Of a stretch of 64,000 bases of DNA, positions 1 to 64,000 are shown piece after piece. How positions within the stretch are numbered: position 1 is the stretch's first letter; each line of letters opens with the position of its first letter. A model generated the notes under the pieces. It did not search any database and had not been told where the DNA came from. It saw only the letters and a program-made list of their open reading frames with translations. The position numbers and the translations under genes were made by a program. The DNA comes from Thauera humireducens (GTDB lineage Bacteria > Pseudomonadota > Gammaproteobacteria > Burkholderiales > Rhodocyclaceae), in NCBI RefSeq assembly GCF_001051995.2, contig NZ_CP014646.1, positions 2,852,001 through 2,916,000 on the forward strand, given 5' to 3'.

Positions 1-965
1 AAATCGCGCAGGAAGTCATCCGCCGCATCGGCTACGACAATTCCGACATCGGCTTCGACTACAAGAGCTGCGCCGTGCTGGCCGCGATCAACCGCCAGTC
101 GCCCGACATCGCCCAGGGGGTGAATGCCGCCAACGACGACCCGCTCGATCAGGGCGCCGGCGACCAGGGCCTGATGTTCGGTTACGCGACCAACGAAACC
201 CCCAGCCTGATGCCGCTGCCGATCTACTACGCGCACCGAATCATGCAGCGCCAGGCCGAAGTGCGTAAGGACGGCCGCCTGCCGTGGCTGCGCCCGGATG
301 CCAAGAGCCAGCTGACGGTGAAGTACGTCGATGGCAAGCCGGTGGCGATCGACACCGTGGTCGTCTCCACCCAGCACGACCCGGACGTGACCCAGGAGCA
401 GATCCGTGAGGCGGTGATCGAGCTGATCATCAAGCCGGTGCTGCCCAAGGAGCTGATGCAGGGCGATGTGCGTTACCTGGTCAACCCCACCGGCCGCTTC
501 GTGGTCGGCGGCCCGCACGGCGACTGCGGCCTGACCGGGCGCAAGATCATCGTCGACACCTACGGCGGCGCGGCCCACCACGGCGGCGGCGCGTTCTCGG
601 GCAAGGACCCGTCCAAGGTCGACCGCTCGGCCGCCTACGCCGGCCGCTACGTGGCGAAGAACATCGTCGCCGCCGGCCTGGCCGACAAGTGCGAGGTGCA
701 GGTGGCGTACGCAATCGGCGTGGCGCGCCCGGTGAGCCTGATGGTCAACACCTTCGGCACCGGCAAGGTCGCCGACGAGAAGATCGTCGAACTGGTCGGC
801 AAGCACTTCGACCTGCGCCCGAAGGCCATCATCCAGACCCTGGACCTGCTGCGCCCGATCTACTCCAAGACCGCCGCCTACGGCCACTTCGGCCGCGACG
901 AGCCGGAGTTCAGCTGGGAGCAGACCGACAAGGCCGCCGCACTGCGCGCCGACGCCGGACTGTAA
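1..965 (+). CDS. metK: S-adenosylmethionine synthase, C-terminal part (5' end outside window)
   Basis: Makes S-adenosylmethionine from methionine and ATP in the cytoplasm; first step of the methyl cycle that ahcY and metF serve downstream. The reading frame is open from base 3, so about 320 C-terminal codons are present and roughly 65 N-terminal residues (family length about 385) lie before the window. Recognisable are the [12 protein letters not shown] motif, the [10 protein letters not shown] loop that binds phosphate and metal, and the C-terminal YGHFGR segment. A good rho-independent terminator follows directly. The first in-frame GTG, at 75, is internal and not the start. Identity is very secure. 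Confidence 0.97.
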
Positions 966-982
966 TCCAAGCCAGTCCCATG

Positions 983-1017
983 CCCCTCGCCGGCAGCGGC
1001 GGGGGGCGTTTCGTTTT
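983..1017 (+). terminator. Rho-independent terminator of metK
   Basis: The 10-bp arms CCCCTCGCCG (983-992) and CGGCGGGGGG (997-1006) pair with one G-T wobble around a 4-base loop and are followed by CGTTTCGTTTT. It lies 17 bases after the metK stop and separates metK from the antiporter gene. Confidence 0.8.
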
Positions 1018-1089
1018 CAGGGCACGGCGCCGCGAACGCGTCGACGCCTATACTGTCTGTCAAAACTCCCCAGCACGCTCGATACGCCC

Positions 1090-2181
1090 ATGCTCCAGCA
1101 AGTCCTGATGTTTGGCCTCGGCCTCACCGTTCTCGTCATCGGCGCCGACGTACTGGTGCGCGGCGCCTCGCGCCTGGCGGTCTCCTTCGGCGTATCGCCG
1201 CTAGTGGTGGGCCTCACGGTGGTCGCCTTCGGCACCAGCGCACCGGAAATGGCGGTGTCGGTCGGCTCCGCATTGGCCGGCAGCCCCGACCTCGCGATCG
1301 GCAACGTGGTGGGCAGCAATATCTGCAACGTGCTGCTCATCCTCGGCATCTCGGCGCTGATCACACCGCTGCTGGTCGACGAGCAAATCATCCGCCAGGA
1401 GATCCCGATCATGATCGGCGTCTCCGCGCTGCTGGTGGTGATGGCGCTCGACGGCCGGATCGGCATTCTCGAATCCGTCGTCCTGTTCGCACTGGTCATC
1501 GCCTACACCATCTTCCTGGTCGTACAGTCGCGACGTGCCTCGAAGGCGGCGCAGGACGAGTTCGAGACCGAGATTCCGACCTCCACCTGGGACCGCCACT
1601 GGGCGGTGCAGGTGGCCCTGATCGTGGTCGGCCTGGTCATGCTGGTGGTGGGCGCGGACTGGCTGGTGGACGCTGCCGTCGCCTTCGCGCGCGCCTTCGG
1701 CATCAGCGACCTGGTGGTCGGACTGACCGTGGTGGCCGTTGGCACTTCGATGCCCGAGATCGCGACCTCGATCGTCGCCGCGATGCGGGGCCAGCGCGAA
1801 ATCGCGGTCGGCAACGTGGTCGGCAGCAACATCTTCAACATCCTGGCCGTACTCGGCGCCTCGGGCATCGCCTCGGGCATCACCACCGGCGCAGGCCTGC
1901 CGGTGTCGGAGGCTGCACGCAACTTCGACCTGTGGGTGATGCTGGCCGTCGCCTTCGCCTGCCTGCCGATCATGCTCTCGGGCCGCGAGATCGCACGCTG
2001 GGAAGGCGGCGTGTTCCTCGCCTACTACGCCATCTACACCGCCTGGCTGGTGCTGCAGGCGCAGCAGCACAGCAGCCTGCCGGCGTTCTCGGGCGTGATG
2101 CTGGGCTATGTGCTGCCGATCACTGTGATCACGCTGGTCGTCAGCATGGTCCGACAATCGGGCAGCACAGCCAGTCGCTGA
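1090..2181 (+). CDS. Calcium/sodium antiporter, CaCA family (YrbG-like)
   Basis: Integral inner-membrane cation exchanger of 363 residues, the usual length for the YrbG/CaCA family. It shows the duplicated alpha-repeat: the first copy carries GTSAPEMAVS near residue 50 and the second GTSMPEIATS near residue 220, with VVGSNI motifs after each; these acidic repeats form the ion site in characterised members. About ten hydrophobic segments are visible with a short polar loop near residues 140-170. The start ATG at 1090 follows the metK terminator by about 70 bases, and a TATACT -10-like hexamer lies at 1049-1054, so it probably has its own promoter. The actual ions moved cannot be read from sequence. 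Confidence 0.9.
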   Translation: MLQQVLMFGLGLTVLVIGADVLVRGASRLAVSFGVSPLVVGLTVVAFGTSAPEMAVSVGSALAGSPDLAIGNVVGSNICNVLLILGISALITPLLVDEQIIRQEIPIMIGVSALLVVMALDGRIGILESVVLFALVIAYTIFLVVQSRRASKAAQDEFETEIPTSTWDRHWAVQVALIVVGLVMLVVGADWLVDAAVAFARAFGISDLVVGLTVVAVGTSMPEIATSIVAAMRGQREIAVGNVVGSNIFNILAVLGASGIASGITTGAGLPVSEAARNFDLWVMLAVAFACLPIMLSGREIARWEGGVFLAYYAIYTAWLVLQAQQHSSLPAFSGVMLGYVLPITVITLVVSMVRQSGSTASR

Positions 2182-2199
2182 TCACCCCGGCGCCGGCTC

Positions 2200-3834
2200 T
2201 CAGGGCGACACGCGGAAGCGGCGTACCGACTGCTCGAGCGCGTCGGCGAGCTGGCTCAGCTCCCCGGCGCGCTGCAGCGAATCGCGCGTCGTACCGTGGC
2301 TTTCCTCGCTCATGCGGGCAATGCGCTCGACGCTCTGGGCGATGTCCGTACTGGCCTGGCGCTGTTCGCCAAGGGCGACGTTGATCGATCCGACCACCTC
2401 GCGCACCTCGACCGCGCTGCCCTCGAGCGCGGCCACGGCGGCACGCGCACGCTCGGCGTTCTCGGCGCCGCGCTCGGCGAGCTGACGTCCGTCCTCCATC
2501 GTCCCCACGGCCTGCCGGGCATTGGCCTGCACGCGCTCGATCATGGCGTTGATCTCATGGGTCGACTGGCGGGTACGCTCCGCCAGCTTGCGCACCTCGT
2601 CGGCGACGACGGCGAAACCGCGCCCCTGCTCGCCCGCGCGCGCAGCCTCGATCGCCGCATTGAGCGCCAGCAGGTTGGTCTGCTCGGCGATGTCCTGGAT
2701 CACCTGCGCGATGTTGGAGATGCTCTCCGCGCTGACGCCCAGGTCCGCCACCACCGCGGCCGATGCGGTCATGCGCTGCGCCACCAGGCCGATGGTCTCG
2801 ACCGCCTGGTTGATCACCTTCACGCTGTCGCGCACCTGTGCTTCCGACTCGCCGCTGAGGCGGTCGGCGTCGTTCGCATGCTCGGCCACCACCGAGATGC
2901 TGGTACTCAGCTCCTCGATCGAGGCTGCGATCGCCTGCGCGGCATCGGTCTGCACGAGCGACGCCGCGGCCACCTTCTCCTCGTTGCTGCGCAGGGTGTC
3001 GGCCGCGGCCACAAGCCGCCCGGCATCGGCACGGATGCCACGGATAATGGTTTCCAGTCCGCCCTGCATGCCCTGCATCGCGGCCAGCAGGCTGCGTCCG
3101 TCGCCACCGCGGACCACGACGCGCTGCTGCAGGTCTCCGTCGGCGATGCGGTGCGCGACCTCCGCAGCATAGGCGGGCTCGCCACCCAGTCGGCACAGCA
3201 CGTTACGCGTCACCAGCACCGAGGCCACCACGCACACCAGCAGCGCAAAGGCGCCCAGCCCCAGCACGACGAGCCGGCTGCGCTCCAGCGCCTGGGCCGA
3301 ATCCGAGCGCATCCCGGCGGTCAGCTTCTCGAGATGCTCGATCTGCTTCAGCAGTTCGCCGCGGATCTCGCGCCAGGCCGGCGTCTCACCGCGCACCAGC
3401 ACCTCGCGCGCAGCCTGCAGATCGTCGGCCCGCACCTTGGCGATCACCTCCGCCTGCAGCGGCGCCCAGCGCTGGACGACCTCCTGCATGCGCGCAGCCG
3501 CCGCCGCGCCGCCATCGAGAACATGCCCGCGCGCGACGATCTGCGCCAGCATGGCGTCGAACTGCTTTTTGGCCTGGTCGAAGTTCTCGTAGGCCTTCGA
3601 GTTGGCCGGGTCGAGCAGGATGTTGCGCAGCGCCTGGCCCATCTGCAGGCCCTGCGCGTAAGTGCGGGTGACGTCGCGCTCGACGGCGAGCTCGGTGTCG
3701 ATGAAGCCGGACAGGCGCTCGCCGCCGAGCTGCATCTGCCACAGTGCGCCACCCAGGGCGAGCAGGAAAAGACCACAGGTCGCGGCGGCCAGCAGCACCA
3801 GCTGGGATCTTACGGACAGGGTGTTGGAAGCCAT
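2200..3834 (-). CDS. Methyl-accepting chemotaxis protein
   Basis: Transmembrane chemoreceptor of 544 residues that signals to CheA/CheW. Starting at the ATG at 3834 (AAGAGAA upstream) gives the expected order: TM1 at about residues 11-33, a periplasmic helical ligand-binding domain of about 150 residues, TM2 at about 188-209, a HAMP linker, and the cytoplasmic signalling domain with the conserved hairpin tip ([20 protein letters not shown], about 384-403) followed by [17 protein letters not shown]. The longer open frame from 3972 adds 46 unlikely residues. The sensor looks like a four-helix-bundle type; the ligand is unknown. It sits alone, with no che genes nearby, and a 16-bp AT-rich palindrome lies about 55 bp upstream. 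Confidence 0.92.
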
Positions 3835-3890
3835 ATCTGTTCTCTTGCGTGCAGTAAGGGAGAGTGCCCCGGCGCCGGGCCCGGGCTGTA

Positions 3891-3906
3891 ATAAGAATAT
3901 TCTTAT
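3891..3906. promoter_or_regulatory. Perfect 16-bp AT-rich palindrome upstream of the chemoreceptor gene
   Basis: ATAAGAATATTCTTAT is a perfect inverted repeat in otherwise strongly GC-rich DNA, 57 bp before the chemoreceptor start and about 110 bp before the ahcY promoter. Position and symmetry suggest an operator or promoter element for the chemoreceptor gene; the binding protein is not known. Confidence 0.45.
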
Positions 3907-3993
3907 AAGCATATCGGCAGCATGACGAAAGCCTTTAGGGACGATGTCACGCTCGGGAGGCTGGTCGCGCATCGCGCGCCAGCTGCATCACGG

Positions 3994-4020
3994 TTCACGA
4001 CCGCCGCCATCAGCTATAAT
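3994..4020 (+). promoter_or_regulatory. Promoter of the SAH riboswitch-ahcY transcript
   Basis: A perfect TATAAT -10 box occupies 4015-4020, with a weak TTCACG -35-like hexamer at 3994-3999 (15-bp spacing). Transcription would start near 4027, just before the first paired base of the riboswitch, which is what a riboswitch leader requires. Confidence 0.6.
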
Positions 4021-4028
4021 CCGAGCAC

Positions 4029-4122
4029 TCCGAGGAGCGCTGCGAGGCGCCGGGCCGTCCGGCCCTGGCCCCCAGGCTCGGACCCCGCCGCCATGGCGGG
4101 CAGCAGTCAACGGCGCTCACCC
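4029..4122 (+). promoter_or_regulatory. S-adenosylhomocysteine (SAH) riboswitch
   Basis: The leader of ahcY contains the known SAH-riboswitch core: CCGAGGAGCGCTGC at 4030-4043, CCAGGCTCGG at 4072-4081 and AACGGCGCTCACC at 4109-4121. P1 can form between GAGCGC (4035-4040) and GCGCTC (4113-4118), and the pseudoknot between CCGAG (4030-4034) and CTCGG (4077-4081). In the characterised class SAH binding switches on the hydrolase that removes it. Downstream GGTGAGC (4161-4167) is complementary to GCTCACC (4115-4121) and could compete with P1 when SAH is absent; that switching partner is inference. Confidence 0.88.
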
Positions 4123-4228
4123 TGCTAATCATCTTCAACCCTGCCGGGTTCGGGATGTCGGGTGAGCCCCTTGCAGTCAGTTCGCGCTGCCCTCTCCCCT
4201 CCCGCCCGGCCATAGCATGGAGCTTCAC

Positions 4229-5644
<1,416 letters not shown>

Positions 5645-5665
5645 GCGACGCCGGAGGCCGTCCCG

Positions 5666-6523
5666 ATGAGCATGAATTCCTTCCATGCCCGCCAGGGACG
5701 GCCGCGCCATGCGGCCGAGCACAGGCAGCCGGTCGATCGCCACGGCCTGCTGAGGATCGACCAGCTGCTGGTGGCGCAGGGGCTCGCGCCCTCGCGCACT
5801 GCGGCGCGCGCGCTGATCGAGGCCGGTCGCGTCAGCCATGAGGGCCAGCCGGTCACCAAGCCGGCGCTGGAACTGCCGCCCGACGCCCGGCTGGCCGTCA
5901 TTCCGGACGACAGCGACCGCTTCGTCTCCCGCGGCGCGCTCAAGCTCGAAGGCGCGCTCGCGCGCAGCGGCCTGGACGTGCGCGGCACCATCTGTCTCGA
6001 CATCGGCCAGTCCACCGGCGGCTTCACCGACTGCCTGCTGCAGGCCGGTGCGACGAAGGTGGTCGGGGTCGAGGTCGGCCACGACCAGCTCCATCCGCGC
6101 CTGCGCAAGGATCACCGCTGCGTCACGCTCGAAGGCCTCAACGCCCGCCAGCTCACCACGGCGGATCTCGGCACGCACTGCCCGCCGCACGGTTTCGATC
6201 TGCTGGTGTGCGACGCCAGCTTCATCTCGCTCGCCCTGCTGCTGCCGCAGTGGGCGGACCTGCTGTCGCCCAGCGGCCATGTGCTGGCGCTGGTCAAACC
6301 GCAGTTCGAGGTGGGCCAGCAAGGCCTGGGCAAGGGCGGCATCGTGCGCGACGCCTCGCTGTACGCCGAGGTCGAAACCCGCCTGCGCGAAGCGGCCCAC
6401 GCCGCCGGGCTGATCATCCTCGACTGGTTCGATTCGCCCATCACCGGCGGCGACGGCAACCGCGAATTCTTCTTCCACGCCATCCGCACGCCGGGTGGCG
6501 ACACCGATCCGGACACACCATGA
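5666..6523 (+). CDS. tlyA: TlyA family rRNA (cytidine-2'-O)-methyltransferase
   Basis: 285-residue protein with an S4 RNA-binding domain (about residues 28-85, RIDQLLVAQGLAPSRTAARA) followed by an FtsJ-like SAM-dependent methyltransferase domain (FVSRGALKLEGAL, DIGQSTGGFTDCLLQAG, KPQFE). Family members methylate cytidines of 16S and 23S rRNA; the older name is hemolysin A. The start has GGAGG eight bases upstream. It lies between ahcY and metF and overlaps metF by ATGA, so the three are likely co-transcribed; the enzyme uses SAM and produces SAH, matching its company. Whether it acts on one or both rRNAs cannot be told. Confidence 0.9.
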   Translation: MSMNSFHARQGRPRHAAEHRQPVDRHGLLRIDQLLVAQGLAPSRTAARALIEAGRVSHEGQPVTKPALELPPDARLAVIPDDSDRFVSRGALKLEGALARSGLDVRGTICLDIGQSTGGFTDCLLQAGATKVVGVEVGHDQLHPRLRKDHRCVTLEGLNARQLTTADLGTHCPPHGFDLLVCDASFISLALLLPQWADLLSPSGHVLALVKPQFEVGQQGLGKGGIVRDASLYAEVETRLREAAHAAGLIILDWFDSPITGGDGNREFFFHAIRTPGGDTDPDTP

Positions 6524-7353
6524 GCATCGACATCTCGATCGAGTTCTTCCCCCCCAACACCGCCGAAGGCGCCGACAAGCTGCGTGCCACGCGCGACAAG
6601 CTGGCGGCCCTGAAGCCCGCCTTCTTCTCCGTCACCTATGGCGCCGGCGGCTCCACCCGCGAGCGCACCTTCGCCACCGTCAAGGAAATCGCCGCCGCCG
6701 GCTACGAGGCGGCACCGCACCTGTCCTGCATCGGCTCGACCCGCGACAGCATCCGCGAGATCCTGCGCGAATACGCCGACGCCGGCATCCGCCGCATCGT
6801 CGCGCTGCGCGGCGACCTGCCTTCGGGCGCAGGCGCGGCAGGCGAGTTCCGCTATGCCAACGAGCTGGTGGAGTTCATCCGCGCCGAAACCGGCGACCGC
6901 TTCCTCATCGAAGTCGCCGCCTACCCGGAATGGCACCCGCAGGCCCGCAGCCCGAAGGACGACCTGCTCGCCTTCAAGCGCAAGGCCGACGCCGGCGCCA
7001 ATTCCGCGATCACGCAGTACTTCTACAACCTCGACGCCTACCTGCACTTCGTCGATGCGGTGCGCAAGCTGGGTGTCGACATCCCCATCGTGCCCGGCAT
7101 CATGCCGATCGGCAGCTTCAGCAAGCTGGCGCGCTTCTCCGACGCCTGCGGCGCCGAGATCCCGCGCTGGATGCGCAAGACCTTCGAGAGCTACGGCGAC
7201 GACGCCGATGCGATCCGCGCTTTCGGCCTCGACGTGGTCACCCGCCTGTGCGAGAAGCTGATCGCCGAGGGTGCGCCTGGACTGCACTTCTACAGCATGA
7301 ACATGGCCGGCCCGACGATCGAGATCTGCCGCCGGCTCGGGCTGCACCACTGA
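6520..7353 (+). CDS. metF: 5,10-methylenetetrahydrofolate reductase
   Basis: FAD enzyme of 277 residues that reduces methylene-THF to methyl-THF, the methyl donor for methionine synthesis from homocysteine released by AhcY. Motifs include IEFFPPNTAEG at the N-terminus, VTYGAGGSTRERT, HLSCIGSTRDSI, RGDLP, and PGIMPIGSFSKLARF. The ATG overlaps the tlyA stop (ATGA), indicating translational coupling. Length and motifs match short bacterial MetF. An 11-bp perfect hairpin follows the stop. Confidence 0.96.
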   Translation: MSIDISIEFFPPNTAEGADKLRATRDKLAALKPAFFSVTYGAGGSTRERTFATVKEIAAAGYEAAPHLSCIGSTRDSIREILREYADAGIRRIVALRGDLPSGAGAAGEFRYANELVEFIRAETGDRFLIEVAAYPEWHPQARSPKDDLLAFKRKADAGANSAITQYFYNLDAYLHFVDAVRKLGVDIPIVPGIMPIGSFSKLARFSDACGAEIPRWMRKTFESYGDDADAIRAFGLDVVTRLCEKLIAEGAPGLHFYSMNMAGPTIEICRRLGLHH

Positions 7354-7358
7354 CGCCC

Positions 7359-7390
7359 GTCACGGCCGCAGTTCGGTCGGCGGCCGTGAC
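7359..7390 (+). terminator. Stem-loop after metF
   Basis: Perfect 11-bp arms GTCACGGCCGC (7359-7369) and GCGGCCGTGAC (7380-7390) with a 10-base loop, beginning six bases after the metF stop. There is no U-run, so it may be a transcript-end stabiliser or an atypical terminator of the ahcY-tlyA-metF operon. Confidence 0.45.
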
Positions 7391-7488
7391 CAATCGCACT
7401 TCGTCCCGCGCTTGCTCCACCGCTCCGCCGTGCGGGCTAACATGCAGGCATCGCCTGCGGCACGCGCCGTCGCCTGACGAAGGTCATC

Positions 7489-9402
7489 ATGATCAAGACA
7501 CTTCAACACATCCCGCTGACCGGCGAACTGCCGAGCCCGAAGGGCGTCGCGCTCGCAATCCTGGAGATGTGCCGCAATGAAGACACGACGATCAGCGAGA
7601 TCGCGCACATTGCCCAGACCGACCCGGCGCTGGCGGGGCGGCTGATCCGCAACGCCAACGCGGCCAGCAGCGGCGTCCGACCGATCGCCTCCGTCACCGA
7701 CGCGATCATGCGCCTGGGCATGGGCACGGTCCGCAACCTGGCGATGGGCTTCTCGCTGATCGACCAGTATCACTCCGGTCCCTGTGCGGGATTCGACTAC
7801 GAACGCTTCTGGTCCTACTCGCTGCTGGTGGCGCTCGCGATGCAGGAGTTCGGCCGGATGACGGGCGCGGGTGCGGCCGAGGAACTGTTTGCCTGCGGCC
7901 TGCTGTCGCAGATCGGGCGGCTTGCGCTGGCGACCCTCTATCCGCAGGAATACGCCGGGCTGCTGAACGAGACCAACGCGAGGGCAAGGCTGGCCGAACT
8001 CGAGCACGAGCGCCTGCACACCGACCACAACGAACTGACGGCGGCCCTGCTGTCCGACTGGGGCCTGCCGCTGGCCCTGATCGAGCCCATCCACTACCAC
8101 GAAGCACCGGACAAGGCCCCGTTCACACCCGGCTCGCGCCCGCACCAGCTGACCCACCTGTTCTACCTCGCCAAGCGCATCGGCGACCTCGGCCTCTCGC
8201 CCGAATCCGAGCGCAACGGGCACACGGCCGAACTCCTGCTGCTGGGCGGCAAGATCGGTCTCGACGCCGACCAGCTCGGCGCACGCATCGACGGCATCGT
8301 GACGGCCTGGCACGAATGGGGCGAACTGCTGAAGGTTCCCGCCTCGGCACTGCCGAGCTTCAAGCAGATGTGCGCCGGCCAGGCCCCGCGTCCGGAAGAC
8401 GGCGACAGCCCGGCCTCGCTGCGCGTGCTGCTGGTGGACGACGACGCCACGACACGCCACATGCTCGAAGGCGTGCTGGGCGATTCGCTCGGCCACACCG
8501 TGCAGTCGGCAGGCAGCGGCGAGGAAGCCCTGGCGACGGCGCTGCAGTTCATGCCGCAGGTTGTCGTCACCGACTGGCTGATGCCGGGCATGAGCGGTAT
8601 CGAGCTGTGCCGCGCCTTGCGGGCAACCGACTGGGGGCAGACGATTTACATCATCATGCTGTCCGGCATCGACACCCGCGACGAAGCCACCGAAGCCTTC
8701 GAGGCCGGTGCAGACGATTTCGTCGCCAAGCCGGTCGACCTGCGCACCCTGCGCGCCCGCCTGCGCGCTGCCTGGCGCTACGTGCATCTGCTCGATGCCT
8801 GGGAGACGGACCGCGCTCAGCTGCGCCAGTTTGCCGCCGAGCTTGCGATCAGCAACCGTCGCCTGTCGCATGCGGCGATGACCGACCAGCTCACCGGCCT
8901 GCCCAACCGCCGGGCCGGCATGAGCGAGCTGGAAAAGGCGTGGAGCGCGAGCGGGCGCGCGGTACAGCCGATGGCGGTGCTGGTCATCGACGTCGATCAT
9001 TTCAAGCGCATCAACGACAGCTACGGCCATGCCGTGGGTGACCATGTGCTGCGCGAGGTGGCGCAGACCCTGCAGCAGTCGGCACGGCGCGAGGACGTCG
9101 TCTGCCGCCTGGGCGGCGAGGAATTCCTGATGGTGTGCGCCAACACCGACCTACGTGCAGCGCTCGGCGCCGGCGAGCGCCTGCGCAAGCTGGTGGCGGC
9201 GCTGGCGATCAAGGTCGGCGGGCACGAGATCCAGCTGTCGATCAGCATCGGCATCGCCGCCCGCGAAGCTTCGATGACCGACGCCGACATGCTGGTCAAC
9301 GCCGCCGACCGTGCGCTCTACCGTGCCAAGGAAGGCGGCCGCAACCGCAGTTGCATCTGCCTGCAGGGACAGCTGCGCTGCGGCCCCTGGCAGGCACGTT
9401 GA
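7489..9402 (+). CDS. HDOD-REC-GGDEF signalling protein (probable diguanylate cyclase)
   Basis: 637-residue cytoplasmic protein with three modules: an N-terminal HDOD domain (about residues 8-240, with the IAQTDPALAGRLIRNAN signature), a response-regulator receiver domain (about 310-430; acidic patch VDDD near 317, phospho-acceptor Asp362 in VTDWLMPG, Lys414 in KPVD) and a C-terminal GGDEF domain (about 465-630). The active site reads GGEEF (542-546) and the RRED motif (533-536) sits exactly where the inhibitory c-di-GMP I-site belongs, so it should be an active, feedback-controlled cyclase. No partner histidine kinase is adjacent. The HDOD domain has no proven output here. It converges with the HerA-like gene, stops 6 bp apart. 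Confidence 0.88.
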   Translation: MIKTLQHIPLTGELPSPKGVALAILEMCRNEDTTISEIAHIAQTDPALAGRLIRNANAASSGVRPIASVTDAIMRLGMGTVRNLAMGFSLIDQYHSGPCAGFDYERFWSYSLLVALAMQEFGRMTGAGAAEELFACGLLSQIGRLALATLYPQEYAGLLNETNARARLAELEHERLHTDHNELTAALLSDWGLPLALIEPIHYHEAPDKAPFTPGSRPHQLTHLFYLAKRIGDLGLSPESERNGHTAELLLLGGKIGLDADQLGARIDGIVTAWHEWGELLKVPASALPSFKQMCAGQAPRPEDGDSPASLRVLLVDDDATTRHMLEGVLGDSLGHTVQSAGSGEEALATALQFMPQVVVTDWLMPGMSGIELCRALRATDWGQTIYIIMLSGIDTRDEATEAFEAGADDFVAKPVDLRTLRARLRAAWRYVHLLDAWETDRAQLRQFAAELAISNRRLSHAAMTDQLTGLPNRRAGMSELEKAWSASGRAVQPMAVLVIDVDHFKRINDSYGHAVGDHVLREVAQTLQQSARREDVVCRLGGEEFLMVCANTDLRAALGAGERLRKLVAALAIKVGGHEIQLSISIGIAAREASMTDADMLVNAADRALYRAKEGGRNRSCICLQGQLRCGPWQAR

Positions 9403-9408
9403 GCGGCC

Positions 9409-10917
9409 TTAGCGCCGGCTGCTGCCACCGAGCAGCGAACCGAGGATGCCGCGCACGATCTGGCGGCCGATGCTGCTGCCGATGGTGCGCGTGACCGTCT
9501 TCGCCGCAATCTGCACCAGGCCGTCGCGCTGCCCCCCGCGCGGACCGGTGGATCCGAACAGGATGTCGTTGAGCCCGCCGCCGGCCTGACCGGCCTTCGC
9601 AGTCTCGACGGCCTGCGCCTCGGCACGTGCCGCCGCGCCTTCGGCCTGCGCGCGCAACATCTCGTAGGCCGACTCGCGGTCGACCGCCTTCTCGTAGTGG
9701 CCGTAGATGACCGAGCCGGCGATCGCCGCCTGGCGCTCGGCTGTGGTCAGCGGACCGAGGCGGGAGTCGGGTGCGATCACGAAGCAGCGCTCGGTGACCT
9801 GCGGCCGGCCCTTCTCGTCGAGGCAGGAGATCAAGGCCTCGCCCACGCCCAGTTCGGTGATGGCGGCCACGGCATCGAAGGCCGGGTTCGGGCGCATGGT
9901 GTCGGCCGCGGTCTTGACCGCCTTCTGGTCGCGCGGGGTGAAGGCGCGCAGCGCGTGCTGGACGCGGTTGCCGAGCTGGCCGAGCACGGTCTCGGGCACG
10001 TCCAGCGGGTTCTGGGTGACGAAATACACGCCCACGCCCTTGGAGCGGATCAGGCGCACCACCTGCTCGATCTTCTCCACCAGTGCCTTCGGTGCATCGT
10101 TGAACAGCAGGTGGGCCTCGTCGAAGAAGAACACCAGCTTGGGCTTGTCCGGGTCGCCGACCTCGGGCAGCTGCTCGAAGAGTTCCGACAGCATCCACAG
10201 CAGGAAGGTGGAGTAGAGCTTGGGCGAGTGGAAGAGCTTGTCGGCGGCCAGTACGTTGATCACGCCGCGGCCGTCGGCGTCGGTCTGCATCAGGTCGGCG
10301 ATGTCGAGCATCGGCTCGCCGAAGAACACGTCGCCGCCCTGCTCTTCCAGCGCCAGCAGGTTGCGCTGGATGGCGCCGATGGAGGCGGTGGAGATGTTGC
10401 CGTACCCGGTGGTGAAGCTCTTCGCGTTCTCGCCTACGTACTGGACCATCGCGCGCAGGTCCTTGAGGTCGAGCAGCAGCATGCCGTTGTCGTCGGCGAT
10501 CTTGAATACCAGCGTCAGCACGCCGGTCTGGGTGTCGTTGAGGTTGAGCAGGCGCGCGATCAGCAGCGGCCCCATGTCGGAGATGGTCGCCCGCACCGGG
10601 TGACCCTGCTCGCCGAACACATCCCAGAACACCGCGGTGTTGGCACGCGGCGTGAACTCGGTGATGCCGATGGCGGCCAGGCGCTGCATCAGCTTGTCGG
10701 ACCTGAGGCCCGCGGCACCGATGCCCGAGAGGTCGCCCTTGATGTCGGCCACGAACACCGGTACGCCGATGGCCGCAAAGGACTCGGCGAGCTTCTGCAG
10801 CGTCACCGTCTTGCCTGTGCCGGTCGCCCCGGTGATCAGGCCGTGGCGGTTGGCCAGGCGCGGGAGCAGGTGGATCTCCTTGTCGGCGGTCTTGGCAATC
10901 AGCAGCGCTTCGGTCAT
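9409..10917 (-). CDS. HerA-like ATPase, DUF853 family (YjgR-like)
   Basis: 502-residue P-loop ATPase. Walker A is [10 protein letters not shown] near residue 30 and Walker B is [12 protein letters not shown] near residue 270, with [18 protein letters not shown] and STGPRGG stretches typical of the DUF853/YjgR family, which is related to HerA/FtsK DNA translocases. The biological role of the family is not established. The start at 10917 gives the family N-terminus [10 protein letters not shown]; the longer frame to 11151 is low-complexity read-through. The C-terminus, rich in Gly and Arg ([20 protein letters not shown]), is also typical. Confidence 0.88.
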
Positions 10918-10954
10918 CGCAGTCCCCGGGGTGGTCGTGTTGCGCCCGAGTGTA

Positions 10955-11599
10955 TCAGGGCGCCCCGCAGCCCGCGATGCAGCGCGCGTAGGCCGATTCG
11001 CAGTCGGCGCAGCTGCCCGCCGCGCAACGTGCCTGGCAGCGGTAGAGCGGTGCGGCGCAGGCGCGCACGCAGGCGTTCCAGCCCGGCTGCCCCGCCTCAG
11101 GCAGGCCGTACAACCCGCGGCCCGAGCCCGCCGGGCAGGCGTCGAGGGCAAAGCTGCGGCGCGGGCCCGGCACCCACGCCCATTCGTCGTCCGCCAGGCT
11201 CAGGTCGGCCTCGAGAGCGGGCTGGGCGCCTGCCGTCAGCAGGCCGGAACGGCGCAGGCTGTCGGCGGCCGCGCAGTCCGCCCGTCGCGCCTGGCCGGCA
11301 TCGAGCTCACCAAGCGCTGGATAGCCGAGGTTGATGCGCGCGCAGGCCTGGGCGAACAGGAAGCTGCGCGTCACCGGCAGCAGGCGCGGCAGCACGGCCG
11401 GGTTGTAGCGGATGACGGCCCGCCCCGCCTCGATGCCGGTGGCGACCACGGCCGGCAACTGGTCGTCGCTCAGGGCCGGCACAGCCGCCCCCTGCGCATC
11501 CACGCAACCACCGTAGATCGGCTCGCCCGCGTCCGCGGCGCGTGCGCCGCCCGCCAGCAACGCCAGCACCATCCCCACAACCCATATCGCTCTGTGCAT
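10955..11599 (-). CDS. Secreted Cys-rich protein of unknown function
   Basis: 214-residue protein with a clear signal peptide ([21 protein letters not shown], cleavage probably after ARA). The mature part is acidic in the middle and ends in a cysteine-dense tail of about 60 residues with repeated CX3C spacing (CVRAC, CQARC, CIAGC) plus CADC, a pattern suggesting a disulphide-linked helical hairpin or metal site in the periplasm. The start ATG at 11599 has GGAGGG just upstream. I do not recognise the family. It lies 37 bp upstream of the HerA-like gene on the same strand and could share a transcript. Confidence 0.7.
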
Positions 11600-11733
11600 C
11601 GTCCCTCCGGGCAAAACGCAGCGTCATTGTCGTGGCCCGACCGCATTTTCCGCGTCCCGCGCAGGTGCAGCCGACCTCCCCCGGGTTGTATACTGCGCCA
11701 CTTTCAACCGCTTACGGCAGTATCGAGGGGCAT

Positions 11734-12459
11734 ATGGCTGGTCATTCCAAGTGGGCCAATATTCAGCACCGCAAGGGGCGTCAGGACGAGAAGCGCGGCG
11801 CCGCGTTCTCCAAGCTGGCAAAGGAAATCACCGTCGCCGCCAAGATGGGCGGAGGTGACCCGGGCTTCAACCCTCGATTGCGCCTGGCGGTGGACAAGGC
11901 CAAGGGCGTGAACATGCCCAAGGACAAGATCGACAACGCGATCAAGAAGGGCACCGGCGAACTCGAAGGCGTGAGCTACGAAGAGATCCGCTACGAAGGC
12001 TACGGCATCGGCGGTTCGGCGGTGATGGTCGATTGCCTCACCGACAACAAGACCCGCACCGTGGCCGACGTGCGCCATGCCTTCTCCAAGTACGGCGGCA
12101 ACATGGGCACCGACGGCTGCGTGGCCTACCAGTTCAAGCACTGCGGCCAGCTGCTGTTCGCCCCCGGCACCAGCGAGGATGCACTGATGGAAGCCGCCCT
12201 CGAGGCGGGCGCCGAGGATGTGGTCACCAACGAGGACGGCTCGATCGAAGTCATCACCGGCCCGTGGGAGTTCACCGCGGTCAAGGAAACGCTGGAGAAG
12301 GCGGGCTTCACCGCCGAGTTCGGCGAAGTGACGATGAAGCCGGAGAACGTCATCGAACTGGCCGGCGACGACGCGGTGCGCATGCAGAAACTGCTCGACG
12401 CCCTGGAAGCCCTGGACGACGTGCAGGAGGTCTATACCTCGGCGGAGTTCGACGAGTAA
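11734..12459 (+). CDS. yebC: YebC/PmpR (TACO1) family protein
   Basis: 241-residue protein of the highly conserved YebC family, described as a DNA-binding regulator in some bacteria and more recently as a translation factor helping ribosomes at proline-rich stretches. The hallmark N-terminus [15 protein letters not shown], followed by [15 protein letters not shown] and [17 protein letters not shown], is complete. The start at 11734 has GAGGGG three bases upstream. A strong terminator follows. In many proteobacteria yebC is next to ruvC; here ruvC lies 1.3 kb further on behind two inserted genes. Confidence 0.95.
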
Positions 12460-12488
12460 GCTGTCGCTCCTCGTTCCGCATCCCTCGC

Positions 12489-12518
12489 AAAGCGGCGCCC
12501 AGCGCCGCTTTTGCTTTT
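12489..12518 (+). terminator. Rho-independent terminator of yebC
   Basis: AAAGCGGCGC (12489-12498) and GCGCCGCTTT (12502-12511) form a 10-bp stem with a CCA loop followed by TGCTTTT, 29 bases after the yebC stop. Confidence 0.85.
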
Positions 12519-12535
12519 CCGGCCCCCTTCCCGAC

Positions 12536-13417
12536 ATGACGACCGCCTCCCTGTTCCAGCGGGCCACGCCGCTCCTCTTCGTGCTGCTGTGGAGCACCGG
12601 CTTCATCGGCGCCAAGTTCGGCCTGCCCTATGCCGAGCCGCTGACCTTCCTGAGCACCCGCTACGTGCTGGTGATCGCGCTGATGACGCTGCTGGCACTG
12701 GCGATGCGCGCGCCCTGGCCTGCGAGCCCGCGCGAGGCCTTCCACATCGGCGTCACCGGCCTGCTGGTGCATGCGCTGTACCTGGGCGGGGTGTTCATGT
12801 CCATCCATCGCGGGCTGCCGGCCGGCGTGTCGGCCCTGGTCGTGGGCATGCAGCCGCTGCTGACGGCCGCCGCCGCGGGCCTGCTGCTGGGCGAGCGGGT
12901 ATCGCGCTGGCAATGGCTGGGGTTGGCGATGGGCTTTGCCGGCGTAGGCCTAGTGGTGGGCAGCAAGACCACGATCGACGCGGCAGCCCTCGCCGAGCTG
13001 GGCCACATGCTGGCACCGGCGCTGGCGGCGCTGATCGGCATCACTGCCGGCACGCTGTACCAGAAGCGCTTCTGCCCGCGCTTCGACCTGCGCACCGGCT
13101 CGGTGGTGCAGTTCGTGCCCTCGCTGGCGATCACCGCGCTGCTCGCCAGCCGGACCGAGACGATGGAGATCGCCTGGGACGGCGAATTCGTGTTCGCCCT
13201 GCTGTGGCTGGTGCTGGTGCTGTCGCTCGGCGCGATCAGCCTGCTCAACCTGCTGATCCGCAGCGGCAGTGCGGTGAATGTCGCCAGCCTGTTCTACCTC
13301 ACACCGCCCACCACGGCGCTGATCGCGTGGGCGATGTTCGGCGAGACCCTGAGCGCGCTCGCGCTCGCCGGCATGGCCATCGCAGTGGCCGGGGTCTGGC
13401 TGGCACGCAAGGGCTAG
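12536..13417 (+). CDS. EamA/DMT family transporter
   Basis: 293-residue inner-membrane protein of the drug/metabolite transporter superfamily with about ten hydrophobic helices in two EamA repeats. N-terminal [29 protein letters not shown] is typical, and the helix-4 segment [27 protein letters not shown] recurs in the second half as [23 protein letters not shown]. Substrate unknown; relatives export amino acids or other small metabolites. The terminator of yebC is just upstream and ybjQ starts 32 bp downstream. Confidence 0.88.
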
Positions 13418-13448
13418 AATGCAGGCTCCACTTCACGGAGGGACCACC

Positions 13449-13766
13449 ATGCTGATGACCACCACCGCCACGCTCGATGGCCGTCCCGTGCGCCAGTACC
13501 TGGGCGTCGTCAATGGCGAAGCCATCATCGGCGCCAACCTGTTCAAGGACATGTTCGCGTCGATCCGCAACGTCGTCGGCGGCCGCGCCGGCAGCTACGA
13601 GCGCACGCTGGCCGACGCCCGCCGCATCGCCATGGAGGAGATGGAGGAAGAAGCGAAGAAGCTCGGCGCCAACGCGGTGATCGGCATCGACGTCGACTAC
13701 GAGGTGCTCGGTGCCGACAACGGCATGCTGATGGTGTGCGTCAGCGGCACCGCGGTGCAGGTTTGA
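13449..13766 (+). CDS. ybjQ: YbjQ/UPF0145 family protein
   Basis: 105-residue cytoplasmic protein of the UPF0145 family, known to form compact pentamers but without an assigned biochemical role. Conserved features visible: [18 protein letters not shown], the glycine-rich [11 protein letters not shown] and the helix [29 protein letters not shown]. The ATG at 13449 is preferred over the earlier frame opening because GGAGGG lies eight bases before it. Its stop overlaps the probable TTG start of ruvC. Confidence 0.9.
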
Positions 13767-14311
13767 GCACCGCCTCGCGCAACGTCGCCACGCGCATCCT
13801 CGGGCTGGACCCGGGGCTGCGCATCACCGGCTTCGGCCTGGTGGACCACCTCGGCAGCCAGCTGCGCTACGTCGCCAGCGGCTGCATCAAGACCCGGGAC
13901 GGCGAACTGCCCGGCCGCCTCAAGACCCTGCTCGACGGGGTGCGCGAGGTGATCGCCACCTACCAGCCCGACGTGGTCGCGGTGGAGAAGGTGTTCGTCA
14001 ACGTCAACCCGCAGTCCACCCTGCTGCTGGGCCAGGCACGCGGCGCGGTGATCTGCGGCGCAGTGTCCTGCGACCTGCCGGTGGCCGAATACACCGCGCT
14101 GCAGGTCAAGCAGTCGGTGGTGGGCTACGGCAAGGCCGCCAAGGAGCAGGTGCAGCACATGGTGCAGCGCCTGTTGACGCTCGACGCCAGCCCCGGCCCC
14201 GACGCCGCCGATGCGCTGGCCTGCGCCATCTGCCATGCGCACGGCGCCCAAGGCCTGGGCGGTCTCGCCGGGGTCGGCACGCGACGCCGCGCTGGGCGCA
14301 TCCTGGCCTGA
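13763..14311 (+). CDS. ruvC: Crossover junction endodeoxyribonuclease RuvC
   Basis: Holliday-junction resolvase, normally acting with the RuvAB helicase. The catalytic acidic residues sit in [12 protein letters not shown] (N-terminus), [13 protein letters not shown] (middle) and [13 protein letters not shown] (C-terminal Asp pair). The protein is about 182 residues from the TTG at 13763, which overlaps the ybjQ stop (TTGA); no ATG lies near the conserved N-terminus, so TTG is the best start, though an upstream GTG at 13736 is possible. Unusually ruvA and ruvB do not follow; tRNA genes do. Confidence 0.93.
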
Positions 14312-14331
14312 AAAAAATTTCGCCACGGGTG

Positions 14332-14360
14332 TTGCGCTGCGGGGAAGTGATCGGTATCAT
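14332..14360 (+). promoter_or_regulatory. Promoter of the tRNA cluster
   Basis: TTGCGC (14332-14337) and TATCAT (14355-14360) are separated by 17 bp, followed by a GC-rich TCGCGGC discriminator as expected for stable RNA promoters, 46 bp before tRNA-Lys. Confidence 0.55.
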
Positions 14361-14405
14361 TCGCGGCTCTTGATCGACGGCAACGGCGATCTGCCGAAAG
14401 GCACC

Positions 14406-14481
<76 letters not shown>

Positions 14482-14490
14482 GATTCAATG

Positions 14491-14520
14491 AAAGGCCGAT
14501 TCGAGAGGGTCGGCTTTTTT
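14491..14520 (+). terminator. Terminator-like hairpin between tRNA-Lys and tRNA-Thr
   Basis: AAAG and CCGATTC (bulged G between them) pair with GGGTCGG and CTTT around a GAGA loop and run into TTTTTT. It should reduce, but perhaps not abolish, read-through into the three following tRNA genes, which have no clear promoter of their own. Confidence 0.6.
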
Positions 14521-14559
14521 GCTCCCGAGGGTAGCAAGTTCGGAAGCAGGCAGGGGTCT

Positions 14560-14634
14560 GCCCATGTAGCTCAGTGGCAGAGCACTCCCTTGGTAAGGGA
14601 GAGGCCGGCAGTTCAATCCTGCCCATGGGCACCA
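14560..14634 (+). tRNA. tRNA-Thr (anticodon GGT)
   Basis: 75 nt with CCA encoded. Acceptor GCCCATG/CATGGGC, anticodon stem CTCCC/GGGAG with loop TTGGTAA (anticodon GGT), and a regular T-arm GGCAG-TTCAATC-CTGCC. Confidence 0.96.
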
Positions 14635-14662
14635 AGCGGGCCCTGCCGACACACGGTTTCAT

Positions 14663-14738
14663 GCGGGAATAGCTCAGTTGGTAGAGCGCAACCTTGCCAA
14701 GGTTGAGGTCGCGAGTTCGAGACTCGTTTCCCGCTCCA
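14663..14738 (+). tRNA. tRNA-Gly (anticodon GCC)
   Basis: 76 nt with CCA encoded. Acceptor GCGGGAA/TTCCCGC, anticodon stem CAACC/GGTTG with loop TTGCCAA (anticodon GCC), T-arm CGAG-TTCGAGA-CTCG. Confidence 0.96.
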
Positions 14739-14773
14739 GTTTCAGCGCTGGATGCCGCCAGGCATGCAGCTCC

Positions 14774-14850
14774 GGAGTGGTAGTTCAGTTGGTTAGAATA
14801 CCGGCCTGTCACGCCGGGGGTCGCGGGTTCGAGCCCCGTCCACTCCGCCA
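14774..14850 (+). tRNA. tRNA-Asp (anticodon GTC)
   Basis: 77 nt with CCA encoded. Acceptor GGAGTGG/CCACTCC, anticodon stem CCGGC with loop CTGTCAC (anticodon GTC), T-arm GCGGG-TTCGAGC-CCCGT with the usual G-T pair. Confidence 0.96.
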
Positions 14851-14862
14851 CGCATCGCACGC

Positions 14863-14899
14863 AAAACGCCAGTCCTCCGGGACTGGCGTTTTGTTTTTG
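14863..14899 (+). terminator. Rho-independent terminator of the tRNA cluster
   Basis: Perfect 13-bp arms AAAACGCCAGTCC (14863-14875) and GGACTGGCGTTTT (14880-14892) followed by GTTTTTG; one of the strongest terminators in the window. Confidence 0.92.
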
Positions 14900-14934
14900 T
14901 GCGCCCGCCTGCAGCGGTGGCGATCCCCGGGCGT

Positions 14935-14962
14935 AAAAAAGCCAGCCGCGCGGGCTGGCTTT
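14935..14962 (-). terminator. Rho-independent terminator of the phasin gene
   Basis: On the minus strand the 7-bp stem GCCAGCC/GGCTGGC (arms 14941-14947 and 14953-14959) is flanked by AAA and runs into TTTTTT, 20 bases after the phasin stop. Confidence 0.85.
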
Positions 14963-14982
14963 CTGTCGTGCGGGTGAGACGA

Positions 14983-15564
14983 TCAGGCGGCGGTCTTGAA
15001 CAGCGAGACGGTCGCCGTCGTGCCCTTGCTGACCGCATCGACCGTGGCCGCTGCGGCCTGGTCGACGTTGGCCTGGGCCACCTCGGACACCTGCCGCACC
15101 AGCTGGGTCGCGCCTTCGTAGGCGGACGAGGCATTGACCACGGCGGTCTTGAGCGCGGTGACGGCGAAATCCGAGCCCATCGGCGCATTGCGGTTCAGGC
15201 CTTCGAGCGTCACGATCACGCCCTGCAGCCACTGCGACATGCCGGCCTCGACCAGCTTCAGCAGTTCGGCCTGGGTCTGGCTGGCGACGCTGCCGACCGT
15301 CTTGGCATAGGCAAAGCTCTTCTGCAGCGCAGGGGTAACGGTGCCGAGCTGCAGCTCGACCAGCGCCTTGGGATCGCGCGCGGCGAGCAGGGCCTGGCTC
15401 AGCGCGATGCCGTCGTCGAGCAGGGCGCGGGTGGTGTTCAGGTTGAGGGCGGTCAGATGCTCGGCAGCCGACATCAGGCTGTCGCCGGCGGCGGACAGGT
15501 CGGCGACGCGCGCTTCGGTGGCGGTCTTGAAGGTGGCGAGCATTTTCTCGGGCGAGGCGTTCAT
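14983..15564 (-). CDS. phaP: Phasin family protein (PHA granule-associated)
   Basis: 193-residue amphipathic, Ala-rich, cysteine-free protein of the PhaP/phasin_2 type that coats polyhydroxyalkanoate granules and controls their size and number. Typical features: N-terminal NASPEKMLATFKTATEARVADL, a long run of helical heptads, and a central QSFAYAKTVG-like segment (KSFAYAKTVGSVASQTQAEL). Start ATG 15564 is chosen because AGGAG lies seven bases upstream; the open frame extends 20 codons further without support. The upstream region carries a perfect 8-1-8 palindrome that could be the target of a PHA-responsive repressor. It implies the organism stores PHA. Confidence 0.9.
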   Translation of the reverse strand: MNASPEKMLATFKTATEARVADLSAAGDSLMSAAEHLTALNLNTTRALLDDGIALSQALLAARDPKALVELQLGTVTPALQKSFAYAKTVGSVASQTQAELLKLVEAGMSQWLQGVIVTLEGLNRNAPMGSDFAVTALKTAVVNASSAYEGATQLVRQVSEVAQANVDQAAAATVDAVSKGTTATVSLFKTAA

Positions 15565-15615
15565 GGTGTACTCCTTTGCGTGGGTGACACCGAAGCAATC
15601 CTGCGGTGTGGTTTT

Positions 15616-15632
15616 ATGTTGCACTGCAACAT
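15616..15632. promoter_or_regulatory. 17-bp palindromic operator candidate upstream of phasin gene
   Basis: ATGTTGCACTGCAACAT is a perfect 8-1-8 inverted repeat 52 bp before the phasin start. On the minus strand it overlaps the -10 of a possible promoter (TTGCGT, 17 bp, CAACAT). PhaR-type repressors that sense PHA granules bind TGC-rich palindromes near phasin genes in other bacteria, so PhaR is the likely ligand; that link is inference. Confidence 0.5.
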
Positions 15633-15673
15633 AGATTAACGCAAGCGTTTTTTATGCGGGGACTTCCGAAACC

Positions 15674-16363
15674 ATGACACTGTCGGCGATTCAAGTCGTG
15701 CTGCTGGTGCTGGCCTGGAGCGCCTACGCGGTGCTGCATTCCGCGCTCGCCTCGCTGACGGTCAAGCGCTGGGTCGCCGCGCGCTGGCCGCACCGGGCGC
15801 ACGGCTACCGGCTGGGCTTCAACCTGCTGGCGGTAGTGTTGCTGTTGCCCCCGCTGTGGCTGACCTTCGACTGGCGCGGCGCCCTGCTGTGGAGCTGGAG
15901 CGGGCCGTGGGCCTGGATGGCGAACGGGCTGGCGCTGGCGGCCGTGGCGGGCTTCGTGTGGTCGACGCGCTACTACAACATGGCGGAGTTCAGCGGCGGC
16001 GCGCAATGGCGCAAGGCGCACTGCGCGGTCGAGGATCCCGGCCGGCTGCGGCTGTCACCGCTGCACCGCTACGTGCGCCACCCCTGGTACAGCCTCGGCC
16101 TGGTGATCCTGTGGACGCGGGACATGGACGAGGCTCGGCTCGTGAGCACGCTGTGCATCACCCTGTACCTGTGGCTCGGTTCGCTGCTCGAGGAGCGCAA
16201 GCTGCTGGCCTTCCACGGCGCGGTCTATGCGGATTACCGTCGGCGCGTGGCCGGTCTGGTGCCCTGGCCCGGGCGCATCCTGCGCCGCGAGGAGGCCCGC
16301 GCCCTGGAGGCGCGGGCACGGACGGCAGCGGCCGCGGAGGTGCAGCCGCGGCCCCGCGGCTGA
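15674..16363 (+). CDS. Membrane methyltransferase-like protein (ICMT/MddA/NnrU-related)
   Basis: 229-residue integral membrane protein with about five hydrophobic segments. The C-terminal half has the isoprenylcysteine-methyltransferase-like signature: RYVRHPWYSLGLVILW around residue 135 and EERKLLAFHGAVYADYRRRV near residue 180, where the family binds SAM. Relatives include methanethiol S-methyltransferase (MddA) and NnrU; which applies cannot be decided here. It is transcribed towards the Anbu gene and is separated from it by only 8 bp, stops facing. The charged Arg/Ala tail (residues 200-229) is poorly conserved. Confidence 0.72.
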   Translation: MTLSAIQVVLLVLAWSAYAVLHSALASLTVKRWVAARWPHRAHGYRLGFNLLAVVLLLPPLWLTFDWRGALLWSWSGPWAWMANGLALAAVAGFVWSTRYYNMAEFSGGAQWRKAHCAVEDPGRLRLSPLHRYVRHPWYSLGLVILWTRDMDEARLVSTLCITLYLWLGSLLEERKLLAFHGAVYADYRRRVAGLVPWPGRILRREEARALEARARTAAAAEVQPRPRG

Positions 16364-16371
16364 AGCCCGCC

Positions 16372-17193
16372 TCAGTCGGCGGACACGTCGCCCGCGGCCG
16401 GCTCGCGCAACATTGCCTCGGGCACGTCCTGGATGCGCGGCCGCGGCTCGATCTCCTGCGGCCAGGTCGTCCAGTCGGGATCGGGCAGTTCGGCGAACAC
16501 CCGCCGCAGGCTGGCACCCCACTGGCCGTGGATCATGTCGAAATAGGGATTGTCCCAGTCGATGCTGACGTGGCGGGTCACCTTCAGGCCGTCGCGCCTG
16601 TAGATCAGCAGATCGAGCGGCAGGCCGACCGACAGGTTGGAGCGGATCGTCGAGTCCATCGAGATCAGCGCGCACTTGGCCGCCTCGTCGAGCGAGGTGT
16701 GGCAGTTCACCACGCGGTCGATGATCGGCTTGCCGTACTTGGACTCGCCGATCTGGAAGTACGGCGTGTCGCTGGAGGCCTCGATGAAGTTGCCCGCGGC
16801 GTAGATGTTGAACAGCCGCGGCGGCTCGTCGGCAATCTGGCCACAGAGGATGAAGGAGGCGTTGAAGTCGACGCCGAACTGCTGCAGCGCCTCGGCGTCG
16901 CGCTGATGCACGCGGCGGATCGTGTCGCCGACCAGGCGCGCACACTCGAACAGCGTCGGCGCGCTCCACAGGCTCTGGCGGTCCTGCACCGCCGCATGCT
17001 CGCGCAGGATGTTGATGACCGACTGCGTGATGGCGAGATTGCCGGCGCTCATCAGCACCAGCACGCGGTCGCCGGGGCGCTCGAACACCGTCATCTTGCG
17101 GAAGGTGTTGATGTGGTCCACGCCCGCGTTGGTGCGCGAGTCGGACAGACAGACGAGCCCCTCGTCGAGGCACATCGCAACGCAGTAGGTCAT
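16372..17193 (-). CDS. Anbu, proteasome-like peptidase (ancestral beta subunit)
   Basis: 273-residue N-terminal-nucleophile hydrolase of the proteasome/HslV superfamily. After removal of Met1 the nucleophile is Thr (MTYCVAM), with Asp18 in SDSRTNAG and Lys33 in FRKMTVF at the positions of proteasome Asp17 and Lys33. GNLAITQSV and ISMDSTIRSNLSVGLPLDLLIY are also family features. Characterised Anbu proteins form open-ring or helical assemblies rather than closed barrels, and their substrates are unknown. It is the last gene of a six-gene minus-strand operon with ATP-grasp, alpha-E and transglutaminase proteins, the standard Anbu neighbourhood, which suggests it cleaves or processes the peptide product. 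Confidence 0.9.
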   Translation of the reverse strand: MTYCVAMCLDEGLVCLSDSRTNAGVDHINTFRKMTVFERPGDRVLVLMSAGNLAITQSVINILREHAAVQDRQSLWSAPTLFECARLVGDTIRRVHQRDAEALQQFGVDFNASFILCGQIADEPPRLFNIYAAGNFIEASSDTPYFQIGESKYGKPIIDRVVNCHTSLDEAAKCALISMDSTIRSNLSVGLPLDLLIYRRDGLKVTRHVSIDWDNPYFDMIHGQWGASLRRVFAELPDPDWTTWPQEIEPRPRIQDVPEAMLREPAAGDVSAD

Positions 17194-17266
17194 GCAAGCA
17201 ATCCTGTCAGGTCATTGCTCGACGACGACGCCCGGCGGATCGGCGGGCGGCAGCGCCATGAAGCGT

Positions 17267-18214
17267 TCAGGCGGCGACCGGAACGAGAAAGTTGTCGCCG
17301 ATGCGGTCCCCCAGGCGGTTGATGCGCTCGAGGAAACGCTCCAGCCACGGGTGCAGGCCGGTGTCGAAGATGTCGTCCATGCGGCCATAGTGCAGGGTCG
17401 CGTGCAGTTCGCCCGCCTGGCGTGCGGCCTCGGCCGAATGCAGGTTGGCGATCTGGCCGAGGATGTCGTTGACCGCGTCCACGCAGGAATGCAGCGAACG
17501 CGGCATGGCATCGTTGAGGATCAGCAGCTCGGCGACCTTGTACGGCGTGATGACGTCGCGATAGACGTGGCGGTAGGTCTCGAAGGCCGAGACCGAACGC
17601 AGCAGCGCGCCCCACTGGTAGTAATCGGTGGTGCTGGTCGGGCTTTCGTTCTGCGGCAGCAGGCTGTGATACTTCACGTCGAGCAGGCGTGCGGTGTTGT
17701 CGGCGCGCTCGAGGAAGGTGCCCAGGCGCACGAACTGGAAGGCGTCGTCGTGCAGCATGGTGCCGAAGGTGACGCCGCGCAGCAGGTGCGAGCGGAACTT
17801 CACCCACTCGAAGAACTCGCCGAGGTCGGTGGCCTGCAGCTTCTCCGGCGTCATGTCGCGGATCTCGAGCCAGGTGGCGTTGGTGGTTTCCCACATCTCC
17901 GCGGTGAGCGTGCCGCGCACCGCATGCGCGTTCTCGCGCGCGGCGCGCAGGCAGTTCCACACGCTCGACAGGTTGTTGCGGTCGAGCACGACGAACTCGA
18001 TGACGTCGCGCGGCGTCAAGGGCCGCCCGGTGCGGGCGAAGGCCTCGGTCAGCTCGCTGATGGCGAGGATCGCGCCCCAGCCGTCGTCGTAGCAGCCGTT
18101 ATTGCGTGGCAGCAGCGACATGCGGTACGACACGTCCAGCATGCGCACGGTGTTCTCGGCACGTTCGGTGTAGCGTGCCATCCAGTACAGGTGGTCGGCG
18201 GTGCGGCTCAGCAT
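17267..18214 (-). CDS. Alpha-E domain protein
   Basis: 315-residue all-helical protein of the alpha-E (DUF403) family. The N-terminus LSRTADHLYWMARYTERAENTVRMLDV is the family signature, with later conserved stretches FLERADNTARLLDVKYH and ERFLERINRLGDRIGDNF. No catalytic activity is known; its constant association with circularly permuted ATP-grasp enzymes suggests a partner or regulatory subunit. It lies 37 bp after the ATP-grasp gene and 73 bp before anbu, with GGGAG before its ATG. Confidence 0.9.
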   Translation of the reverse strand: MLSRTADHLYWMARYTERAENTVRMLDVSYRMSLLPRNNGCYDDGWGAILAISELTEAFARTGRPLTPRDVIEFVVLDRNNLSSVWNCLRAARENAHAVRGTLTAEMWETTNATWLEIRDMTPEKLQATDLGEFFEWVKFRSHLLRGVTFGTMLHDDAFQFVRLGTFLERADNTARLLDVKYHSLLPQNESPTSTTDYYQWGALLRSVSAFETYRHVYRDVITPYKVAELLILNDAMPRSLHSCVDAVNDILGQIANLHSAEAARQAGELHATLHYGRMDDIFDTGLHPWLERFLERINRLGDRIGDNFLVPVAA

Positions 18215-18251
18215 GATGATTCTCCCGGCGTGATTCGATGCGCGATCGGAT

Positions 18252-19700
18252 TCAGTTGACGACCCAGGTGTCCTTGGTGCCCCCGCCCTGCGAGGAATTG
18301 ACCACCAGCGAGCCGGCCTTCATCGCCACACGGGTCAGGCCGCCGGGCACCATGCGGATCTCCTTGCCCCCGGACAGCACGAAGGGGCGCAGGTCGATGT
18401 GGCGCGGTGCGATGCCGGCGTCGACGAAGGTCGGGCAGGTCGACAGGGACAGCGTGGGCTGTGCGATGTACTTCTCGGGCGCGGCGAGGATGCGCTGGCG
18501 GAAGTCCTCAATCTCGGCACGGGTCGCGGCCGGGCCGACGAGCATGCCGTAGCCCCCGGCGCCATGGACTTCCTTCACCACCAGTTCGGGCAGGTGCGCA
18601 AGCGTGTAGGCGAGGTCGTCCGGCTCGCGCAGCATGTAGGTCGGCACGTTGTTGAGGATCGGTTCCTCGCCGAGGTAGAAGCGCACCATCTCCGGCACGT
18701 AGGGGTAGATCGACTTGTCGTCGGCCACGCCGGTGCCGACCGCGTTGGCCAGCGTCACCCGCCCGGCGCGATAGGCGGACATCAGGCCCGGCACGCCCAG
18801 CATCGAATCGGGGCGGAACACCTGCGGGTCGAGGAAGTCGTCGTCGAGGCGGCGATAGATCACGTCGACCCGGCGCGGTCCCTGGGTGGTGCGCATGTAG
18901 ACGGTGTCGTCCTTGACGAACAGGTCCTGCCCCTCGACCAGCTCGACGCCCATCTGCTGGGCGAGGAAGCTGTGCTCGAAGTAGGCGCTGTTGTAGGCGC
19001 CGGGTGTCAGCACCACCGCCGTCGGGTCGAGCACGCCGGCGGGCGCGACCGCACGCAGGGTCTCGAGCAGCAGATCGGGGTAGTGCTCGACCGGCTGCAC
19101 GTTGTAGCGCGAGAACAGGTCGGGGAAGAGCCGCATCATCATCTTGCGGTTCTCCAGCAGGTAGCTCACGCCCGAGGGCACGCGCAGGTTGTCCTCCAGC
19201 ACGTAGTACTCGCCCTTGCCGTCCGCGCCCGCCGCCCGCACCAGATCGATGCCGGCAATCATCGCGTACAGGCCGCCCGGCACCTCGACGCCCTTCATCT
19301 CGCCGCGGAACTGGGCGTTGTTGAGCACCTGGTCGGCCGGCAGGCGGCCGGCGCGCAGGATCTCCTGGCCGTGGTAGATGTCGGCGAGGAAGGCGTTGAG
19401 CGCTTTCACGCGCTGGCGCAGGCCGGCTTCGAGCGCCGTCCACTCCTCGCCCGGAATGATCCGCGGCAGCAGGTCGAAGGGAATCAGGCGCTCCTTGCCC
19501 CCTTCGGCGCCATACACGTTGAAGGTGATGCCGACGCGGTGGAAGGCGACGTCGGCCTCGCTGCGCTTGCGCTCGATGCGCTCGCGCGGCGTGTCGGCCA
19601 GCCAGTCGGCGTAGGCGAGGTAGTGCGGACGGACGGCGCCATCCGGGGCGTGCATTTCATCGTAGGGTTTCGCGGCGGTGGTCGTGCTGTCTGCGGTCAT
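18252..19700 (-). CDS. Circularly permuted ATP-grasp protein (stand-alone copy)
   Basis: 482-residue predicted ATP-dependent carboxylate-amine/thiol ligase of the circularly permuted type 2 ATP-grasp family (DUF404/DUF407). Visible motifs: ITFNVYGAEGGKERLIPFDLLPRII, YYVLEDNLRVPSGVSYLLENR, VVLTPGAYNSAYFEHSFLAQQMG, LVEGQDLFVKDDTVYMRT, LANAVGTGVADDKSIYPYVP, VVKEVHGAGGYGMLVGP and RMVPGGLTRVA. These match the first 500 residues of the fused protein encoded at 20782-23427, so the cluster has two paralogous ligases. AAGGGAG precedes the start. A 129-bp gap with a 16-bp palindrome separates it from the upstream transglutaminase gene, so a second promoter is possible. The acceptor and donor are unknown. 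Confidence 0.9.
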   Translation of the reverse strand: MTADSTTTAAKPYDEMHAPDGAVRPHYLAYADWLADTPRERIERKRSEADVAFHRVGITFNVYGAEGGKERLIPFDLLPRIIPGEEWTALEAGLRQRVKALNAFLADIYHGQEILRAGRLPADQVLNNAQFRGEMKGVEVPGGLYAMIAGIDLVRAAGADGKGEYYVLEDNLRVPSGVSYLLENRKMMMRLFPDLFSRYNVQPVEHYPDLLLETLRAVAPAGVLDPTAVVLTPGAYNSAYFEHSFLAQQMGVELVEGQDLFVKDDTVYMRTTQGPRRVDVIYRRLDDDFLDPQVFRPDSMLGVPGLMSAYRAGRVTLANAVGTGVADDKSIYPYVPEMVRFYLGEEPILNNVPTYMLREPDDLAYTLAHLPELVVKEVHGAGGYGMLVGPAATRAEIEDFRQRILAAPEKYIAQPTLSLSTCPTFVDAGIAPRHIDLRPFVLSGGKEIRMVPGGLTRVAMKAGSLVVNSSQGGGTKDTWVVN

Positions 19701-19798
19701 GATTGGGCTCCCTTGCGACGCGATTCAGCAGAAAGCGTGCCAATCCCGCGAAGCACGCACGGATGCGGCTTCGCAGCCTGCTGCGCGGCGGGCACTGC

Positions 19799-19814
19799 GG
19801 TGGTGCGCACCACC
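19799..19814. repeat. Perfect 16-bp palindrome in the intra-operon gap
   Basis: GGTGGTGCGCACCACC lies between the small transglutaminase gene and the stand-alone ATP-grasp gene, the only sizeable gap (129 bp) in the operon. It could be an operator or, in RNA, a short stem without a usable loop; no clear promoter hexamers are seen next to it. Confidence 0.35.
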
Positions 19815-19829
19815 ACGGCATCCGATGCA

Positions 19830-20765
19830 TCAACATGGTGCGCGGATGTCGTCGCACGGGGCCTCCACCGGCATCACCGTCACCGCCACCTCGACGGCAT
19901 GCCCGGCCCCACCGAGGATGACGCCGCGCAGCGGACACACGTCGCCGTAGTCGCGCCCCCAGGCCAGCGTGATGTGGCCATCGCCGGGCTGCATGTCGTT
20001 GGTCGGATCGAACTCCACCCAGCCCACGCCGGGACACCACACGCCCACCCAGGCGTGCGAAGCGTCGGCCCCGACCAGCCGCGCCTGCCCCGGTGGCGGC
20101 GCGGTCAGCAGGTAACCCGACACGTAGCGCGCCGCCAGCCCGAGCGAACGCAGGCAGGCGATCATCAGCTGCGAGAAGTCCTGGCACACGCCGCGCCGCG
20201 CGGCGAAGACCTGGGCGACCGGCGTGGCGACGTCGGTCGCGGCCGGATCGAAGCGGAAATCGGCGTGGATGCGCGCAGACAGCGCCGCGCTCGCCTCGAG
20301 CAGCGGACGCTCGGGCGTGAAGCACGGCAGGGCGTAGTCCGCGTAGCGCGCCGCCTCGGCGCCGAGCGCCACGAAGGGCGAGGCGAAGCGGTACTGCCCG
20401 GCGTCGCGCGCCTCGGCCTGCAGCGGCGCATGGCCCGACAGGGCATCGCGCAGATGGTCGCGCGCCGCCTCCCACGGCAGGCTGGCAGCCGGGTCCGGCC
20501 AGTCCGGCGCGAGCACGCCGACGCGGCTGCGCGCCCGCACGCTCAGGCGGTCGTGCGCGGCATAGAGGCTGAAGCAGCTCACCGGATTGCCGAAGAAGTC
20601 CGTCCGCTCGCGCCGCTGCGCCGGCACCGGATCGATCTCCAGCACGTACGACACCAGCCGCTGGCGCAGGCTTTCACGCGGCCGCAGGTGCGCGACCTGC
20701 TGCGACAGCAGCACCGGGCTGGTGTAGCGGTAGGTCGTGTCGTGAAGCAGCTCGTAGAACTGCAT
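19830..20765 (-). CDS. Transglutaminase-like protein (small, 311 residues)
   Basis: Papain-fold transglutaminase-like protein with an N-terminal beta domain (YELLHDTTYRYTSPVLLSQQVAHLRPR) and a core domain carrying the full Cys-His-Asp triad: Cys194 in RGVCQDFSQL, His237 in ASHAWVGVW and Asp253 in EFDPTND. Bacterial members may act as peptidases, amidases or cross-linkers. No signal peptide is visible, so a cytoplasmic role with the ATP-grasp enzymes is likely. Start ATG 20765 gives the family N-terminus; the frame is open another 70 codons upstream but that overlaps the preceding gene. It follows that gene by 16 bp. Confidence 0.88.
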   Translation of the reverse strand: MQFYELLHDTTYRYTSPVLLSQQVAHLRPRESLRQRLVSYVLEIDPVPAQRRERTDFFGNPVSCFSLYAAHDRLSVRARSRVGVLAPDWPDPAASLPWEAARDHLRDALSGHAPLQAEARDAGQYRFASPFVALGAEAARYADYALPCFTPERPLLEASAALSARIHADFRFDPAATDVATPVAQVFAARRGVCQDFSQLMIACLRSLGLAARYVSGYLLTAPPPGQARLVGADASHAWVGVWCPGVGWVEFDPTNDMQPGDGHITLAWGRDYGDVCPLRGVILGGAGHAVEVAVTVMPVEAPCDDIRAPC

Positions 20766-20781
20766 CGCGTCGGCGGGCCGT

Positions 20782-23427
20782 TCAGCGGGAGGCCGTGGCA
20801 TGGCTGCGCGCGTCCAGGTGGGTGAAGTAGCGCTGCGAGAGGACATCCGACAGCGTGTTGCCGGCCGCCCAGATGCGCTGAAGCAGGCCGAAGACCGTGG
20901 CGCAGGCCGCGGCGGCGTGGGTCGCCCGGCCGTCGGCAGCGAGGCCGGCCAGGCAGTCGCAGTCGGCGACGGCATCGAGCTCGCGCATCAGCACGGCCAG
21001 GGGCTCGCCCAGCGCGGCGCCATCGGGCAGGCGCGCCAGGTGGTCGACCAGCGAATCGAGCTGGTAGCGCAAGGCGCGCGGGTTGTCGCCGTCGAACATC
21101 ACCAGCTCCGCGACCGGCCGCGGCGCCAGGCCGCGCGCATGACGGCTGCGGTAGCGGATCTCGCCGTCGGTCACGGCCAGCAGGGCCTCGAGCGCGCCTC
21201 GCTGCGGCACCGCCAGCAGCACCGCCAGCGCCGAAGCGAGGAACTGCAGGCGCTCGATGCGGCGGCCGATCGACAGGAAGCGCCAGCCGGCGTCGCGCGG
21301 CATGCTCTCGATGACGAAGCCCGACAGCGTCACCAGCGACAGCAGCGATTCGTCGAGGCGGTGCATCGCCTCACCCAGGCCGGGCGCCTCGGTCACCGGC
21401 GTCGCAAATCCGGCGAGGCGGTTGTAGATGCGCCAGCTGTCCGGCGACAGGCGGTCGCGCAGTTGCGCGGCCAGCCGCAACACCATGCGCAGGTTGGCGA
21501 CGACGCTGCCGCTGCGCGTGTCGTCGAACAGGGCGCACGCCAGCGCCTGCGCACTTGCGCCGCCTTCGCCACCCTCCGCGTCCTCCGCGCGCTCGCCCGC
21601 CCGCGGCAGCACGCCGCAGCGCCGGCACAGCTCGGCCAACGCGGCCACCGTGGGCGAATCCGCCTGCGCAGCGGCCTCGCCCGCGGCCGGCCCGACGTGG
21701 TCGAGCACGGCCAGCCCGCCGACGCGGCCCAGCGTCTCGCGCCCCAGGCGCGCTGCGCCGTCGGCACGCTCGCTGTAGCGGCCGAGCCAGAAGAAGCTCT
21801 CCGCCACACGGCTGGCCAGTCCCGGTGCCGCGAGGCTACGCTCGCGCAGCGCGATCTGCCCCGGCACCGCGGGGCGCCGGCTTGGTCGCACCGTTTCCGC
21901 CGGGCCACTGAGCACCCACGCATCCTTGCTGCCGCCACCGTGCTGCATCGACACCACGCGCATGTCGGTCTCGGGTGCCACCCGCACCAGGCCGCCCGGC
22001 ATCACGCGAAAACCGTCGGGGCCGACCGCCGCGAACACCCGCAGCCCGATGTTGCGCGCCACCAGGCCCGCGGCCGGTTCGTCCTCAGCCGCCAGCACCG
22101 GCGCCTGCGAGATGTTCACCATCTCCTGCGCGACGAACTCGAACGGACGTGCGGCAATGCGCGCGGCGAGGCCGTCGAGCTCCGCCGCCGGCAGGTCGCG
22201 ACAGAACAGCGGACCGGCGCCCACGGTCGGGTAGGCCGGCTTCACCACCAGCTCCCGCAGGTGCTTCAGCGTGTAGTCGCAAGCGGCCTTCTCGCCGCAC
22301 CACCAGGTCGCGACCGAGGGCATCCTCAGCTTCTGGCCGAGCAGGTGTTCGGCCAGGCGCGGCAGGTAGCCCAGCAGCGCGCCGGTCTCGAGGATGCCGC
22401 TGCCCAGCGCGTTGGCCACCGCGACCTGGCCGGCGCGCACCGCCGCCACCAGGCCGGCCACCCCCAGCGCCGAGTCGTCGCGCAGCTCGAGCGGGTCGCA
22501 CCAGATGTCGTCGACGCGGCGCAGGATGACATGCACCCGGCGCAGGCCCTCGAGCGTGCGCAGGAAGACCTTCTCGTCGCGCACCGTCAGGTCCTGCCCC
22601 TCGACCAGCGGAAAGCCCATCTCGCGCGCCAGGAAGGCGTGCTCGAAATAGGTTTCGTTGTACGGACCGGGCGTCAGCACGACGATCAGCGGGGCATCGC
22701 CGTCCCCGGCCCGGCCCGGCCCCTTCTCCTCTCCTCCATCCTCCGGGGCCAGGGCCGCCAATCCGTCACGGAAGGTCTCGAAGAAGGGCACCAGCGGCTG
22801 CACGCCCGCAGCGCGATACAGCTCGGGCAACGCACGCGCCACCACGCCGCGGTTCTCCAGCGCATAGCCGGCGCCCGACGGGGCCTGGGTGCGGTCGGCC
22901 ACCACCCACCAGCGGCCGTCCGGCGAGCGCGCCAGATCCACCGCATACAGATGCAGGAACAGGTCGCGCGGCGGCCTGGCCCCGACCAGCGGACGCAGGA
23001 ACCCGCTGTGGCCGTAGATCAGCGCCGGCGGGATCAGCCCCTGCTGCAGCAGGTTCTGCTCGCCGTAGAGGTCGGCGAGGATGCGGTTGAACAGCGTCGC
23101 GCGCTGCAGCACCGCCGCCTCGATCTGCGCCCATTCCGCCGCCGGCAGGATGTAGGGCAGCAGGTCGAGTTCCCAGGGCCGCTCGAAGCCGCGCGGATCG
23201 GCATACACGTTGTAGGTGATGCCGTTCTCGTGGATCTGCCGGCGCAGGGCCTCACGCCGCGCCGCGGTCTCGGTCGCCGGCATCGCCGCCAGGCCGTGGA
23301 AGAAATCGCGCCAGTGCGGTCGCAGCACCACCACGCTGCCGATGCGCTGGCACAGCTCGTCGTAGCGATCGGGCCGTGCAGCGTAGTCGGCGAGCAGTTG
23401 GGGCGGGCTGTGCGGCTGGACCTGCAT
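20782..23427 (-). CDS. Circularly permuted ATP-grasp / alpha-E fusion protein
   Basis: 881-residue fusion. Residues 1-505 are a circularly permuted ATP-grasp ligase (ITYNVYADPRG, ADRTQAPSGAGYALENR, LTPGPYNETYFEHAFLAREMG, LVEGQDLTVRDEKVFLRT, ANALGSGILE, VVKPAYPTVGAGPLF, RVMPGGLVRV); about 537-881 are an alpha-E domain (VAESFFWLGRYSERADGAARL and later IGRRIERLQFLASALA). The fusion shows directly that the two separate downstream proteins of the same types work as a pair. The first ATG follows the preceding transglutaminase-DUF2126 gene by six bases, so they are translationally close. Substrates unknown. Confidence 0.9.
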   Translation of the reverse strand: MQVQPHSPPQLLADYAARPDRYDELCQRIGSVVVLRPHWRDFFHGLAAMPATETAARREALRRQIHENGITYNVYADPRGFERPWELDLLPYILPAAEWAQIEAAVLQRATLFNRILADLYGEQNLLQQGLIPPALIYGHSGFLRPLVGARPPRDLFLHLYAVDLARSPDGRWWVVADRTQAPSGAGYALENRGVVARALPELYRAAGVQPLVPFFETFRDGLAALAPEDGGEEKGPGRAGDGDAPLIVVLTPGPYNETYFEHAFLAREMGFPLVEGQDLTVRDEKVFLRTLEGLRRVHVILRRVDDIWCDPLELRDDSALGVAGLVAAVRAGQVAVANALGSGILETGALLGYLPRLAEHLLGQKLRMPSVATWWCGEKAACDYTLKHLRELVVKPAYPTVGAGPLFCRDLPAAELDGLAARIAARPFEFVAQEMVNISQAPVLAAEDEPAAGLVARNIGLRVFAAVGPDGFRVMPGGLVRVAPETDMRVVSMQHGGGSKDAWVLSGPAETVRPSRRPAVPGQIALRERSLAAPGLASRVAESFFWLGRYSERADGAARLGRETLGRVGGLAVLDHVGPAAGEAAAQADSPTVAALAELCRRCGVLPRAGERAEDAEGGEGGASAQALACALFDDTRSGSVVANLRMVLRLAAQLRDRLSPDSWRIYNRLAGFATPVTEAPGLGEAMHRLDESLLSLVTLSGFVIESMPRDAGWRFLSIGRRIERLQFLASALAVLLAVPQRGALEALLAVTDGEIRYRSRHARGLAPRPVAELVMFDGDNPRALRYQLDSLVDHLARLPDGAALGEPLAVLMRELDAVADCDCLAGLAADGRATHAAAACATVFGLLQRIWAAGNTLSDVLSQRYFTHLDARSHATASR

Positions 23428-23433
23428 GCTTCT

Positions 23434-26400
23434 TCAGCCCTGTCGACGCAGGTCGAGCGTGAACGGGAAGTCGGCGTTGCGCTCCGCCGCCACCGGCGCG
23501 ATCCGGCCCGGCGTGTGGCCGGTGGTGGTGAAGCGCGCCAGGCGCCGGCCTTCCGCTTCGTAGGGATTCACCGGGTAGGTCTCGTAGTTGCGCCCGCCCG
23601 GATGCGCCACGTGGTACACGCAGCCGCCCATCGAGCGCTGCATCCAGCCATCGACCAGATCGAACACCAGCGGCGCATGCACACCGATGGTCGGATGCAG
23701 GCAGGACGGCGGCTGCCAGGCGCGGTAGCGCACGCCAGCGACGAACTCGCCCACCGTGCCGGTCGGCTGCAGCGGCACGGCGCGGCCGTTGCAGCTCAGC
23801 ACGTGACGGTCGTCGTTGAGCCCGGACACCTTCACCTGCAGCCGCTCCACCGAGGAGTCGACATAGCGCACCGTGCCGCCGGGCGCACCCTCCTCGCCCA
23901 TCACGTGCCAGGGCTCGAGCGCCATGCGCAGTTCGACGCGCACGCCGCGCGCCGCGAACTCGCCGTACTTCGGGAAGCGGAACTCGAAGTGCGGTGCGAA
24001 CCAGTCGAACTCGAGCGGGTAGCCGAATTCGCGCAACTCGGTGACGACGTCGCGGAAGTCCTCCGCCACCCAGTGCGGCAGCAGGAAGCGGTCGTGCAGC
24101 TCGGTGCCCCAGCGCCGCAGGCGGCCGGGGGCGTAGGGCTGCTGCCAGAAGCGCGCGATCAGCCCGCGCAGCAGCAGTTGCTGGGCGAGGCTCATGCGCG
24201 CATGCGGCGGCATCTCGAAGGCCCGCAGCTCCAGCAGGCCGAGCCGGCCGGTGGCGCTGTCCGGGCTGTAGAGCTTGTCGATGCAGAACTCCGAACGGTG
24301 GGTGTTGCCGCTGGCGTCGATCAGCAGGTTGCGCAGCAGGCGGTCGATGAGCCAGGGCGGCACCGCCTTGCCGATCTCGGGGAACTGCTGGAAGGCGACC
24401 TCCAGTTCGTGCATCGAGTCGTGGCGCGCCTCGTCCACCCGCGGCGCCTGCGAGGTCGGGCCGATGAACAGCCCGGAGAACAGGTAGGACAGGCTGGGGT
24501 GGTTGTGCCAGTAGCTCACCAGGCTGCGCAGCAGGTCGGGCCGGCGCAGGAAGGGTGAGTCGGCCGGCGTGGCGCCGCCGAGCACGAAGTGGTTGCCGCC
24601 ACCGGTGCCGGTGTGGCGGCCGTCGAGCATGAACTTCTCGGTCGACAGCCGCGACTGGTGGGCTTCCTCGTACAGCGTGGTGGTGCGTTCGACGAGTTCG
24701 TCCCAGCTGCCCGCGGGGTGGATGTTGACCTCGATCACGCCTGGGTCCGGCGTGATGCGGAAGTGCTGCAGGCGCGGATCGGACGGCGGCTCGTAGCCTT
24801 CGAGCACCACCGGCAGCTTGAATTCGGCGGCCGTGTCCTCGATGGCGGTGACGATCTCGAGGTAATCCTCCAGCGCCACCGTCGGCGGCATGAAGAGATG
24901 GAGCAGGCCGCCGCGCGGTTCGGCGCACAGCGCGCTGCGGGTGATCCAGGCCGCCGACTCGAAGGGCGCCGGGCGGCGTGCCGGGTCCACAGCTTCGTCG
25001 CGGCTCGCCAGCGCGGCCTCGGCGGCGCCGGTAAGCGGCATGGCGGCCTCGCCCTGCGTGCCATGGAAACCGGCATGCGCGGCGCGACCGGGCGTCCAGC
25101 CGCCACCGTGGGCGGTATAGCCAAGCCCGCTGTCGGCGCCGACGGTCGCCCCTGTCGGCCGCAGCTGCTGGCGCAGTTCGGCATGCGCCGGCAGCGCGGG
25201 GAAGGCCTGGTTGGGGTCGGCGGCATGGATCCACGGGAAATCGCCCTTGCCCACCCAGGGCTGCGAATCCAGCGGCAGGCGGTAGCCGATCGGCGAATCG
25301 CCCGGGATCAGGTACAGGCGTTCGGCACGCAGGAACCACGGACCGCTCTGCCAGCGGCCGGCACCGCCGTGATTGCGCACGATCGGCAGCACATGGCCGA
25401 TGACCTGCTTCAGGCCCCGGTCGAAGACCTTGGTCAGGCGCGCGCGCTCGAGCGGATCGTCGACGCGCGAGTCGTGCGGATCGACGTTGGCCGGCAGCCG
25501 GCGCTCGCGCCACAGGTAGTACCAGGCGTCCTCGAAGGCCGGCATCATCCACTGCGCCTCCACGCCCAGGCGCTCGCCGACGCGGACGAGGAAGCGCGCC
25601 GCCATCGCCTCGTCCACCGCGGTGGCGGAGAGTTCGCGCGCGAACAGGTCCGGATCGCGCCAGATGGGTTCGCCGTCACGGCGCCAGTAGCAGTTCAGCG
25701 ACCAGCGCGGCAGCTGCTCGCCCGGGTACCACTTGCCCTGGCCGAAATGCAGCAGGCCCTGCGGCGCGTAGTGGTCCTTGAGGCGGAACATCAGGTTCTC
25801 GGCCAGCGTGCGCTTGCTCGGCTTGCTGGCATCCCGGTTCTGCGGGTCGAGCGCGTCGCTGTTCCAGGCCGCGCCGTCGCGGTCGTCGAGCGACACGAAG
25901 GTCGGCTCGCCGCCTTGGGTGAGACGTACGTCATTGGCCGTCAGGTCGCCGTCGATGCGGTGGCCCAGCGCCTCGATCGCCGCCCACTGTTCGTCGGTGT
26001 AGGGCTTGGTGACGCGCGGCGCCTCCCACACGCGCTCGACCTTCATGCGGTGCTCGAACGCGCACTCGCACTCATCCGAGAAGCCGGTGACCGGCGCCGC
26101 GGACGAGGGCTCGGGCGTGCACGCCACCGGGATGTGGCCCTCGCCGGCAAAGAGGCCCGAGGTCGGGTCGAGGCCGACCCAGCCTGCACCGGGCAGGTAG
26201 ACCTCGCACCAGGCGTGCAGGTCGGTGAAGTCCACCTCGGTGCCGGAAGGGCCGTCGAGCGACTTCACGTCGGGCGTGAGCTGGATCAGGTAGCCGGACA
26301 CGAAGCGCGCCGCCAGCCCGAGGTGGCGCAGCAGCTGCACCAGCAGCCAGGCCGAGTCGCGGCAGGAGCCGCTCGCCAGCGTCAGCGTCTCTTCCGGGGT

Positions 26401-26910
26401 CTGCACGCCGGGCTCGAGCCGCACCAGGTAGCGGATGTCCTGCTGCAGGCGCTGGTTGAGCGCGACGAGGAAATCGACGCTGGCCTTCGGCTCGCGCGGG
26501 ATGGCTTCGAGGTAGTCGAGGAACTTCGGCCCCAGCGCGGTAGCCGGCGCCTTCAGGCGGTAGGGCGCCAGCTCCACGCTCAGGCCCTCGTCGTAGGCGA
26601 AGGGGATCTTCTCCGCCGCCGGCTCGAGGAAGAAGTCGAAAGGATTGATGACCGACATCTCGGCCACCAGATCCACCTCGATGCGCAATTCGGTGGTCTT
26701 CTCGGGAAAGACCAGGCGCGCGAGGTAGTTCGACTGCGGGTCCTGCTGCCAGTTGATGAAATGCCCGGCGGGCTCGACCTTCAGCGAATAGGCATGGATC
26801 GGCGTGCGGCAATGCGGCGCCGGACGCAGACGCACGACCTGCGGCGACAGGCTGACCGGGCGGTCGTAGCGGTAGTGGGTGACGTGGTTCAGCTTGACGT
26901 GGATGGACAC
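23434..26910 (-). CDS. Transglutaminase-DUF2126 (putative amidoligase) fusion protein
   Basis: About 1158 residues from the GTG at 26910 (GAGG six bases upstream), giving the family N-terminus [20 protein letters not shown]. Residues 1-270 are a transglutaminase-like domain with Cys183 (GSCRDSAW), His232 (DLHAWCEVY) and Asp248 (GLDPTSG). About 290-1150 are the DUF2126 region, which Pfam links to the glutamine-synthetase/carboxylate-amine ligase clan; visible motifs include [68 protein letters not shown] and [26 protein letters not shown]. It is the first gene of the operon. Two ligase types plus two transglutaminase-like domains in one operon imply assembly and trimming of an amide-linked product. 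Confidence 0.88.
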
Positions 26911-27205
26911 GAAGGCCTCGCGATGCGCAGATGGGCAATGCCAATCGAACAGCAAGAAGCGTGCGCGGACGACGATGCGCCCCGGCGCCTGCGGAGGGTC
27001 CGCCAGGGCCGACGCCTCGCCCGCGCACATGCACCTCCACGGCGCATCGCGCACCAGCCCGGTGCGGGCTCGCGCCACCCGCATCAAGGAATGCCGCCGC
27101 GGGAACTGGCAGAATCGGGGGGCCTCAGAGAAGGACACTGGCCCGGCCCCAGGACGGGACCGCTTCGCGCCCCCTGTCGGCGCCGCCCGCCGGCGCTCCA
27201 CCCCG
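26911..27205. other. Intergenic region between divergent Anbu operon and vanZ-like gene
   Basis: About 295 bp between divergent starts, where promoters for both directions should lie. I find no convincing -35/-10 pair, riboswitch or palindrome. Confidence 0.4.
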
Positions 27206-28306
27206 ATGACCCGAACCGCACCCGCCTCGCTGCCACGCACCCTCGCCCTCGCCTACGCGCTGCTGATCGCCTACGCCTGCCTGCATCCGCTGACCGGCTG
27301 GCAGGCGAGCGGACTGCCCCTGTTCGACTACCTGATCGCGCCCTGGCCGAAGTACTTCATCCTCGAGGACTTCGTGTTCAACATCCTCGGCTACCTGCCC
27401 TTCGGCTTCCTCGCCGCCGCGGCGATGCCGGCCACATGGCCCGCGTGGCGCGGCATCGCGCTGGCCACCCTGCTCGCGGGCCTGCTCAGCCTCGGGCTCG
27501 AGACCGCACAGAACCTGCTGCCGAGCCGCATCGCCAGCAACCTCGATCTGGGGGGCAACATCCTCGGCGGCCTGCTCGGCGCGCTGCTGGGCGTGCGCTG
27601 GGGACAGGCCTGGTTCGGCGCGCGAGGCTTCTTTCACCGCTGGCGTGCCGAGTGGGTCATCGGCGGGCGCACCGGCGAGGCCGGGCTGATCCTGCTCGGG
27701 CTGTGGCTGCTCGGCCAGCTCAGCGCCACCGACCTGCTGTTTTCCAGCGGCGACCTGCGCAGCCTGCTGGGCATCGCCGCCCCATTGGCCTTCCAGCCCG
27801 AACGCTTCATCGCCTTCGACGCCGCGCTCACCGCAGCCTCGATCCTCGCCGTCGGCCTGTTCGCGCGCTGCATGATGCGCGGGCGCAATCCGCTGCCGAT
27901 CGTGCTGTTGCTGGCGCTGGGCATCGGCGCCAAGTCGCTGGCGACCGCCACCTTCTTCGAACCCGGCACGCCCCTGGCCTGGCTCACGCCGGGTGCCGAA
28001 CGCGGTCTGGTGATCGGCGGCGCCCTGCTCACGCTGACGCTGCTGCTGCCACGCCTGCTGCAGCACGCGCTGGCGGGCACCGCGCTGCTGGTGGCGACGG
28101 CCCTGGTCAACCTGATGCCCGAGAATCCCTACCTGGCCTACAACCAGCGCCTGGCCCAGTACAGCAACATCCTCAACTTCCACGGCCTGACCGAACTCGT
28201 CGACAGCCTGTGGCCCTTCGTCGCGCTGGCCTACCTGTCGGCGCTCGGCCTGTGGCGCGGCGAACACCTGACCGCCCGGGCGGGGCAGGCCCGCCGCGGC
28301 CTATAA
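27206..28306 (+). CDS. VanZ-like family membrane protein
   Basis: 366-residue integral membrane protein. The N-terminal third is VanZ-like: LALAYALLIAYACLHPLTGW, then EDFVFNILGYLPFGFLAAAA and a LLSLGLETAQNLLPSRIASNLDLGGNILGGLLGALLG motif region (the conserved E-x-x-Q and N-x-x-G pattern). The rest adds about six more membrane helices not seen in short VanZ proteins. VanZ gives low-level teicoplanin resistance in enterococci, but the role of proteobacterial homologues is unknown. It is separated by 63 bp from the ferredoxin gene downstream. Confidence 0.8.
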   Translation: MTRTAPASLPRTLALAYALLIAYACLHPLTGWQASGLPLFDYLIAPWPKYFILEDFVFNILGYLPFGFLAAAAMPATWPAWRGIALATLLAGLLSLGLETAQNLLPSRIASNLDLGGNILGGLLGALLGVRWGQAWFGARGFFHRWRAEWVIGGRTGEAGLILLGLWLLGQLSATDLLFSSGDLRSLLGIAAPLAFQPERFIAFDAALTAASILAVGLFARCMMRGRNPLPIVLLLALGIGAKSLATATFFEPGTPLAWLTPGAERGLVIGGALLTLTLLLPRLLQHALAGTALLVATALVNLMPENPYLAYNQRLAQYSNILNFHGLTELVDSLWPFVALAYLSALGLWRGEHLTARAGQARRGL

Positions 28307-28368
28307 TCCGCTCCACTTCCCGGTGCGCCGCGCGGCGCACCCGAACCGCTGCGAGACACCGAGACCCC

Positions 28369-28692
28369 ATGAGCTACTTCAAACACCACGTCTTCTTCTG
28401 CTGCAACCAGCGCGCCGCCGGCGAAACCTGTTGCAACGACCACCAGGCCAGCGAACTGCAGACCTACGCCAAGGAGCGCACCGCCGCGCTCGGCCTGAAG
28501 GGCAAGGGCAGCGTGCGGGTGAACAAGGCCGGCTGCCTGGGCCGCTGCGACGAAGGCCCGGTGCTGGTCGTCTACCCGGACAACGTCTGGTACACCTACG
28601 TCGACAAGGAAGACATCGACGACATCATCGACAACCATCTGGTGCATGGCCGCGTCGTCGAGCGCCTGCGCCTGCCGGAGGACGCTGCATGA
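28369..28692 (+). CDS. Thioredoxin-fold [2Fe-2S] ferredoxin
   Basis: 107-residue protein of the thioredoxin-like ferredoxin family. The cluster ligands are visible as Cys-rich FFCCNQRAAGETCC near the N-terminus and CLGRCDEGPVLVVYPDNVWYT around residue 55; GYVxxDIxxIIxxHL-like helix (DKEDIDDIIDNHLVHGRVV) ends the domain. Such proteins carry a [2Fe-2S] cluster and act as small electron carriers or scaffold proteins. The stop overlaps the start of the downstream hydrolase (ATGA), so the two are coupled, but the redox partner is unknown. Confidence 0.88.
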   Translation: MSYFKHHVFFCCNQRAAGETCCNDHQASELQTYAKERTAALGLKGKGSVRVNKAGCLGRCDEGPVLVVYPDNVWYTYVDKEDIDDIIDNHLVHGRVVERLRLPEDAA

Positions 28693-29354
28693 GCCGCCCG
28701 CTGCCCACCGAATCCGCCCTGCTGCGCGGCCCCGAAGGCCAGATCGAGGTGCTGATCGACGCCCCGGAGACGGTCCGCGGCATCGCCCTGGTCTGCCATC
28801 CGCACCCGCTGTTCGGCGGCGCCAACACCAACAAGGTGGCGCACACGCTCGCGCGCAGCTTCCGCGACCTGGGCTTCGCCGCGATCCGGCCGAACTTCCG
28901 CGGCGTGGGCCAGAGCGACGGCACGCACGACGAAGGCGTCGGCGAGACCGAGGACATGCTGTCGGTGCTGAGCTGGGCGCAGTCGCGCTGGGGCAGCCTG
29001 CCGCTGGCGCTGGGCGGCTTCTCCTTCGGCAGCTACGTGCTGACGCGCGTCGCCAACCGCCTCGCCGACGGCATCGCGCCGCCACGCCAGCTGATCCTGG
29101 TGGGCATGGCGGCCGGCGAGACCACCGGCAGCGGGCGCCGCTACGAAACGCCGACGGCGCCGGCCAACATCCCGACCCTGGTCATCCACGGCGAGAACGA
29201 CGAGACCGTGGCGCTGGCCAACGTGCTCGACTGGGCGCGGCCGCAGGAGCTGCCCGTCACCGTGGTGCCCGGCGCCGACCACTTCTTCCACGGCAAGCTG
29301 CACGTGATCCGCGACGTGATCGCGCGCAACGTCAGCCGCGCCGACGCGGGCTGA
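28689..29354 (+). CDS. Alpha/beta hydrolase (dienelactone hydrolase-like)
   Basis: 221-residue cytoplasmic alpha/beta hydrolase of the small COG2945 type. The nucleophile elbow is GGFSFGSYV (Ser near residue 117), the acid is in HGENDETV and the catalytic His in GADHFFHGKL; the oxyanion region is CHPHPLFGGANTNKV. The short length without a cap domain fits this family; the natural ester is unknown. The ATG overlaps the ferredoxin stop. Confidence 0.88.
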   Translation: MSRPLPTESALLRGPEGQIEVLIDAPETVRGIALVCHPHPLFGGANTNKVAHTLARSFRDLGFAAIRPNFRGVGQSDGTHDEGVGETEDMLSVLSWAQSRWGSLPLALGGFSFGSYVLTRVANRLADGIAPPRQLILVGMAAGETTGSGRRYETPTAPANIPTLVIHGENDETVALANVLDWARPQELPVTVVPGADHFFHGKLHVIRDVIARNVSRADAG

Positions 29355-29515
29355 ACGCGGCGCTCAGAACCCGAGGCGGGGCTCGCCCGCGACCAGCGCC
29401 TCGCCCGCCACCGGCGCGCCAAGACACATCCCCCCGCCTCTCTGCAACAATAGCCGTGCGCCCGGCGGCGATGGGCTCACGCCGCGCGACCACCCCGTCC
29501 AAGGAGACTCGCCCC

Positions 29516-30127
29516 ATGAAACTGCTCGCCTCGCTCACCAGCCCCTACGCGCGCAAGATCCGCGTCGTGCTTGCGGAAAAGAACTTGCCGTTCGAACTCG
29601 TCGTCGACTCCCCGTGGGAAGCCAACACCCGCGTGCCGACGCTCAATCCGCTGGGCAAGGTGCCGGTGCTGGTCGCGGACGATGGCGAGACCTTCTTCGA
29701 CTCGCCGGTCATCGTCGGCTATCTCGAGACGCTCGGCGTCGCGCCCGCGCTGTTGCCGGCCGATCCGCTGGCGCGCGTGCGCGCCCGTCAGGCCGAAGCG
29801 CTGGCCGACGGCATCACCGACGCCGCGGTGGCTGCCTTGCTGGAGTCGCGCCGCCCGGACGGCGAGCGCAGCGCACGCGAGATCGAGCGCCAGCACCACA
29901 AGATCGAACGCGGACTGGTCGAACTCGGGGCGCGGGTCAGCAGCCAGCGCGGCTTCGACGGGGCTGCGCTGCAGATCGGCGACGTTGCCGCCGGCTGCGC
30001 GCTGGGCTATCTCGACCTGCGCTTTCCCACGCTCGACTGGCGCGCCAGCCACCCGGTACTGGCCGCCTATGCCGCCCGCCTGCTAGCACGCCCGAGCTTC
30101 GTCGACACCACGCCGCCGGCGGGCTGA
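29516..30127 (+). CDS. Glutathione S-transferase family protein
   Basis: 203-residue GST with an N-terminal thioredoxin-fold domain (MKLLASLTSPYARKIRVVLAEKNLPFELV; glutathione-binding NPLGKVPVLV, and FFDSPVIVGYLE supplying the Asp-Ser pair) and a helical C-terminal domain. The active-site Ser of SPYARK resembles beta/zeta-like bacterial GSTs. AAGGAG lies ten bases before the ATG. Substrate unknown. It stands alone between the hydrolase and cutA. Confidence 0.9.
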   Translation: MKLLASLTSPYARKIRVVLAEKNLPFELVVDSPWEANTRVPTLNPLGKVPVLVADDGETFFDSPVIVGYLETLGVAPALLPADPLARVRARQAEALADGITDAAVAALLESRRPDGERSAREIERQHHKIERGLVELGARVSSQRGFDGAALQIGDVAAGCALGYLDLRFPTLDWRASHPVLAAYAARLLARPSFVDTTPPAG

Positions 30128-30230
30128 GGCCGGCCGTATCGGCCGGCGCCGCGCGTCGGCCAATTGATGCGGAGCAGGTCAAACGGCCGGCGACTCTGGG
30201 ACAATCGCGGTCTGCCACTCGGAGACCGCC

Positions 30231-30557
30231 ATGGCCGATACGCTGCTTGTCCTGACCAACCTGCCCGACCGCGACAGCGCGGACGCGATGGCCGCTGCGC
30301 TCATCGAGGCGCGGCTCGCCGCCTGCGTGAACGTCCTCGCGCCCTGCACTTCGGTCTATCGCTGGCAGGGCGCGGTCGAGTCCGCGACCGAGGTGCCGCT
30401 GCTGATCAAGACCACCGCCGGGCGCTACCATGCGCTCGAGGCTGCGATCCGCGCCCGCCACCCCTACGAACTTCCCGAGATCGTCGCGGTCCCTGTGGTG
30501 CTGGGCTTGCCCGGTTATCTCGACTGGGTCGCGCGCGAGGTCACCACGGATGCCTGA
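30231..30557 (+). CDS. cutA: Divalent-cation tolerance protein CutA
   Basis: 108-residue trimeric cytoplasmic protein of the CutA1 family. Visible are the N-terminal LVLTNLPDRDSADAMAAALIEARLAACVNVL, the central SVYRWQGAVESATEVPLLIKTT and the C-terminal ARHPYELPEIVAVPV, all diagnostic. Its link to copper tolerance in E. coli is indirect, being co-transcribed with dsbD; the same cutA-dsbD order is found here. Confidence 0.94.
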   Translation: MADTLLVLTNLPDRDSADAMAAALIEARLAACVNVLAPCTSVYRWQGAVESATEVPLLIKTTAGRYHALEAAIRARHPYELPEIVAVPVVLGLPGYLDWVAREVTTDA

Positions 30558-30591
30558 GCCCCGCCCTTCACTCCCCGCCACGAAGAACACG

Positions 30592-32430
30592 ATGCACCGC
30601 CTGCTGATCCTGCTTTCACTGCTCGCCAGCCTGCTGCTGCCGGGCCTGTCCCACGCCGACCCGATCGAACCCGAGAAGGCCTTCAAGCTGCGCGCCCAGG
30701 CACTGGATGCGCAGACGGTCGAGGTGGTCTTCGAAGTGGCCAAGGGCTACTACCTGTACGGCGACAAATTCCGCTTCGAGGCCGAGCCCGCCGACGTCAG
30801 CTTCGGCCCGGCGGAGAAGCCGGCGGGCAAGACGCACAAGGATGACTTCTTCGGCAACGTGGAAACCCACCGCGGCGAGTTGCGCATCCTGCTGCCGGTG
30901 CAGGCGCCGGCGGGCGTGACGCGTTTCGAACTGATCGCGACCAGCCAGGGATGCTGGGATGGCGGCATCTGCTATCCGCCGACGGCGCAGACCGCCGCAA
31001 TCGACCTCGCCGCACCGCCGAAGAAGGCGGGTGGCGGCTTCCTCGACAACGTGCTGAGCGGCGGTTTCGGCTCGGCCGCTTCGACGCCGGCCGCGCCCGC
31101 GGCGTCGGGTGGAGGTGCGCAGGCGGGCAGCGCCGTCTCCAGCGACGAGACGGGCGACATCGCGCGCCTGCTGTCGGGCGCCAGCGTGCCGCTGATCCTG
31201 CTGAGCTTCTTCGGCTTCGGCCTGCTGCTGGCCTTCACGCCCTGCACCTTCCCGATGATCCCGATCCTGTCGGGCATCATCGTCGGCCAGGGACACGCCG
31301 TCTCGCACATGCGCGCCTTCGTGCTGTCGCTCGCCTACGTGCTGGGGATGGCCGTCACCTACGCACTGGCCGGGGTTGCCGCCGGGCTGTCGGGCACGAT
31401 GCTGACCGCCGCCCTGCAGAACGTATGGGTGCTGTCGGTGTTCGCGCTGCTCTTCGTGCTGCTGTCGCTGTCGATGTTCGGCTTCTACGAGCTGCAGCTG
31501 CCGTCGTCCCTGCAGAGCAAGCTGGCCGACACCGCCAGCCACAACAAGGGCGGCAGCCTGGGCGGCGTGACCGTGATGGGCGTGCTGTCGGCGCTGATCG
31601 TCGGCCCCTGCGTGGCTGCGCCGCTGGCCGGCGCCCTGCTCTACATCGCCCAGACCGGCGATGCGGTGCTGGGCGGCTGGGCGCTGTTCGTGATGGCGCT
31701 GGGCATGGGCGCGCCACTGCTGGCGGTGGGCGTGGCCTCGCGCAGCCTGCTGCCCAAGGTCGGGCCGTGGATGGAAGGCGTCAAGAAAGCCTTCGGCGTG
31801 ATGCTGCTGGCGGTCGCGCTGTGGATGATCACGCCGGTGATCCCGCCGCTGGCGATGATGCTGGGCTGGGCGGCGCTGCTGCTGTTCTCGGCCATCTTCC
31901 TGCACGCCATCGATCCGTTGCCGCCGCAGGCCAAAGGCTGGCAGCGCTTCTGGAAGGGCGTCGGGGTCGTGCTGCTGCTTTCGGGCGCGGCGATCCTGGT
32001 CGGTGCGCTGGCCGGCTCGCGCGATCCGCTGCAGCCGCTGTCGATCCTGCGCGCCCAGGCCGCCGCACCGGTGAATGTGCCGCAGTTCGAGAAGGTGAAT
32101 TCCGTCGCCGAGCTTGATGCGCGACTCGCCGCCACCGACCGCCCGGTGATGCTCGACTTCTATGCCGACTGGTGCGTGTCGTGCAAGGAGATGGAGCGCT
32201 TCACCTTCAGCGACGCGCGCGTGGCCGAACGGATGGGGCAGATGCTGCTGCTCAAGGCCGACGTCACCGCCAACGACGACGAACACAAGGCACTGCTCAA
32301 GCGCTTCGGCCTGTTCGGCCCGCCGGGCATCATCTTCTTCGACGCCGAGGGCCAGGAGCGCGAAGGGATGCGGGTCGTGGGCTTCATGAAGGCGGAGCCG
32401 TTCGCGACGGTGCTGGATCGGGCGCTCTGA
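30592..32430 (+). CDS. dsbD: Thiol:disulfide interchange protein DsbD
   Basis: 612-residue inner-membrane protein that carries electrons from cytoplasmic thioredoxin to periplasmic DsbC/DsbG and cytochrome c maturation. Layout: signal peptide 1-22 (LLLPGLSHA), periplasmic alpha domain with Cys121 and Cys127 (GCWDGGICYPP), an eight-helix core with redox Cys in PCTFPMIPI and GPCVAAPL, and a C-terminal thioredoxin-like gamma domain with CVSC (Cys528/Cys531). All six redox cysteines are present. The ATG at 30592 begins the signal peptide; an earlier in-frame ATG at 30550 would overlap cutA. Directly follows cutA. Confidence 0.95.
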   Translation: MHRLLILLSLLASLLLPGLSHADPIEPEKAFKLRAQALDAQTVEVVFEVAKGYYLYGDKFRFEAEPADVSFGPAEKPAGKTHKDDFFGNVETHRGELRILLPVQAPAGVTRFELIATSQGCWDGGICYPPTAQTAAIDLAAPPKKAGGGFLDNVLSGGFGSAASTPAAPAASGGGAQAGSAVSSDETGDIARLLSGASVPLILLSFFGFGLLLAFTPCTFPMIPILSGIIVGQGHAVSHMRAFVLSLAYVLGMAVTYALAGVAAGLSGTMLTAALQNVWVLSVFALLFVLLSLSMFGFYELQLPSSLQSKLADTASHNKGGSLGGVTVMGVLSALIVGPCVAAPLAGALLYIAQTGDAVLGGWALFVMALGMGAPLLAVGVASRSLLPKVGPWMEGVKKAFGVMLLAVALWMITPVIPPLAMMLGWAALLLFSAIFLHAIDPLPPQAKGWQRFWKGVGVVLLLSGAAILVGALAGSRDPLQPLSILRAQAAAPVNVPQFEKVNSVAELDARLAATDRPVMLDFYADWCVSCKEMERFTFSDARVAERMGQMLLLKADVTANDDEHKALLKRFGLFGPPGIIFFDAEGQEREGMRVVGFMKAEPFATVLDRAL

Positions 32431-32488
32431 GCGAGGGCGGGTTTTTTCCCCTACAATCCCGCCTTTCCCCTTTCGGTTCAAACCCTTC

Positions 32489-33103
32489 ATGTTCTCCGGC
32501 ATCGTCGCGGCCGTCGGCCGCATCGAACATATCGAGCCGCTCGCGGATGGCATCCGCCTCAGCGTCGACACCAACGGCCTCGACCTGTCCGACGTCATCC
32601 TCGGCGACAGCATCGCGCACAGCGGGGTGTGCCTGACCGTGGTCGAGATGAACGGCCCCAGGCTCAAGTACGACGTCTCGCGCGAGACGCTGAACTGCAC
32701 CGTGGGCCTCGACGCGGTGGGCAACGAGGTGAACCTGGAGAAGGCGCTGCGCCTGGCCGACCGCCTGGGCGGGCATCTGGTCACCGGCCACGTCGACGGC
32801 GTGGGCGAGGTCGTGAAGTTCGCCCCTGTGGGCGAGAGCCACGAGCTGGTGATCCGCGCCCCGGCAGCCATCGCCGGCTACATTGCGAAGAAGGGCTCGA
32901 TCACCGTCAATGGCGTCAGCCTCACGGTGAATCGCGTCGAGGGCCGCGACTTCTGGATCAACCTGATCCCGCACACCGTGGCGATGACCAACCTCAAGCA
33001 CCTGCAGGCTGGCAGCAAGGTCAATCTCGAGATCGACCTCATCGCGCGCTACGTCGAGCGCATGCTCGCCTGGCGCAGCGAGGAAGCGGCCGCGCAGGGC
33101 TGA
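32489..33103 (+). CDS. ribE: Riboflavin synthase, alpha subunit
   Basis: 204-residue enzyme that dismutates two molecules of 6,7-dimethyl-8-ribityllumazine to riboflavin. Two homologous lumazine-binding barrels are visible, each beginning MFSGIVAAVG / LVTGHVDGVGEV and containing SIAHSGVCLTV / SITVNGVSLTVN. First gene of the riboflavin block; ribB, ribH and nusB follow. A TACAAT -10-like hexamer is at 32452-32457. No FMN riboswitch is seen before it. Confidence 0.95.
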   Translation: MFSGIVAAVGRIEHIEPLADGIRLSVDTNGLDLSDVILGDSIAHSGVCLTVVEMNGPRLKYDVSRETLNCTVGLDAVGNEVNLEKALRLADRLGGHLVTGHVDGVGEVVKFAPVGESHELVIRAPAAIAGYIAKKGSITVNGVSLTVNRVEGRDFWINLIPHTVAMTNLKHLQAGSKVNLEIDLIARYVERMLAWRSEEAAAQG

Positions 33104-33163
33104 ATCACGCACACCGCAACGCGTCTTCAGAACGCCCGCAAGAACACCGAAAAAGGACACAGC

Positions 33164-34252
33164 ATGAGCGCACTCGCGCCGATTACCGAGATCATCGCCG
33201 ACATCAAGGCCGGCCGCATGGTCATCCTGGTCGACGAGGAAGACCGCGAGAACGAGGGCGACCTCGTGATGGCGGCCGAATTCGTCACGCCGGAAGCAAT
33301 CAACTTCATGGCCAAGCACGGCCGCGGCCTGATCTGCCTGACGCTCACCGACGAGCGCTGCCGCCAGCTCGGCCTGCAGCAGATGGTGCGCGACAACCGC
33401 ACCCCGCACGGCACCGCTTTCACGGTGTCGATCGAGGCTGCCACCGGCGTCACCACCGGCATCTCAGCCCACGACCGCGCACGCACCGTGCAGGTGGCCG
33501 TCGGCCGCCACGCCAAGCCCGAGGACATCGTCACCCCCGGCCACATCTTCCCGCTCACCGCGCAGAAAGGCGGCGTGCTGATCCGCGCCGGCCACACCGA
33601 GGCCGGTTGCGATCTTTCACATCTCGCCGGGCTGGAGCCGGCCGCGGTGATCTGCGAGATCCTCAAGGACGACGGCACCATGGCGCGCCTGCCCGACCTC
33701 ATCGAGTTCGGAAAGGAACACGGTCTCAAGATCGGCGCCATCCGCGACCTGATCGAATACCGCGCCGCCACCGAGCACCTGATCGAGAAGGTCAGCGAGA
33801 AGGACGTCGACACCGCCCACGGCCCCTTCACGCTGTCGGCCTTCGAGGACAAGACCTCGGGCGACGTGCATTTCGCGCTGTCGCGCGGCGACATCGCACC
33901 CGAGCGCGAGACCCTGGTGCGGGTGCACGAGCCGATCTCGGTGGTCGATTTCCTCGACCCGGCGAGCGGCCGCCACAGCTTCCCGGTGAACGACTCGCTC
34001 GCGACCCTCGCCGCAGCCGAGGCCGGCGTGATCGTGCTGCTCTACCGCCCGATGTCGGGCCGCGAGCTGCTCGCCAGCCTCAACGGCACGCAGGACCGCC
34101 CGGTGAAATGGGACGCGCGCCTGTTCGGCGTCGGCGCGCAGATCCTGCGCGCGCTGAACGTCGGCAAGATGCGCCTGCTCGCCAGCCCGCGCAAGATCCC
34201 GAGCATGACCGGCTTCGGGCTGGAGATCACCGGCTTCGTCGACAAGAACTGA
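33164..34252 (+). CDS. ribB: 3,4-dihydroxy-2-butanone 4-phosphate synthase with degenerate GTP cyclohydrolase II-like domain
   Basis: 362-residue bifunctional-looking protein. Residues 1-205 are an intact DHBP synthase ([55 protein letters not shown]), which makes the four-carbon unit of riboflavin. Residues 210-362 align with GTP cyclohydrolase II in overall form, but the zinc-binding cysteines expected after the RVHE motif (GCHII pattern C-x10-C-x-C) are absent, so this half is probably inactive, as in the RibBX proteins of other proteobacteria. A separate RibA should exist elsewhere in the genome. Confidence 0.9.
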
Positions 34253-34271
34253 CCGAATCACAGAGAACCGC

Positions 34272-34775
34272 ATGCAACGCAACCAACCCGAAAACGCCCG
34301 CCAGGGCGCCCGCTACGACGGTATCGACGAGATCGACCCCAACTTCGATGGTGCCGGCGTGCGCGTCGGCATCGTCATGGCGCGCTTCAACCTCGACATC
34401 TGCGAAGGCCTGCTGTCGGCCTGCACCGACGAGCTGCTGCAGCTTGGCGTGGCACGCGGCGACATCCGCATCGTCACCGTACCCGGCGCGCTCGAGATCC
34501 CGCTGGTGCTGCAGACCATGGCCAGGAGCGGAAACTACGATGCGCTGGTGGCGCTCGGCGCGGTGGTCCGCGGCGAGACCTACCACTTCGAGCTCGTCTC
34601 GAACGAAATGGGCGCGGGCGTCACCCGCGTCGGCCTCGACACCGGCCTGCCGATCGCCAACGGCGTGCTGACGACCGAAGATGACGACCAGGCGATCGCG
34701 CGCATGCGCGAAAAGGGCGCCGACTGCGCCCGCGCCGTGGTGGAAATGGCCAACCTGCTGAAGGTGGTGCGATGA
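34272..34775 (+). CDS. ribH: 6,7-dimethyl-8-ribityllumazine synthase
   Basis: 167-residue enzyme joining the DHBP and pyrimidine branches to form lumazine, the substrate of RibE. Typical motifs: VGIVMARFN near residue 30, [30 protein letters not shown] with the catalytic His, and [11 protein letters not shown]. It overlaps the nusB start by four bases (ATGA), the usual bacterial arrangement. Confidence 0.96.
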
Positions 34776-35275
34776 GCGACATGGACAACACCAGCCCGGC
34801 GCCCGAAGGCGCCGGCGCCCCCAACCCGACGAGCAAGATGGCCCGCCGCCGCGCGCGCGAGCTCGCGCTGCAGGGCGTCTACCAGTGGCTGCTGTCGGGC
34901 AACACGATGGCCACGGTGCAGCGCCACCTCGAGTCGGAAAGTGAGAACCTCGACAAGACCGACCGCGAGCTCTTCGTCAGCCTGCTGCGGGGCGCCATCG
35001 GCAGCGCCGACGAACTGCGCGGCTGCTTCGAGCCGCTGCTGTCGCGTCCGCTGGCCGAACTGTCGCCGATCGAGCACGCGATCCTGCTGCTCGGCACGCT
35101 CGAGCTGCGCCACAATATCGACACGCCCTACCGCGTGGTGATCAACGAGGCCATCGAGCTGGCCAAGGGCTACGGCGGCACCGACGGTCACAAGTTCGTC
35201 AACGGCGTGCTCGACAAGCTCGCCGCCCGCCTGCGGCCCGAGGAAGTCGCCGCGGCGCGCGCAGCGCGCGGCTGA
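34772..35275 (+). CDS. nusB: Transcription antitermination factor NusB
   Basis: 167-residue RNA-binding factor that with NusE (S10) binds boxA during rRNA transcription. The N-terminus [20 protein letters not shown] and the motifs [36 protein letters not shown] are diagnostic. A Pro/Asn-rich leader of about 25 residues precedes the helical core. The start overlaps the ribH stop; ribH-nusB coupling is common. Confidence 0.96.
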
Positions 35276-35288
35276 GCCGCAAGCCGGC

Positions 35289-35957
35289 CTAGTTACGCGC
35301 CGCCGCGGCGCTGCCGCGCACCAGCCGCACATTGACGTAGTCGGTGTGCGGACCGATGCCGGTGGCGCCGTTGTAGAAGGACACGCCCCAGGCGGCAAAG
35401 CGGTAGCGCTCGTCCGGCGTCGCCGACCAGAACTTGTGCGCGGGCGAATTCGGGAACACCGTGACGAGCAGCGTGGGCGTGCGATACCCCCCTTCGCAGC
35501 TGCCCGGCACCCCTTCGCGCTCCGGCGCCCGGCGCACGCCCGAACTGCAGTAGATCAGCCCCGCCAGTTCGTCGCGCGTCGGCACGCGCCAGTCGGCATG
35601 ACCGGCAAAGACCATGTCCTCGCCTGCCTTCTGCGCCTGATCCCAGCTCGACAGCTTTGGCTCGCCCACGCACACGCCCGTGTGCCAGGCCTGGCCCACC
35701 GCGCAGCGCATCCACATCAGCCCGGAGGCGGTATCGACCGCTGTGCCGTCGTCGCGCAGCTCGAAACCCGCCGTGAAACCCTGTTCCCGCTCGTCCACCT
35801 TCTGCAAGGCCTGCTGGTGTGCCGCCTGGGCTACGGCGAGTGCCTCGGCTGAGACGACCGCAGCCGTTGGCGGCGCATCGGAACCACACGCGGCGAGCAG
35901 GCTCGCAGCCAGGGCCGCGATCAGGGTGAGGAAGCGGGAAGGCGGAAGAATCGGCAT
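35289..35957 (-). CDS. Lipoprotein with DUF1566 (Lcl C-terminal-like) domain
   Basis: 222-residue predicted lipoprotein: signal peptide with lipobox LLAAC (Cys24), a short linker with a possible coiled coil (ALAVAQAAHQQALQKVDE), then a DUF1566-type domain (TASGLMWMRC, LSSWDQAQK, WRVPTRDELAGLI, FWSATPDERYRFAAWGVSFYNG, VRLVRG). DUF1566 domains are small beta-rich modules of unknown ligand found in secreted and adhesive proteins. It converges with nusB (13 bp between stops). Confidence 0.8.
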   Translation of the reverse strand: MPILPPSRFLTLIAALAASLLAACGSDAPPTAAVVSAEALAVAQAAHQQALQKVDEREQGFTAGFELRDDGTAVDTASGLMWMRCAVGQAWHTGVCVGEPKLSSWDQAQKAGEDMVFAGHADWRVPTRDELAGLIYCSSGVRRAPEREGVPGSCEGGYRTPTLLVTVFPNSPAHKFWSATPDERYRFAAWGVSFYNGATGIGPHTDYVNVRLVRGSAAAARN

Positions 35958-36070
35958 CGTTTCTCCATCGGCCGCCGGCTACGGAACGGCATCGGATTGG
36001 GCGCTGGGCGCCGGGCAGGCGATCGTACGCGGAATCGTCGCGGGTGGGGCGGGCTCGCAGCCGGTGAGGA

Positions 36071-37048
36071 TCAGTTGCGCCGTGCGCGCATCACGACGCG
36101 TGTACCGTCCCGCAGTTCGAGGCTACCCTCGCGGGTGAGGGCGACCCCCCTGATCCGGTCGGCGGCGGACAGGAAACGCTGCTCTTCCTCCATCAAGCCG
36201 GGTTCGCAGGCCATCCGCGTCGCGGCCAGTTGCGAAAGACGCAAGCCCTCACCCGTCAGTGCGTAGCGACCCGCATACCGGTTGCACGCTGCAATGCCAG
36301 CGACACGGCCATCGTCCGAGAAGCTCAGCGTTAGGTGCGTCGGGTCATCCACCCGACGGCCATCCACTTCGAGCACCTGCCATGGCTCGCCCTGAATCAG
36401 CTCGGCCGGGTCGCCGCCGCAGCCCGTCAGCACGCGCGCCTGCCAGCGCACCTCGACCGTTTTCGGGTGCGGCAAGCCGCTCATGGTATCGGCGCAGAGG
36501 CGATCGAACACCGTCACCGACATCTCGCCGCCGGCCGTCATGCCCTGATAGCTGCGCTGTCCCGGCGTGTCGATGACCAGCGGCCCGGGTGCGAACGCGC
36601 GCAGATCGCCCCCCTCGGTAAGCAACTCCATGCCTTGCGCCCCGATGTCCAGCCGCCAGGCCGGCTCGTTGCCAACCGCGCGGAACTGCGGTTTCGCGCC
36701 TTCGATCCGGCACTCGGGCAGATCCGCGCCGTTCAAGCGCAGGCGCGCCGCGTTGCCCTTCACCCAGATCTCGGTGTCGTCCTCATCCACCGACACTATC
36801 CGCATGCCCGAGGCGCTGCGCTCGGGACGCAACGTCCAGTTGCGGCCCTCCACGCTCAGCGTCGCCAGTTCGCCGAAATGGCGCAGGCTCACGACGCGCT
36901 CACCGCAGCGAAAGCTGACCGGCGGCTGCGGGTCGAGCTCGAGCACCGCGGCCCGTTCGGACGAAGAGGCAGAAGAACCAAACATCGAGCAGCCCGCCAG
37001 CACGAGGGCCGCAGTGCTCAGCAGGACGCAACGAGAGATCGAAGACAT
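36071..37048 (-). CDS. Lipoprotein with COG3650-like and META (HslJ-like) domains
   Basis: 325-residue predicted lipoprotein, lipobox LVLAGC (Cys about 17). The middle (about 100-220: FRAVGNEPAWRLDIGAQGMELL ... TVFDRLCADTMSGLPHPKTVEV) resembles the COG3650 domain with paired Cys, and the C-terminal 110 residues form a META/HslJ domain (GEPWQVLEVDGRRV, LSFSDDGRVAGIAACNRYAGRY, LATTRMACEPGLMEEEQRFL-like). META proteins are periplasmic or surface-linked stress proteins of unclear action. Start ATG 37048 is chosen for the signal peptide. It is followed 113 bp on by the DUF1566 lipoprotein gene on the same strand. Confidence 0.8.
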   Translation of the reverse strand: MSSISRCVLLSTAALVLAGCSMFGSSASSSERAAVLELDPQPPVSFRCGERVVSLRHFGELATLSVEGRNWTLRPERSASGMRIVSVDEDDTEIWVKGNAARLRLNGADLPECRIEGAKPQFRAVGNEPAWRLDIGAQGMELLTEGGDLRAFAPGPLVIDTPGQRSYQGMTAGGEMSVTVFDRLCADTMSGLPHPKTVEVRWQARVLTGCGGDPAELIQGEPWQVLEVDGRRVDDPTHLTLSFSDDGRVAGIAACNRYAGRYALTGEGLRLSQLAATRMACEPGLMEEEQRFLSAADRIRGVALTREGSLELRDGTRVVMRARRN

Positions 37049-37174
37049 GGGGGATCCGGACTGGAAAGCGTGTCCGCGCATTCTATCCGCTTCGCGTACC
37101 CGGCTTCCCTGTCGCAGACAACGCTTACACCTGCCCGCGGGTCGCGGTAAGCTCGGCTTGCGAGGAAAAGTCCC

Positions 37175-37516
37175 ATGCATGAAATGTCCCTGGCCGAAAG
37201 CGTACGCAGCATCATCGAGGACGCGGCGGAAGCGAACGGCTTCACCAGGGTCCGCCGCGTGATCCTCGAGATCGGTGAGCTTGCGGCGGTCGAAGTCGAT
37301 GCGCTGCGCTTCTGCCTCGACGTGGTGCTGCAGGACACGCCGGCCGCGGGCGCGGCAGTCGTGGTGGAGCGTGTTGCCGGTGCCGGCTGGTGTCCGGTCT
37401 GTGCGAAGACGGTACCGATGCGCGGACGCTACGATGCGTGCCCCCATTGCGGCGACTATCAGCTCAAGGTCACGGCGGGCGAGGAACTGCGCGTCAAGGC
37501 ACTGGATGTGGCCTGA
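37175..37516 (+). CDS. hypA: Hydrogenase maturation nickel chaperone HypA
   Basis: 113-residue nickel metallochaperone that with HypB inserts Ni2+ into [NiFe]-hydrogenase. The N-terminal Ni-binding MHE (MHEMSLAES), and the zinc site formed by CPVC and CPHC (about residues 73-92), are intact. First gene of hypABFCDE, all on the plus strand with short gaps or overlaps. The presence of the operon shows the organism makes a [NiFe]-hydrogenase although its structural genes lie outside the window. Confidence 0.95.
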   Translation: MHEMSLAESVRSIIEDAAEANGFTRVRRVILEIGELAAVEVDALRFCLDVVLQDTPAAGAAVVVERVAGAGWCPVCAKTVPMRGRYDACPHCGDYQLKVTAGEELRVKALDVA

Positions 37517-37558
37517 GCGAAGCCGTGCCCGGCGCGCCAAACCAGAGGAAACCCTGCA

Positions 37559-38518
37559 ATGTGTACGGTGTGCGGTTGCGGAACAGGGGAAACACGAATC
37601 GGCGCATTCGGGGGCGGCAAACCGCCAGCACGCGCGCGGCCGACCCCGGGGACGACGCGGGCGTGGCGCCCCCTCGCCAGCCCCACTGTCATCACCGGGT
37701 CGACCACCCCTCTTCACGGGGACGCAGCCGCCACGAATGCGACGCAGGACGCGGCCGCACGCGAAACACGCGCCCCGCCCCACCCTCAACGCCTTGACTT
37801 CGGCACGGGCCCCGCGCGGGCCCATGCGCCTGGCTTGAGCCAGGGCCAGATGCTGAAGATCGAGCGCGACATCCTCGGCAAGAACGACACCCGCGCCGCC
37901 GGGAACCGGGCCTGGCTGCGTGCACGCAGCATCTTCGCGCTCAACCTCGTCTCCAGCCCCGGTTCGGGCAAGACCTCCCTGCTGGTGCGCACCCTGCAGG
38001 CGCTGGGCGGACGCGTGCCGGCCGCGGTGATCGAGGGCGACCAGCAGACCGAGTTCGACGCCGAGCGCATCCGCGCCACCGGCGTACCCGCGCTGCAGAT
38101 CAACACCGGCAAGGGCTGCCACCTCGATGCCGACATGGTGGCGCGCGCGCTGCCGCGCATGGCACTCGCCGACGGCAGCCTGCTGCTGATCGAGAACGTC
38201 GGCAACCTGGTCTGCCCGGCGGCCTTCGATCTTGGCGAGGCGCACAAGGTCGTGATCCTGTCGGTCACCGAAGGCGAGGACAAGCCGCTGAAGTACCCGG
38301 ACATGTTCGCCGCCGCCGACCTGCTGCTGCTGAACAAGGTGGATCTGCTGCCCTATCTCAGCTTCGATACCGCACGCGCCATCGACTACGCGCTGCGGAT
38401 CAATCCCCGCCTGCGCGTGATCCGCAGCTCGGCCACCAGCGGTGAAGGCATCGACGAATGGCTGGCGTGGATCGACGCGGGCCTGGCCGCCGCATGCGCC
38501 TCGGCGCGGCCTGCATGA
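37559..38518 (+). CDS. hypB: Hydrogenase maturation GTPase HypB
   Basis: 319-residue GTPase. The N-terminus [11 protein letters not shown] carries the high-affinity CxxCGC nickel motif. It is followed by a low-complexity Pro/Ala/Arg-rich linker (about residues 20-95) where many HypBs have a His-rich nickel store; only a few histidines are seen here. The G domain starts near residue 98 with [14 protein letters not shown] and holds the P-loop [26 protein letters not shown], and [12 protein letters not shown]. The stop overlaps the start of the hypF-like gene (ATGA). Confidence 0.95.
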
Positions 38519-39810
38519 ACGGCTCGCCCGAACCGCGCCGGCTGCCGCCCAAGGACGGCCCGATCGTGACGCCCTCGCCGGCTCCCGGCGGCGGCGAGAT
38601 GGCAACCGCCCCGAAGATCCGCTTCACCGGGGGGCTCGCCGGTGCGGGGCACGCCCTGCCCATCCTCGCCCTCGGCGCCTGGTTCAAGCACGCGGCCTGC
38701 CTGCTGGAACACGATCGCGCGCAGTTCGGCCCCAATCTGGGCGACCTCGACAACGCCGATGCCTGCCGCAGCGTCGAGCCGGCTGCCGCAGCCCTGCTCG
38801 CGCAGGCGGACGGCCGGGTGCGCGCCGTTGCGCACGACCTCCACCCCGACTTCCACTCCACCCGCGTCGCCGCCGCGCTGGCGGCGCGGCTGGGGGTGCC
38901 GGCGATCGGCGTGCAGCACCACCATGCCCACGTCGCCGCGGTGATTGCCGAGCACGGCCGCTTCGACGCGCGCCCGGTGCTCGGCCTCGCGCTCGACGGC
39001 GTCGGCCTCGGCACCGACGGCGAGGCCTGGGGCGGCGAGCTGCTGTGGGTCGCCGGCGCGCGCTTCGTGCGCCTGGGCCACCTGCGCCCGCTGCGCCTGC
39101 CCGGCGGCGACCGTGCGGCACGCGAACCCTGGCGCATGGCCGCCGCGCTGCTGCACGCCTGCGGCCGCGGCGACGAAGTCGCACACCGCTTCTCCCGGCA
39201 GCCAGCGGCCGCGCTGCTCGGCCAGGTCCTCTCGCGCCCGGCCCTGTGTCCGGCCACGTCCAGCCTCGGCCGCCATTTCGATGCCGCCGCCGCCCTGCTC
39301 GGGCTGTGCGAAGTGATGCAGACGGAAGCCGAAGCCGCCGTCGCGCTCGAACGGCTCGCTGCCGGCAGCACCGCCCCCCCCGTCTCGCCGGCCGACTGGC
39401 AGATCACACAGGCGACGGCAACGCACGGCCCCTCCGGCCCGTCATCCGAAGCCTCACCACCGGTCGGCGAATTGCCGCCCGACCTCACGCTGCAGCTCGA
39501 TCTGCACCCCCTGTTGCTGTGCCTCGCCGACGCGCCCGATGCCGGGCGGGGCGCGGCCCGCTTCCACGCCACGCTGGCCGCCGCCCTCACCGACTGGGTC
39601 GCCACGGCACGCCGCCTGACGGGCTGCGACACGGTGGTGCTGTCCGGCGGTTGCCTGCACAATCGCCTGCTGTCGGCCGCGCTGCACGCCAGCCTGCCGG
39701 CCGTGGGCTGCGAGGTGCTCGGCGCGCAACGCCTGTCGCCCGGCGACGCCGGCCTCGCGCTGGGCCAGGCGTGGGTCGCCTTGCACCAACTCGCCGCCAA
39801 GGAAACCTGA
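38515..39810 (+). CDS. hypF: Short HypF: Kae1-like carbamoyltransferase domain only
   Basis: 431 residues, against about 750-820 for full HypF. Present is the C-terminal Kae1/TobZ-like domain ([28 protein letters not shown], the metal-binding [61 protein letters not shown]). Missing are the N-terminal acylphosphatase, the zinc-finger pair and the YrdC domain that makes carbamoyl-adenylate. A similarly shortened HypF1 that still supports hydrogenase maturation was reported in Ralstonia eutropha, so this may work with YrdC-like activity from elsewhere. Context hypB-F-C-D-E leaves no doubt about pathway. Confidence 0.85.
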
Positions 39811-39812
39811 AC

Positions 39813-40073
39813 ATGTGCCTCGCCCTTCCCACCCGCATCGTCGAATTGCTCGACGGCGACCAGTGCCGCGTCGAGCTGGGTGGCGTGCGCAAGGAAATCT
39901 CGCTCGCGCTGATCGACGGCGCCGCTGTCGGCGACTACGTCATCGTGCACGTGGGCTACGCACTGACGAAGCTCGATCCCGAGGAGGCCGCGCAGACGCT
40001 GGCGCTGTTTGCCGAGGCCGGGCTCGATCCGGCCACATCCTGCGCGCAGGGTGACAGGGCCACGCCGCGATGA
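39813..40073 (+). CDS. hypC: Hydrogenase assembly chaperone HypC
   Basis: 86-residue chaperone that binds HypD and the hydrogenase large-subunit precursor while the Fe(CN)2CO group is built. The essential N-terminal Cys2 is present in MCLALPTRIVEL, followed by the small OB-like barrel (VGDYVIVHVGYALTKLDPEEA). The stop overlaps the hypD start. Confidence 0.95.
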   Translation: MCLALPTRIVELLDGDQCRVELGGVRKEISLALIDGAAVGDYVIVHVGYALTKLDPEEAAQTLALFAEAGLDPATSCAQGDRATPR

Positions 40074-41257
40074 AGTACGCGATGAAGTACATCGACGAGT
40101 TCCGCGACCAGGCGCTCGCCGCCGGCCTGGCGCGCGCGATCGCGCACGAGGCCGGTACCGGCCGTGACTACGCCTTCATGGAGTTCTGCGGCGGCCACAC
40201 GCACACGCTGTCGCGCTACGGCATCGCCGACCTGCTGCCGCCCACCCTGCGGATGATCCACGGCCCCGGCTGCCCGGTCTGCGTGCTGCCGATCGGCCGT
40301 GTTGACATGGCGATCCGGCTCGCGCTGTCGCGCCCCGAGGTCATCCTGTGCACCTACGGCGACTGCCTGCGCGTGCCCGCATCCGACGGCCTGTCGCTGC
40401 TGAAGGCGAAGGCCCATGGGGCCGACGTGCGCATGGTGTATTCCACAGCCGACGCGCTCGCGCTGGCCCGGCGCGAACCCGGGCGCGAGGTGGTGTTCTT
40501 CGCCATCGGATTCGAGACCACCACGCCGCCCACCGCGCTGGTGCTGCGCGAGGCAGCGCGACAGGGACTCGCCAACTTCAGCGTGATCTGCAACCACGTG
40601 CTGACGCCTGCGGCAATCGCCGCCATCCTCGAGCCGCCCGGCGGCAACGCGCCGCAGGCGGTGCAGATCGACGGCTTCGTCGGCCCGGCCCACGTATCGA
40701 CGGTCATCGGCAGCCGCCCCTACGAGGCCTTCGCCTCGACCCACCGCAAGCCGGTGGTCATCGCCGGCTTCGAGCCGCTCGACGTCATGCAGGCCATCCT
40801 GATGCTGCTGCGCCAGGTGAACACCGGTCGCGCCGTCGTGGAGAACGAATTCACCCGCGCCGTCACCCGCGACGGCAACCTCAAGGCCCAGGCCCTGGTC
40901 GCGGAGGTCTTCGAGCCGCGCCCCGGCTTCGAGTGGCGCGGCCTCGGCACGCTGCCGGACTCGGCGCTGCGCATCCGTGTCGCCTTCACGGCCTGGGATG
41001 CCGAAGCGAAGTTCGACCTCGGCTACACGCCCGTGCCGGACAACAAGGCCTGCGAATGCGGCGCCATCCTGCGCGGAGTGAAGTCGCCCATCGACTGCAA
41101 GCTCTTCGGCACGGTGTGCACGCCGGAAACACCGATGGGCTCGTGCATGGTGTCCTCCGAAGGCGCTTGCGCCGCGCATTACACCTACGGGCGTTTCCGC
41201 GACCTGCCGCTGCGCGCCAGCGACACCGCCACGCCCGCGAACCAGGACACCGCATGA
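40070..41257 (+). CDS. hypD: Hydrogenase formation protein HypD
   Basis: 395-residue [4Fe-4S] protein on which, with HypC, the Fe(CN)2CO moiety of the active site is assembled. Conserved motifs: FMEFCGGHTHTLSRYGI, HGPGCPVCVLP, FAIGFETTTPPTA, ICNHVLTPAAI, GFVGPAHVSTVIG, and the C-terminal cluster-binding cysteines in CECGAILRGVKSPIDCKLFGTVCTP and GSCMVSSEGACAAHY. It overlaps hypC and hypE by ATGA at both ends. Confidence 0.96.
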   Translation: MKYAMKYIDEFRDQALAAGLARAIAHEAGTGRDYAFMEFCGGHTHTLSRYGIADLLPPTLRMIHGPGCPVCVLPIGRVDMAIRLALSRPEVILCTYGDCLRVPASDGLSLLKAKAHGADVRMVYSTADALALARREPGREVVFFAIGFETTTPPTALVLREAARQGLANFSVICNHVLTPAAIAAILEPPGGNAPQAVQIDGFVGPAHVSTVIGSRPYEAFASTHRKPVVIAGFEPLDVMQAILMLLRQVNTGRAVVENEFTRAVTRDGNLKAQALVAEVFEPRPGFEWRGLGTLPDSALRIRVAFTAWDAEAKFDLGYTPVPDNKACECGAILRGVKSPIDCKLFGTVCTPETPMGSCMVSSEGACAAHYTYGRFRDLPLRASDTATPANQDTA

Positions 41258-42315
41258 GCGCCGTCAAACCCGGCTACGCCCGCCCGCTGGACCTGCGCAC
41301 GGGCCGCGTCGGCCTCGCCTTCGGTGCTGGCGGGCGCGCGATGGCGCAACTCATCGCCGAACTGTTCGCGCGCGCCTTTGCCAACGACTATCTGGGACGC
41401 GGCGATGACGGCGCGGTGCTGCCCGCCCCGGGTCCGGGCGAACGCCTGGTGATGTCGACCGACGCGCACGTGGTCAGCCCGCTGTTCTTCCCCGGCGGCG
41501 ACATCGGCAGCCTGTCGGTGCATGGCACGGTAAATGATCTCGCGGTGATGGGCGCCCGTCCGCTGTATCTGGCCGCCAGTTTCATTCTCGAGGAAGGCTT
41601 TCCGCTGGCCGATCTCGCCCGCATCGTCGAATCCATGGCCGCTGCCGCGCGCACGGCCGGCGTCCTGGTCGTGACCGGCGACACCAAGGTCGTCGAGCAG
41701 GGCAAGGGCGACGGCGTGTTCATCACCACGACCGGGGTCGGCGCACTACCCGCCGGACGCGATCCAGGCGGCGCACGGGCACGGCCGGGCGATGTGGTGC
41801 TGGTGTCCGGACGCCTCGGCGAGCACGGCATGGCCATCATGGCGCAGCGCGAATCGCTCGCCTTCGAGTCCGAAATCGTCTCCGACAGCGCGGCGCTCAA
41901 CGGCTTGGTCGAGGCGCTCTACGCGGCCGTGCCCGCCGACGCGATCCGCGTGCTGCGCGACCCCACGCGCGGCGGCCTGGCAAGCACGCTGAACGAGATC
42001 GCCGCGCAATCGGGCGTGGGCATGGAGCTCGACGAGGCCGCGATCCCGGTATCGCCGCCGGTGCGGGCAGCCTGCGAGCTGCTCGGGCTCGATCCGCTCT
42101 GCGTCGCCAACGAGGGCCAGCTGGTTGCACTGTGCGCGCCCGAGCACGCCGACGCCCTGCTCGCGGCCATGCGCGCGCATCCGCTCGGCGCCGAGGCGTC
42201 GCGCATCGGCACGGCCACCTCCGACCCACAGCATTTCGTGCAGATCCGCACCGGCGTCGGCGGATGGCGGATGGTGGACTGGCTGTCCGGCGAGCAGCTG
42301 CCGCGGATATGCTGA
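41254..42315 (+). CDS. hypE: Hydrogenase maturation protein HypE
   Basis: 353-residue ATP-dependent dehydratase of the PurM/ThiL family that turns a C-terminal thiocarboxamide into thiocyanate, the cyanide source for the active site. The essential C-terminal Cys is present (PRIC end). Other motifs: LGRGDDGAVL, STDAHVVSPLFFPGGDIG, HGTVNDLAVMGARPLYL, VVTGDTKVVEQGKGDGVFI, RDPTRGGLASTLNEIA. Last gene of the operon; the carbamoyl donor would be the HypF-like protein encoded three genes upstream. Confidence 0.96.
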   Translation: MSAVKPGYARPLDLRTGRVGLAFGAGGRAMAQLIAELFARAFANDYLGRGDDGAVLPAPGPGERLVMSTDAHVVSPLFFPGGDIGSLSVHGTVNDLAVMGARPLYLAASFILEEGFPLADLARIVESMAAAARTAGVLVVTGDTKVVEQGKGDGVFITTTGVGALPAGRDPGGARARPGDVVLVSGRLGEHGMAIMAQRESLAFESEIVSDSAALNGLVEALYAAVPADAIRVLRDPTRGGLASTLNEIAAQSGVGMELDEAAIPVSPPVRAACELLGLDPLCVANEGQLVALCAPEHADALLAAMRAHPLGAEASRIGTATSDPQHFVQIRTGVGGWRMVDWLSGEQLPRIC

Positions 42316-42520
42316 AACCGGCTGCCGACGGGCAACCCGGCCACCTTCCCGTTCCCAGGCGGGGCCGCGTCATGCCGCCTTACAACTCATTACCGCGCGA
42401 CACACACAAGGGCAACGAGTCGGCCTATTGTTCAATCCGAGACAGCAGGGAAGCTTGGACCGGGTGACCGGGGCAATCGCCCCGGCGCCCGCCTCCAGCC
42501 GACATGCAAAGGACGATGCG

Positions 42521-43219
42521 ATGCGATTCCCTCACCGACTGTGGCCCCTCGGCCTTGCCGCCAGCCTGCTGCTTGGCGGCTGCGCGGTCGTGCCCGCCGA
42601 GCGCTACGAGGTTCGTGAGCACCGGGATTACTACGGCTACGGCGACGAAACGGTGATCATCACCTCGACGCCACGCGTGGAGTATCGCGGCTATCCGCCC
42701 GGTGCCGGCTACATCTGGATCGACGGCTACTGGAACCGGGTCGGTGCGCGTCAGGTATGGGTGCCCGGCTACTGGCGGCCGCCGCATGCGCATCCGCGAC
42801 CGATCGTGCGCGATCGCGACCGGGACCGCGACGACGATCGCCGGTCTCACTGGCGCGAGGAACGTCGCGACCATGATCGAGATCGTGATCGCGTACGCGA
42901 CCGCGATCACGACGGCGACCGCGACCGTGACCGTCCGCAACCCAGCCCCCGCGAGCGCTTTGTGAATGACCGGCACCGCGATCGTCTGGAGGACACCCGG
43001 CCAGAGCGCATCGAAGGACGTCTGCCGGTGGTGCCGCGCAGCCTCCGCAACCGCAGCGACGAGCCAGTCACCGCGGGCGAACGCCGCGAGACGCGGCGGG
43101 ACGAGCGGGACGACCGGCGGGACGCCGTGCGTGCGATACGCGATCGCGAGCGGGACAATGACGGGCGGGACGCGAGGCCCGACTGGCGCACGCGCATGCA
43201 GTCGATCCGCGGCGAGTAG
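42521..43219 (+). CDS. Lipoprotein with YXWXGXW repeats and an Arg/Asp-rich tail
   Basis: 232-residue predicted lipoprotein (lipobox LLGGC, Cys about 21). Residues 60-90 hold two copies of the YXWXGXW repeat (YIWIDGYW and VWVPGYW), a motif of unknown function in outer-membrane or periplasmic proteins. From about residue 95 the chain is dominated by Arg and Asp (RDRDRDDD-like runs) and is probably disordered and highly charged. AAAGGA lies 7 bases before the ATG. The 205 bp between hypE and this gene show no clear structure. Function unknown; a link to the hyp operon is not implied. Confidence 0.75.
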   Translation: MRFPHRLWPLGLAASLLLGGCAVVPAERYEVREHRDYYGYGDETVIITSTPRVEYRGYPPGAGYIWIDGYWNRVGARQVWVPGYWRPPHAHPRPIVRDRDRDRDDDRRSHWREERRDHDRDRDRVRDRDHDGDRDRDRPQPSPRERFVNDRHRDRLEDTRPERIEGRLPVVPRSLRNRSDEPVTAGERRETRRDERDDRRDAVRAIRDRERDNDGRDARPDWRTRMQSIRGE

Positions 43220-43244
43220 ACGCCTGCACCGGGCGCCAGCAAGG

Positions 43245-43273
43245 TTGCTCAGTTGCCGCATCGCGGCGAGAAT
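43245..43273 (+). promoter_or_regulatory. Candidate promoter of the amino-acid ABC transporter
   Basis: TTGCTC (43245-43250) and GAGAAT (43268-43273) with exactly 17 bp between them, 82 bp before the substrate-binding-protein ATG. Confidence 0.35.
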
Positions 43274-43355
43274 CACGCCTTTGGCACCGCCACCCGCGGT
43301 GCCGCAATCCGGCGTGCCCATCCTGCGCGCCTTCTTCACCCGCCCAGGCAAAACC

Positions 43356-44159
43356 ATGAAGAAACTTTCCTCGCTGCTCGTGCTCTCCCTCACCGCCGGC
43401 GCCCTGCTCACCGGCTGCGGCAAGAACGAATCCGCGCCGTCCCCCCAAGCCGCCGCACCGGCGCCCGCCGCCCCGACGAAGATCGTCATCGGCCTGGACG
43501 ACAACTTCCCGCCGATGGGCTTCCGCAACGAGAAGAATGAACTCGTGGGCTTCGACATCGATCTGGCGAAGGAAGCGGCCAAGCGCCTCGGCGCCGAAGT
43601 CGAGTTCAAGCCGATCGACTGGAGCGCAAAGGAAGCCGAGCTCAACGGCAAGCGCGTCGATGCGCTGTGGAACGGCCTCACCATCACCGAAGAGCGCAAG
43701 AAGAACATCGGCTTCACCACCGCCTACATGGAAAACCACCAGATCATCGTGGTCCCGGCCAACTCGGCGGTGAAGACCAAGGCCGACCTCGCCGGCAAGG
43801 TCATCGGCATCCAGGACGGCAGCAGCGCGATCGACGCGGTGCAAAAGGACCCGGTCGCCACCTCGTTCAAGGAGCTGAAGAAGTTCGGCGACAACGTCAC
43901 CGCGCTGATGGACCTGACCACCGGCCGCCTCGATGCCGTGGTGCTCGATGAGGTCGTGGGCCGCTACTACACCGCGAAGAAGCCCGGCGAGTACGTCGTG
44001 CTGGACGACCACTTCGGCACCGAAGAGTACGGCGTCGGTACCCGCAAGGACGACACCGAGCTGCTGGCCAGGCTGCAGAAGGCGATGGACGACATGAAGG
44101 CCGACGGCAGCGCCGGACGCATCTCGACCGAGTGGTTCGGCAAGGACATCATCAAGTAA
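43356..44159 (+). CDS. Amino-acid ABC transporter substrate-binding protein (family 3)
   Basis: 267-residue periplasmic lipoprotein (lipobox LLTGC, Cys about 19) with a Pro/Ala linker and a bacterial extracellular solute-binding family 3 domain: IVIGLDDNFPPMGFRNEKNELVGFDIDLAKEAAKRLG, WNGLTITEERKKNIGFTTAYMENHQ, GKVIGIQDGSSAIDAV, and LDAVVLDEVVGRYY. The Arg usually contacting the ligand carboxylate lies in ITEERK. It precedes the permease and ATPase genes of the same transporter; the exact polar amino acid is unknown. Confidence 0.9.
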   Translation: MKKLSSLLVLSLTAGALLTGCGKNESAPSPQAAAPAPAAPTKIVIGLDDNFPPMGFRNEKNELVGFDIDLAKEAAKRLGAEVEFKPIDWSAKEAELNGKRVDALWNGLTITEERKKNIGFTTAYMENHQIIVVPANSAVKTKADLAGKVIGIQDGSSAIDAVQKDPVATSFKELKKFGDNVTALMDLTTGRLDAVVLDEVVGRYYTAKKPGEYVVLDDHFGTEEYGVGTRKDDTELLARLQKAMDDMKADGSAGRISTEWFGKDIIK

Positions 44160-44220
44160 GCCGACCCGGGACCGTGCAGGCGGGGCCACCCCGGCACGCC
44201 TGCCCCCCTCCGACGCTGTA

Positions 44221-44248
44221 CGGCGCCTGACACGGCGCCGCATTTTTT
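44221..44248 (+). terminator. Terminator/attenuator after the substrate-binding-protein gene
   Basis: CGGCGCC (44221-44227) and GGCGCCG (44234-44240) form a 7-bp stem followed by CATTTTTT. The second arm can alternatively pair with 44251-44260 (CACGGCGCCG/CGGCGCCGTG, 10 bp, T-run in the loop), which would disrupt the terminator, so the two hairpins exclude one another. It probably lowers permease and ATPase expression relative to the binding protein. Confidence 0.65.
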
Positions 44249-44338
44249 GCCGGCGCCGTGATCGCCCCTGCGGCCCTCGCGACCGGGCTCTCCGCCCCGC
44301 CGGCTTCGCGCCCCGCGCGCCCTGCCCGGAGTCCGCTC

Positions 44339-44989
44339 ATGGACTACATCCTCAGCATCCTCGGCCCGCTCGCCGAGGGCTCGCTGGTCACGCTCAAGCT
44401 CTTCTTCATCACGCTCGCGCTGGCGGTGCCGCTCGGCCTCGCGCTGGCGCTGATCCGCATCTCGCGCTTCACTGTCGCCAGTCAGGCGGTCAATGGCTAC
44501 ATCTGGCTGATGCGCGGCACGCCGCTGATGCTGCAGCTGCTGTTCATCTACTTCGCGCTGCCCTTCGTGCCGGTGATCGGCATCCGCCTGCCGGACTTCC
44601 CGGCGGCGATCGTGGCCTTCGCGCTGAACTACGCCGCCTATTTCGCCGAGATCTTCCGCGCCGGCATCCAGTCGATCGACCGGGGCCAGTACGAAGGCGC
44701 CAAGGTGCTCGGCTTTTCCTACGGCCAGACCATGCGCCGCATCGTGCTGCCGCAGGTGGTCAAGCGCATCCTGCCGCCGATGAGCAACGAGACCATCACC
44801 CTGGTCAAGGACACCTCGCTGATCTACGTGCTCGCGCTCAACGACCTGCTGCGCGCAGCGCGCGGCATCGTGCAGCGCGACTTCACGATCACGCCCTTCA
44901 TCGTTGCCGCCGGCTTCTACCTGCTGATGACGCTGGTGCTGACCTGGCTGTTCCAGCGCCTGGAGAAACGCCATGCCGTCTATGACTGA
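44339..44989 (+). CDS. Amino-acid ABC transporter permease (HisM/GlnP type)
   Basis: 216-residue inner-membrane permease with five membrane helices. The EAA loop contacting the ATPase is present (QYEGAKVLGFSYGQTMRRIVLPQVVKRILPPMSNETI, roughly residues 120-156), and the N-terminal part reads GSLVTLKLFFITLALAVPLGLALALIR. A single permease suggests a homodimer. The ATG at 44339 is chosen over an upstream frame opening at 44258. It overlaps the ATPase gene by 17 bases. Confidence 0.92.
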   Translation: MDYILSILGPLAEGSLVTLKLFFITLALAVPLGLALALIRISRFTVASQAVNGYIWLMRGTPLMLQLLFIYFALPFVPVIGIRLPDFPAAIVAFALNYAAYFAEIFRAGIQSIDRGQYEGAKVLGFSYGQTMRRIVLPQVVKRILPPMSNETITLVKDTSLIYVLALNDLLRAARGIVQRDFTITPFIVAAGFYLLMTLVLTWLFQRLEKRHAVYD

Positions 44990-45776
44990 GGCCGCAGCGA
45001 TGAGCACACCGATGCCCGAACCGATGATTCTCGCCGAAGGCATCCGCAAGCGCTTCGGCACGCACGAGGTCCTCAAGGGCGTGTCGCTGACGCTCGCCAA
45101 GGGCGAGGTGGTGGCGGTGATCGGCCCGTCGGGCTCGGGCAAGAGCACCTTCCTGCGCTGCCTGAACCATCTGGAAACCATCGACAGCGGCCGGCTGGTG
45201 ATCGAGGGCGACGTGCTCGCCGACAACGACGCCAGCGGCCACGCACACTACGTCGCCGAGGCCGAGGTGCGTCGCATCTGCCGCCGCATGGGCATGGTGT
45301 TCCAGCACTTCAACCTGTTCCCGCACATGACGGTGCTGCAGAACGTCATCGAGGCGCCGGTCACGGTCAAGGGCCTCAAGCGCGAGGCGATCCTGCCGAC
45401 GGCCGAGGAACTGCTGCGCAAGGTCGGCCTGTTCGACAAGCGCGACGCCTACCCGTCGCGACTGTCCGGAGGCCAGAAACAGCGCGTGGCGATCGCGCGC
45501 GCGCTCGCCATGGAGCCGGACATCATGCTGTTCGACGAGCCCACTTCGGCGCTCGACCCGGAGCTGACCGGAGAGGTCCTGCGCACCATGCGCCAGCTCG
45601 CCGACGAGCATATGACCATGCTGGTGGTGACGCACGAGATGGGTTTTGCGCGCGAGGTGGCGAGCCGGGTGGTATTCATGGACGGCGGCGAGCTGATCGA
45701 GTCCCAGCCGGCGGCGGCGTTCTTCGCCAGCCCGCAGCATCCGCGCACGCGCGCCTTCCTCGACAGCATGCTCTGA
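44973..45776 (+). CDS. Amino-acid ABC transporter ATP-binding protein
   Basis: 267-residue ATPase of the polar amino-acid family. Walker A GPSGSGKST, Q-loop FQHFNLFPHMT, signature LSGGQKQRVAIARAL, Walker B IMLFDEPTSALDPE and the H-loop VVTHEMGFA are all intact. The start overlaps the permease gene; GGAGAAAC precedes it. Third gene of the transporter operon. Confidence 0.95.
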   Translation: MPSMTEAAAMSTPMPEPMILAEGIRKRFGTHEVLKGVSLTLAKGEVVAVIGPSGSGKSTFLRCLNHLETIDSGRLVIEGDVLADNDASGHAHYVAEAEVRRICRRMGMVFQHFNLFPHMTVLQNVIEAPVTVKGLKREAILPTAEELLRKVGLFDKRDAYPSRLSGGQKQRVAIARALAMEPDIMLFDEPTSALDPELTGEVLRTMRQLADEHMTMLVVTHEMGFAREVASRVVFMDGGELIESQPAAAFFASPQHPRTRAFLDSML

Positions 45777-45807
45777 GGCCCGGGCGCAGCGCCGCTTTCG
45801 TCCCCGG

Positions 45808-46683
45808 CTATGGACGCACCAGGACTCCCGACAGCCGCCCGGCCTCCTCGCCAAAGCACGCCACCAGCCAGTCCGCCGTTGCAGCCACTCTGGGCAAGGG
45901 GCGCGCATCCGGATGGATCAGCATCCAGAGTTCCCGGCTCAGAACCGGGTGCGGTCCGGACAGGCGGGCCAGGCGCGGGTCCGGGTCGGCGAGAAAACAG
46001 GGCAGCAGGCCCTGCCCGACGCCGTCCGCCACGGCCCTGGCCAGCCCGCGCACGCTGTTGGCACGCAGCCGGATACGGCCACTGCCGAGCATGGCCTGCA
46101 GGCGCCGCATCTCCGGCGTATGTGCCAGATCCTCGTTGTATGCCACCCAGTCGCCGGCACTGACCTGCAGGTCTCCGCGCGCCGCCCCATAGAGCGCGAA
46201 ACCCACGTCCGCCAGTTTGCGGATCAGGAGGTCACCACTCGCAGGGCGCGCCAGGCGTATGGCGATGTCGGCCTCGCGGCGGGCGACATTGAGGTTGTCG
46301 TTGCTGGCGACGAGATCCACGCAGAGTTCCGGGTGGCGGGTGTAGAGGCCGGGCAGGCGCGGCACCAGCCAGTCGCCAATGAAGGCGCCGACCGCGGTGA
46401 TCCGCACCACGCCGCCGACCGCAGCGGCGCCGGCCTCGGCCAGGCGGCTGATCCCGGCCACGTCTTCCTCGATGCGCCCCGCCCGCTCCAGCACCCGGCC
46501 ACCGACCGCCGTGGGCCGCCACAGGCCGTCGTTGCGCTCGAACAGCGGCGTGCCCAGATCCTGCTCGAGTGTGCGCAGGCGGCGGGCGACGGTGGTCTGG
46601 TCCACGCCAAGCTGGCGCGCAGCCGCGGCCAGCGTGCCCTCCCTGCCAAGCGTGACGAGAAAACGCAGATCGTCCCAGTTCAT
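45808..46683 (-). CDS. LysR family transcriptional regulator
   Basis: 291-residue regulator with an N-terminal winged helix (NWDDLRFLVTLGREGTLAAAARQLGVDQTTVARRLRTLEQDLGTPLFER) and a C-terminal LysR substrate-binding domain. It is divergent from the cysteine hydrolase gene, the classic LysR arrangement, so that gene is its probable target. A perfect 14-bp palindrome (CTGCAAATTTGCAG) lies 12 bp before its start and could be the autoregulatory site. The start ATG 46683 gives the standard family N-terminus. Confidence 0.9.
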   Translation of the reverse strand: MNWDDLRFLVTLGREGTLAAAARQLGVDQTTVARRLRTLEQDLGTPLFERNDGLWRPTAVGGRVLERAGRIEEDVAGISRLAEAGAAAVGGVVRITAVGAFIGDWLVPRLPGLYTRHPELCVDLVASNDNLNVARREADIAIRLARPASGDLLIRKLADVGFALYGAARGDLQVSAGDWVAYNEDLAHTPEMRRLQAMLGSGRIRLRANSVRGLARAVADGVGQGLLPCFLADPDPRLARLSGPHPVLSRELWMLIHPDARPLPRVAATADWLVACFGEEAGRLSGVLVRP

Positions 46684-46694
46684 GTGCGCAGAAC

Positions 46695-46708
46695 CTGCAA
46701 ATTTGCAG
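46695..46708. promoter_or_regulatory. Palindromic LysR operator candidate
   Basis: CTGCAAATTTGCAG is a perfect 14-bp palindrome in the divergent region between the lysR-type gene and the cysteine hydrolase gene, overlapping the lysR leader. Confidence 0.45.
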
Positions 46709-46730
46709 CAGCATAGCGCATCGCCGCACA

Positions 46731-46760
46731 TTTACGCTGGCACACGGCGGGATGTAGTCT
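46731..46760 (+). promoter_or_regulatory. Candidate promoter of the cysteine hydrolase gene
   Basis: TTTACG (46731-46736), 18-bp spacer, TAGTCT (46755-46760), about 36 bp before the ATG and downstream of the palindrome, so a LysR protein bound there could act on it. Confidence 0.35.
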
Positions 46761-46796
46761 CATGGTACGTTCCATGACCTCGCGAGGATCCTGCCC

Positions 46797-47399
46797 ATGA
46801 GCACCGCATCGCCCACCCTGCGCCACTTGTCCGGCCTGCCTGTCGCACCGGCCCGCCTGTCCGAGTCCGCCCTGATCATCGTCGACGCCCAGAACACCTA
46901 CCGCAGTGGCGTCATGCAACTCACCGATGTGGAGCCGGCACTCGATGAATGCGCACGGCTCCTCGCCCGCGCCCGCGCGCTGAGGGTGCCGGTGGTGCAC
47001 ATCCAGCACGATGCCGGCCCCGGGTCACCCTACGACCCAAAGGCCGAATGCGGCGCGATCGCCGACAAGGTGGCACCGGTCGTCGGCGAGCCGGTGGTGG
47101 TCAAGCATTATCCGAACTCCTTCGTCGGCACCGAACTCGACGGACATCTCAAGGCGGCGGGGGTGAAGAACCTCGTCATCGTGGGCTTCATGACCCACAT
47201 GTGCATCAACTCCACCGCGCGCGGCGCCTTCAACCTCGGCTACGCGGTGACCGTCCCGGCCGCCGCTACGGCCACGCGCGCGCTGCCCGCGCCCGACGGC
47301 AGCGTCATCGAAGCGGCGACCCTGCAGTCCGCCGCACTGGCCGCACTCGCCGACCTGTTCGCGGTCGTGGTGGCCAACGGCGCAGCCATTCCGGACTGA
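46797..47399 (+). CDS. Cysteine hydrolase (isochorismatase family)
   Basis: 200-residue hydrolase of the isochorismatase/nicotinamidase superfamily. The catalytic triad is visible: Asp in LIIVDAQNTY (near residue 30), Lys in VVKHYPNSF (near 102) and Cys in GFMTHMCINSTARGA (near 138), with the non-proline cis bond typically before the Cys region. Substrate cannot be named; relatives cleave isochorismate, nicotinamide or N-carbamoyl compounds. GAGGA lies before the start. Probably controlled by the divergent LysR regulator. Confidence 0.88.
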   Translation: MSTASPTLRHLSGLPVAPARLSESALIIVDAQNTYRSGVMQLTDVEPALDECARLLARARALRVPVVHIQHDAGPGSPYDPKAECGAIADKVAPVVGEPVVVKHYPNSFVGTELDGHLKAAGVKNLVIVGFMTHMCINSTARGAFNLGYAVTVPAAATATRALPAPDGSVIEAATLQSAALAALADLFAVVVANGAAIPD

Positions 47400-47427
47400 G
47401 CCGCGGCGGGTGAGACCGTAGACGGCC

Positions 47428-47465
47428 CACGGCCCCCGACAGCGGATGCGCTGAAGGGGGCCGTG
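47428..47465. repeat. Stem-loop between convergent hydrolase and helicase genes
   Basis: Arms CACGGCCCCC (47428-47437) and GGGGGCCGTG (47456-47465) are perfectly complementary, with an inner CAGCG/CGCTG stem (47440-47444, 47449-47453). There is no U-run on either strand; it could still end or protect both transcripts. Confidence 0.45.
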
Positions 47466-47507
47466 ACGGTTCACGAGGCCGGCGAACCGGCCGGCGTCAA
47501 GACTCGG

Positions 47508-48815
<1,308 letters not shown>

Positions 48816-49184
48816 GTGATTCTTCCTGTGTCTTGCACGCCGGCCTCGATCGAAGCGAGGGCCGGACGGGTTCGGGCCCTGGAGTGGGCCTCAATGGCAT
48901 CGCGCCGCGCCGTACCGGATCGTCCGGAACGGAAGCGGGATCGCAAGGGCGACAAACGCGCGATGGGCGTGGCTGGTCTCGTCGGCCTTCGGAAAAGCCT
49001 GCTAGACCGCGCATCGGCACCAACCGGTTGTCACGATGCCAGACGCTCGGAAGAACGTATGGGGTTCGGCGGGAGGTCGGGGGCGATGGGGCTGTGGTTA
49101 CAGTCCCTCGGGCCGGGCTGGCGGGCATCCTTGTCCGCGCCAAAAACCGCTATGGCCCTGCTGCTGCATTGCACAACGAGGCGC
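48816..49184. other. Long non-coding leader region of the helicase gene
   Basis: No gene is supported in these 370 bp; short open frames here lack ribosome-binding sites and codon bias. If the promoter at 49185-49213 is real this is the 5' untranslated region of the helicase mRNA, long enough to hold regulatory structure, though I see no known riboswitch. Confidence 0.4.
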
Positions 49185-49213
49185 AGTATATCGACTTTCG
49201 CCGCCGCTGTCGC
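49185..49213 (-). promoter_or_regulatory. Candidate promoter of the helicase gene
   Basis: On the minus strand GCGACA (49213-49208) and TATACT (49190-49185) are exactly 17 bp apart, in an AT-richer patch downstream of the HU terminator. Confidence 0.45.
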
Positions 49214-49238
49214 TGAAATCTTGAGAAAAGTGCTTGAC

Positions 49239-49281
49239 CAAAACAAAAAGCGGGTTGGCGCCCCAGGCACCGACCCGCTCT
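49239..49281 (-). terminator. Rho-independent terminator of the HU gene
   Basis: On the minus strand AGCGGGTCGG and CCAACCCGCT (arms 49270-49279 and 49249-49258) form a 10-bp stem with one mismatch, followed by TTTTGTTTTGG. It lies about 40 bases after the HU stop. Confidence 0.75.
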
Positions 49282-49317
49282 GGAAGGGGCGACGCCCCGC
49301 CCGACTTACGTGCTTGC

Positions 49318-49593
49318 TTACTTGTTGACCGCGGCCTTGAGCGTGGCGCCAGCGGTGAACTTGGGCACGCTCGACGCAGCGATCTCGATGGTCGCGCCGG
49401 TCTGCGGATTACGGCCGGTACGGGCAGCGCGCTTCGAGACTTCGAACGAGCCGAAGCCGGTGAACGCAACCTTCTCGCCCTTGCCGAGCTGCTCGGCGAT
49501 GATGTCGAGCACGGCGGACAGCGCGCGATCAGCCTGTGCGCGGGAAACGTCCATACGGTCAGCCAGTGCTTCGACGAATTCACCTTTGTTCAT
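49318..49593 (-). CDS. hup: DNA-binding protein HU
   Basis: 91-residue histone-like nucleoid protein. The N-terminal helices MNKGEFVEALADRMDVSRAQADRALSAVL, the core GEKVAFTGFGSFEV, and the DNA-contacting arm RAARTGRNPQTGATIEI with the tip proline are typical of HupB. Short monocistronic unit with its own terminator. A TAGAAT -10-like hexamer is visible upstream on the minus strand near 49652. Confidence 0.96.
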   Translation of the reverse strand: MNKGEFVEALADRMDVSRAQADRALSAVLDIIAEQLGKGEKVAFTGFGSFEVSKRAARTGRNPQTGATIEIAASSVPKFTAGATLKAAVNK

Positions 49594-49824
49594 GCTTTTC
49601 CTCGATTGGTGTGAGTGGAGTGTTCTGGAGAGTCCGATCTACGCGGCGGATTCTAGCACCGTCGCGGCTTGTGGGGCATTTCGTAACACGCTGGCGTGAC
49701 GTGTGGCATAAGGCGTCTCCGGTCTGCGGCGCCGACCCCAGAATCAAAGGCCGCACGGGCTGCATGTGCAGCCAACTTCCGCGCTATCCTTGCAGCACGA
49801 AGGAACCCGTGCCCGAGGGCCGTA

Positions 49825-50988
49825 ATGCAGCAGCAACCATCCGCCGACGACGAAGGCGTTGTCCGCATCACCGCACACCGCCGCGCCAACCGCATCGTCA
49901 GGACGACGGTGGCCATGCCCGGCGCGGCTGCCCGCAGTCGTCTTCTCATCGGACTCGATCCGGCCGCGGCGATCGACACCCTCGCCGCCCACGCGACGCA
50001 CAGCCCGCGCGCCCATGCGCTGGCGCTCGGCCAGGCCTGTGCCGCCGCGATGGGCGACGCCCCGCCGGACCACGCCACGCTCGTCGCCATCGAGCGCGAA
50101 CTGGCGGCCGAGGCGGCCGGCACGCATCTGCGCCGGCTCCTGATCGAATGGCCCCAAGCGCTCGGACATGATGCGCGCCATAGCCGCTACAACGAGTTCC
50201 ATCGCCGCCTGAGGACGAAAACCGACGCCGCCTCGTTCTTCGAACTCGGTGGCGACGTGCTTGACCTGGTGGCGCGCGAGATGCTGGCGGGCTTCTTCAA
50301 CCGCATCCGCATGCCGCACAACCTCGCCGAGTTCATCGAGCGGGCGGACACCGGCAGCATCCTCGGCGCCGTGTTGCGCGACATGATCGAGCTCGGCCCC
50401 TCGCAGCCCAGCGCGGGACGCGGCGTTGCCATCCTCGGCACGCAGACCGCCGCCGCGTGGGTGGCGACGATCGGAGCCTGGCCGTCGGACGAATTTGTCG
50501 CCCATCCGACCTTCGCCGGCGAACCGGCAGAGACGGGCCCGCTGGCACGGCATGCCGCCTCGCCGCTGGTGCGCCTGCTGCTGGACCGCGGCCACCGGCT
50601 GTCGGCGCGTCTGTTCTCGAAGATCATCGACCTGGCCGACTGCGCCAGTCGCATGCGTTATCCGCTGACTGACGAAGTTCCCCCGCTGCTCGATGCGGCA
50701 GCGGCGGGTCCGGGAGTCGGCATGGCCCGCGCCAGCACGGCGCGCGGCGTGCTGTTGTGCTGGGTCAGGATGGAGGCGGGACGCATCGCCGACTGTCGCA
50801 TCGTGCCCGCGGCGGCATGGAACTTCCATCCGGAAGGCGCCTTCTGCCGCGAAGCCTGCAGCAGCATCGACGAAAGCCCGGAGGCCGCGATGCGCCGCCT
50901 GTCACTGCTGGCGCTGGCGCTGGACCCGTCACTGCCCTATCGCATCGAGCTGGTCGAAGACACGGGCAAGGGCCGCAAACGCGCCTGA
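49825..50988 (+). CDS. HupK/HoxV-like hydrogenase assembly protein (large-subunit-like)
   Basis: 387-residue protein that resembles a [NiFe]-hydrogenase large subunit stripped of its nickel ligands: an N-terminal RIVRTTVAMPGAAARSRLLIGLDPAAAIDTLAAH segment where large subunits carry the first CxxC, and a C-terminal AAWNFHPEGAFC segment matching the conserved region before the final cysteines of the large subunit. This pattern fits HupK/HoxV, shown in other bacteria to act as a scaffold for transfer of the Fe(CN)2CO group. The hyp operon 7.5 kb upstream supports this. The start at 49825 has GAGG upstream. Identification is by motif and context only, so moderately sure. Confidence 0.65.
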   Translation: MQQQPSADDEGVVRITAHRRANRIVRTTVAMPGAAARSRLLIGLDPAAAIDTLAAHATHSPRAHALALGQACAAAMGDAPPDHATLVAIERELAAEAAGTHLRRLLIEWPQALGHDARHSRYNEFHRRLRTKTDAASFFELGGDVLDLVAREMLAGFFNRIRMPHNLAEFIERADTGSILGAVLRDMIELGPSQPSAGRGVAILGTQTAAAWVATIGAWPSDEFVAHPTFAGEPAETGPLARHAASPLVRLLLDRGHRLSARLFSKIIDLADCASRMRYPLTDEVPPLLDAAAAGPGVGMARASTARGVLLCWVRMEAGRIADCRIVPAAAWNFHPEGAFCREACSSIDESPEAAMRRLSLLALALDPSLPYRIELVEDTGKGRKRA

Positions 50989-51003
50989 ACGCGGCGCGCC
51001 CGG

Positions 51004-51501
51004 TCAGTCGGCGACGCGGCGATAGGCGCCACCGAAGTACAGCAGGGGCAGGCGCTCCTCGCGATCGAAATCGACCACTTCGCTGATGAACACGATGTGG
51101 TCGCCACCGTCGTGACGCACGGTGTTGCGGCACACGAAGCGCGCGCAGCAGCCCTTGAGCAAGGGCACCCCGCCCTGCCCGACCTCGACCTCCAGCCCGG
51201 CGAAGCGCTCGCCGTTGCGGCTGGCGAAGCGTTGCGACAGTTCCATCTGGTCTTCGGCCAGCACGTTGATCGCGTAGTATTCGCAGCCCTCGAACAACGG
51301 CCGGCTCGGCAGATCGTTGGCGAGGCTCCACACGATCAGCGGCGGATCGAGCGACACGGAGTTGAACGAATTCACCGTCAGCCCGATCGGTTCGCCGGCC
51401 GGCGTGCGCGTGGTCACCACCGTGATGCCGGTCGCGAACATGCCGAGGGCGTTGCGGAAACGGCGGGAGAAGTCCTCGCCGGAGAGCGTCTGCTGGGTCA
51501 T
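51004..51501 (-). CDS. Flavin reductase family protein
   Basis: 165-residue FMN-binding split-barrel protein of the flavin reductase-like family (HpaC/RutF type): FRNALGMFATGITVVTT, GLTVNSFNSVSLDPPLIVWSL, YAINVLAEDQMELSQRFAS, and C-terminal HIVFISEVVDFDREERLPLLYFGGAYR. Such enzymes supply reduced flavin to a monooxygenase or reduce flavin themselves; no oxygenase is adjacent. It converges with the HupK-like gene (15 bp between stops). Confidence 0.9.
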   Translation of the reverse strand: MTQQTLSGEDFSRRFRNALGMFATGITVVTTRTPAGEPIGLTVNSFNSVSLDPPLIVWSLANDLPSRPLFEGCEYYAINVLAEDQMELSQRFASRNGERFAGLEVEVGQGGVPLLKGCCARFVCRNTVRHDGGDHIVFISEVVDFDREERLPLLYFGGAYRRVAD

Positions 51502-51631
51502 GGGGGCGTCGTCGCGGTGGGATCCGCGCCTGTAGTAATACGAACGAAGGCGCGGATTATGGCCGCACGGGGAACCTACGTCGAGGGTGGGCGCCCTGAT
51601 TCATCACAAAAAACGCAGGAAAAACCGTGAC

Positions 51632-52699
51632 ATGAGTGATTTCGCCGACCGCCTGATCGCCTGGCAGCGCCACCACGGGCGCCATGACCTGCCCTGGCAG
51701 GGCGGACACGACCCGTACCGCATCTGGCTGTCAGAGATCATGCTGCAGCAGACCCAGGTCGACACCGTCATCCCCTACTACCAGCGCTTCCTCGCGCGCT
51801 TCCCGGATGTTGCCAGCCTCGCGGCGGCGCCGGTGGAAGACGTGATGACCCTGTGGAGCGGCCTCGGCTACTACGCGCGCGCCCGCAACCTGCATCGCGC
51901 GGCATGCACGATCGTCGAGGCACACGGCGGGGCCTTTCCGCGCAGCGCGGCGGAGATCGCCGGCCTGCCGGGCATCGGGCGCTCGACTGCCGCCGCCATC
52001 GCCGCCTTCGCCTATGGCGAGCGCGCCGCCATCCTCGACGGCAACGTCAAGCGCGTGCTGTGCCGCATTTTCGGCGTGGAGGGGTTCCCTGGCGAGAAGG
52101 CGGTGGAGAACCGCCTGTGGGCACTGGCGGAATCACTGCTGCCCGAGCATGAGGTCGGACGCTACATCCAGGCCCAGATGGACCTCGGTGCCACCCTCTG
52201 CACCCGCGGCAAGCCGGCCTGCAGCCGCTGCCCCTTCGCCGACGACTGTGTCGCGCGCCGCGAGAACCGCGTCGCCGAGCTACCGACGCCGCGGCCGAAG
52301 AAAGTCGTGCCGCGCCGCCAGGCACGCTTTGCGGTCATCACGCACGAGGACCGGGTGCTGCTGGAGCGTCGGCCGCCGACCGGGATCTGGGGCGGACTGC
52401 TGGCCCTGCCCGAGATCCCTGACGAAGTGGCCGACGTGGGCGCCTGGGCTGCAGCGCGCTTCGGGCTCGCCTGCGCGGCGCCGCAGCCGCTGGCCCCGCT
52501 GACGCATGCGTTCACCCATTTCGTGCTCGACATCGAGCCGCTCCGACTGCAAGCCACCGCGAATGCAGCGCCGCACACCCTGGCGGATGAGCCCGCCCTG
52601 CTGTGGCAGCCGCTTGCCGGCGCAGACGAGGCCGCGCTGCCGACCCCGGTGCGCCGGATCCTCTGCGCCTTGCAGACGCCGGACCTGTTCTCGGGCTGA
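51632..52699 (+). CDS. mutY: A/G-specific adenine glycosylase MutY
   Basis: 355-residue base-excision repair enzyme that removes adenine paired with 8-oxoguanine. Helix-hairpin-helix GLPGIGRSTAAAIAAFAYG with the catalytic Asp in AILDGNVKRV, the [4Fe-4S] ligands in CTRGKPACSRCPFADDC (C-x6-C-x2-C-x5-C), and a C-terminal NUDIX-like domain (about 230-350, GIWGGLLALPE) are present. N-terminal Glu of LSEIMLQQTQV is the catalytic acid. ATG 51632 is chosen for the family start MSDFADRLIAWQR. Confidence 0.95.
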   Translation: MSDFADRLIAWQRHHGRHDLPWQGGHDPYRIWLSEIMLQQTQVDTVIPYYQRFLARFPDVASLAAAPVEDVMTLWSGLGYYARARNLHRAACTIVEAHGGAFPRSAAEIAGLPGIGRSTAAAIAAFAYGERAAILDGNVKRVLCRIFGVEGFPGEKAVENRLWALAESLLPEHEVGRYIQAQMDLGATLCTRGKPACSRCPFADDCVARRENRVAELPTPRPKKVVPRRQARFAVITHEDRVLLERRPPTGIWGGLLALPEIPDEVADVGAWAAARFGLACAAPQPLAPLTHAFTHFVLDIEPLRLQATANAAPHTLADEPALLWQPLAGADEAALPTPVRRILCALQTPDLFSG

Positions 52700-52706
52700 A
52701 GCGGGC

Positions 52707-53318
52707 TCAGGCGAGCTTCGGCAACAATCCGTGCTCGCGCAGGAACTGCTGCAGGATCTCCAGCCGGCTGATCACGTCATCGAGTTCGAGCAGACGCTGC
52801 TTGGCCTCCAGCGGCACCGGCAGCAATTCTGCGTAGCGCGCACCGACCCAGCCCGCATCGTCGAAGCGGTGCGGCGGCGGCAGGCGGTCGCCGAGTTCGG
52901 CGACGATGGTCTTCAGCAACGGCAGCAGGTCGAGCTGGGCAGTGGGCATCGGCTGCGGCGCGGGCTCGTCCAGCCAGCGCACCTCGCCCACCAGCAGGCC
53001 GTCGCGTTCGACCTCGTGATCGACGACGCGAAAACGTCGGCCGCCGCGCGTCACCAAGGTCAGCAACCCCGCCTGCTCCATGTCCCACTGCTCGATGTGC
53101 GCAGCCGTACCCACCGGATGTGGCACCGCCGTCTCGCCGACCTCCTCGCCAGCGGCGATCAGGCATACGCCGAACGGCGAGCCCTCCCGCATGCAGCGCG
53201 TGACCATGTCCATGTAGCGCGGCTCGAACACGCGCAGCGGCAGCACGCCTTCGGGGAACAGCACGGTCTTGAGCGGAAACAGCGGCAGGCGCGTCAACGT
53301 GCTGGATGTATCGCTCAT
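52707..53318 (-). CDS. LON peptidase substrate-binding-domain protein
   Basis: 203-residue protein consisting of a LON N-terminal (PUA-like) domain only: LTRLPLFPLKTVLFPEGVLPLRVFEPRYMDMV, GTAAHIEQW, GRRFRVVDHEV, plus a helical tail (AKQRLLELDDVISRLEIL). It lacks the AAA+ and protease domains of Lon. Function unknown; possibly a substrate adaptor. Its start overlaps the ubiX stop by four bases, so it is co-translated with ubiX. Confidence 0.88.
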   Translation of the reverse strand: MSDTSSTLTRLPLFPLKTVLFPEGVLPLRVFEPRYMDMVTRCMREGSPFGVCLIAAGEEVGETAVPHPVGTAAHIEQWDMEQAGLLTLVTRGGRRFRVVDHEVERDGLLVGEVRWLDEPAPQPMPTAQLDLLPLLKTIVAELGDRLPPPHRFDDAGWVGARYAELLPVPLEAKQRLLELDDVISRLEILQQFLREHGLLPKLA

Positions 53319-53953
53319 CGGTCACGGCCCTCGGCTTGCGCGGCGTCCTCGCCCCAGCGCGCCATCAACGCATGCGCGACGCCGAGCTGGTCGAGGATGC
53401 GTGCGACAACGAAGTCAACGAGGTCTCCGACCGACTGCGGGTGGTGATAGAAGCCCGGGTTGGGCGGCAGGATGCACACGCCCAGGCGCGCGAGCCTGAG
53501 CATGTTCTCGAGATGGATCGCCGAATACGGCGTCTCCCGCGGCACCAGCACCAGCTTGCGTCCTTCCTTGATCACGACGTCGGCCGCGCGCTCGATCAGG
53601 TTCTGGCTCAGTCCGCCGGCAATGGCGGCCAGCGTCGCCATCGTGCACGGGCACACCACCATCGCGTCGGGCGGATTCGATCCCGAGGCCGGCGGCGCGA
53701 ACCACTCCTCGCGGCCGAACACGCGCAACTGGCCCGGCGCCGCGCCGAAGCGCGCCGACAGCTCGGCCTCGACCTCCGCCGGGCGCGCCGGCAGGTTCCA
53801 GTCCATCTCCTGCCGGGCGACGATCTGCGCCACCTGCGAATACAGCAGCCACACGCGATGTCCGGCCTGCAGCAGGCATTCGACCAGCCGCACCCCATAG
53901 GGCAGGCCGGACGCGCCGGTGAATGCGACGGTAATGGTACGTGGGGGGCTCAT
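53315..53953 (-). CDS. ubiX: Flavin prenyltransferase UbiX
   Basis: 212-residue enzyme that prenylates FMN to give the cofactor of UbiD-type decarboxylases, needed in ubiquinone synthesis. Typical motifs: VAFTGASGLPYGVRLVECLL, VCPCTMATLAAIAGGLSQNLIERAADVVIKEGRKLVLVPRETPYSAIHLENML and PPNPGFYHHPQSVGDLVDFVVARILDQLG. ubiD is not in the window. Overlaps the LON-domain gene downstream. Confidence 0.95.
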   Translation of the reverse strand: MSPPRTITVAFTGASGLPYGVRLVECLLQAGHRVWLLYSQVAQIVARQEMDWNLPARPAEVEAELSARFGAAPGQLRVFGREEWFAPPASGSNPPDAMVVCPCTMATLAAIAGGLSQNLIERAADVVIKEGRKLVLVPRETPYSAIHLENMLRLARLGVCILPPNPGFYHHPQSVGDLVDFVVARILDQLGVAHALMARWGEDAAQAEGRDR

Positions 53954-53988
53954 CGGCCTCCTTCAGCCAGAAATGACGGCGCGCAAAG

Positions 53989-55155
53989 TCAGCGCAGATA
54001 GTCCGTGATCAACTCCCAGCGCCCGTTGCGGATCTGCGCCAGACGCCCATGGCGGTTGCCGAGGTGGTCGTCGGCACTGAAGCGGTACGCCGGGCTGCCG
54101 AAGTAATCACGGGTGAATTCGAGGCGTTCGAGGGTGCGCGCGAACGCCTCGGGCGTCAAGTCGCGACCGGTCGCCTCGGCGGTGCGCACGAACATGTCGG
54201 CCAGCGAGTAGCCCATCACGCTCCAGACATTGGGCGCCGCACCGAAACGCGCGCGATAGCGCTCGATCCAGCCGGCGAGCTGGCTGTTCGCGCCCTCGGC
54301 ATACGGGTGCGGCAGCACGCTGACGCCGTACAGGCCCTCGACCGCCTCGCCGCCGAGTTCGTGCGTCTGCGCCGAATAGCCCGAAGCCGTCACCAGCATG
54401 TCGACCTTCCAGCCAATGCGCCTCGCCTCGGCCATCGCCGCCACGGTTTCGCGCACGACGGTGGCGAGCACGACCAGGTCGCACTCGGCCGCGCGCAGGC
54501 GGGCGATCTGGCTCGACAGGTCGGTGGCGCCGCGCTTGTAGCCGGTGCGCTCGAACAGCGTCTGACCGAGCTTCTCCAGGCCGGTCTCCACCCCCTTCAT
54601 GACCTCGAGACCGTAATCGTCGTCCTGGTACAGCAGGCAGGTGCGGCGATAGCCGCCGGCCTGCACCATGTGCCGCGTCGCGGCTTCCATATAGTCCTGG
54701 TAAGGCGCGAAGTTCTGGAACTTGAGCGGATGCAGCGGTTCGTAGGTCGCCTTGTGCGGCGAAAACGGAAACAGGTGCAGGCGCCCGGCCTCGAGCACCA
54801 CCGGCATCGTCGCCATCACCACCGGCGTCCCCATCGTGGCGATGAAGGCAAAGGCCTTGTCGCGCTGCACCAGCTTGCGCGCCGCCAGCACCCCACGCTT
54901 GGGATCGTAGCCCGCATCCTCGACCGCCAGCCGCAGCTTGCGACCGTGCACGCCGCCGGCAGCATTGGCCTCGTCGAAGCGCATCAGCATGCCGTCGCGC
55001 ACCGGCGTGCCCAGCATCGCGATCGGCCCCGACAGATCCGAGATGTGGCCGACGACGATCTCTTGCGTGCTGACCCCGGCGACATCGGCCGCATGAACGG
55101 ACGTGCCCGCCAGGGCGGCAAGCAGGGCAAGGGCTGGTCGGCGCAGGCATTTCAT
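53989..55155 (-). CDS. ABC transporter substrate-binding protein (branched-chain amino-acid type)
   Basis: 388-residue periplasmic binding protein of the LivK/Peripla_BP_6 family. Signal peptide about 1-22 (LALLAALAGTSVHA), then EIVVGHISDLSGPIAMLGTPVRDGMLMRFDEANAAGGVHGRKLRLAVEDAGYDP, RGATDLSSQIARLRAAECDLVVLATVV and YRFSADDHLGNRHG. The ATG at 55155 is used since it begins the signal peptide. The two permease genes upstream (livM-, livH-type) are on the same strand; ligand unknown, relatives bind aromatic acids and amides as well as amino acids. Confidence 0.9.
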   Translation of the reverse strand: MKCLRRPALALLAALAGTSVHAADVAGVSTQEIVVGHISDLSGPIAMLGTPVRDGMLMRFDEANAAGGVHGRKLRLAVEDAGYDPKRGVLAARKLVQRDKAFAFIATMGTPVVMATMPVVLEAGRLHLFPFSPHKATYEPLHPLKFQNFAPYQDYMEAATRHMVQAGGYRRTCLLYQDDDYGLEVMKGVETGLEKLGQTLFERTGYKRGATDLSSQIARLRAAECDLVVLATVVRETVAAMAEARRIGWKVDMLVTASGYSAQTHELGGEAVEGLYGVSVLPHPYAEGANSQLAGWIERYRARFGAAPNVWSVMGYSLADMFVRTAEATGRDLTPEAFARTLERLEFTRDYFGSPAYRFSADDHLGNRHGRLAQIRNGRWELITDYLR

Positions 55156-55256
55156 CGCAGAAGGTCTCCTGGAAGGGTTCGAGACGGCAGGCACGCTGCC
55201 ATCGAGGGCGTCAGATTGTCGACGGATCCAAAATTATCGACAAGCGGGTATCGCCC

Positions 55257-56231
55257 TCATCCGCCGCGCGGACCACTGGCCAGCCCCTGTGGTCGCAGCA
55301 GGACGACCGCCACGATGATCGCACCGAACAGCACCAGCTCCAGTCCTGCGGCGCGCGCCCAGTCGCCGGGCAGCGCATCGCGCAGCACGGCGATCGCCTG
55401 TGGGATCGCCACCACCACCAGCGCGCCCCACACTGCACCGGACAGGCGCCGCGCGCCGCCGATGAAGGCCAGCATCAGCAGCTCGAACGAGAACACGAGG
55501 CCGAACTGCTCCGGGCTGATGAAACCGATCCAGTGCGCGTACAGGCCGCCGCCCAGTGCAGACAGGCTGCCGCCGACGATGAAGGCACGCAGCTTGGCCG
55601 CGCCAGGCGCGATGCCGCAGGTGTCGGCAGCTGCCTCGTCCTCGCGCACCGCACGCCACGCCCGTCCGAGGCGCGAGCGCAGCAGGCGGGCGGCGAGCGC
55701 GAGCGCGACCAGCAGCACGACGCCGCTGACTGCCGCCTGCGCCAGTGGCGTGTCGGCCTGCCACCCGCCCGCGCCGAATGCCGGCACGACCAGGCCCGCC
55801 GGGCCATGCGTCAAGGACTCCCAGCGCACCAGCGCTTCCTCGACGATCAGCGCGAACGCCAGCGTGCTCATGCCGAAATACAGTCCGCCAAGGCGTCCCG
55901 CCGGGAGGCTCGCCAGCACCCCGCCCAGCGCACCGACTCCGGCCGTCAGCGGCAAGGCCAGCAGCGGCGCCACGCCTGCCTGCACCAGCAGGGTCTGGGC
56001 ATAGGCGCCCAGCGCGACGAGCGCGCCCTGCCCAAGCACGATCTGCCCCGCCTGACCGACGATGATCACCACGCCGAGACCGGCGATCGCATAGGTCGCG
56101 ACCAGCGTCGCCTGGCCGAAGGCGAAATCGGCACCGAGCCAGCCCACCGCCAGGGCCACCATCAACCCCACGACGAGGACCATCCGCAGCAGGCGCAGCC
56201 CGCCCGGCGCCGCCACCGGCGTCGCGTTCAT
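55257..56231 (-). CDS. Branched-chain amino-acid-type ABC permease (LivM)
   Basis: 324-residue inner-membrane permease with about nine helices: GLGVVIIVGQAGQIVLGQGALVALGAYAQTLLV, the ATPase-contacting SRLGRAWRAVREDEAAADTCGIAPGAAKLRAFIVGGSLSALGGGLYAHWIGFISPEQF, and a C-terminal LLRPQGLA. It overlaps the livH-type gene by ATGA. No LivG/LivF ATPases are found in the cluster. Confidence 0.92.
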   Translation of the reverse strand: MNATPVAAPGGLRLLRMVLVVGLMVALAVGWLGADFAFGQATLVATYAIAGLGVVIIVGQAGQIVLGQGALVALGAYAQTLLVQAGVAPLLALPLTAGVGALGGVLASLPAGRLGGLYFGMSTLAFALIVEEALVRWESLTHGPAGLVVPAFGAGGWQADTPLAQAAVSGVVLLVALALAARLLRSRLGRAWRAVREDEAAADTCGIAPGAAKLRAFIVGGSLSALGGGLYAHWIGFISPEQFGLVFSFELLMLAFIGGARRLSGAVWGALVVVAIPQAIAVLRDALPGDWARAAGLELVLFGAIIVAVVLLRPQGLASGPRGG

Positions 56232-57103
56232 CGCCCGGCCCTGCCCGCACGCCCGGCGGCCAGCCCCTGCGGAAACAGCAGCAGCGCGGCCATCAGCAGC
56301 ACGTAGGGCACGACATCCTTCGCCCCCTCCGGCAGCACCAGCCCTGCGAGCGCCTCGACCACGCCGAGGAACAGGCCGCCAGCCAGGGCGCCCGGCAGGC
56401 TCGTGAGCCCGCCCAGCACCGCCGCCGGAAAGGCCTTCAGCGCGATGAAGCCCATGTTGAGATGCACGAAAGTGATCGGGGCCAGCAGCAGGCCGGCCAC
56501 CGCCGCCAGACCGGCGCCGAGCGCCCAGGCCAGGGTGTGCATGCGCGCCACGGGCACGCCCATCAACGCTGCGACGCGCGCATCCTCGGAGCAGGCGCGC
56601 AGCGCGAGGCCGACGCGGGTGTGACGGAAGAACAGCGCGAGCAAGAGCACCAGCACGACGGTGGCGAGCACCACCCACACGTGGCTTGCCGCCAGCACCA
56701 GCGGCCCGGCGCTGAGGGTGTCGGCGGCGAAGGGCAGGCGGTACATGTCCTGCGCCGCGGCCGGCACCGAAGCCACGCCGCCGCGCATCATCATGCCGAG
56801 GCCGAAGGTCAGCAGCACCGCCACCAGATGCGGCTGGCCGATCGCACGCCGCAGGGCGACCCGCTCCAGCCCCGCGCCGAGCAAGGCCACCGCCAGCACC
56901 GCGCCAAGGGCCGCTAGCGCCAGCGGCCAGCCCGCCGCAAGATGCAGCGCCAGCCCGGCAAAGCCGCCCAGCATCAGCAGGTCGCCCTGCATGAAGCTGA
57001 CCGTCTCGGTGGCCTTGAACACCAGCACGAAGGAGAGCGCCACCAGGCCATACACGCAGCCGATGGCGATTCCGCTGGACAGGACCTGGAGAAAGGAAAG
57101 CAT
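56228..57103 (-). CDS. Branched-chain amino-acid-type ABC permease (LivH)
   Basis: 291-residue permease starting MLSFLQVLSSGIAIGCVYGLVALSFVLVFKATETVSFMQGDLLMLGGF, followed by RHTRVGLALRACSEDARVAALMGVPVARMHTLAWALGAGLAAVAGLLLAP and GGLTSLPGALAGGLFLGVVEAL. First gene of the transporter block livH-livM-binding protein. ATG 57103 is the family start; the frame opens 12 codons earlier. Confidence 0.92.
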   Translation of the reverse strand: MLSFLQVLSSGIAIGCVYGLVALSFVLVFKATETVSFMQGDLLMLGGFAGLALHLAAGWPLALAALGAVLAVALLGAGLERVALRRAIGQPHLVAVLLTFGLGMMMRGGVASVPAAAQDMYRLPFAADTLSAGPLVLAASHVWVVLATVVLVLLLALFFRHTRVGLALRACSEDARVAALMGVPVARMHTLAWALGAGLAAVAGLLLAPITFVHLNMGFIALKAFPAAVLGGLTSLPGALAGGLFLGVVEALAGLVLPEGAKDVVPYVLLMAALLLFPQGLAAGRAGRAGR

Positions 57104-57205
57104 GGGGGCGAAGCATAGCAGCCGTTCCGCCCCCTGCACCGCTGCCCTGCAGGCAGCCGGGCGGCAGGCTGCCGTGGTCAGTCGGACCTGATCACGCCGA
57201 CCTGA

Positions 57206-58180
57206 TCACGCCAACGTCAGCGCCGCGCTCGGCGGCAGGGCGCAGGCGGCACGGTACTCGCGCGCCAGGCGGGCGACCAGTTCGGCCGTGGTCGGGACGT
57301 CGTGGATCGTTGCCACGCCGTGGCCAGCACTCCACACGTCGCGCCAGGCCTTGGCCTCCTCGGCGAGGTCGTGCAGCTTGCCCTTGCCGAAGCCGGCAGC
57401 CAGTTCCTCGCGCCGGTAACCGGCACGTTCGAGGCTGGGCCACATGAAATTGGCGTTGGTGCCGGAAATGGCGTCGGTATAGACGATGTCGGCGGGCGCG
57501 CAGTCGACCACCATCTGCTTGTACTCCGGCTGGGCCATCGCCTCGCGGGTGGCGATGAAGCGCGTGCCCATGTAGGCAAGGTCCGCGCCCAGCACTTCGA
57601 CCGCGCGGATCGCCGCGCCGTCCGAAATCGCACCGGCCGCGACCAGCAGGCCGTCCCAGAACTCGCGGATCTCGCGCACCAGGCTGATGACGTTCTGCCC
57701 GCCGGCATGCCCGCCCGCGCCGCCGGCCACCGCGATGATGCCATCGACACCGGCCGCGATCGCCTTGCGCGCGTGGTAGGCATGGACCACGTCGGACAGC
57801 ACCAGGCCGCCGTAGCCGTGCACCACCTTCACCACCTCGGCCGGATTCCCCAGGCTGGTGATCACGATCGGCACCCGGTGACGGACGAGGATTTCCAGGT
57901 CTTCCTGCAGCCGCACATTGGACGCATGCAGGATCAGGTTGACGCCGTGCGGTGCGCACGGCGCATCGGGGCTGGCCGCGCGATGGGCCGCGAGTTCGGC
58001 ATCGATGCGTGTGAGCCACTCGTCGAGCTGCGCGGCGGGCCTGGCATTCATGGCCGGGAAGGTGCCGGCGACACCGGCCTTGCAGGTCTCGATGACGAGT
58101 TCCGGCCCGGACACGAGGAACATAGGGGCGGCGATCGCCGGTACGCTGAAACGTCCGCGCAGGCTGGCGGGAAGGCTCAT
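57206..58180 (-). CDS. Nitronate monooxygenase family protein (NMO/2-nitropropane dioxygenase)
   Basis: 324-residue FMN-dependent TIM-barrel enzyme: SVPAIAAPMFLVSGPELVIETCKAGVAGTFPAMNA, the FMN phosphate loop GGAGGHAGGQN with the catalytic-region His, GAISDGAAIRAVEVLGADLAYMGTRFIATREAMA. It oxidises alkyl nitronates, such as propionate-3-nitronate, in characterised members. AGGAG lies nine bases before ATG 58180. Upstream lies a near-perfect TetR-type operator overlapping the -35 region, so expression may respond to an acyl-CoA or similar inducer. Confidence 0.88.
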   Translation of the reverse strand: MSLPASLRGRFSVPAIAAPMFLVSGPELVIETCKAGVAGTFPAMNARPAAQLDEWLTRIDAELAAHRAASPDAPCAPHGVNLILHASNVRLQEDLEILVRHRVPIVITSLGNPAEVVKVVHGYGGLVLSDVVHAYHARKAIAAGVDGIIAVAGGAGGHAGGQNVISLVREIREFWDGLLVAAGAISDGAAIRAVEVLGADLAYMGTRFIATREAMAQPEYKQMVVDCAPADIVYTDAISGTNANFMWPSLERAGYRREELAAGFGKGKLHDLAEEAKAWRDVWSAGHGVATIHDVPTTAELVARLAREYRAACALPPSAALTLA

Positions 58181-58238
58181 GGGCTTGTCTCCTTGAAAGA
58201 TCGGCACGCCTTCGCGAGGGGGCGTCTGCCAGACAGCG

Positions 58239-58266
58239 ACTCTAACATCGCTCCGGCAGGATTCAA
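58239..58266 (-). promoter_or_regulatory. Candidate promoter of the NMO gene
   Basis: On the minus strand TTGAAT (58266-58261), 16-bp spacer, TAGAGT (58244-58239), about 60 bp before the NMO start. The -35 hexamer lies inside the palindrome at 58261-58280. Confidence 0.45.
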
Positions 58267-58280
58267 ACGCTCGTTTAAAT
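58261..58280. promoter_or_regulatory. TetR-type operator candidate
   Basis: ATTCAAACGCTCGTTTAAAT: arms ATTCAAACG and CGTTTAAAT match in 8 of 9 positions across a CT centre. The AAACG-N2-CGTTT core resembles sites of TetR-family regulators of fatty-acid or branched-chain catabolism in proteobacteria. No tetR gene is in the window. Confidence 0.5.
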
Positions 58281-58321
58281 CGATGCGCTACGCCCCGGCG
58301 TCCCGACCGTCGGCAGGGACC

Positions 58322-60487
58322 TCAGCCCAGGAAGCGGTCATAGACGCCCTGGCGCCACAGCACGATCGCGATGACCACGACGATCAGCAGGAACATCCAC
58401 GTGCCCCACGGCGTTTCCTTCTCGGCGTAGGGGTCGGCCATGGAGCGCGAGGCGCCGGCCGGCAGACTGGCGACGCCGGTGAGCGCACTGCCGAACGGGA
58501 TGTTGATGCGGGCGCGGGTGTTCACCGCCCAGCCGTTGGCGTCGAGCAGCGGCCCGAGGTTGCGCTGGCGCAGCTTGAGCCAGGCCAGCAGCATCGAGGG
58601 CCCGGAGATCAGCAACAGGATGCCGGCGATCACCAGCGGCATCTGCCAGCCCGGCAGCGACAGGAAACCCGTCACCACCGCCGCCAGCGCGGTGCCGAGG
58701 GCACCCAGCGCAAGGCCGATGGCGGCGAAGATGCCGGCGAACTTGGCGATGTCGAAGGCCTGGGGCGCGGGGGCCGGAGCGGGGGCGGGCGCTTCGACCT
58801 TGGCGCCGGCGCCGGCGACACCGGCCGCGGCCTTGTCCTCGACCGCCTTGTCGCGGGACGCGGCGAACTTCTGGATCTGGTCGCCGATCATGCGGCCGAC
58901 GCGCTTGTACGGCGACCAGAAGGCCTGGCGCACGCTGATCGGCGCTTCCACGACCTTGACCACGGCAGCGTTCCAGTCGCGCCCCTGGCGATCGTAGAAC
59001 ACGCCGTTGCGGCCCGGCACCATCATCTCGTCGGCATCGCCGCCGGTCATCGCCGCGACGATGGTGATCGGCGCCTCGCCCTCGCGCCGGCACTCGCAAT
59101 ACACGAGGTAGGCGCCGGAAAGCGGCGCCAGTGTGGCATGGCGCCCCATGTCGGCGACGCGCAGGCACAGCTCGCAGCTGCGCTGGTCGAGGTAAAGCGT
59201 GCCGGCCTGGAAGATGGCCTTGTTGCCGGCGTTGTAGAAGTCGCTGAGGGTGACGAAGTTGCGCAGCAAGGTGACCAGGTCGCGGTTGTAGCGCACCAGA
59301 CGCTCGAGCGCATCGACCTGGGCGGCGGCAGTCTCGGCCGCGAGGTCCTGCTGGATCAGCGCCGTCAGCTCGGCCTGCACGGAACCGGCAAGCAGCGCAC
59401 GCAGGGTGTCGGCGGGCACGGCTGCAAGCGGCGTCGCCGGCGTCGCGGCGAGCCAGGCGCGATAGGCGTCGAAACGGGCGGCGATATCCTGCCACTCGGC
59501 GTGAGACAGCGTGGTCCGCGCGCCGAGGATGGGCTTGATCACATCATCGCGCAACGCGGCGATGCGCGCCTCCCAGGCCGGGTTCAGCCCGTCCTGCAGC
59601 GGCAGGGCACGGCCGGCACCGACCTGGGCCAGCGGCAGCGCGGCCACGCCTTCGGTGTCGGTGGCCAGCGTCTGCACGGCAAGGCCGACGTAAGTGGTAT
59701 CGGCGGGGTTCAGCGCAGTGGCGGCGCGTTCGTCGAAGGCGGCGAGGCGGCAGCGGGTGAAGTAGTCCTCCACCTTGGCACGCACCGCATCGAACACCGC
59801 AGCCGCTGCCGCCGTGCCCTCGCCCAGCGGCAGCACGCTGTCAGGGCTGGCCACGGCCTGGTCGTGCCAGTCGACCACTGACTGCGCCGCGGTGAAGAAG
59901 GCATTCACCTTGTCCTGATCGATGCCCGGCTTGCCACTGCGATCCTCGAGGGCGCCGAAATGCTCGATGACGAGGCCGATCGTCTTCGCCAGCTCGGCAT
60001 CCGGGGTGAGTTCGGCGGGCACGATGCCATCGCCGTTGTAGTGATCGGGCGCGAACAGGCGCGAAGGGTCGGCCAGGTCGGCAACCCCGACCGAATCGGC
60101 GTCGGGCCGGCCCATGTAGGCGAGCACCTTCTTCGCCGTGGCCAGCAGCTTCGCGCCCTCGGGGTGATCGTCCGCGATCGCCGCGAGTGGCAGACCGTCC
60201 ACGCCGCGGAACAGCACGTCCGGTGTCTTCAGCACGGTGCACACCCAGTTGGCCGCGGCGATCACCTCGGGTGCGCGGATGCGACCATCGCCATCGGAGT
60301 CGAGCAACTGCAGCGTACGGGTATCGAACTCGAGCCCGGAGGTGGGGCAGGCGAGCACGGACCACAGTTTCTGGTCGAGCTCGCCGAGGTGACGCAGGTC
60401 GTCCGCGTTCTCGATCAGGACCTGGTCGAAGCCACCGGAGCGGAAGAAGCGCCACCGATAGCCCTTGCTGTTCTCTTGCGTGCTCAT
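58322..60487 (-). CDS. Membrane protein with a canonical EF-hand, function unknown
   Basis: 721-residue conserved-looking protein I cannot assign to a characterised family. Near the N-terminus residues 63-74 read DSDGDGRIRAPE, a perfect 12-residue EF-hand loop; a degenerate copy (DHYNGDGIVPAE) lies near residue 148. A long soluble region follows, with a Cys-rich stretch (SCELCLRVADMG, YCECRREGE, around 425-460), then an Ala/Pro linker (about 545-570), two hydrophobic segments at about 577-635 and a last membrane helix at about 695-712 with a short tail. The layout implies a large cytosolic or periplasmic Ca2+-responsive domain anchored by its C-terminus. A single gene without obvious partners. 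Confidence 0.75.
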   Translation of the reverse strand: MSTQENSKGYRWRFFRSGGFDQVLIENADDLRHLGELDQKLWSVLACPTSGLEFDTRTLQLLDSDGDGRIRAPEVIAAANWVCTVLKTPDVLFRGVDGLPLAAIADDHPEGAKLLATAKKVLAYMGRPDADSVGVADLADPSRLFAPDHYNGDGIVPAELTPDAELAKTIGLVIEHFGALEDRSGKPGIDQDKVNAFFTAAQSVVDWHDQAVASPDSVLPLGEGTAAAAAVFDAVRAKVEDYFTRCRLAAFDERAATALNPADTTYVGLAVQTLATDTEGVAALPLAQVGAGRALPLQDGLNPAWEARIAALRDDVIKPILGARTTLSHAEWQDIAARFDAYRAWLAATPATPLAAVPADTLRALLAGSVQAELTALIQQDLAAETAAAQVDALERLVRYNRDLVTLLRNFVTLSDFYNAGNKAIFQAGTLYLDQRSCELCLRVADMGRHATLAPLSGAYLVYCECRREGEAPITIVAAMTGGDADEMMVPGRNGVFYDRQGRDWNAAVVKVVEAPISVRQAFWSPYKRVGRMIGDQIQKFAASRDKAVEDKAAAGVAGAGAKVEAPAPAPAPAPQAFDIAKFAGIFAAIGLALGALGTALAAVVTGFLSLPGWQMPLVIAGILLLISGPSMLLAWLKLRQRNLGPLLDANGWAVNTRARINIPFGSALTGVASLPAGASRSMADPYAEKETPWGTWMFLLIVVVIAIVLWRQGVYDRFLG

Positions 60488-60607
60488 CTTTCACACTCCC
60501 TGTTGAGATGCGGGCATTGACCGAAATGACTACACCGCCGGAATACTGCGCTGGAATCGGATCGCGGACAACCGCTGGGCATCCGAAGCGGATTTGCGGA
60601 AACGGCG

Positions 60608-61249
60608 TCAGCCGTAGGCGCCGACGAAGGGGTTGGTCTCGCGCTCCTCGCCGAAGGTCGAGGTCGGACCATGGCCCGGGATGAAGGTGATGTCGTCACC
60701 GAGCGGAAACAGCTTCTCGCGGATCGAGCGGATCAGGGTCTGGTGGTCGCCGCGCGGAAAATCGGTGCGGCCGATTGAGCCGGCGAACAGCACGTCGCCG
60801 ACGATGGCGAGGCGTGCGCCCTCGTGCACGAAGACGACGTGACCGGGCGTGTGGCCCGGCGTGTGGACAACCTTGAAGACCTCCTCGCCGACGGTAACGG
60901 TGTCGCCGTCATGCAGCCAGCGGTCAGGCTCGAAGGTCTCGACGTCGGGGAAGCCGAACATCTTGCTCTGCTGCGGCATGCCCTCGATCCAGAAGCGGTC
61001 CTCTTCCTGCGGCCCCTCGACCGGTACGCCGAGTTCGCGTGCCAGCCTGGCCGTGCCGCCGGCATGATCGATGTGGCCGTGCGTGATCAGGATCTTCTCC
61101 ACCGTCACGCCCAGCTTGGCCACCGCCGCGAGGATGCGATCGATGTCGCCCCCCGGGTCGACAACCGCCGCCTTCTTCGTCTTCTCGCACCACAGGATGC
61201 TGCAGTTCTGCTGGAAGGGCGTGACCGGGACAATGCTGGCCTGGATCAT
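60608..61249 (-). CDS. MBL-fold metallohydrolase (glyoxalase II-like, YcbL type)
   Basis: 213-residue zinc hydrolase. Metal ligands THGHIDHAGG (near residue 57), HTPGHTPGH (near 131), GDVLFAGSIGRTD (Asp near 152) and the final GHGPTS are all present. YcbL-type proteins have glyoxalase II-like thioesterase activity. It lies between the EF-hand protein gene and gdhA on the same strand with gaps of over 100 bp, so probably its own unit. Confidence 0.9.
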   Translation of the reverse strand: MIQASIVPVTPFQQNCSILWCEKTKKAAVVDPGGDIDRILAAVAKLGVTVEKILITHGHIDHAGGTARLARELGVPVEGPQEEDRFWIEGMPQQSKMFGFPDVETFEPDRWLHDGDTVTVGEEVFKVVHTPGHTPGHVVFVHEGARLAIVGDVLFAGSIGRTDFPRGDHQTLIRSIREKLFPLGDDITFIPGHGPTSTFGEERETNPFVGAYG

Positions 61250-61314
61250 GGATCGTGCTCCTGAACGCTGGAAATCGGGCGGCAGTTTAACTGATCAGGC
61301 CGAACGACTCGGTG

Positions 61315-61357
61315 AACGAAAAACCCGCCTGTCGGCGCGCGGCACGACAGGCGGGCT
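61315..61357 (-). terminator. Rho-independent terminator of gdhA
   Basis: On the minus strand 11-bp arms CCCGCCTGTCG (61355-61345) and CGACAGGCGGG (61334-61324) are perfect and run into TTTTTCGTT. It begins about 40 bases after the gdhA stop. Confidence 0.9.
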
Positions 61358-61398
61358 TGGACTGCTGCCGGGCGCGGCAGCGCCACGGACTCAGGCGA

Positions 61399-62742
<1,344 letters not shown>

Positions 62743-62774
62743 GATGCTTGGCCTGTTAGATGGATGGACACGCG

Positions 62775-62812
62775 CGCGCGACCGCCTCGGTGTTACCCGA
62801 GGCGGTCGCGCG
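62775..62812. repeat. Perfect 16-bp-stem hairpin in the gdhA leader
   Basis: Arms 62775-62790 and 62797-62812 are perfectly complementary (core CGCGACCGCCTCGG / CCGAGGCGGTCGCG) with a 6-base loop. It ends 32 bp before the gdhA start. No U-run follows in the gdhA direction, so it is not a simple terminator; an mRNA-stabilising or regulatory stem, or a protein site, are options. Confidence 0.6.
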
Positions 62813-62936
62813 GATTCCCCGATATTGTGCATCAAATTCCCACAATTGGTGCATGCCTTTGCGCAGCAAGCCTTGAAATGCCCTCATGGCATGGCACACG
62901 CACCTTTGCGGTGCGTGCACACGGTTTGAGGGCAAC

Positions 62937-62964
62937 AAAAAGGCCGGACATTCCCAGCCTTTTT
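62937..62964 (-). terminator. Terminator of the OmpA-like gene (bidirectional form)
   Basis: AAAAAGGCTGG and CCGGCCTTTTT (minus-strand reading) pair with one G-T wobble around a 6-base loop. The T-run lies after the stop of the OmpA-like gene; the same stem also has a T-run in the plus direction. Confidence 0.85.
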
Positions 62965-62986
62965 GTGTGAACGCCGCTGGCGACGC

Positions 62987-63466
62987 TTACTGCACGCGCA
63001 CCTCGACCCGGCGCGCCTCGGCTGCGTCGCCCTCGCCCAGGGTCACCGCCGGACGGCGCATCAGCACACGCTTGGCGGACACGCCTGCGGCCAGCAGCGC
63101 TTCGCGCACCGACAGGGCGCGATTCTTCGCCACCTCGGCATTGATCGCGGCACCGCCCGTTTCGTCGTGATAACCGGACAACAGCGCATGAGCCTCGGGC
63201 GCCGCCGCCAGCGCGGCGATCACGGTTTCGATCTGCGCCGCGGCCGTCGGGGGCAGCGCCGTCTCACCGAGGTCGAAGTGGATCTTCACCAGCGGCTCGC
63301 CGACTTCGGCCACCTCCACGAACATGTCCTCGACCTGCGCGACGGGCGTCTGCGCCCCGCGCAGCTGATACACACCCAAGCCGATGACGAAGGCAATGAC
63401 CAGCGCAATGATGCCGAACACCACGCCCATGACGACGTTGAGCTCGCTGTCTTCCTGATCGAACAT
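62987..63466 (-). CDS. OmpA-like C-terminal domain protein with N-terminal membrane anchor
   Basis: 159-residue protein: short cytoplasmic start (MFDQEDSELN), one membrane helix at about 10-32 (VVMGVVFGIIALVIAFVIGLGVY), then an OmpA/MotB-type peptidoglycan-binding domain (KIHFDLGETALPPTAAAQIETVIAAL, ALLSGYHDETGGAAINAEVAKNRALSVREALLAAGVSAKRVLMRRPAV). The usual Asp of the NxxLSxxRA motif region is replaced by EVAKNRALSVREAL. GGGAG lies seven bases before ATG 63466. Likely tethers the inner membrane to the wall; partner unknown. Confidence 0.85.
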   Translation of the reverse strand: MFDQEDSELNVVMGVVFGIIALVIAFVIGLGVYQLRGAQTPVAQVEDMFVEVAEVGEPLVKIHFDLGETALPPTAAAQIETVIAALAAAPEAHALLSGYHDETGGAAINAEVAKNRALSVREALLAAGVSAKRVLMRRPAVTLGEGDAAEARRVEVRVQ

Positions 63467-63657
63467 GTGCTGCACTCCCTTGAAAAGATGAACCCAACGA
63501 TCGGGTCGCTGCGATTCTAGCCGAATGCCATGGCCGCCTCGATGGACGCCCATGCGTCCTGGCGGGAACTGAATCAATTGTTTGCTTCAAATACACTTGC
63601 CCGCCACGAATCGTCTATTCTGAGCGTCCTGTCATACGGCCCAACACGGAGGCACAT
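63467..63657. other. Divergent intergenic region between OmpA-like and BON/LysM-type genes
   Basis: About 190 bp. A locally AT-rich patch (63570-63625) probably holds promoters for one or both genes, but no hexamer pair has proper spacing. Confidence 0.35.
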
Positions 63658-64000
63658 ATGGGATTCTTCGATTTCGTCAAGGAAGCGGGCGAGAAGCTCT
63701 TCGGTGGCAACGAAGCCAAGGCGGCCGAGACGGCGCCCGATCCTGCAGCGGCCAACGCCAAGGCCGCATCGGCCATCCACAACTACATTGCCGCCCTCCA
63801 GCTCGCGCCGGCGGACCTGGCGATCAGCTTCGACGGCGCCGCATCGGTCGTCACCGTGACGGGCACGGCGCCCGACCAGGCGACACGCGAGAAGATCCTG
63901 CTTGCAGCCGGCAACGTCGCCGGCGTCGCCAAGGTCGAGGACCGCATGACCGTGGCCCGCAGCGAACCCGAGGCGCAGTTCCACACCGTCGTGCGCGGCG
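63658..64000 (+). CDS. BON/LysM-type (YgaU/Kbp-like) protein, N-terminal part
   Basis: The open frame runs off the window end after 114 codons. The N-terminus MGFFDFVKEAGEKLFG is the hallmark of YgaU/Kbp, followed by an acidic Ala-rich linker and a BON domain (about 45-105: ISFDGAASVVTVTGTAPDQATREKILLAAGNVAGVAKVEDRMTV). E. coli Kbp is a cytoplasmic potassium-binding protein with a C-terminal LysM domain, which would lie beyond base 64000. GGAGG is placed six bases before the ATG. Confidence 0.85.
   Translation, partial: MGFFDFVKEAGEKLFGGNEAKAAETAPDPAAANAKAASAIHNYIAALQLAPADLAISFDGAASVVTVTGTAPDQATREKILLAAGNVAGVAKVEDRMTVARSEPEAQFHTVVRG

Follow-up and report, generated by a model that had tools for sequence, protein, structure and literature searches.

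We propose, with moderate confidence, that six adjacent genes of Thauera humireducens encode a nitrogen-starvation-switched, presumably cytoplasmic two-module system for forming and cleaving amide bonds. The genes (Table 1) lie in a window of 64,000 nucleotides, which is the whole stretch of DNA analysed here (contig NZ_CP014646.1, positions 2,852,001 to 2,916,000). The gene set is of a known kind, found here in a large version. It is best read as an obligate core, module B, accompanied by an accessory module A.

Table 1. Genes and candidate regulatory elements of the cluster, in window coordinates.
Feature	Position	Strand	Description and support
Anbu	16372..17193	-	273 aa, N-terminal Met-Thr, proteasome-like Ntn hydrolase; Proteasome 27.5 bits (Pfam)
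alpha-E	17267..18214	-	315 aa, all-helical; Alpha-E 340 bits (Pfam)
AG2	18252..19700	-	482 aa, permuted ATP-grasp (stand-alone), opens module B; CP_ATPgrasp_2 556 bits (Pfam)
Predicted sigma-54 promoter TGGCACGCTTTCTGCT	19727..19742	-	15/16, own weighting; lies between TG2 and AG2 (129-bp gap)
12-bp perfect palindrome TGGTGCGCACCA	19801..19812	.	read by eye from upstream sequences
NtrC-like site CGCACCATGTTGATGCA	19826..19842	-	12/14 consensus positions; overlaps the TG2 stop codon
TG2	19830..20765	-	311 aa, transglutaminase-like, last gene of module A; Pfam; intact C194, H237, D253
AG1-alpha-E1	20782..23427	-	881 aa, permuted ATP-grasp fused to a second alpha-E; CP_ATPgrasp_2 501, Alpha-E 202 bits (Pfam)
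TG1-DUF2126	23434..26910	-	1158 aa, first gene of module A; DUF2126 1339 bits (Pfam)

Gene order and phylogenetic distribution

All six genes are read from the minus strand in the order TG1-DUF2126, AG1-alpha-E1, TG2, AG2, alpha-E and Anbu, with gaps of 6, 16, 129, 37 and 73 bp. Rechecking the coordinates returned the same order and spacing as the first-pass annotation, and the domain types assigned there were confirmed by Pfam and, for Anbu, also by solved structures. A comparison with NCBIfam returned no family for any of the six proteins at E 0.001.

The same annotation had regarded the six genes as one operon. Relatives show two separable modules instead, A (TG1-DUF2126, AG1-alpha-E1, TG2) and B (AG2, alpha-E, Anbu), which are swapped or located on opposite strands in 31 of the 42 relatives having both. 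The complete order was found in two Thauera loci, L003 and L004, and the truncated loci L005 and L006 agree with it as far as both reach. Only in these loci was module A otherwise seen stacked directly before a module B with Anbu.

Of 100 sampled genomes of the source organism's phylum, 58 contain AG2 and exactly these contain alpha-E; DUF2126 (36/36) and Anbu (38/39) fall inside this set; TG genes were left out of the count. Within the core set, Anbu accompanies DUF2126 in 22 of 36 genomes and is present in 16 of the 22 without it (p 0.41), and 20 of the 58 genomes have no Anbu match. AG2 and alpha-E are thus inseparable in this sample, whereas DUF2126 and Anbu are independent of each other. 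Co-occurrence with urtA varies with the cut-off (p 0.003 or 0.31).

A predicted nitrogen-responsive promoter

The DNA before AG2, and thereby before half of the cluster, looks like a nitrogen-starvation switch. A candidate NtrC site is located 83 bp upstream of the predicted sigma-54 promoter (84 bp in L003, 83 bp in L004). Scoring was based on the sigma-54 -24/-12 and NtrC consensus sequences. Sites like TGGCACGCTTTCTGCT occur 14 times in the whole 4.17-Mb genome. The palindrome TGGTGCGCACCA, which is also present in L003, L004 and L006 and not exact in L005, may belong to a second NtrC element.

In our 80-locus set, 67 of 79 AG2 upstream regions carry a sigma-54 match (2.75 expected from shuffles), and 42 of 79 carry an NtrC-like site with at least 11 of 14 positions (2.05 expected). 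Pairs of both sites, 25-150 bp apart and with an NtrC threshold of 10/14, precede 55 of 77 AG2 starts in this set, compared with 7 of 545 non-core genes, 2 of 36 TG1 starts and 0 of 199 other core genes. NtrC-like sites are above chance before alpha-E as well (10/79, 1.75 expected). The sigma-54 match of TG1 in the T. humireducens locus is poor (11/16). In a wider phylum set of 38 loci, 15 have a sigma-54 match and just 3 show the pair. As a positive control, the same site pair was found upstream of genes for Gcw_chp, P-II and ammonium transporters in the T. humireducens genome, in which one NtrC scores above the NCBIfam cut-off. The pattern suggests that NtrC and sigma-54 act on the AG2 promoter in T. 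humireducens.

Published data on other species support nitrogen control of relatives. P. putida PP_2685 to PP_2688, the counterpart of the four-gene Anbu operon discussed below, was induced under nitrogen limitation according to PMC8050072, PMC7801951 and PMC3325844. In B. cenocepacia, I35_5080-5083 (DUF404/407, DUF403, TG, large TG) are listed among the common targets of NtrC and sigma-54, both of which expression is reported to need (PMC5491218). The values in PMC7801951 demand caution: nitrogen limitation raised PP_2686, PP_2687 and PP_2688 12.6-, 11.0- and 14.7-fold in the wild type, and 14.2-, 16.0- and 19.6-fold in an rpoN mutant. There, urtA behaved likewise (12.7 in the wild type, 11.1 in the mutant), and the Anbu gene PP_2685 showed a mere 1.12-fold rise in the wild type. 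As induction is kept in the rpoN mutant, a sigma-54 requirement is not demonstrated in P. putida, and for this reason our confidence in the proposed system was lowered from slightly better than even to even.

Catalytic residues and domain structure

Of the two ATP-grasps, AG2 alone looks catalytic. Its E169, N171, K376, D436 and N468 are invariant in 119 of 119 AG2 proteins and would be the catalytic residues of a complete active-site set. AG1 has lost three of them, with A177 in place of the first E and R179 and S493 in place of the two N, and the three residues are kept in none of 46 fused AG1 relatives, with one gap at the third position. AG1 is probably non-catalytic, and the earlier assignment of both ATP-grasps as ligases was not borne out. 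The overall interpretation of the first-pass annotation, ligases building bonds on which TG domains and Anbu act, is supported in part: gene content, layout and hydrolase residues stand, the single operon and the second ATP-grasp ligase were not borne out. Among solved structures, 3n6x (E 4.5e-226), named a putative glutathionylspermidine synthase, comes nearest to AG2; the hhalign comparison with the GSP_synth profile was not significant (E 0.25), with an E-x-N motif resemblance seen by eye. PMC6376114 describes phosphate release from ATP by a Yersinia ATP-grasp from an Anbu-type operon.

The adjoining alpha-E protein, 37 bp from AG2, consists of two homologous halves (mutual match E 4.2e-17), each opened by an ER motif (E17 R18 R24; E169 R170 R176); its predicted model reaches pLDDT 88. 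The TG proteins score 75 and 63 bits with Transglut_core (Pfam). Both Cys-His-Asp triads are intact, as first described, and conserved among relatives: C, H and D of TG1 in 51/51 each, those of the TG2 type in 82/84, 83/84 and 84/84, a count that pools TG2 with related TG genes of module B. In TG1-DUF2126, the transglutaminase-like N-terminal domain (C183/H232/D248) is followed by a putative amidoligase for which a glutamine-synthetase (GS) fold is predicted. GS-type structures make up 39 of the 50 matches listed in the structure search (Z to 10.0), based on a model with pLDDT of only 65 and pTM 0.58. Of 20 DUF2126 residues hand-picked in view of a possible GS-type active site, 18 are conserved in 51/51.

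The best structural matches of the Anbu protein are solved structures of Anbu itself (5loy, E 1.6e-97; the query was the shorter form, 16372-17175). Its catalytic residues T2, D18 and K33 are likewise intact; in 48 sequences, T was found in 40 (8 gaps), and D and K in 47 each (1 gap each).

Proposed mechanism and alternatives

When nitrogen is limiting, phosphorylated NtrC would bind upstream and activate sigma-54-dependent transcription of the module B genes AG2, alpha-E and Anbu. AG2 would be an active permuted ATP-grasp ligase with the helical alpha-E as partner, and Anbu an optional Thr-hydrolase. Module A would contribute TG1-DUF2126, a fusion of Cys-hydrolase and GS-fold ligase, TG2 as second Cys-hydrolase, and AG1-alpha-E1, in which a dead ATP-grasp joined to alpha-E probably serves as scaffold or regulatory partner. 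The ligases would join a carboxylate to an amine using ATP, and the TG proteins and Anbu would cleave or transfer bonds of that class, by analogy only with the halves of glutathionylspermidine synthetase/amidase. We infer that ligases and hydrolases act on one common substrate.

A more tentative, less probable form of this mechanism is reversible conjugation, turned on by nitrogen shortage. AG2/alpha-E and DUF2126 might couple an amine or an amino acid to cytoplasmic proteins or peptides, the TG proteins and Anbu might remove or transfer it, and AG1-alpha-E1, as a dead ATP-grasp, might hold or measure the substrate. Anbu could perhaps be a transferase here; connectase, an Anbu relative, is a protein ligase (PMC8665760).

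Tagging in the manner of the actinobacterial Pup-proteasome, with the ligases of the cluster attaching a tag to proteins under nitrogen starvation and Anbu breaking these down, we consider unlikely. The Pup-proteasome is linked to nitrogen starvation and shares with our cluster a GS-fold ligase and a proteasome-family hydrolase; PafA and Dop have the GS fold that the DUF2126 model suggests. However, no tag-like or Pup-like protein was seen within 700 bp of the core genes. The 120 loci examined yielded 1736 small ORFs at this distance, and the conserved small ORF that the first-pass annotation proposed to look for beside orthologous clusters did not appear among them: the 12 largest ORF clusters span 3 to 8 loci each, and the larger ones look, by eye, antisense to neighbouring genes or tRNA-like. 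The missing tie between Anbu and DUF2126, and the core genomes without an Anbu match, also argue against tagging. Anbu is proteasome-like, and according to PMC5666114 it assembles into an open ring whose Thr1 is bound by proteasome inhibitors, epoxomicin in the case of Pseudomonas Anbu. The same paper argues for protein degradation and against peptide synthesis, which also weighs against our own proposal, and gives no known AAA+ partner. Protein tagging is among the hypotheses in PMC6376114.

Nitrogen scavenging appears more doubtful still. Anbu and TG would then be starvation hydrolases freeing ammonia or amino acids, with the ATP-grasp proteins handling the products, which fits the sigma-54/NtrC counts and has been proposed for P. 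putida in PMC7801951 and for Anbu in PMC5666114 and PMC6376114. Yet the inseparable pair, AG2 and alpha-E (58/58), includes no hydrolase, TG genes being outside that count, and two ATP-consuming ligases are costly for breakdown alone. In PMC6376114 and PMC5666114, moreover, standard substrates revealed no peptidase activity. That Anbu cleaved no tested peptide, and that no complex of the operon products was found in these studies, counts against our own proposal as well.

A peptide or RiPP-like natural-product pathway, with ligases building or modifying a small peptide for maturation by TG or Anbu, is improbable, since no conserved precursor ORF was seen within the 700 bp searched, no neighbour gene recurring across lineages was found around the core loci, and breadth (58/100 genomes) and nitrogen control fit primary metabolism better. 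ATP-grasp and GS-fold ligases do produce peptides in other systems. Peptide synthesis was the original proposal (Iyer 2009, as cited in PMC5666114).

Comparison with known systems

The preferred reading, two modules for making and cleaving amide bonds, resembles E. coli Gss in combining an ATP-dependent amide ligase with a Cys hydrolase. Gss is one protein, whereas here the functions are spread over a cluster with the TG1-DUF2126 fusion; furthermore, AG2 has no significant profile match to Gss-type synthetases, and the DUF2126 ligase is of predicted GS fold, not ATP-grasp. Iyer 2009 and the Pfam text are said to describe a system for peptide synthesis or modification in which permuted ATP-grasps, both active and inactive, are joined by alpha-E, TG and a permuted COOH-NH2 ligase. 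This system would match ours in every domain type, in the TG-DUF2126 fusion and in the fusion of an inactive ATP-grasp to alpha-E. What our cluster would add are the sigma-54/NtrC signature, the anatomy of two modules and the residue counts.

The four-gene Anbu operon, given in PMC6376114 and PMC5666114 as ATP-grasp, alpha-E, transglutaminase and Anbu, is reflected in module B, which keeps the order AG2, alpha-E, Anbu with intact Anbu residues. Unlike this operon, T. humireducens lacks a TG gene between alpha-E and Anbu and carries one, TG2, upstream of AG2 as the final gene of module A. Pseudomonas RimK-RimB and Rlo also associate an ATP-grasp protein with a peptidase, Rlo adding a TG-fold protein, but differ in their aspartic peptidases, inactive membrane TG and RimK-like ATP-grasps (PMC12239564).

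As of 2021, structures of Anbu operons had been solved and a function was lacking (PMC8665760). The sigma-54/NtrC signature shows which condition to study, namely nitrogen limitation; co-occurrence separates the inseparable genes, AG2 and alpha-E, from the accessories, Anbu and module A; and the residue counts tell which ATP-grasp to assay (AG2) and which to treat as scaffold (AG1). The long-open question of the Anbu operon becomes directly testable in P. putida KT2440, a strain that is easy to handle in the laboratory. If reversible conjugation were true, nitrogen control would include a layer resembling ubiquitin or Pup that works without an AAA+ unfoldase and without a dedicated tag protein.

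Gene content and arrangement of the cluster

Translation and Pfam searches confirm the six genes on the minus strand with the order and gaps given in the first-pass annotation, which had observed the cluster correctly. The genome is a single contig of 4.17 Mb. The cluster is flanked on one side by a divergent VanZ-domain gene and on the other by a Pfam-less gene, followed by a phasin gene, a tRNA cluster and RuvC; these neighbours look unrelated to it.

Relatives were mapped in two locus sets: 80 loci, the best 80 of at least 591 in one genome scan, and a phylum set of 40 stretches from genomes of the phylum, chosen for spread. In both, the genes group as module A (the transglutaminase-like fusion TG1-DUF2126, the permuted ATP-grasp fusion AG1-alpha-E1, and TG2) and module B, which in the mapped loci comprises the second ATP-grasp AG2, alpha-E, often an additional TG and sometimes the proteasome-like Anbu. 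One six-gene operon as the unit, as proposed before, is not borne out. Classed by DUF2126 position, the 80 loci show module A followed contiguously by B in nine cases, plus L076, where module A occurs in two copies, one either side of AG2-alpha-E. Module A precedes B with a gap in one locus, B precedes A in 21, and the modules lie on opposite strands in 10. DUF2126 is not in view in 38, with a flank shorter than 9 kb in 25 of these; three loci without it in view (L005, L044, L057) carry other module A parts. The exact order of the window including Anbu recurs, among these best 80 of at least 591 loci, in L003 and L004, both Thauera, and two incomplete loci (L005, also Thauera, and L006) match it as far as their sequence extends. 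Thauera proteins are 91-92% identical to the AG2 of the window, as fits a Thauera-like betaproteobacterium. Within the phylum set, Anbu adjoins TG1-DUF2126 in L088, L089, L090, L092 and L111. As a separate observation, AG2-alpha-E of L037 lies between two Anbu genes, 40% and 51% identical to that of the window.

A conserved sigma-54/NtrC site pair ahead of AG2

The gap between the modules holds a predicted sigma-54 promoter, called by match to the consensus, and further sites. No terminator was found in this 129-bp gap, and read-through from module A into AG2 is thus possible.

Features located in the window
Feature	Position	Remark
Four consecutive tRNA genes: Lys (CTT), Thr (GGT), Gly (GCC), Asp (GTC)	14406-14850	
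NtrC-like site	83 bp upstream of the sigma-54 match	overlaps TG2 stop codon
Perfect 12-bp palindrome TGGTGCGCACCA	19801-19812, between NtrC-like and sigma-54 sites	kept in 3 of 4 related loci examined
Predicted sigma-54 promoter TGGCACGCTTTCTGCT	129-bp gap before AG2	basis: match to the consensus

Across the 80-locus set, a sigma-54 match lies ahead of AG2 in 67 of 79 cases, against 2.75 expected from shuffles, and is at chance before alpha-E (0/79), AG1 (1/41) and Anbu (0/28). TG1 is preceded by one in 9/36 cases versus 19/545 for non-core genes; at TG1 of the window the match is poor. NtrC-like sites of at least 11/14 precede AG2 in 42/79 cases (2.05 expected), alpha-E in 10/79 (1.75), TG1 in 6/36 (0.75), Anbu in 2/28 (0.6) and AG1 in 0/41 (0.8); by itself this pattern is less specific, since it also exceeds expectation before alpha-E, TG1 and Anbu. 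The pair, defined as a sigma-54 match with an NtrC-like site of at least 10/14 located 25-150 bp upstream, was found before 55 of 77 AG2 starts, 2/36 TG1 starts, none of 199 other core genes and 7/545 non-core genes. The phylum set shows the sigma-54 match at 15/38 AG2 starts versus 1/116 other core starts, and the full pair at just 3/38 AG2 starts.

Genome-wide, the strict sigma-54 pattern fits 14 places, a reversed control pattern 11. Apart from the AG2 site, just one of the remaining 13 places has an NtrC-like site of at least 12/14 close upstream; it precedes Gcw_chp, P-II and ammonium transporter genes, a textbook NtrC target. The genome encodes one NtrC above the NCBIfam cut-off.

Core and accessory genes

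Co-occurrence was counted for AG2-type ATP-grasp, alpha-E, DUF2126, Anbu and AG1 fusions in 100 genomes of the phylum (completeness at least 95%), including the window's own. AG2-type ATP-grasp and alpha-E are present in the identical 58 genomes, a sub-cut-off ATP-grasp match in G021 being excluded. All 36 genomes with DUF2126 and 38 of the 39 with Anbu fall within this set. The exception, G094, has neither an AG2 nor an alpha-E match, and its Anbu match (G094:C88:6023-6751) crosses two TGA stops, possibly a relic left after core loss; five other Anbu matches cross one TGA stop, which may be the gene end. AG1 fusions, called by open-frame length, occur in 33 genomes, 32 of them also with DUF2126. 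As AG2 and alpha-E occur together throughout this sample, the core consists of at least these two. Within the 58, Anbu is independent of DUF2126 (22/36 with, 16/22 without; p 0.41). The sampled genomes are related to each other, and p-values therefore overstate significance, whereas the nesting does not rest on them.

Links to nitrogen metabolism

In seven loci (L011, L012, L019, L020, L034, L035, L041; six named Accumulibacter, L012 unclassified), TG1-DUF2126 is preceded at a distance of 40 to 210 bp by a same-strand gene for a GlnD-type PII uridylyltransferase, assigned by Pfam on L012 only, which ties module A physically to nitrogen sensing. In G019 (L138, L139), a genome of the same taxonomic order, urtA lies downstream of alpha-E at a distance of 1.4 kb, and a RhuM-family gene read from the opposite strand separates the two. 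Both neighbourhoods come from single lineages and are suggestive only; a phylum-wide test of urtA co-occurrence gave no robust result.

Nitrogen control of cluster relatives is already known, as excerpts of published studies report. In P. putida, growth on nitrate rather than ammonium raises expression of the Anbu gene PP_2685 by 4.4 log2 and of the ATP-grasp gene PP_2688 by 4.0 log2 (PMC8050072), and PP2685, PP2686 and PP2687 increase 11.1-, 6.6- and 7.1-fold under nitrogen versus carbon limitation (PMC3325844). The genes I35_5080-5083 of B. cenocepacia (DUF404/407, DUF403, TG, large TG) are named among the shared sigma-54 and NtrC targets and drop 6.0- to 9.4-fold in an ntrC mutant (PMC5491218), and marine metagenomes associate these domains with urea metabolism (PMC3597751). 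Another P. putida study found PP_2686, PP_2687 and PP_2688 up 12.6-, 11.0- and 14.7-fold in nitrogen-limited wild type, PP_2685 just 1.12-fold, and 14.2, 16.0 and 19.6 for the former three in an rpoN mutant (PMC7801951). The mutant values count against a simple sigma-54 switch. Induction of urtA, grouped with nitrogen-responsive sigma-54 promoters (PMC8050072), also persists there (11.1 vs 12.7 in wild type; PMC7801951), which casts doubt on the strain used or else on the sigma-54 rule.

Proposed function

ATP-grasp and GS-fold ligases join a carboxylate to an amine via an acyl phosphate, as established for the superfamilies. AG2 and the GS-fold DUF2126 would each do so here, and the Cys (TG fold) and Thr (Ntn fold) hydrolases would cleave or transfer amides. 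The system would be cytoplasmic, as its enzymes need ATP. In joining a Cys hydrolase to a ligase, TG1-DUF2126 is laid out like glutathionylspermidine synthetase/amidase, whose two activities oppose each other, one making and the other breaking; this is an analogy only, since AG2 has no significant profile match to the glutathionylspermidine synthetase family. The first-pass interpretation holds in part, and most of it is already in print. Its assignment of both ATP-grasps as ligases is not borne out, like the single operon: residue evidence points to a probably inactive AG1.

A system making and breaking amide bonds, switched on by nitrogen starvation, has in our view an even chance of being right, the rpoN-mutant result having slightly lowered our confidence. 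The same result slightly raised that in a scavenging role, with Anbu and TG as starvation hydrolases freeing ammonia or amino acids, which we still consider unlikely. Excerpts of published assays report an inhibitor bound to Anbu Thr1, with authors favouring protein degradation over peptide synthesis (PMC5666114), phosphate release by an ATP-grasp of such an Anbu operon (PMC6376114), and neither peptidase activity of Anbu nor an operon complex (PMC6376114, PMC5666114).

The open-licence literature searched yielded no prior description of the conserved pair or its position between the modules. Added here is this site pair, conserved across the 80-locus set and sited between the two modules; the nitrogen-type promoter, the split into core and accessory genes and the residue evidence for an inactive AG1 are useful additions to the picture of this gene family.
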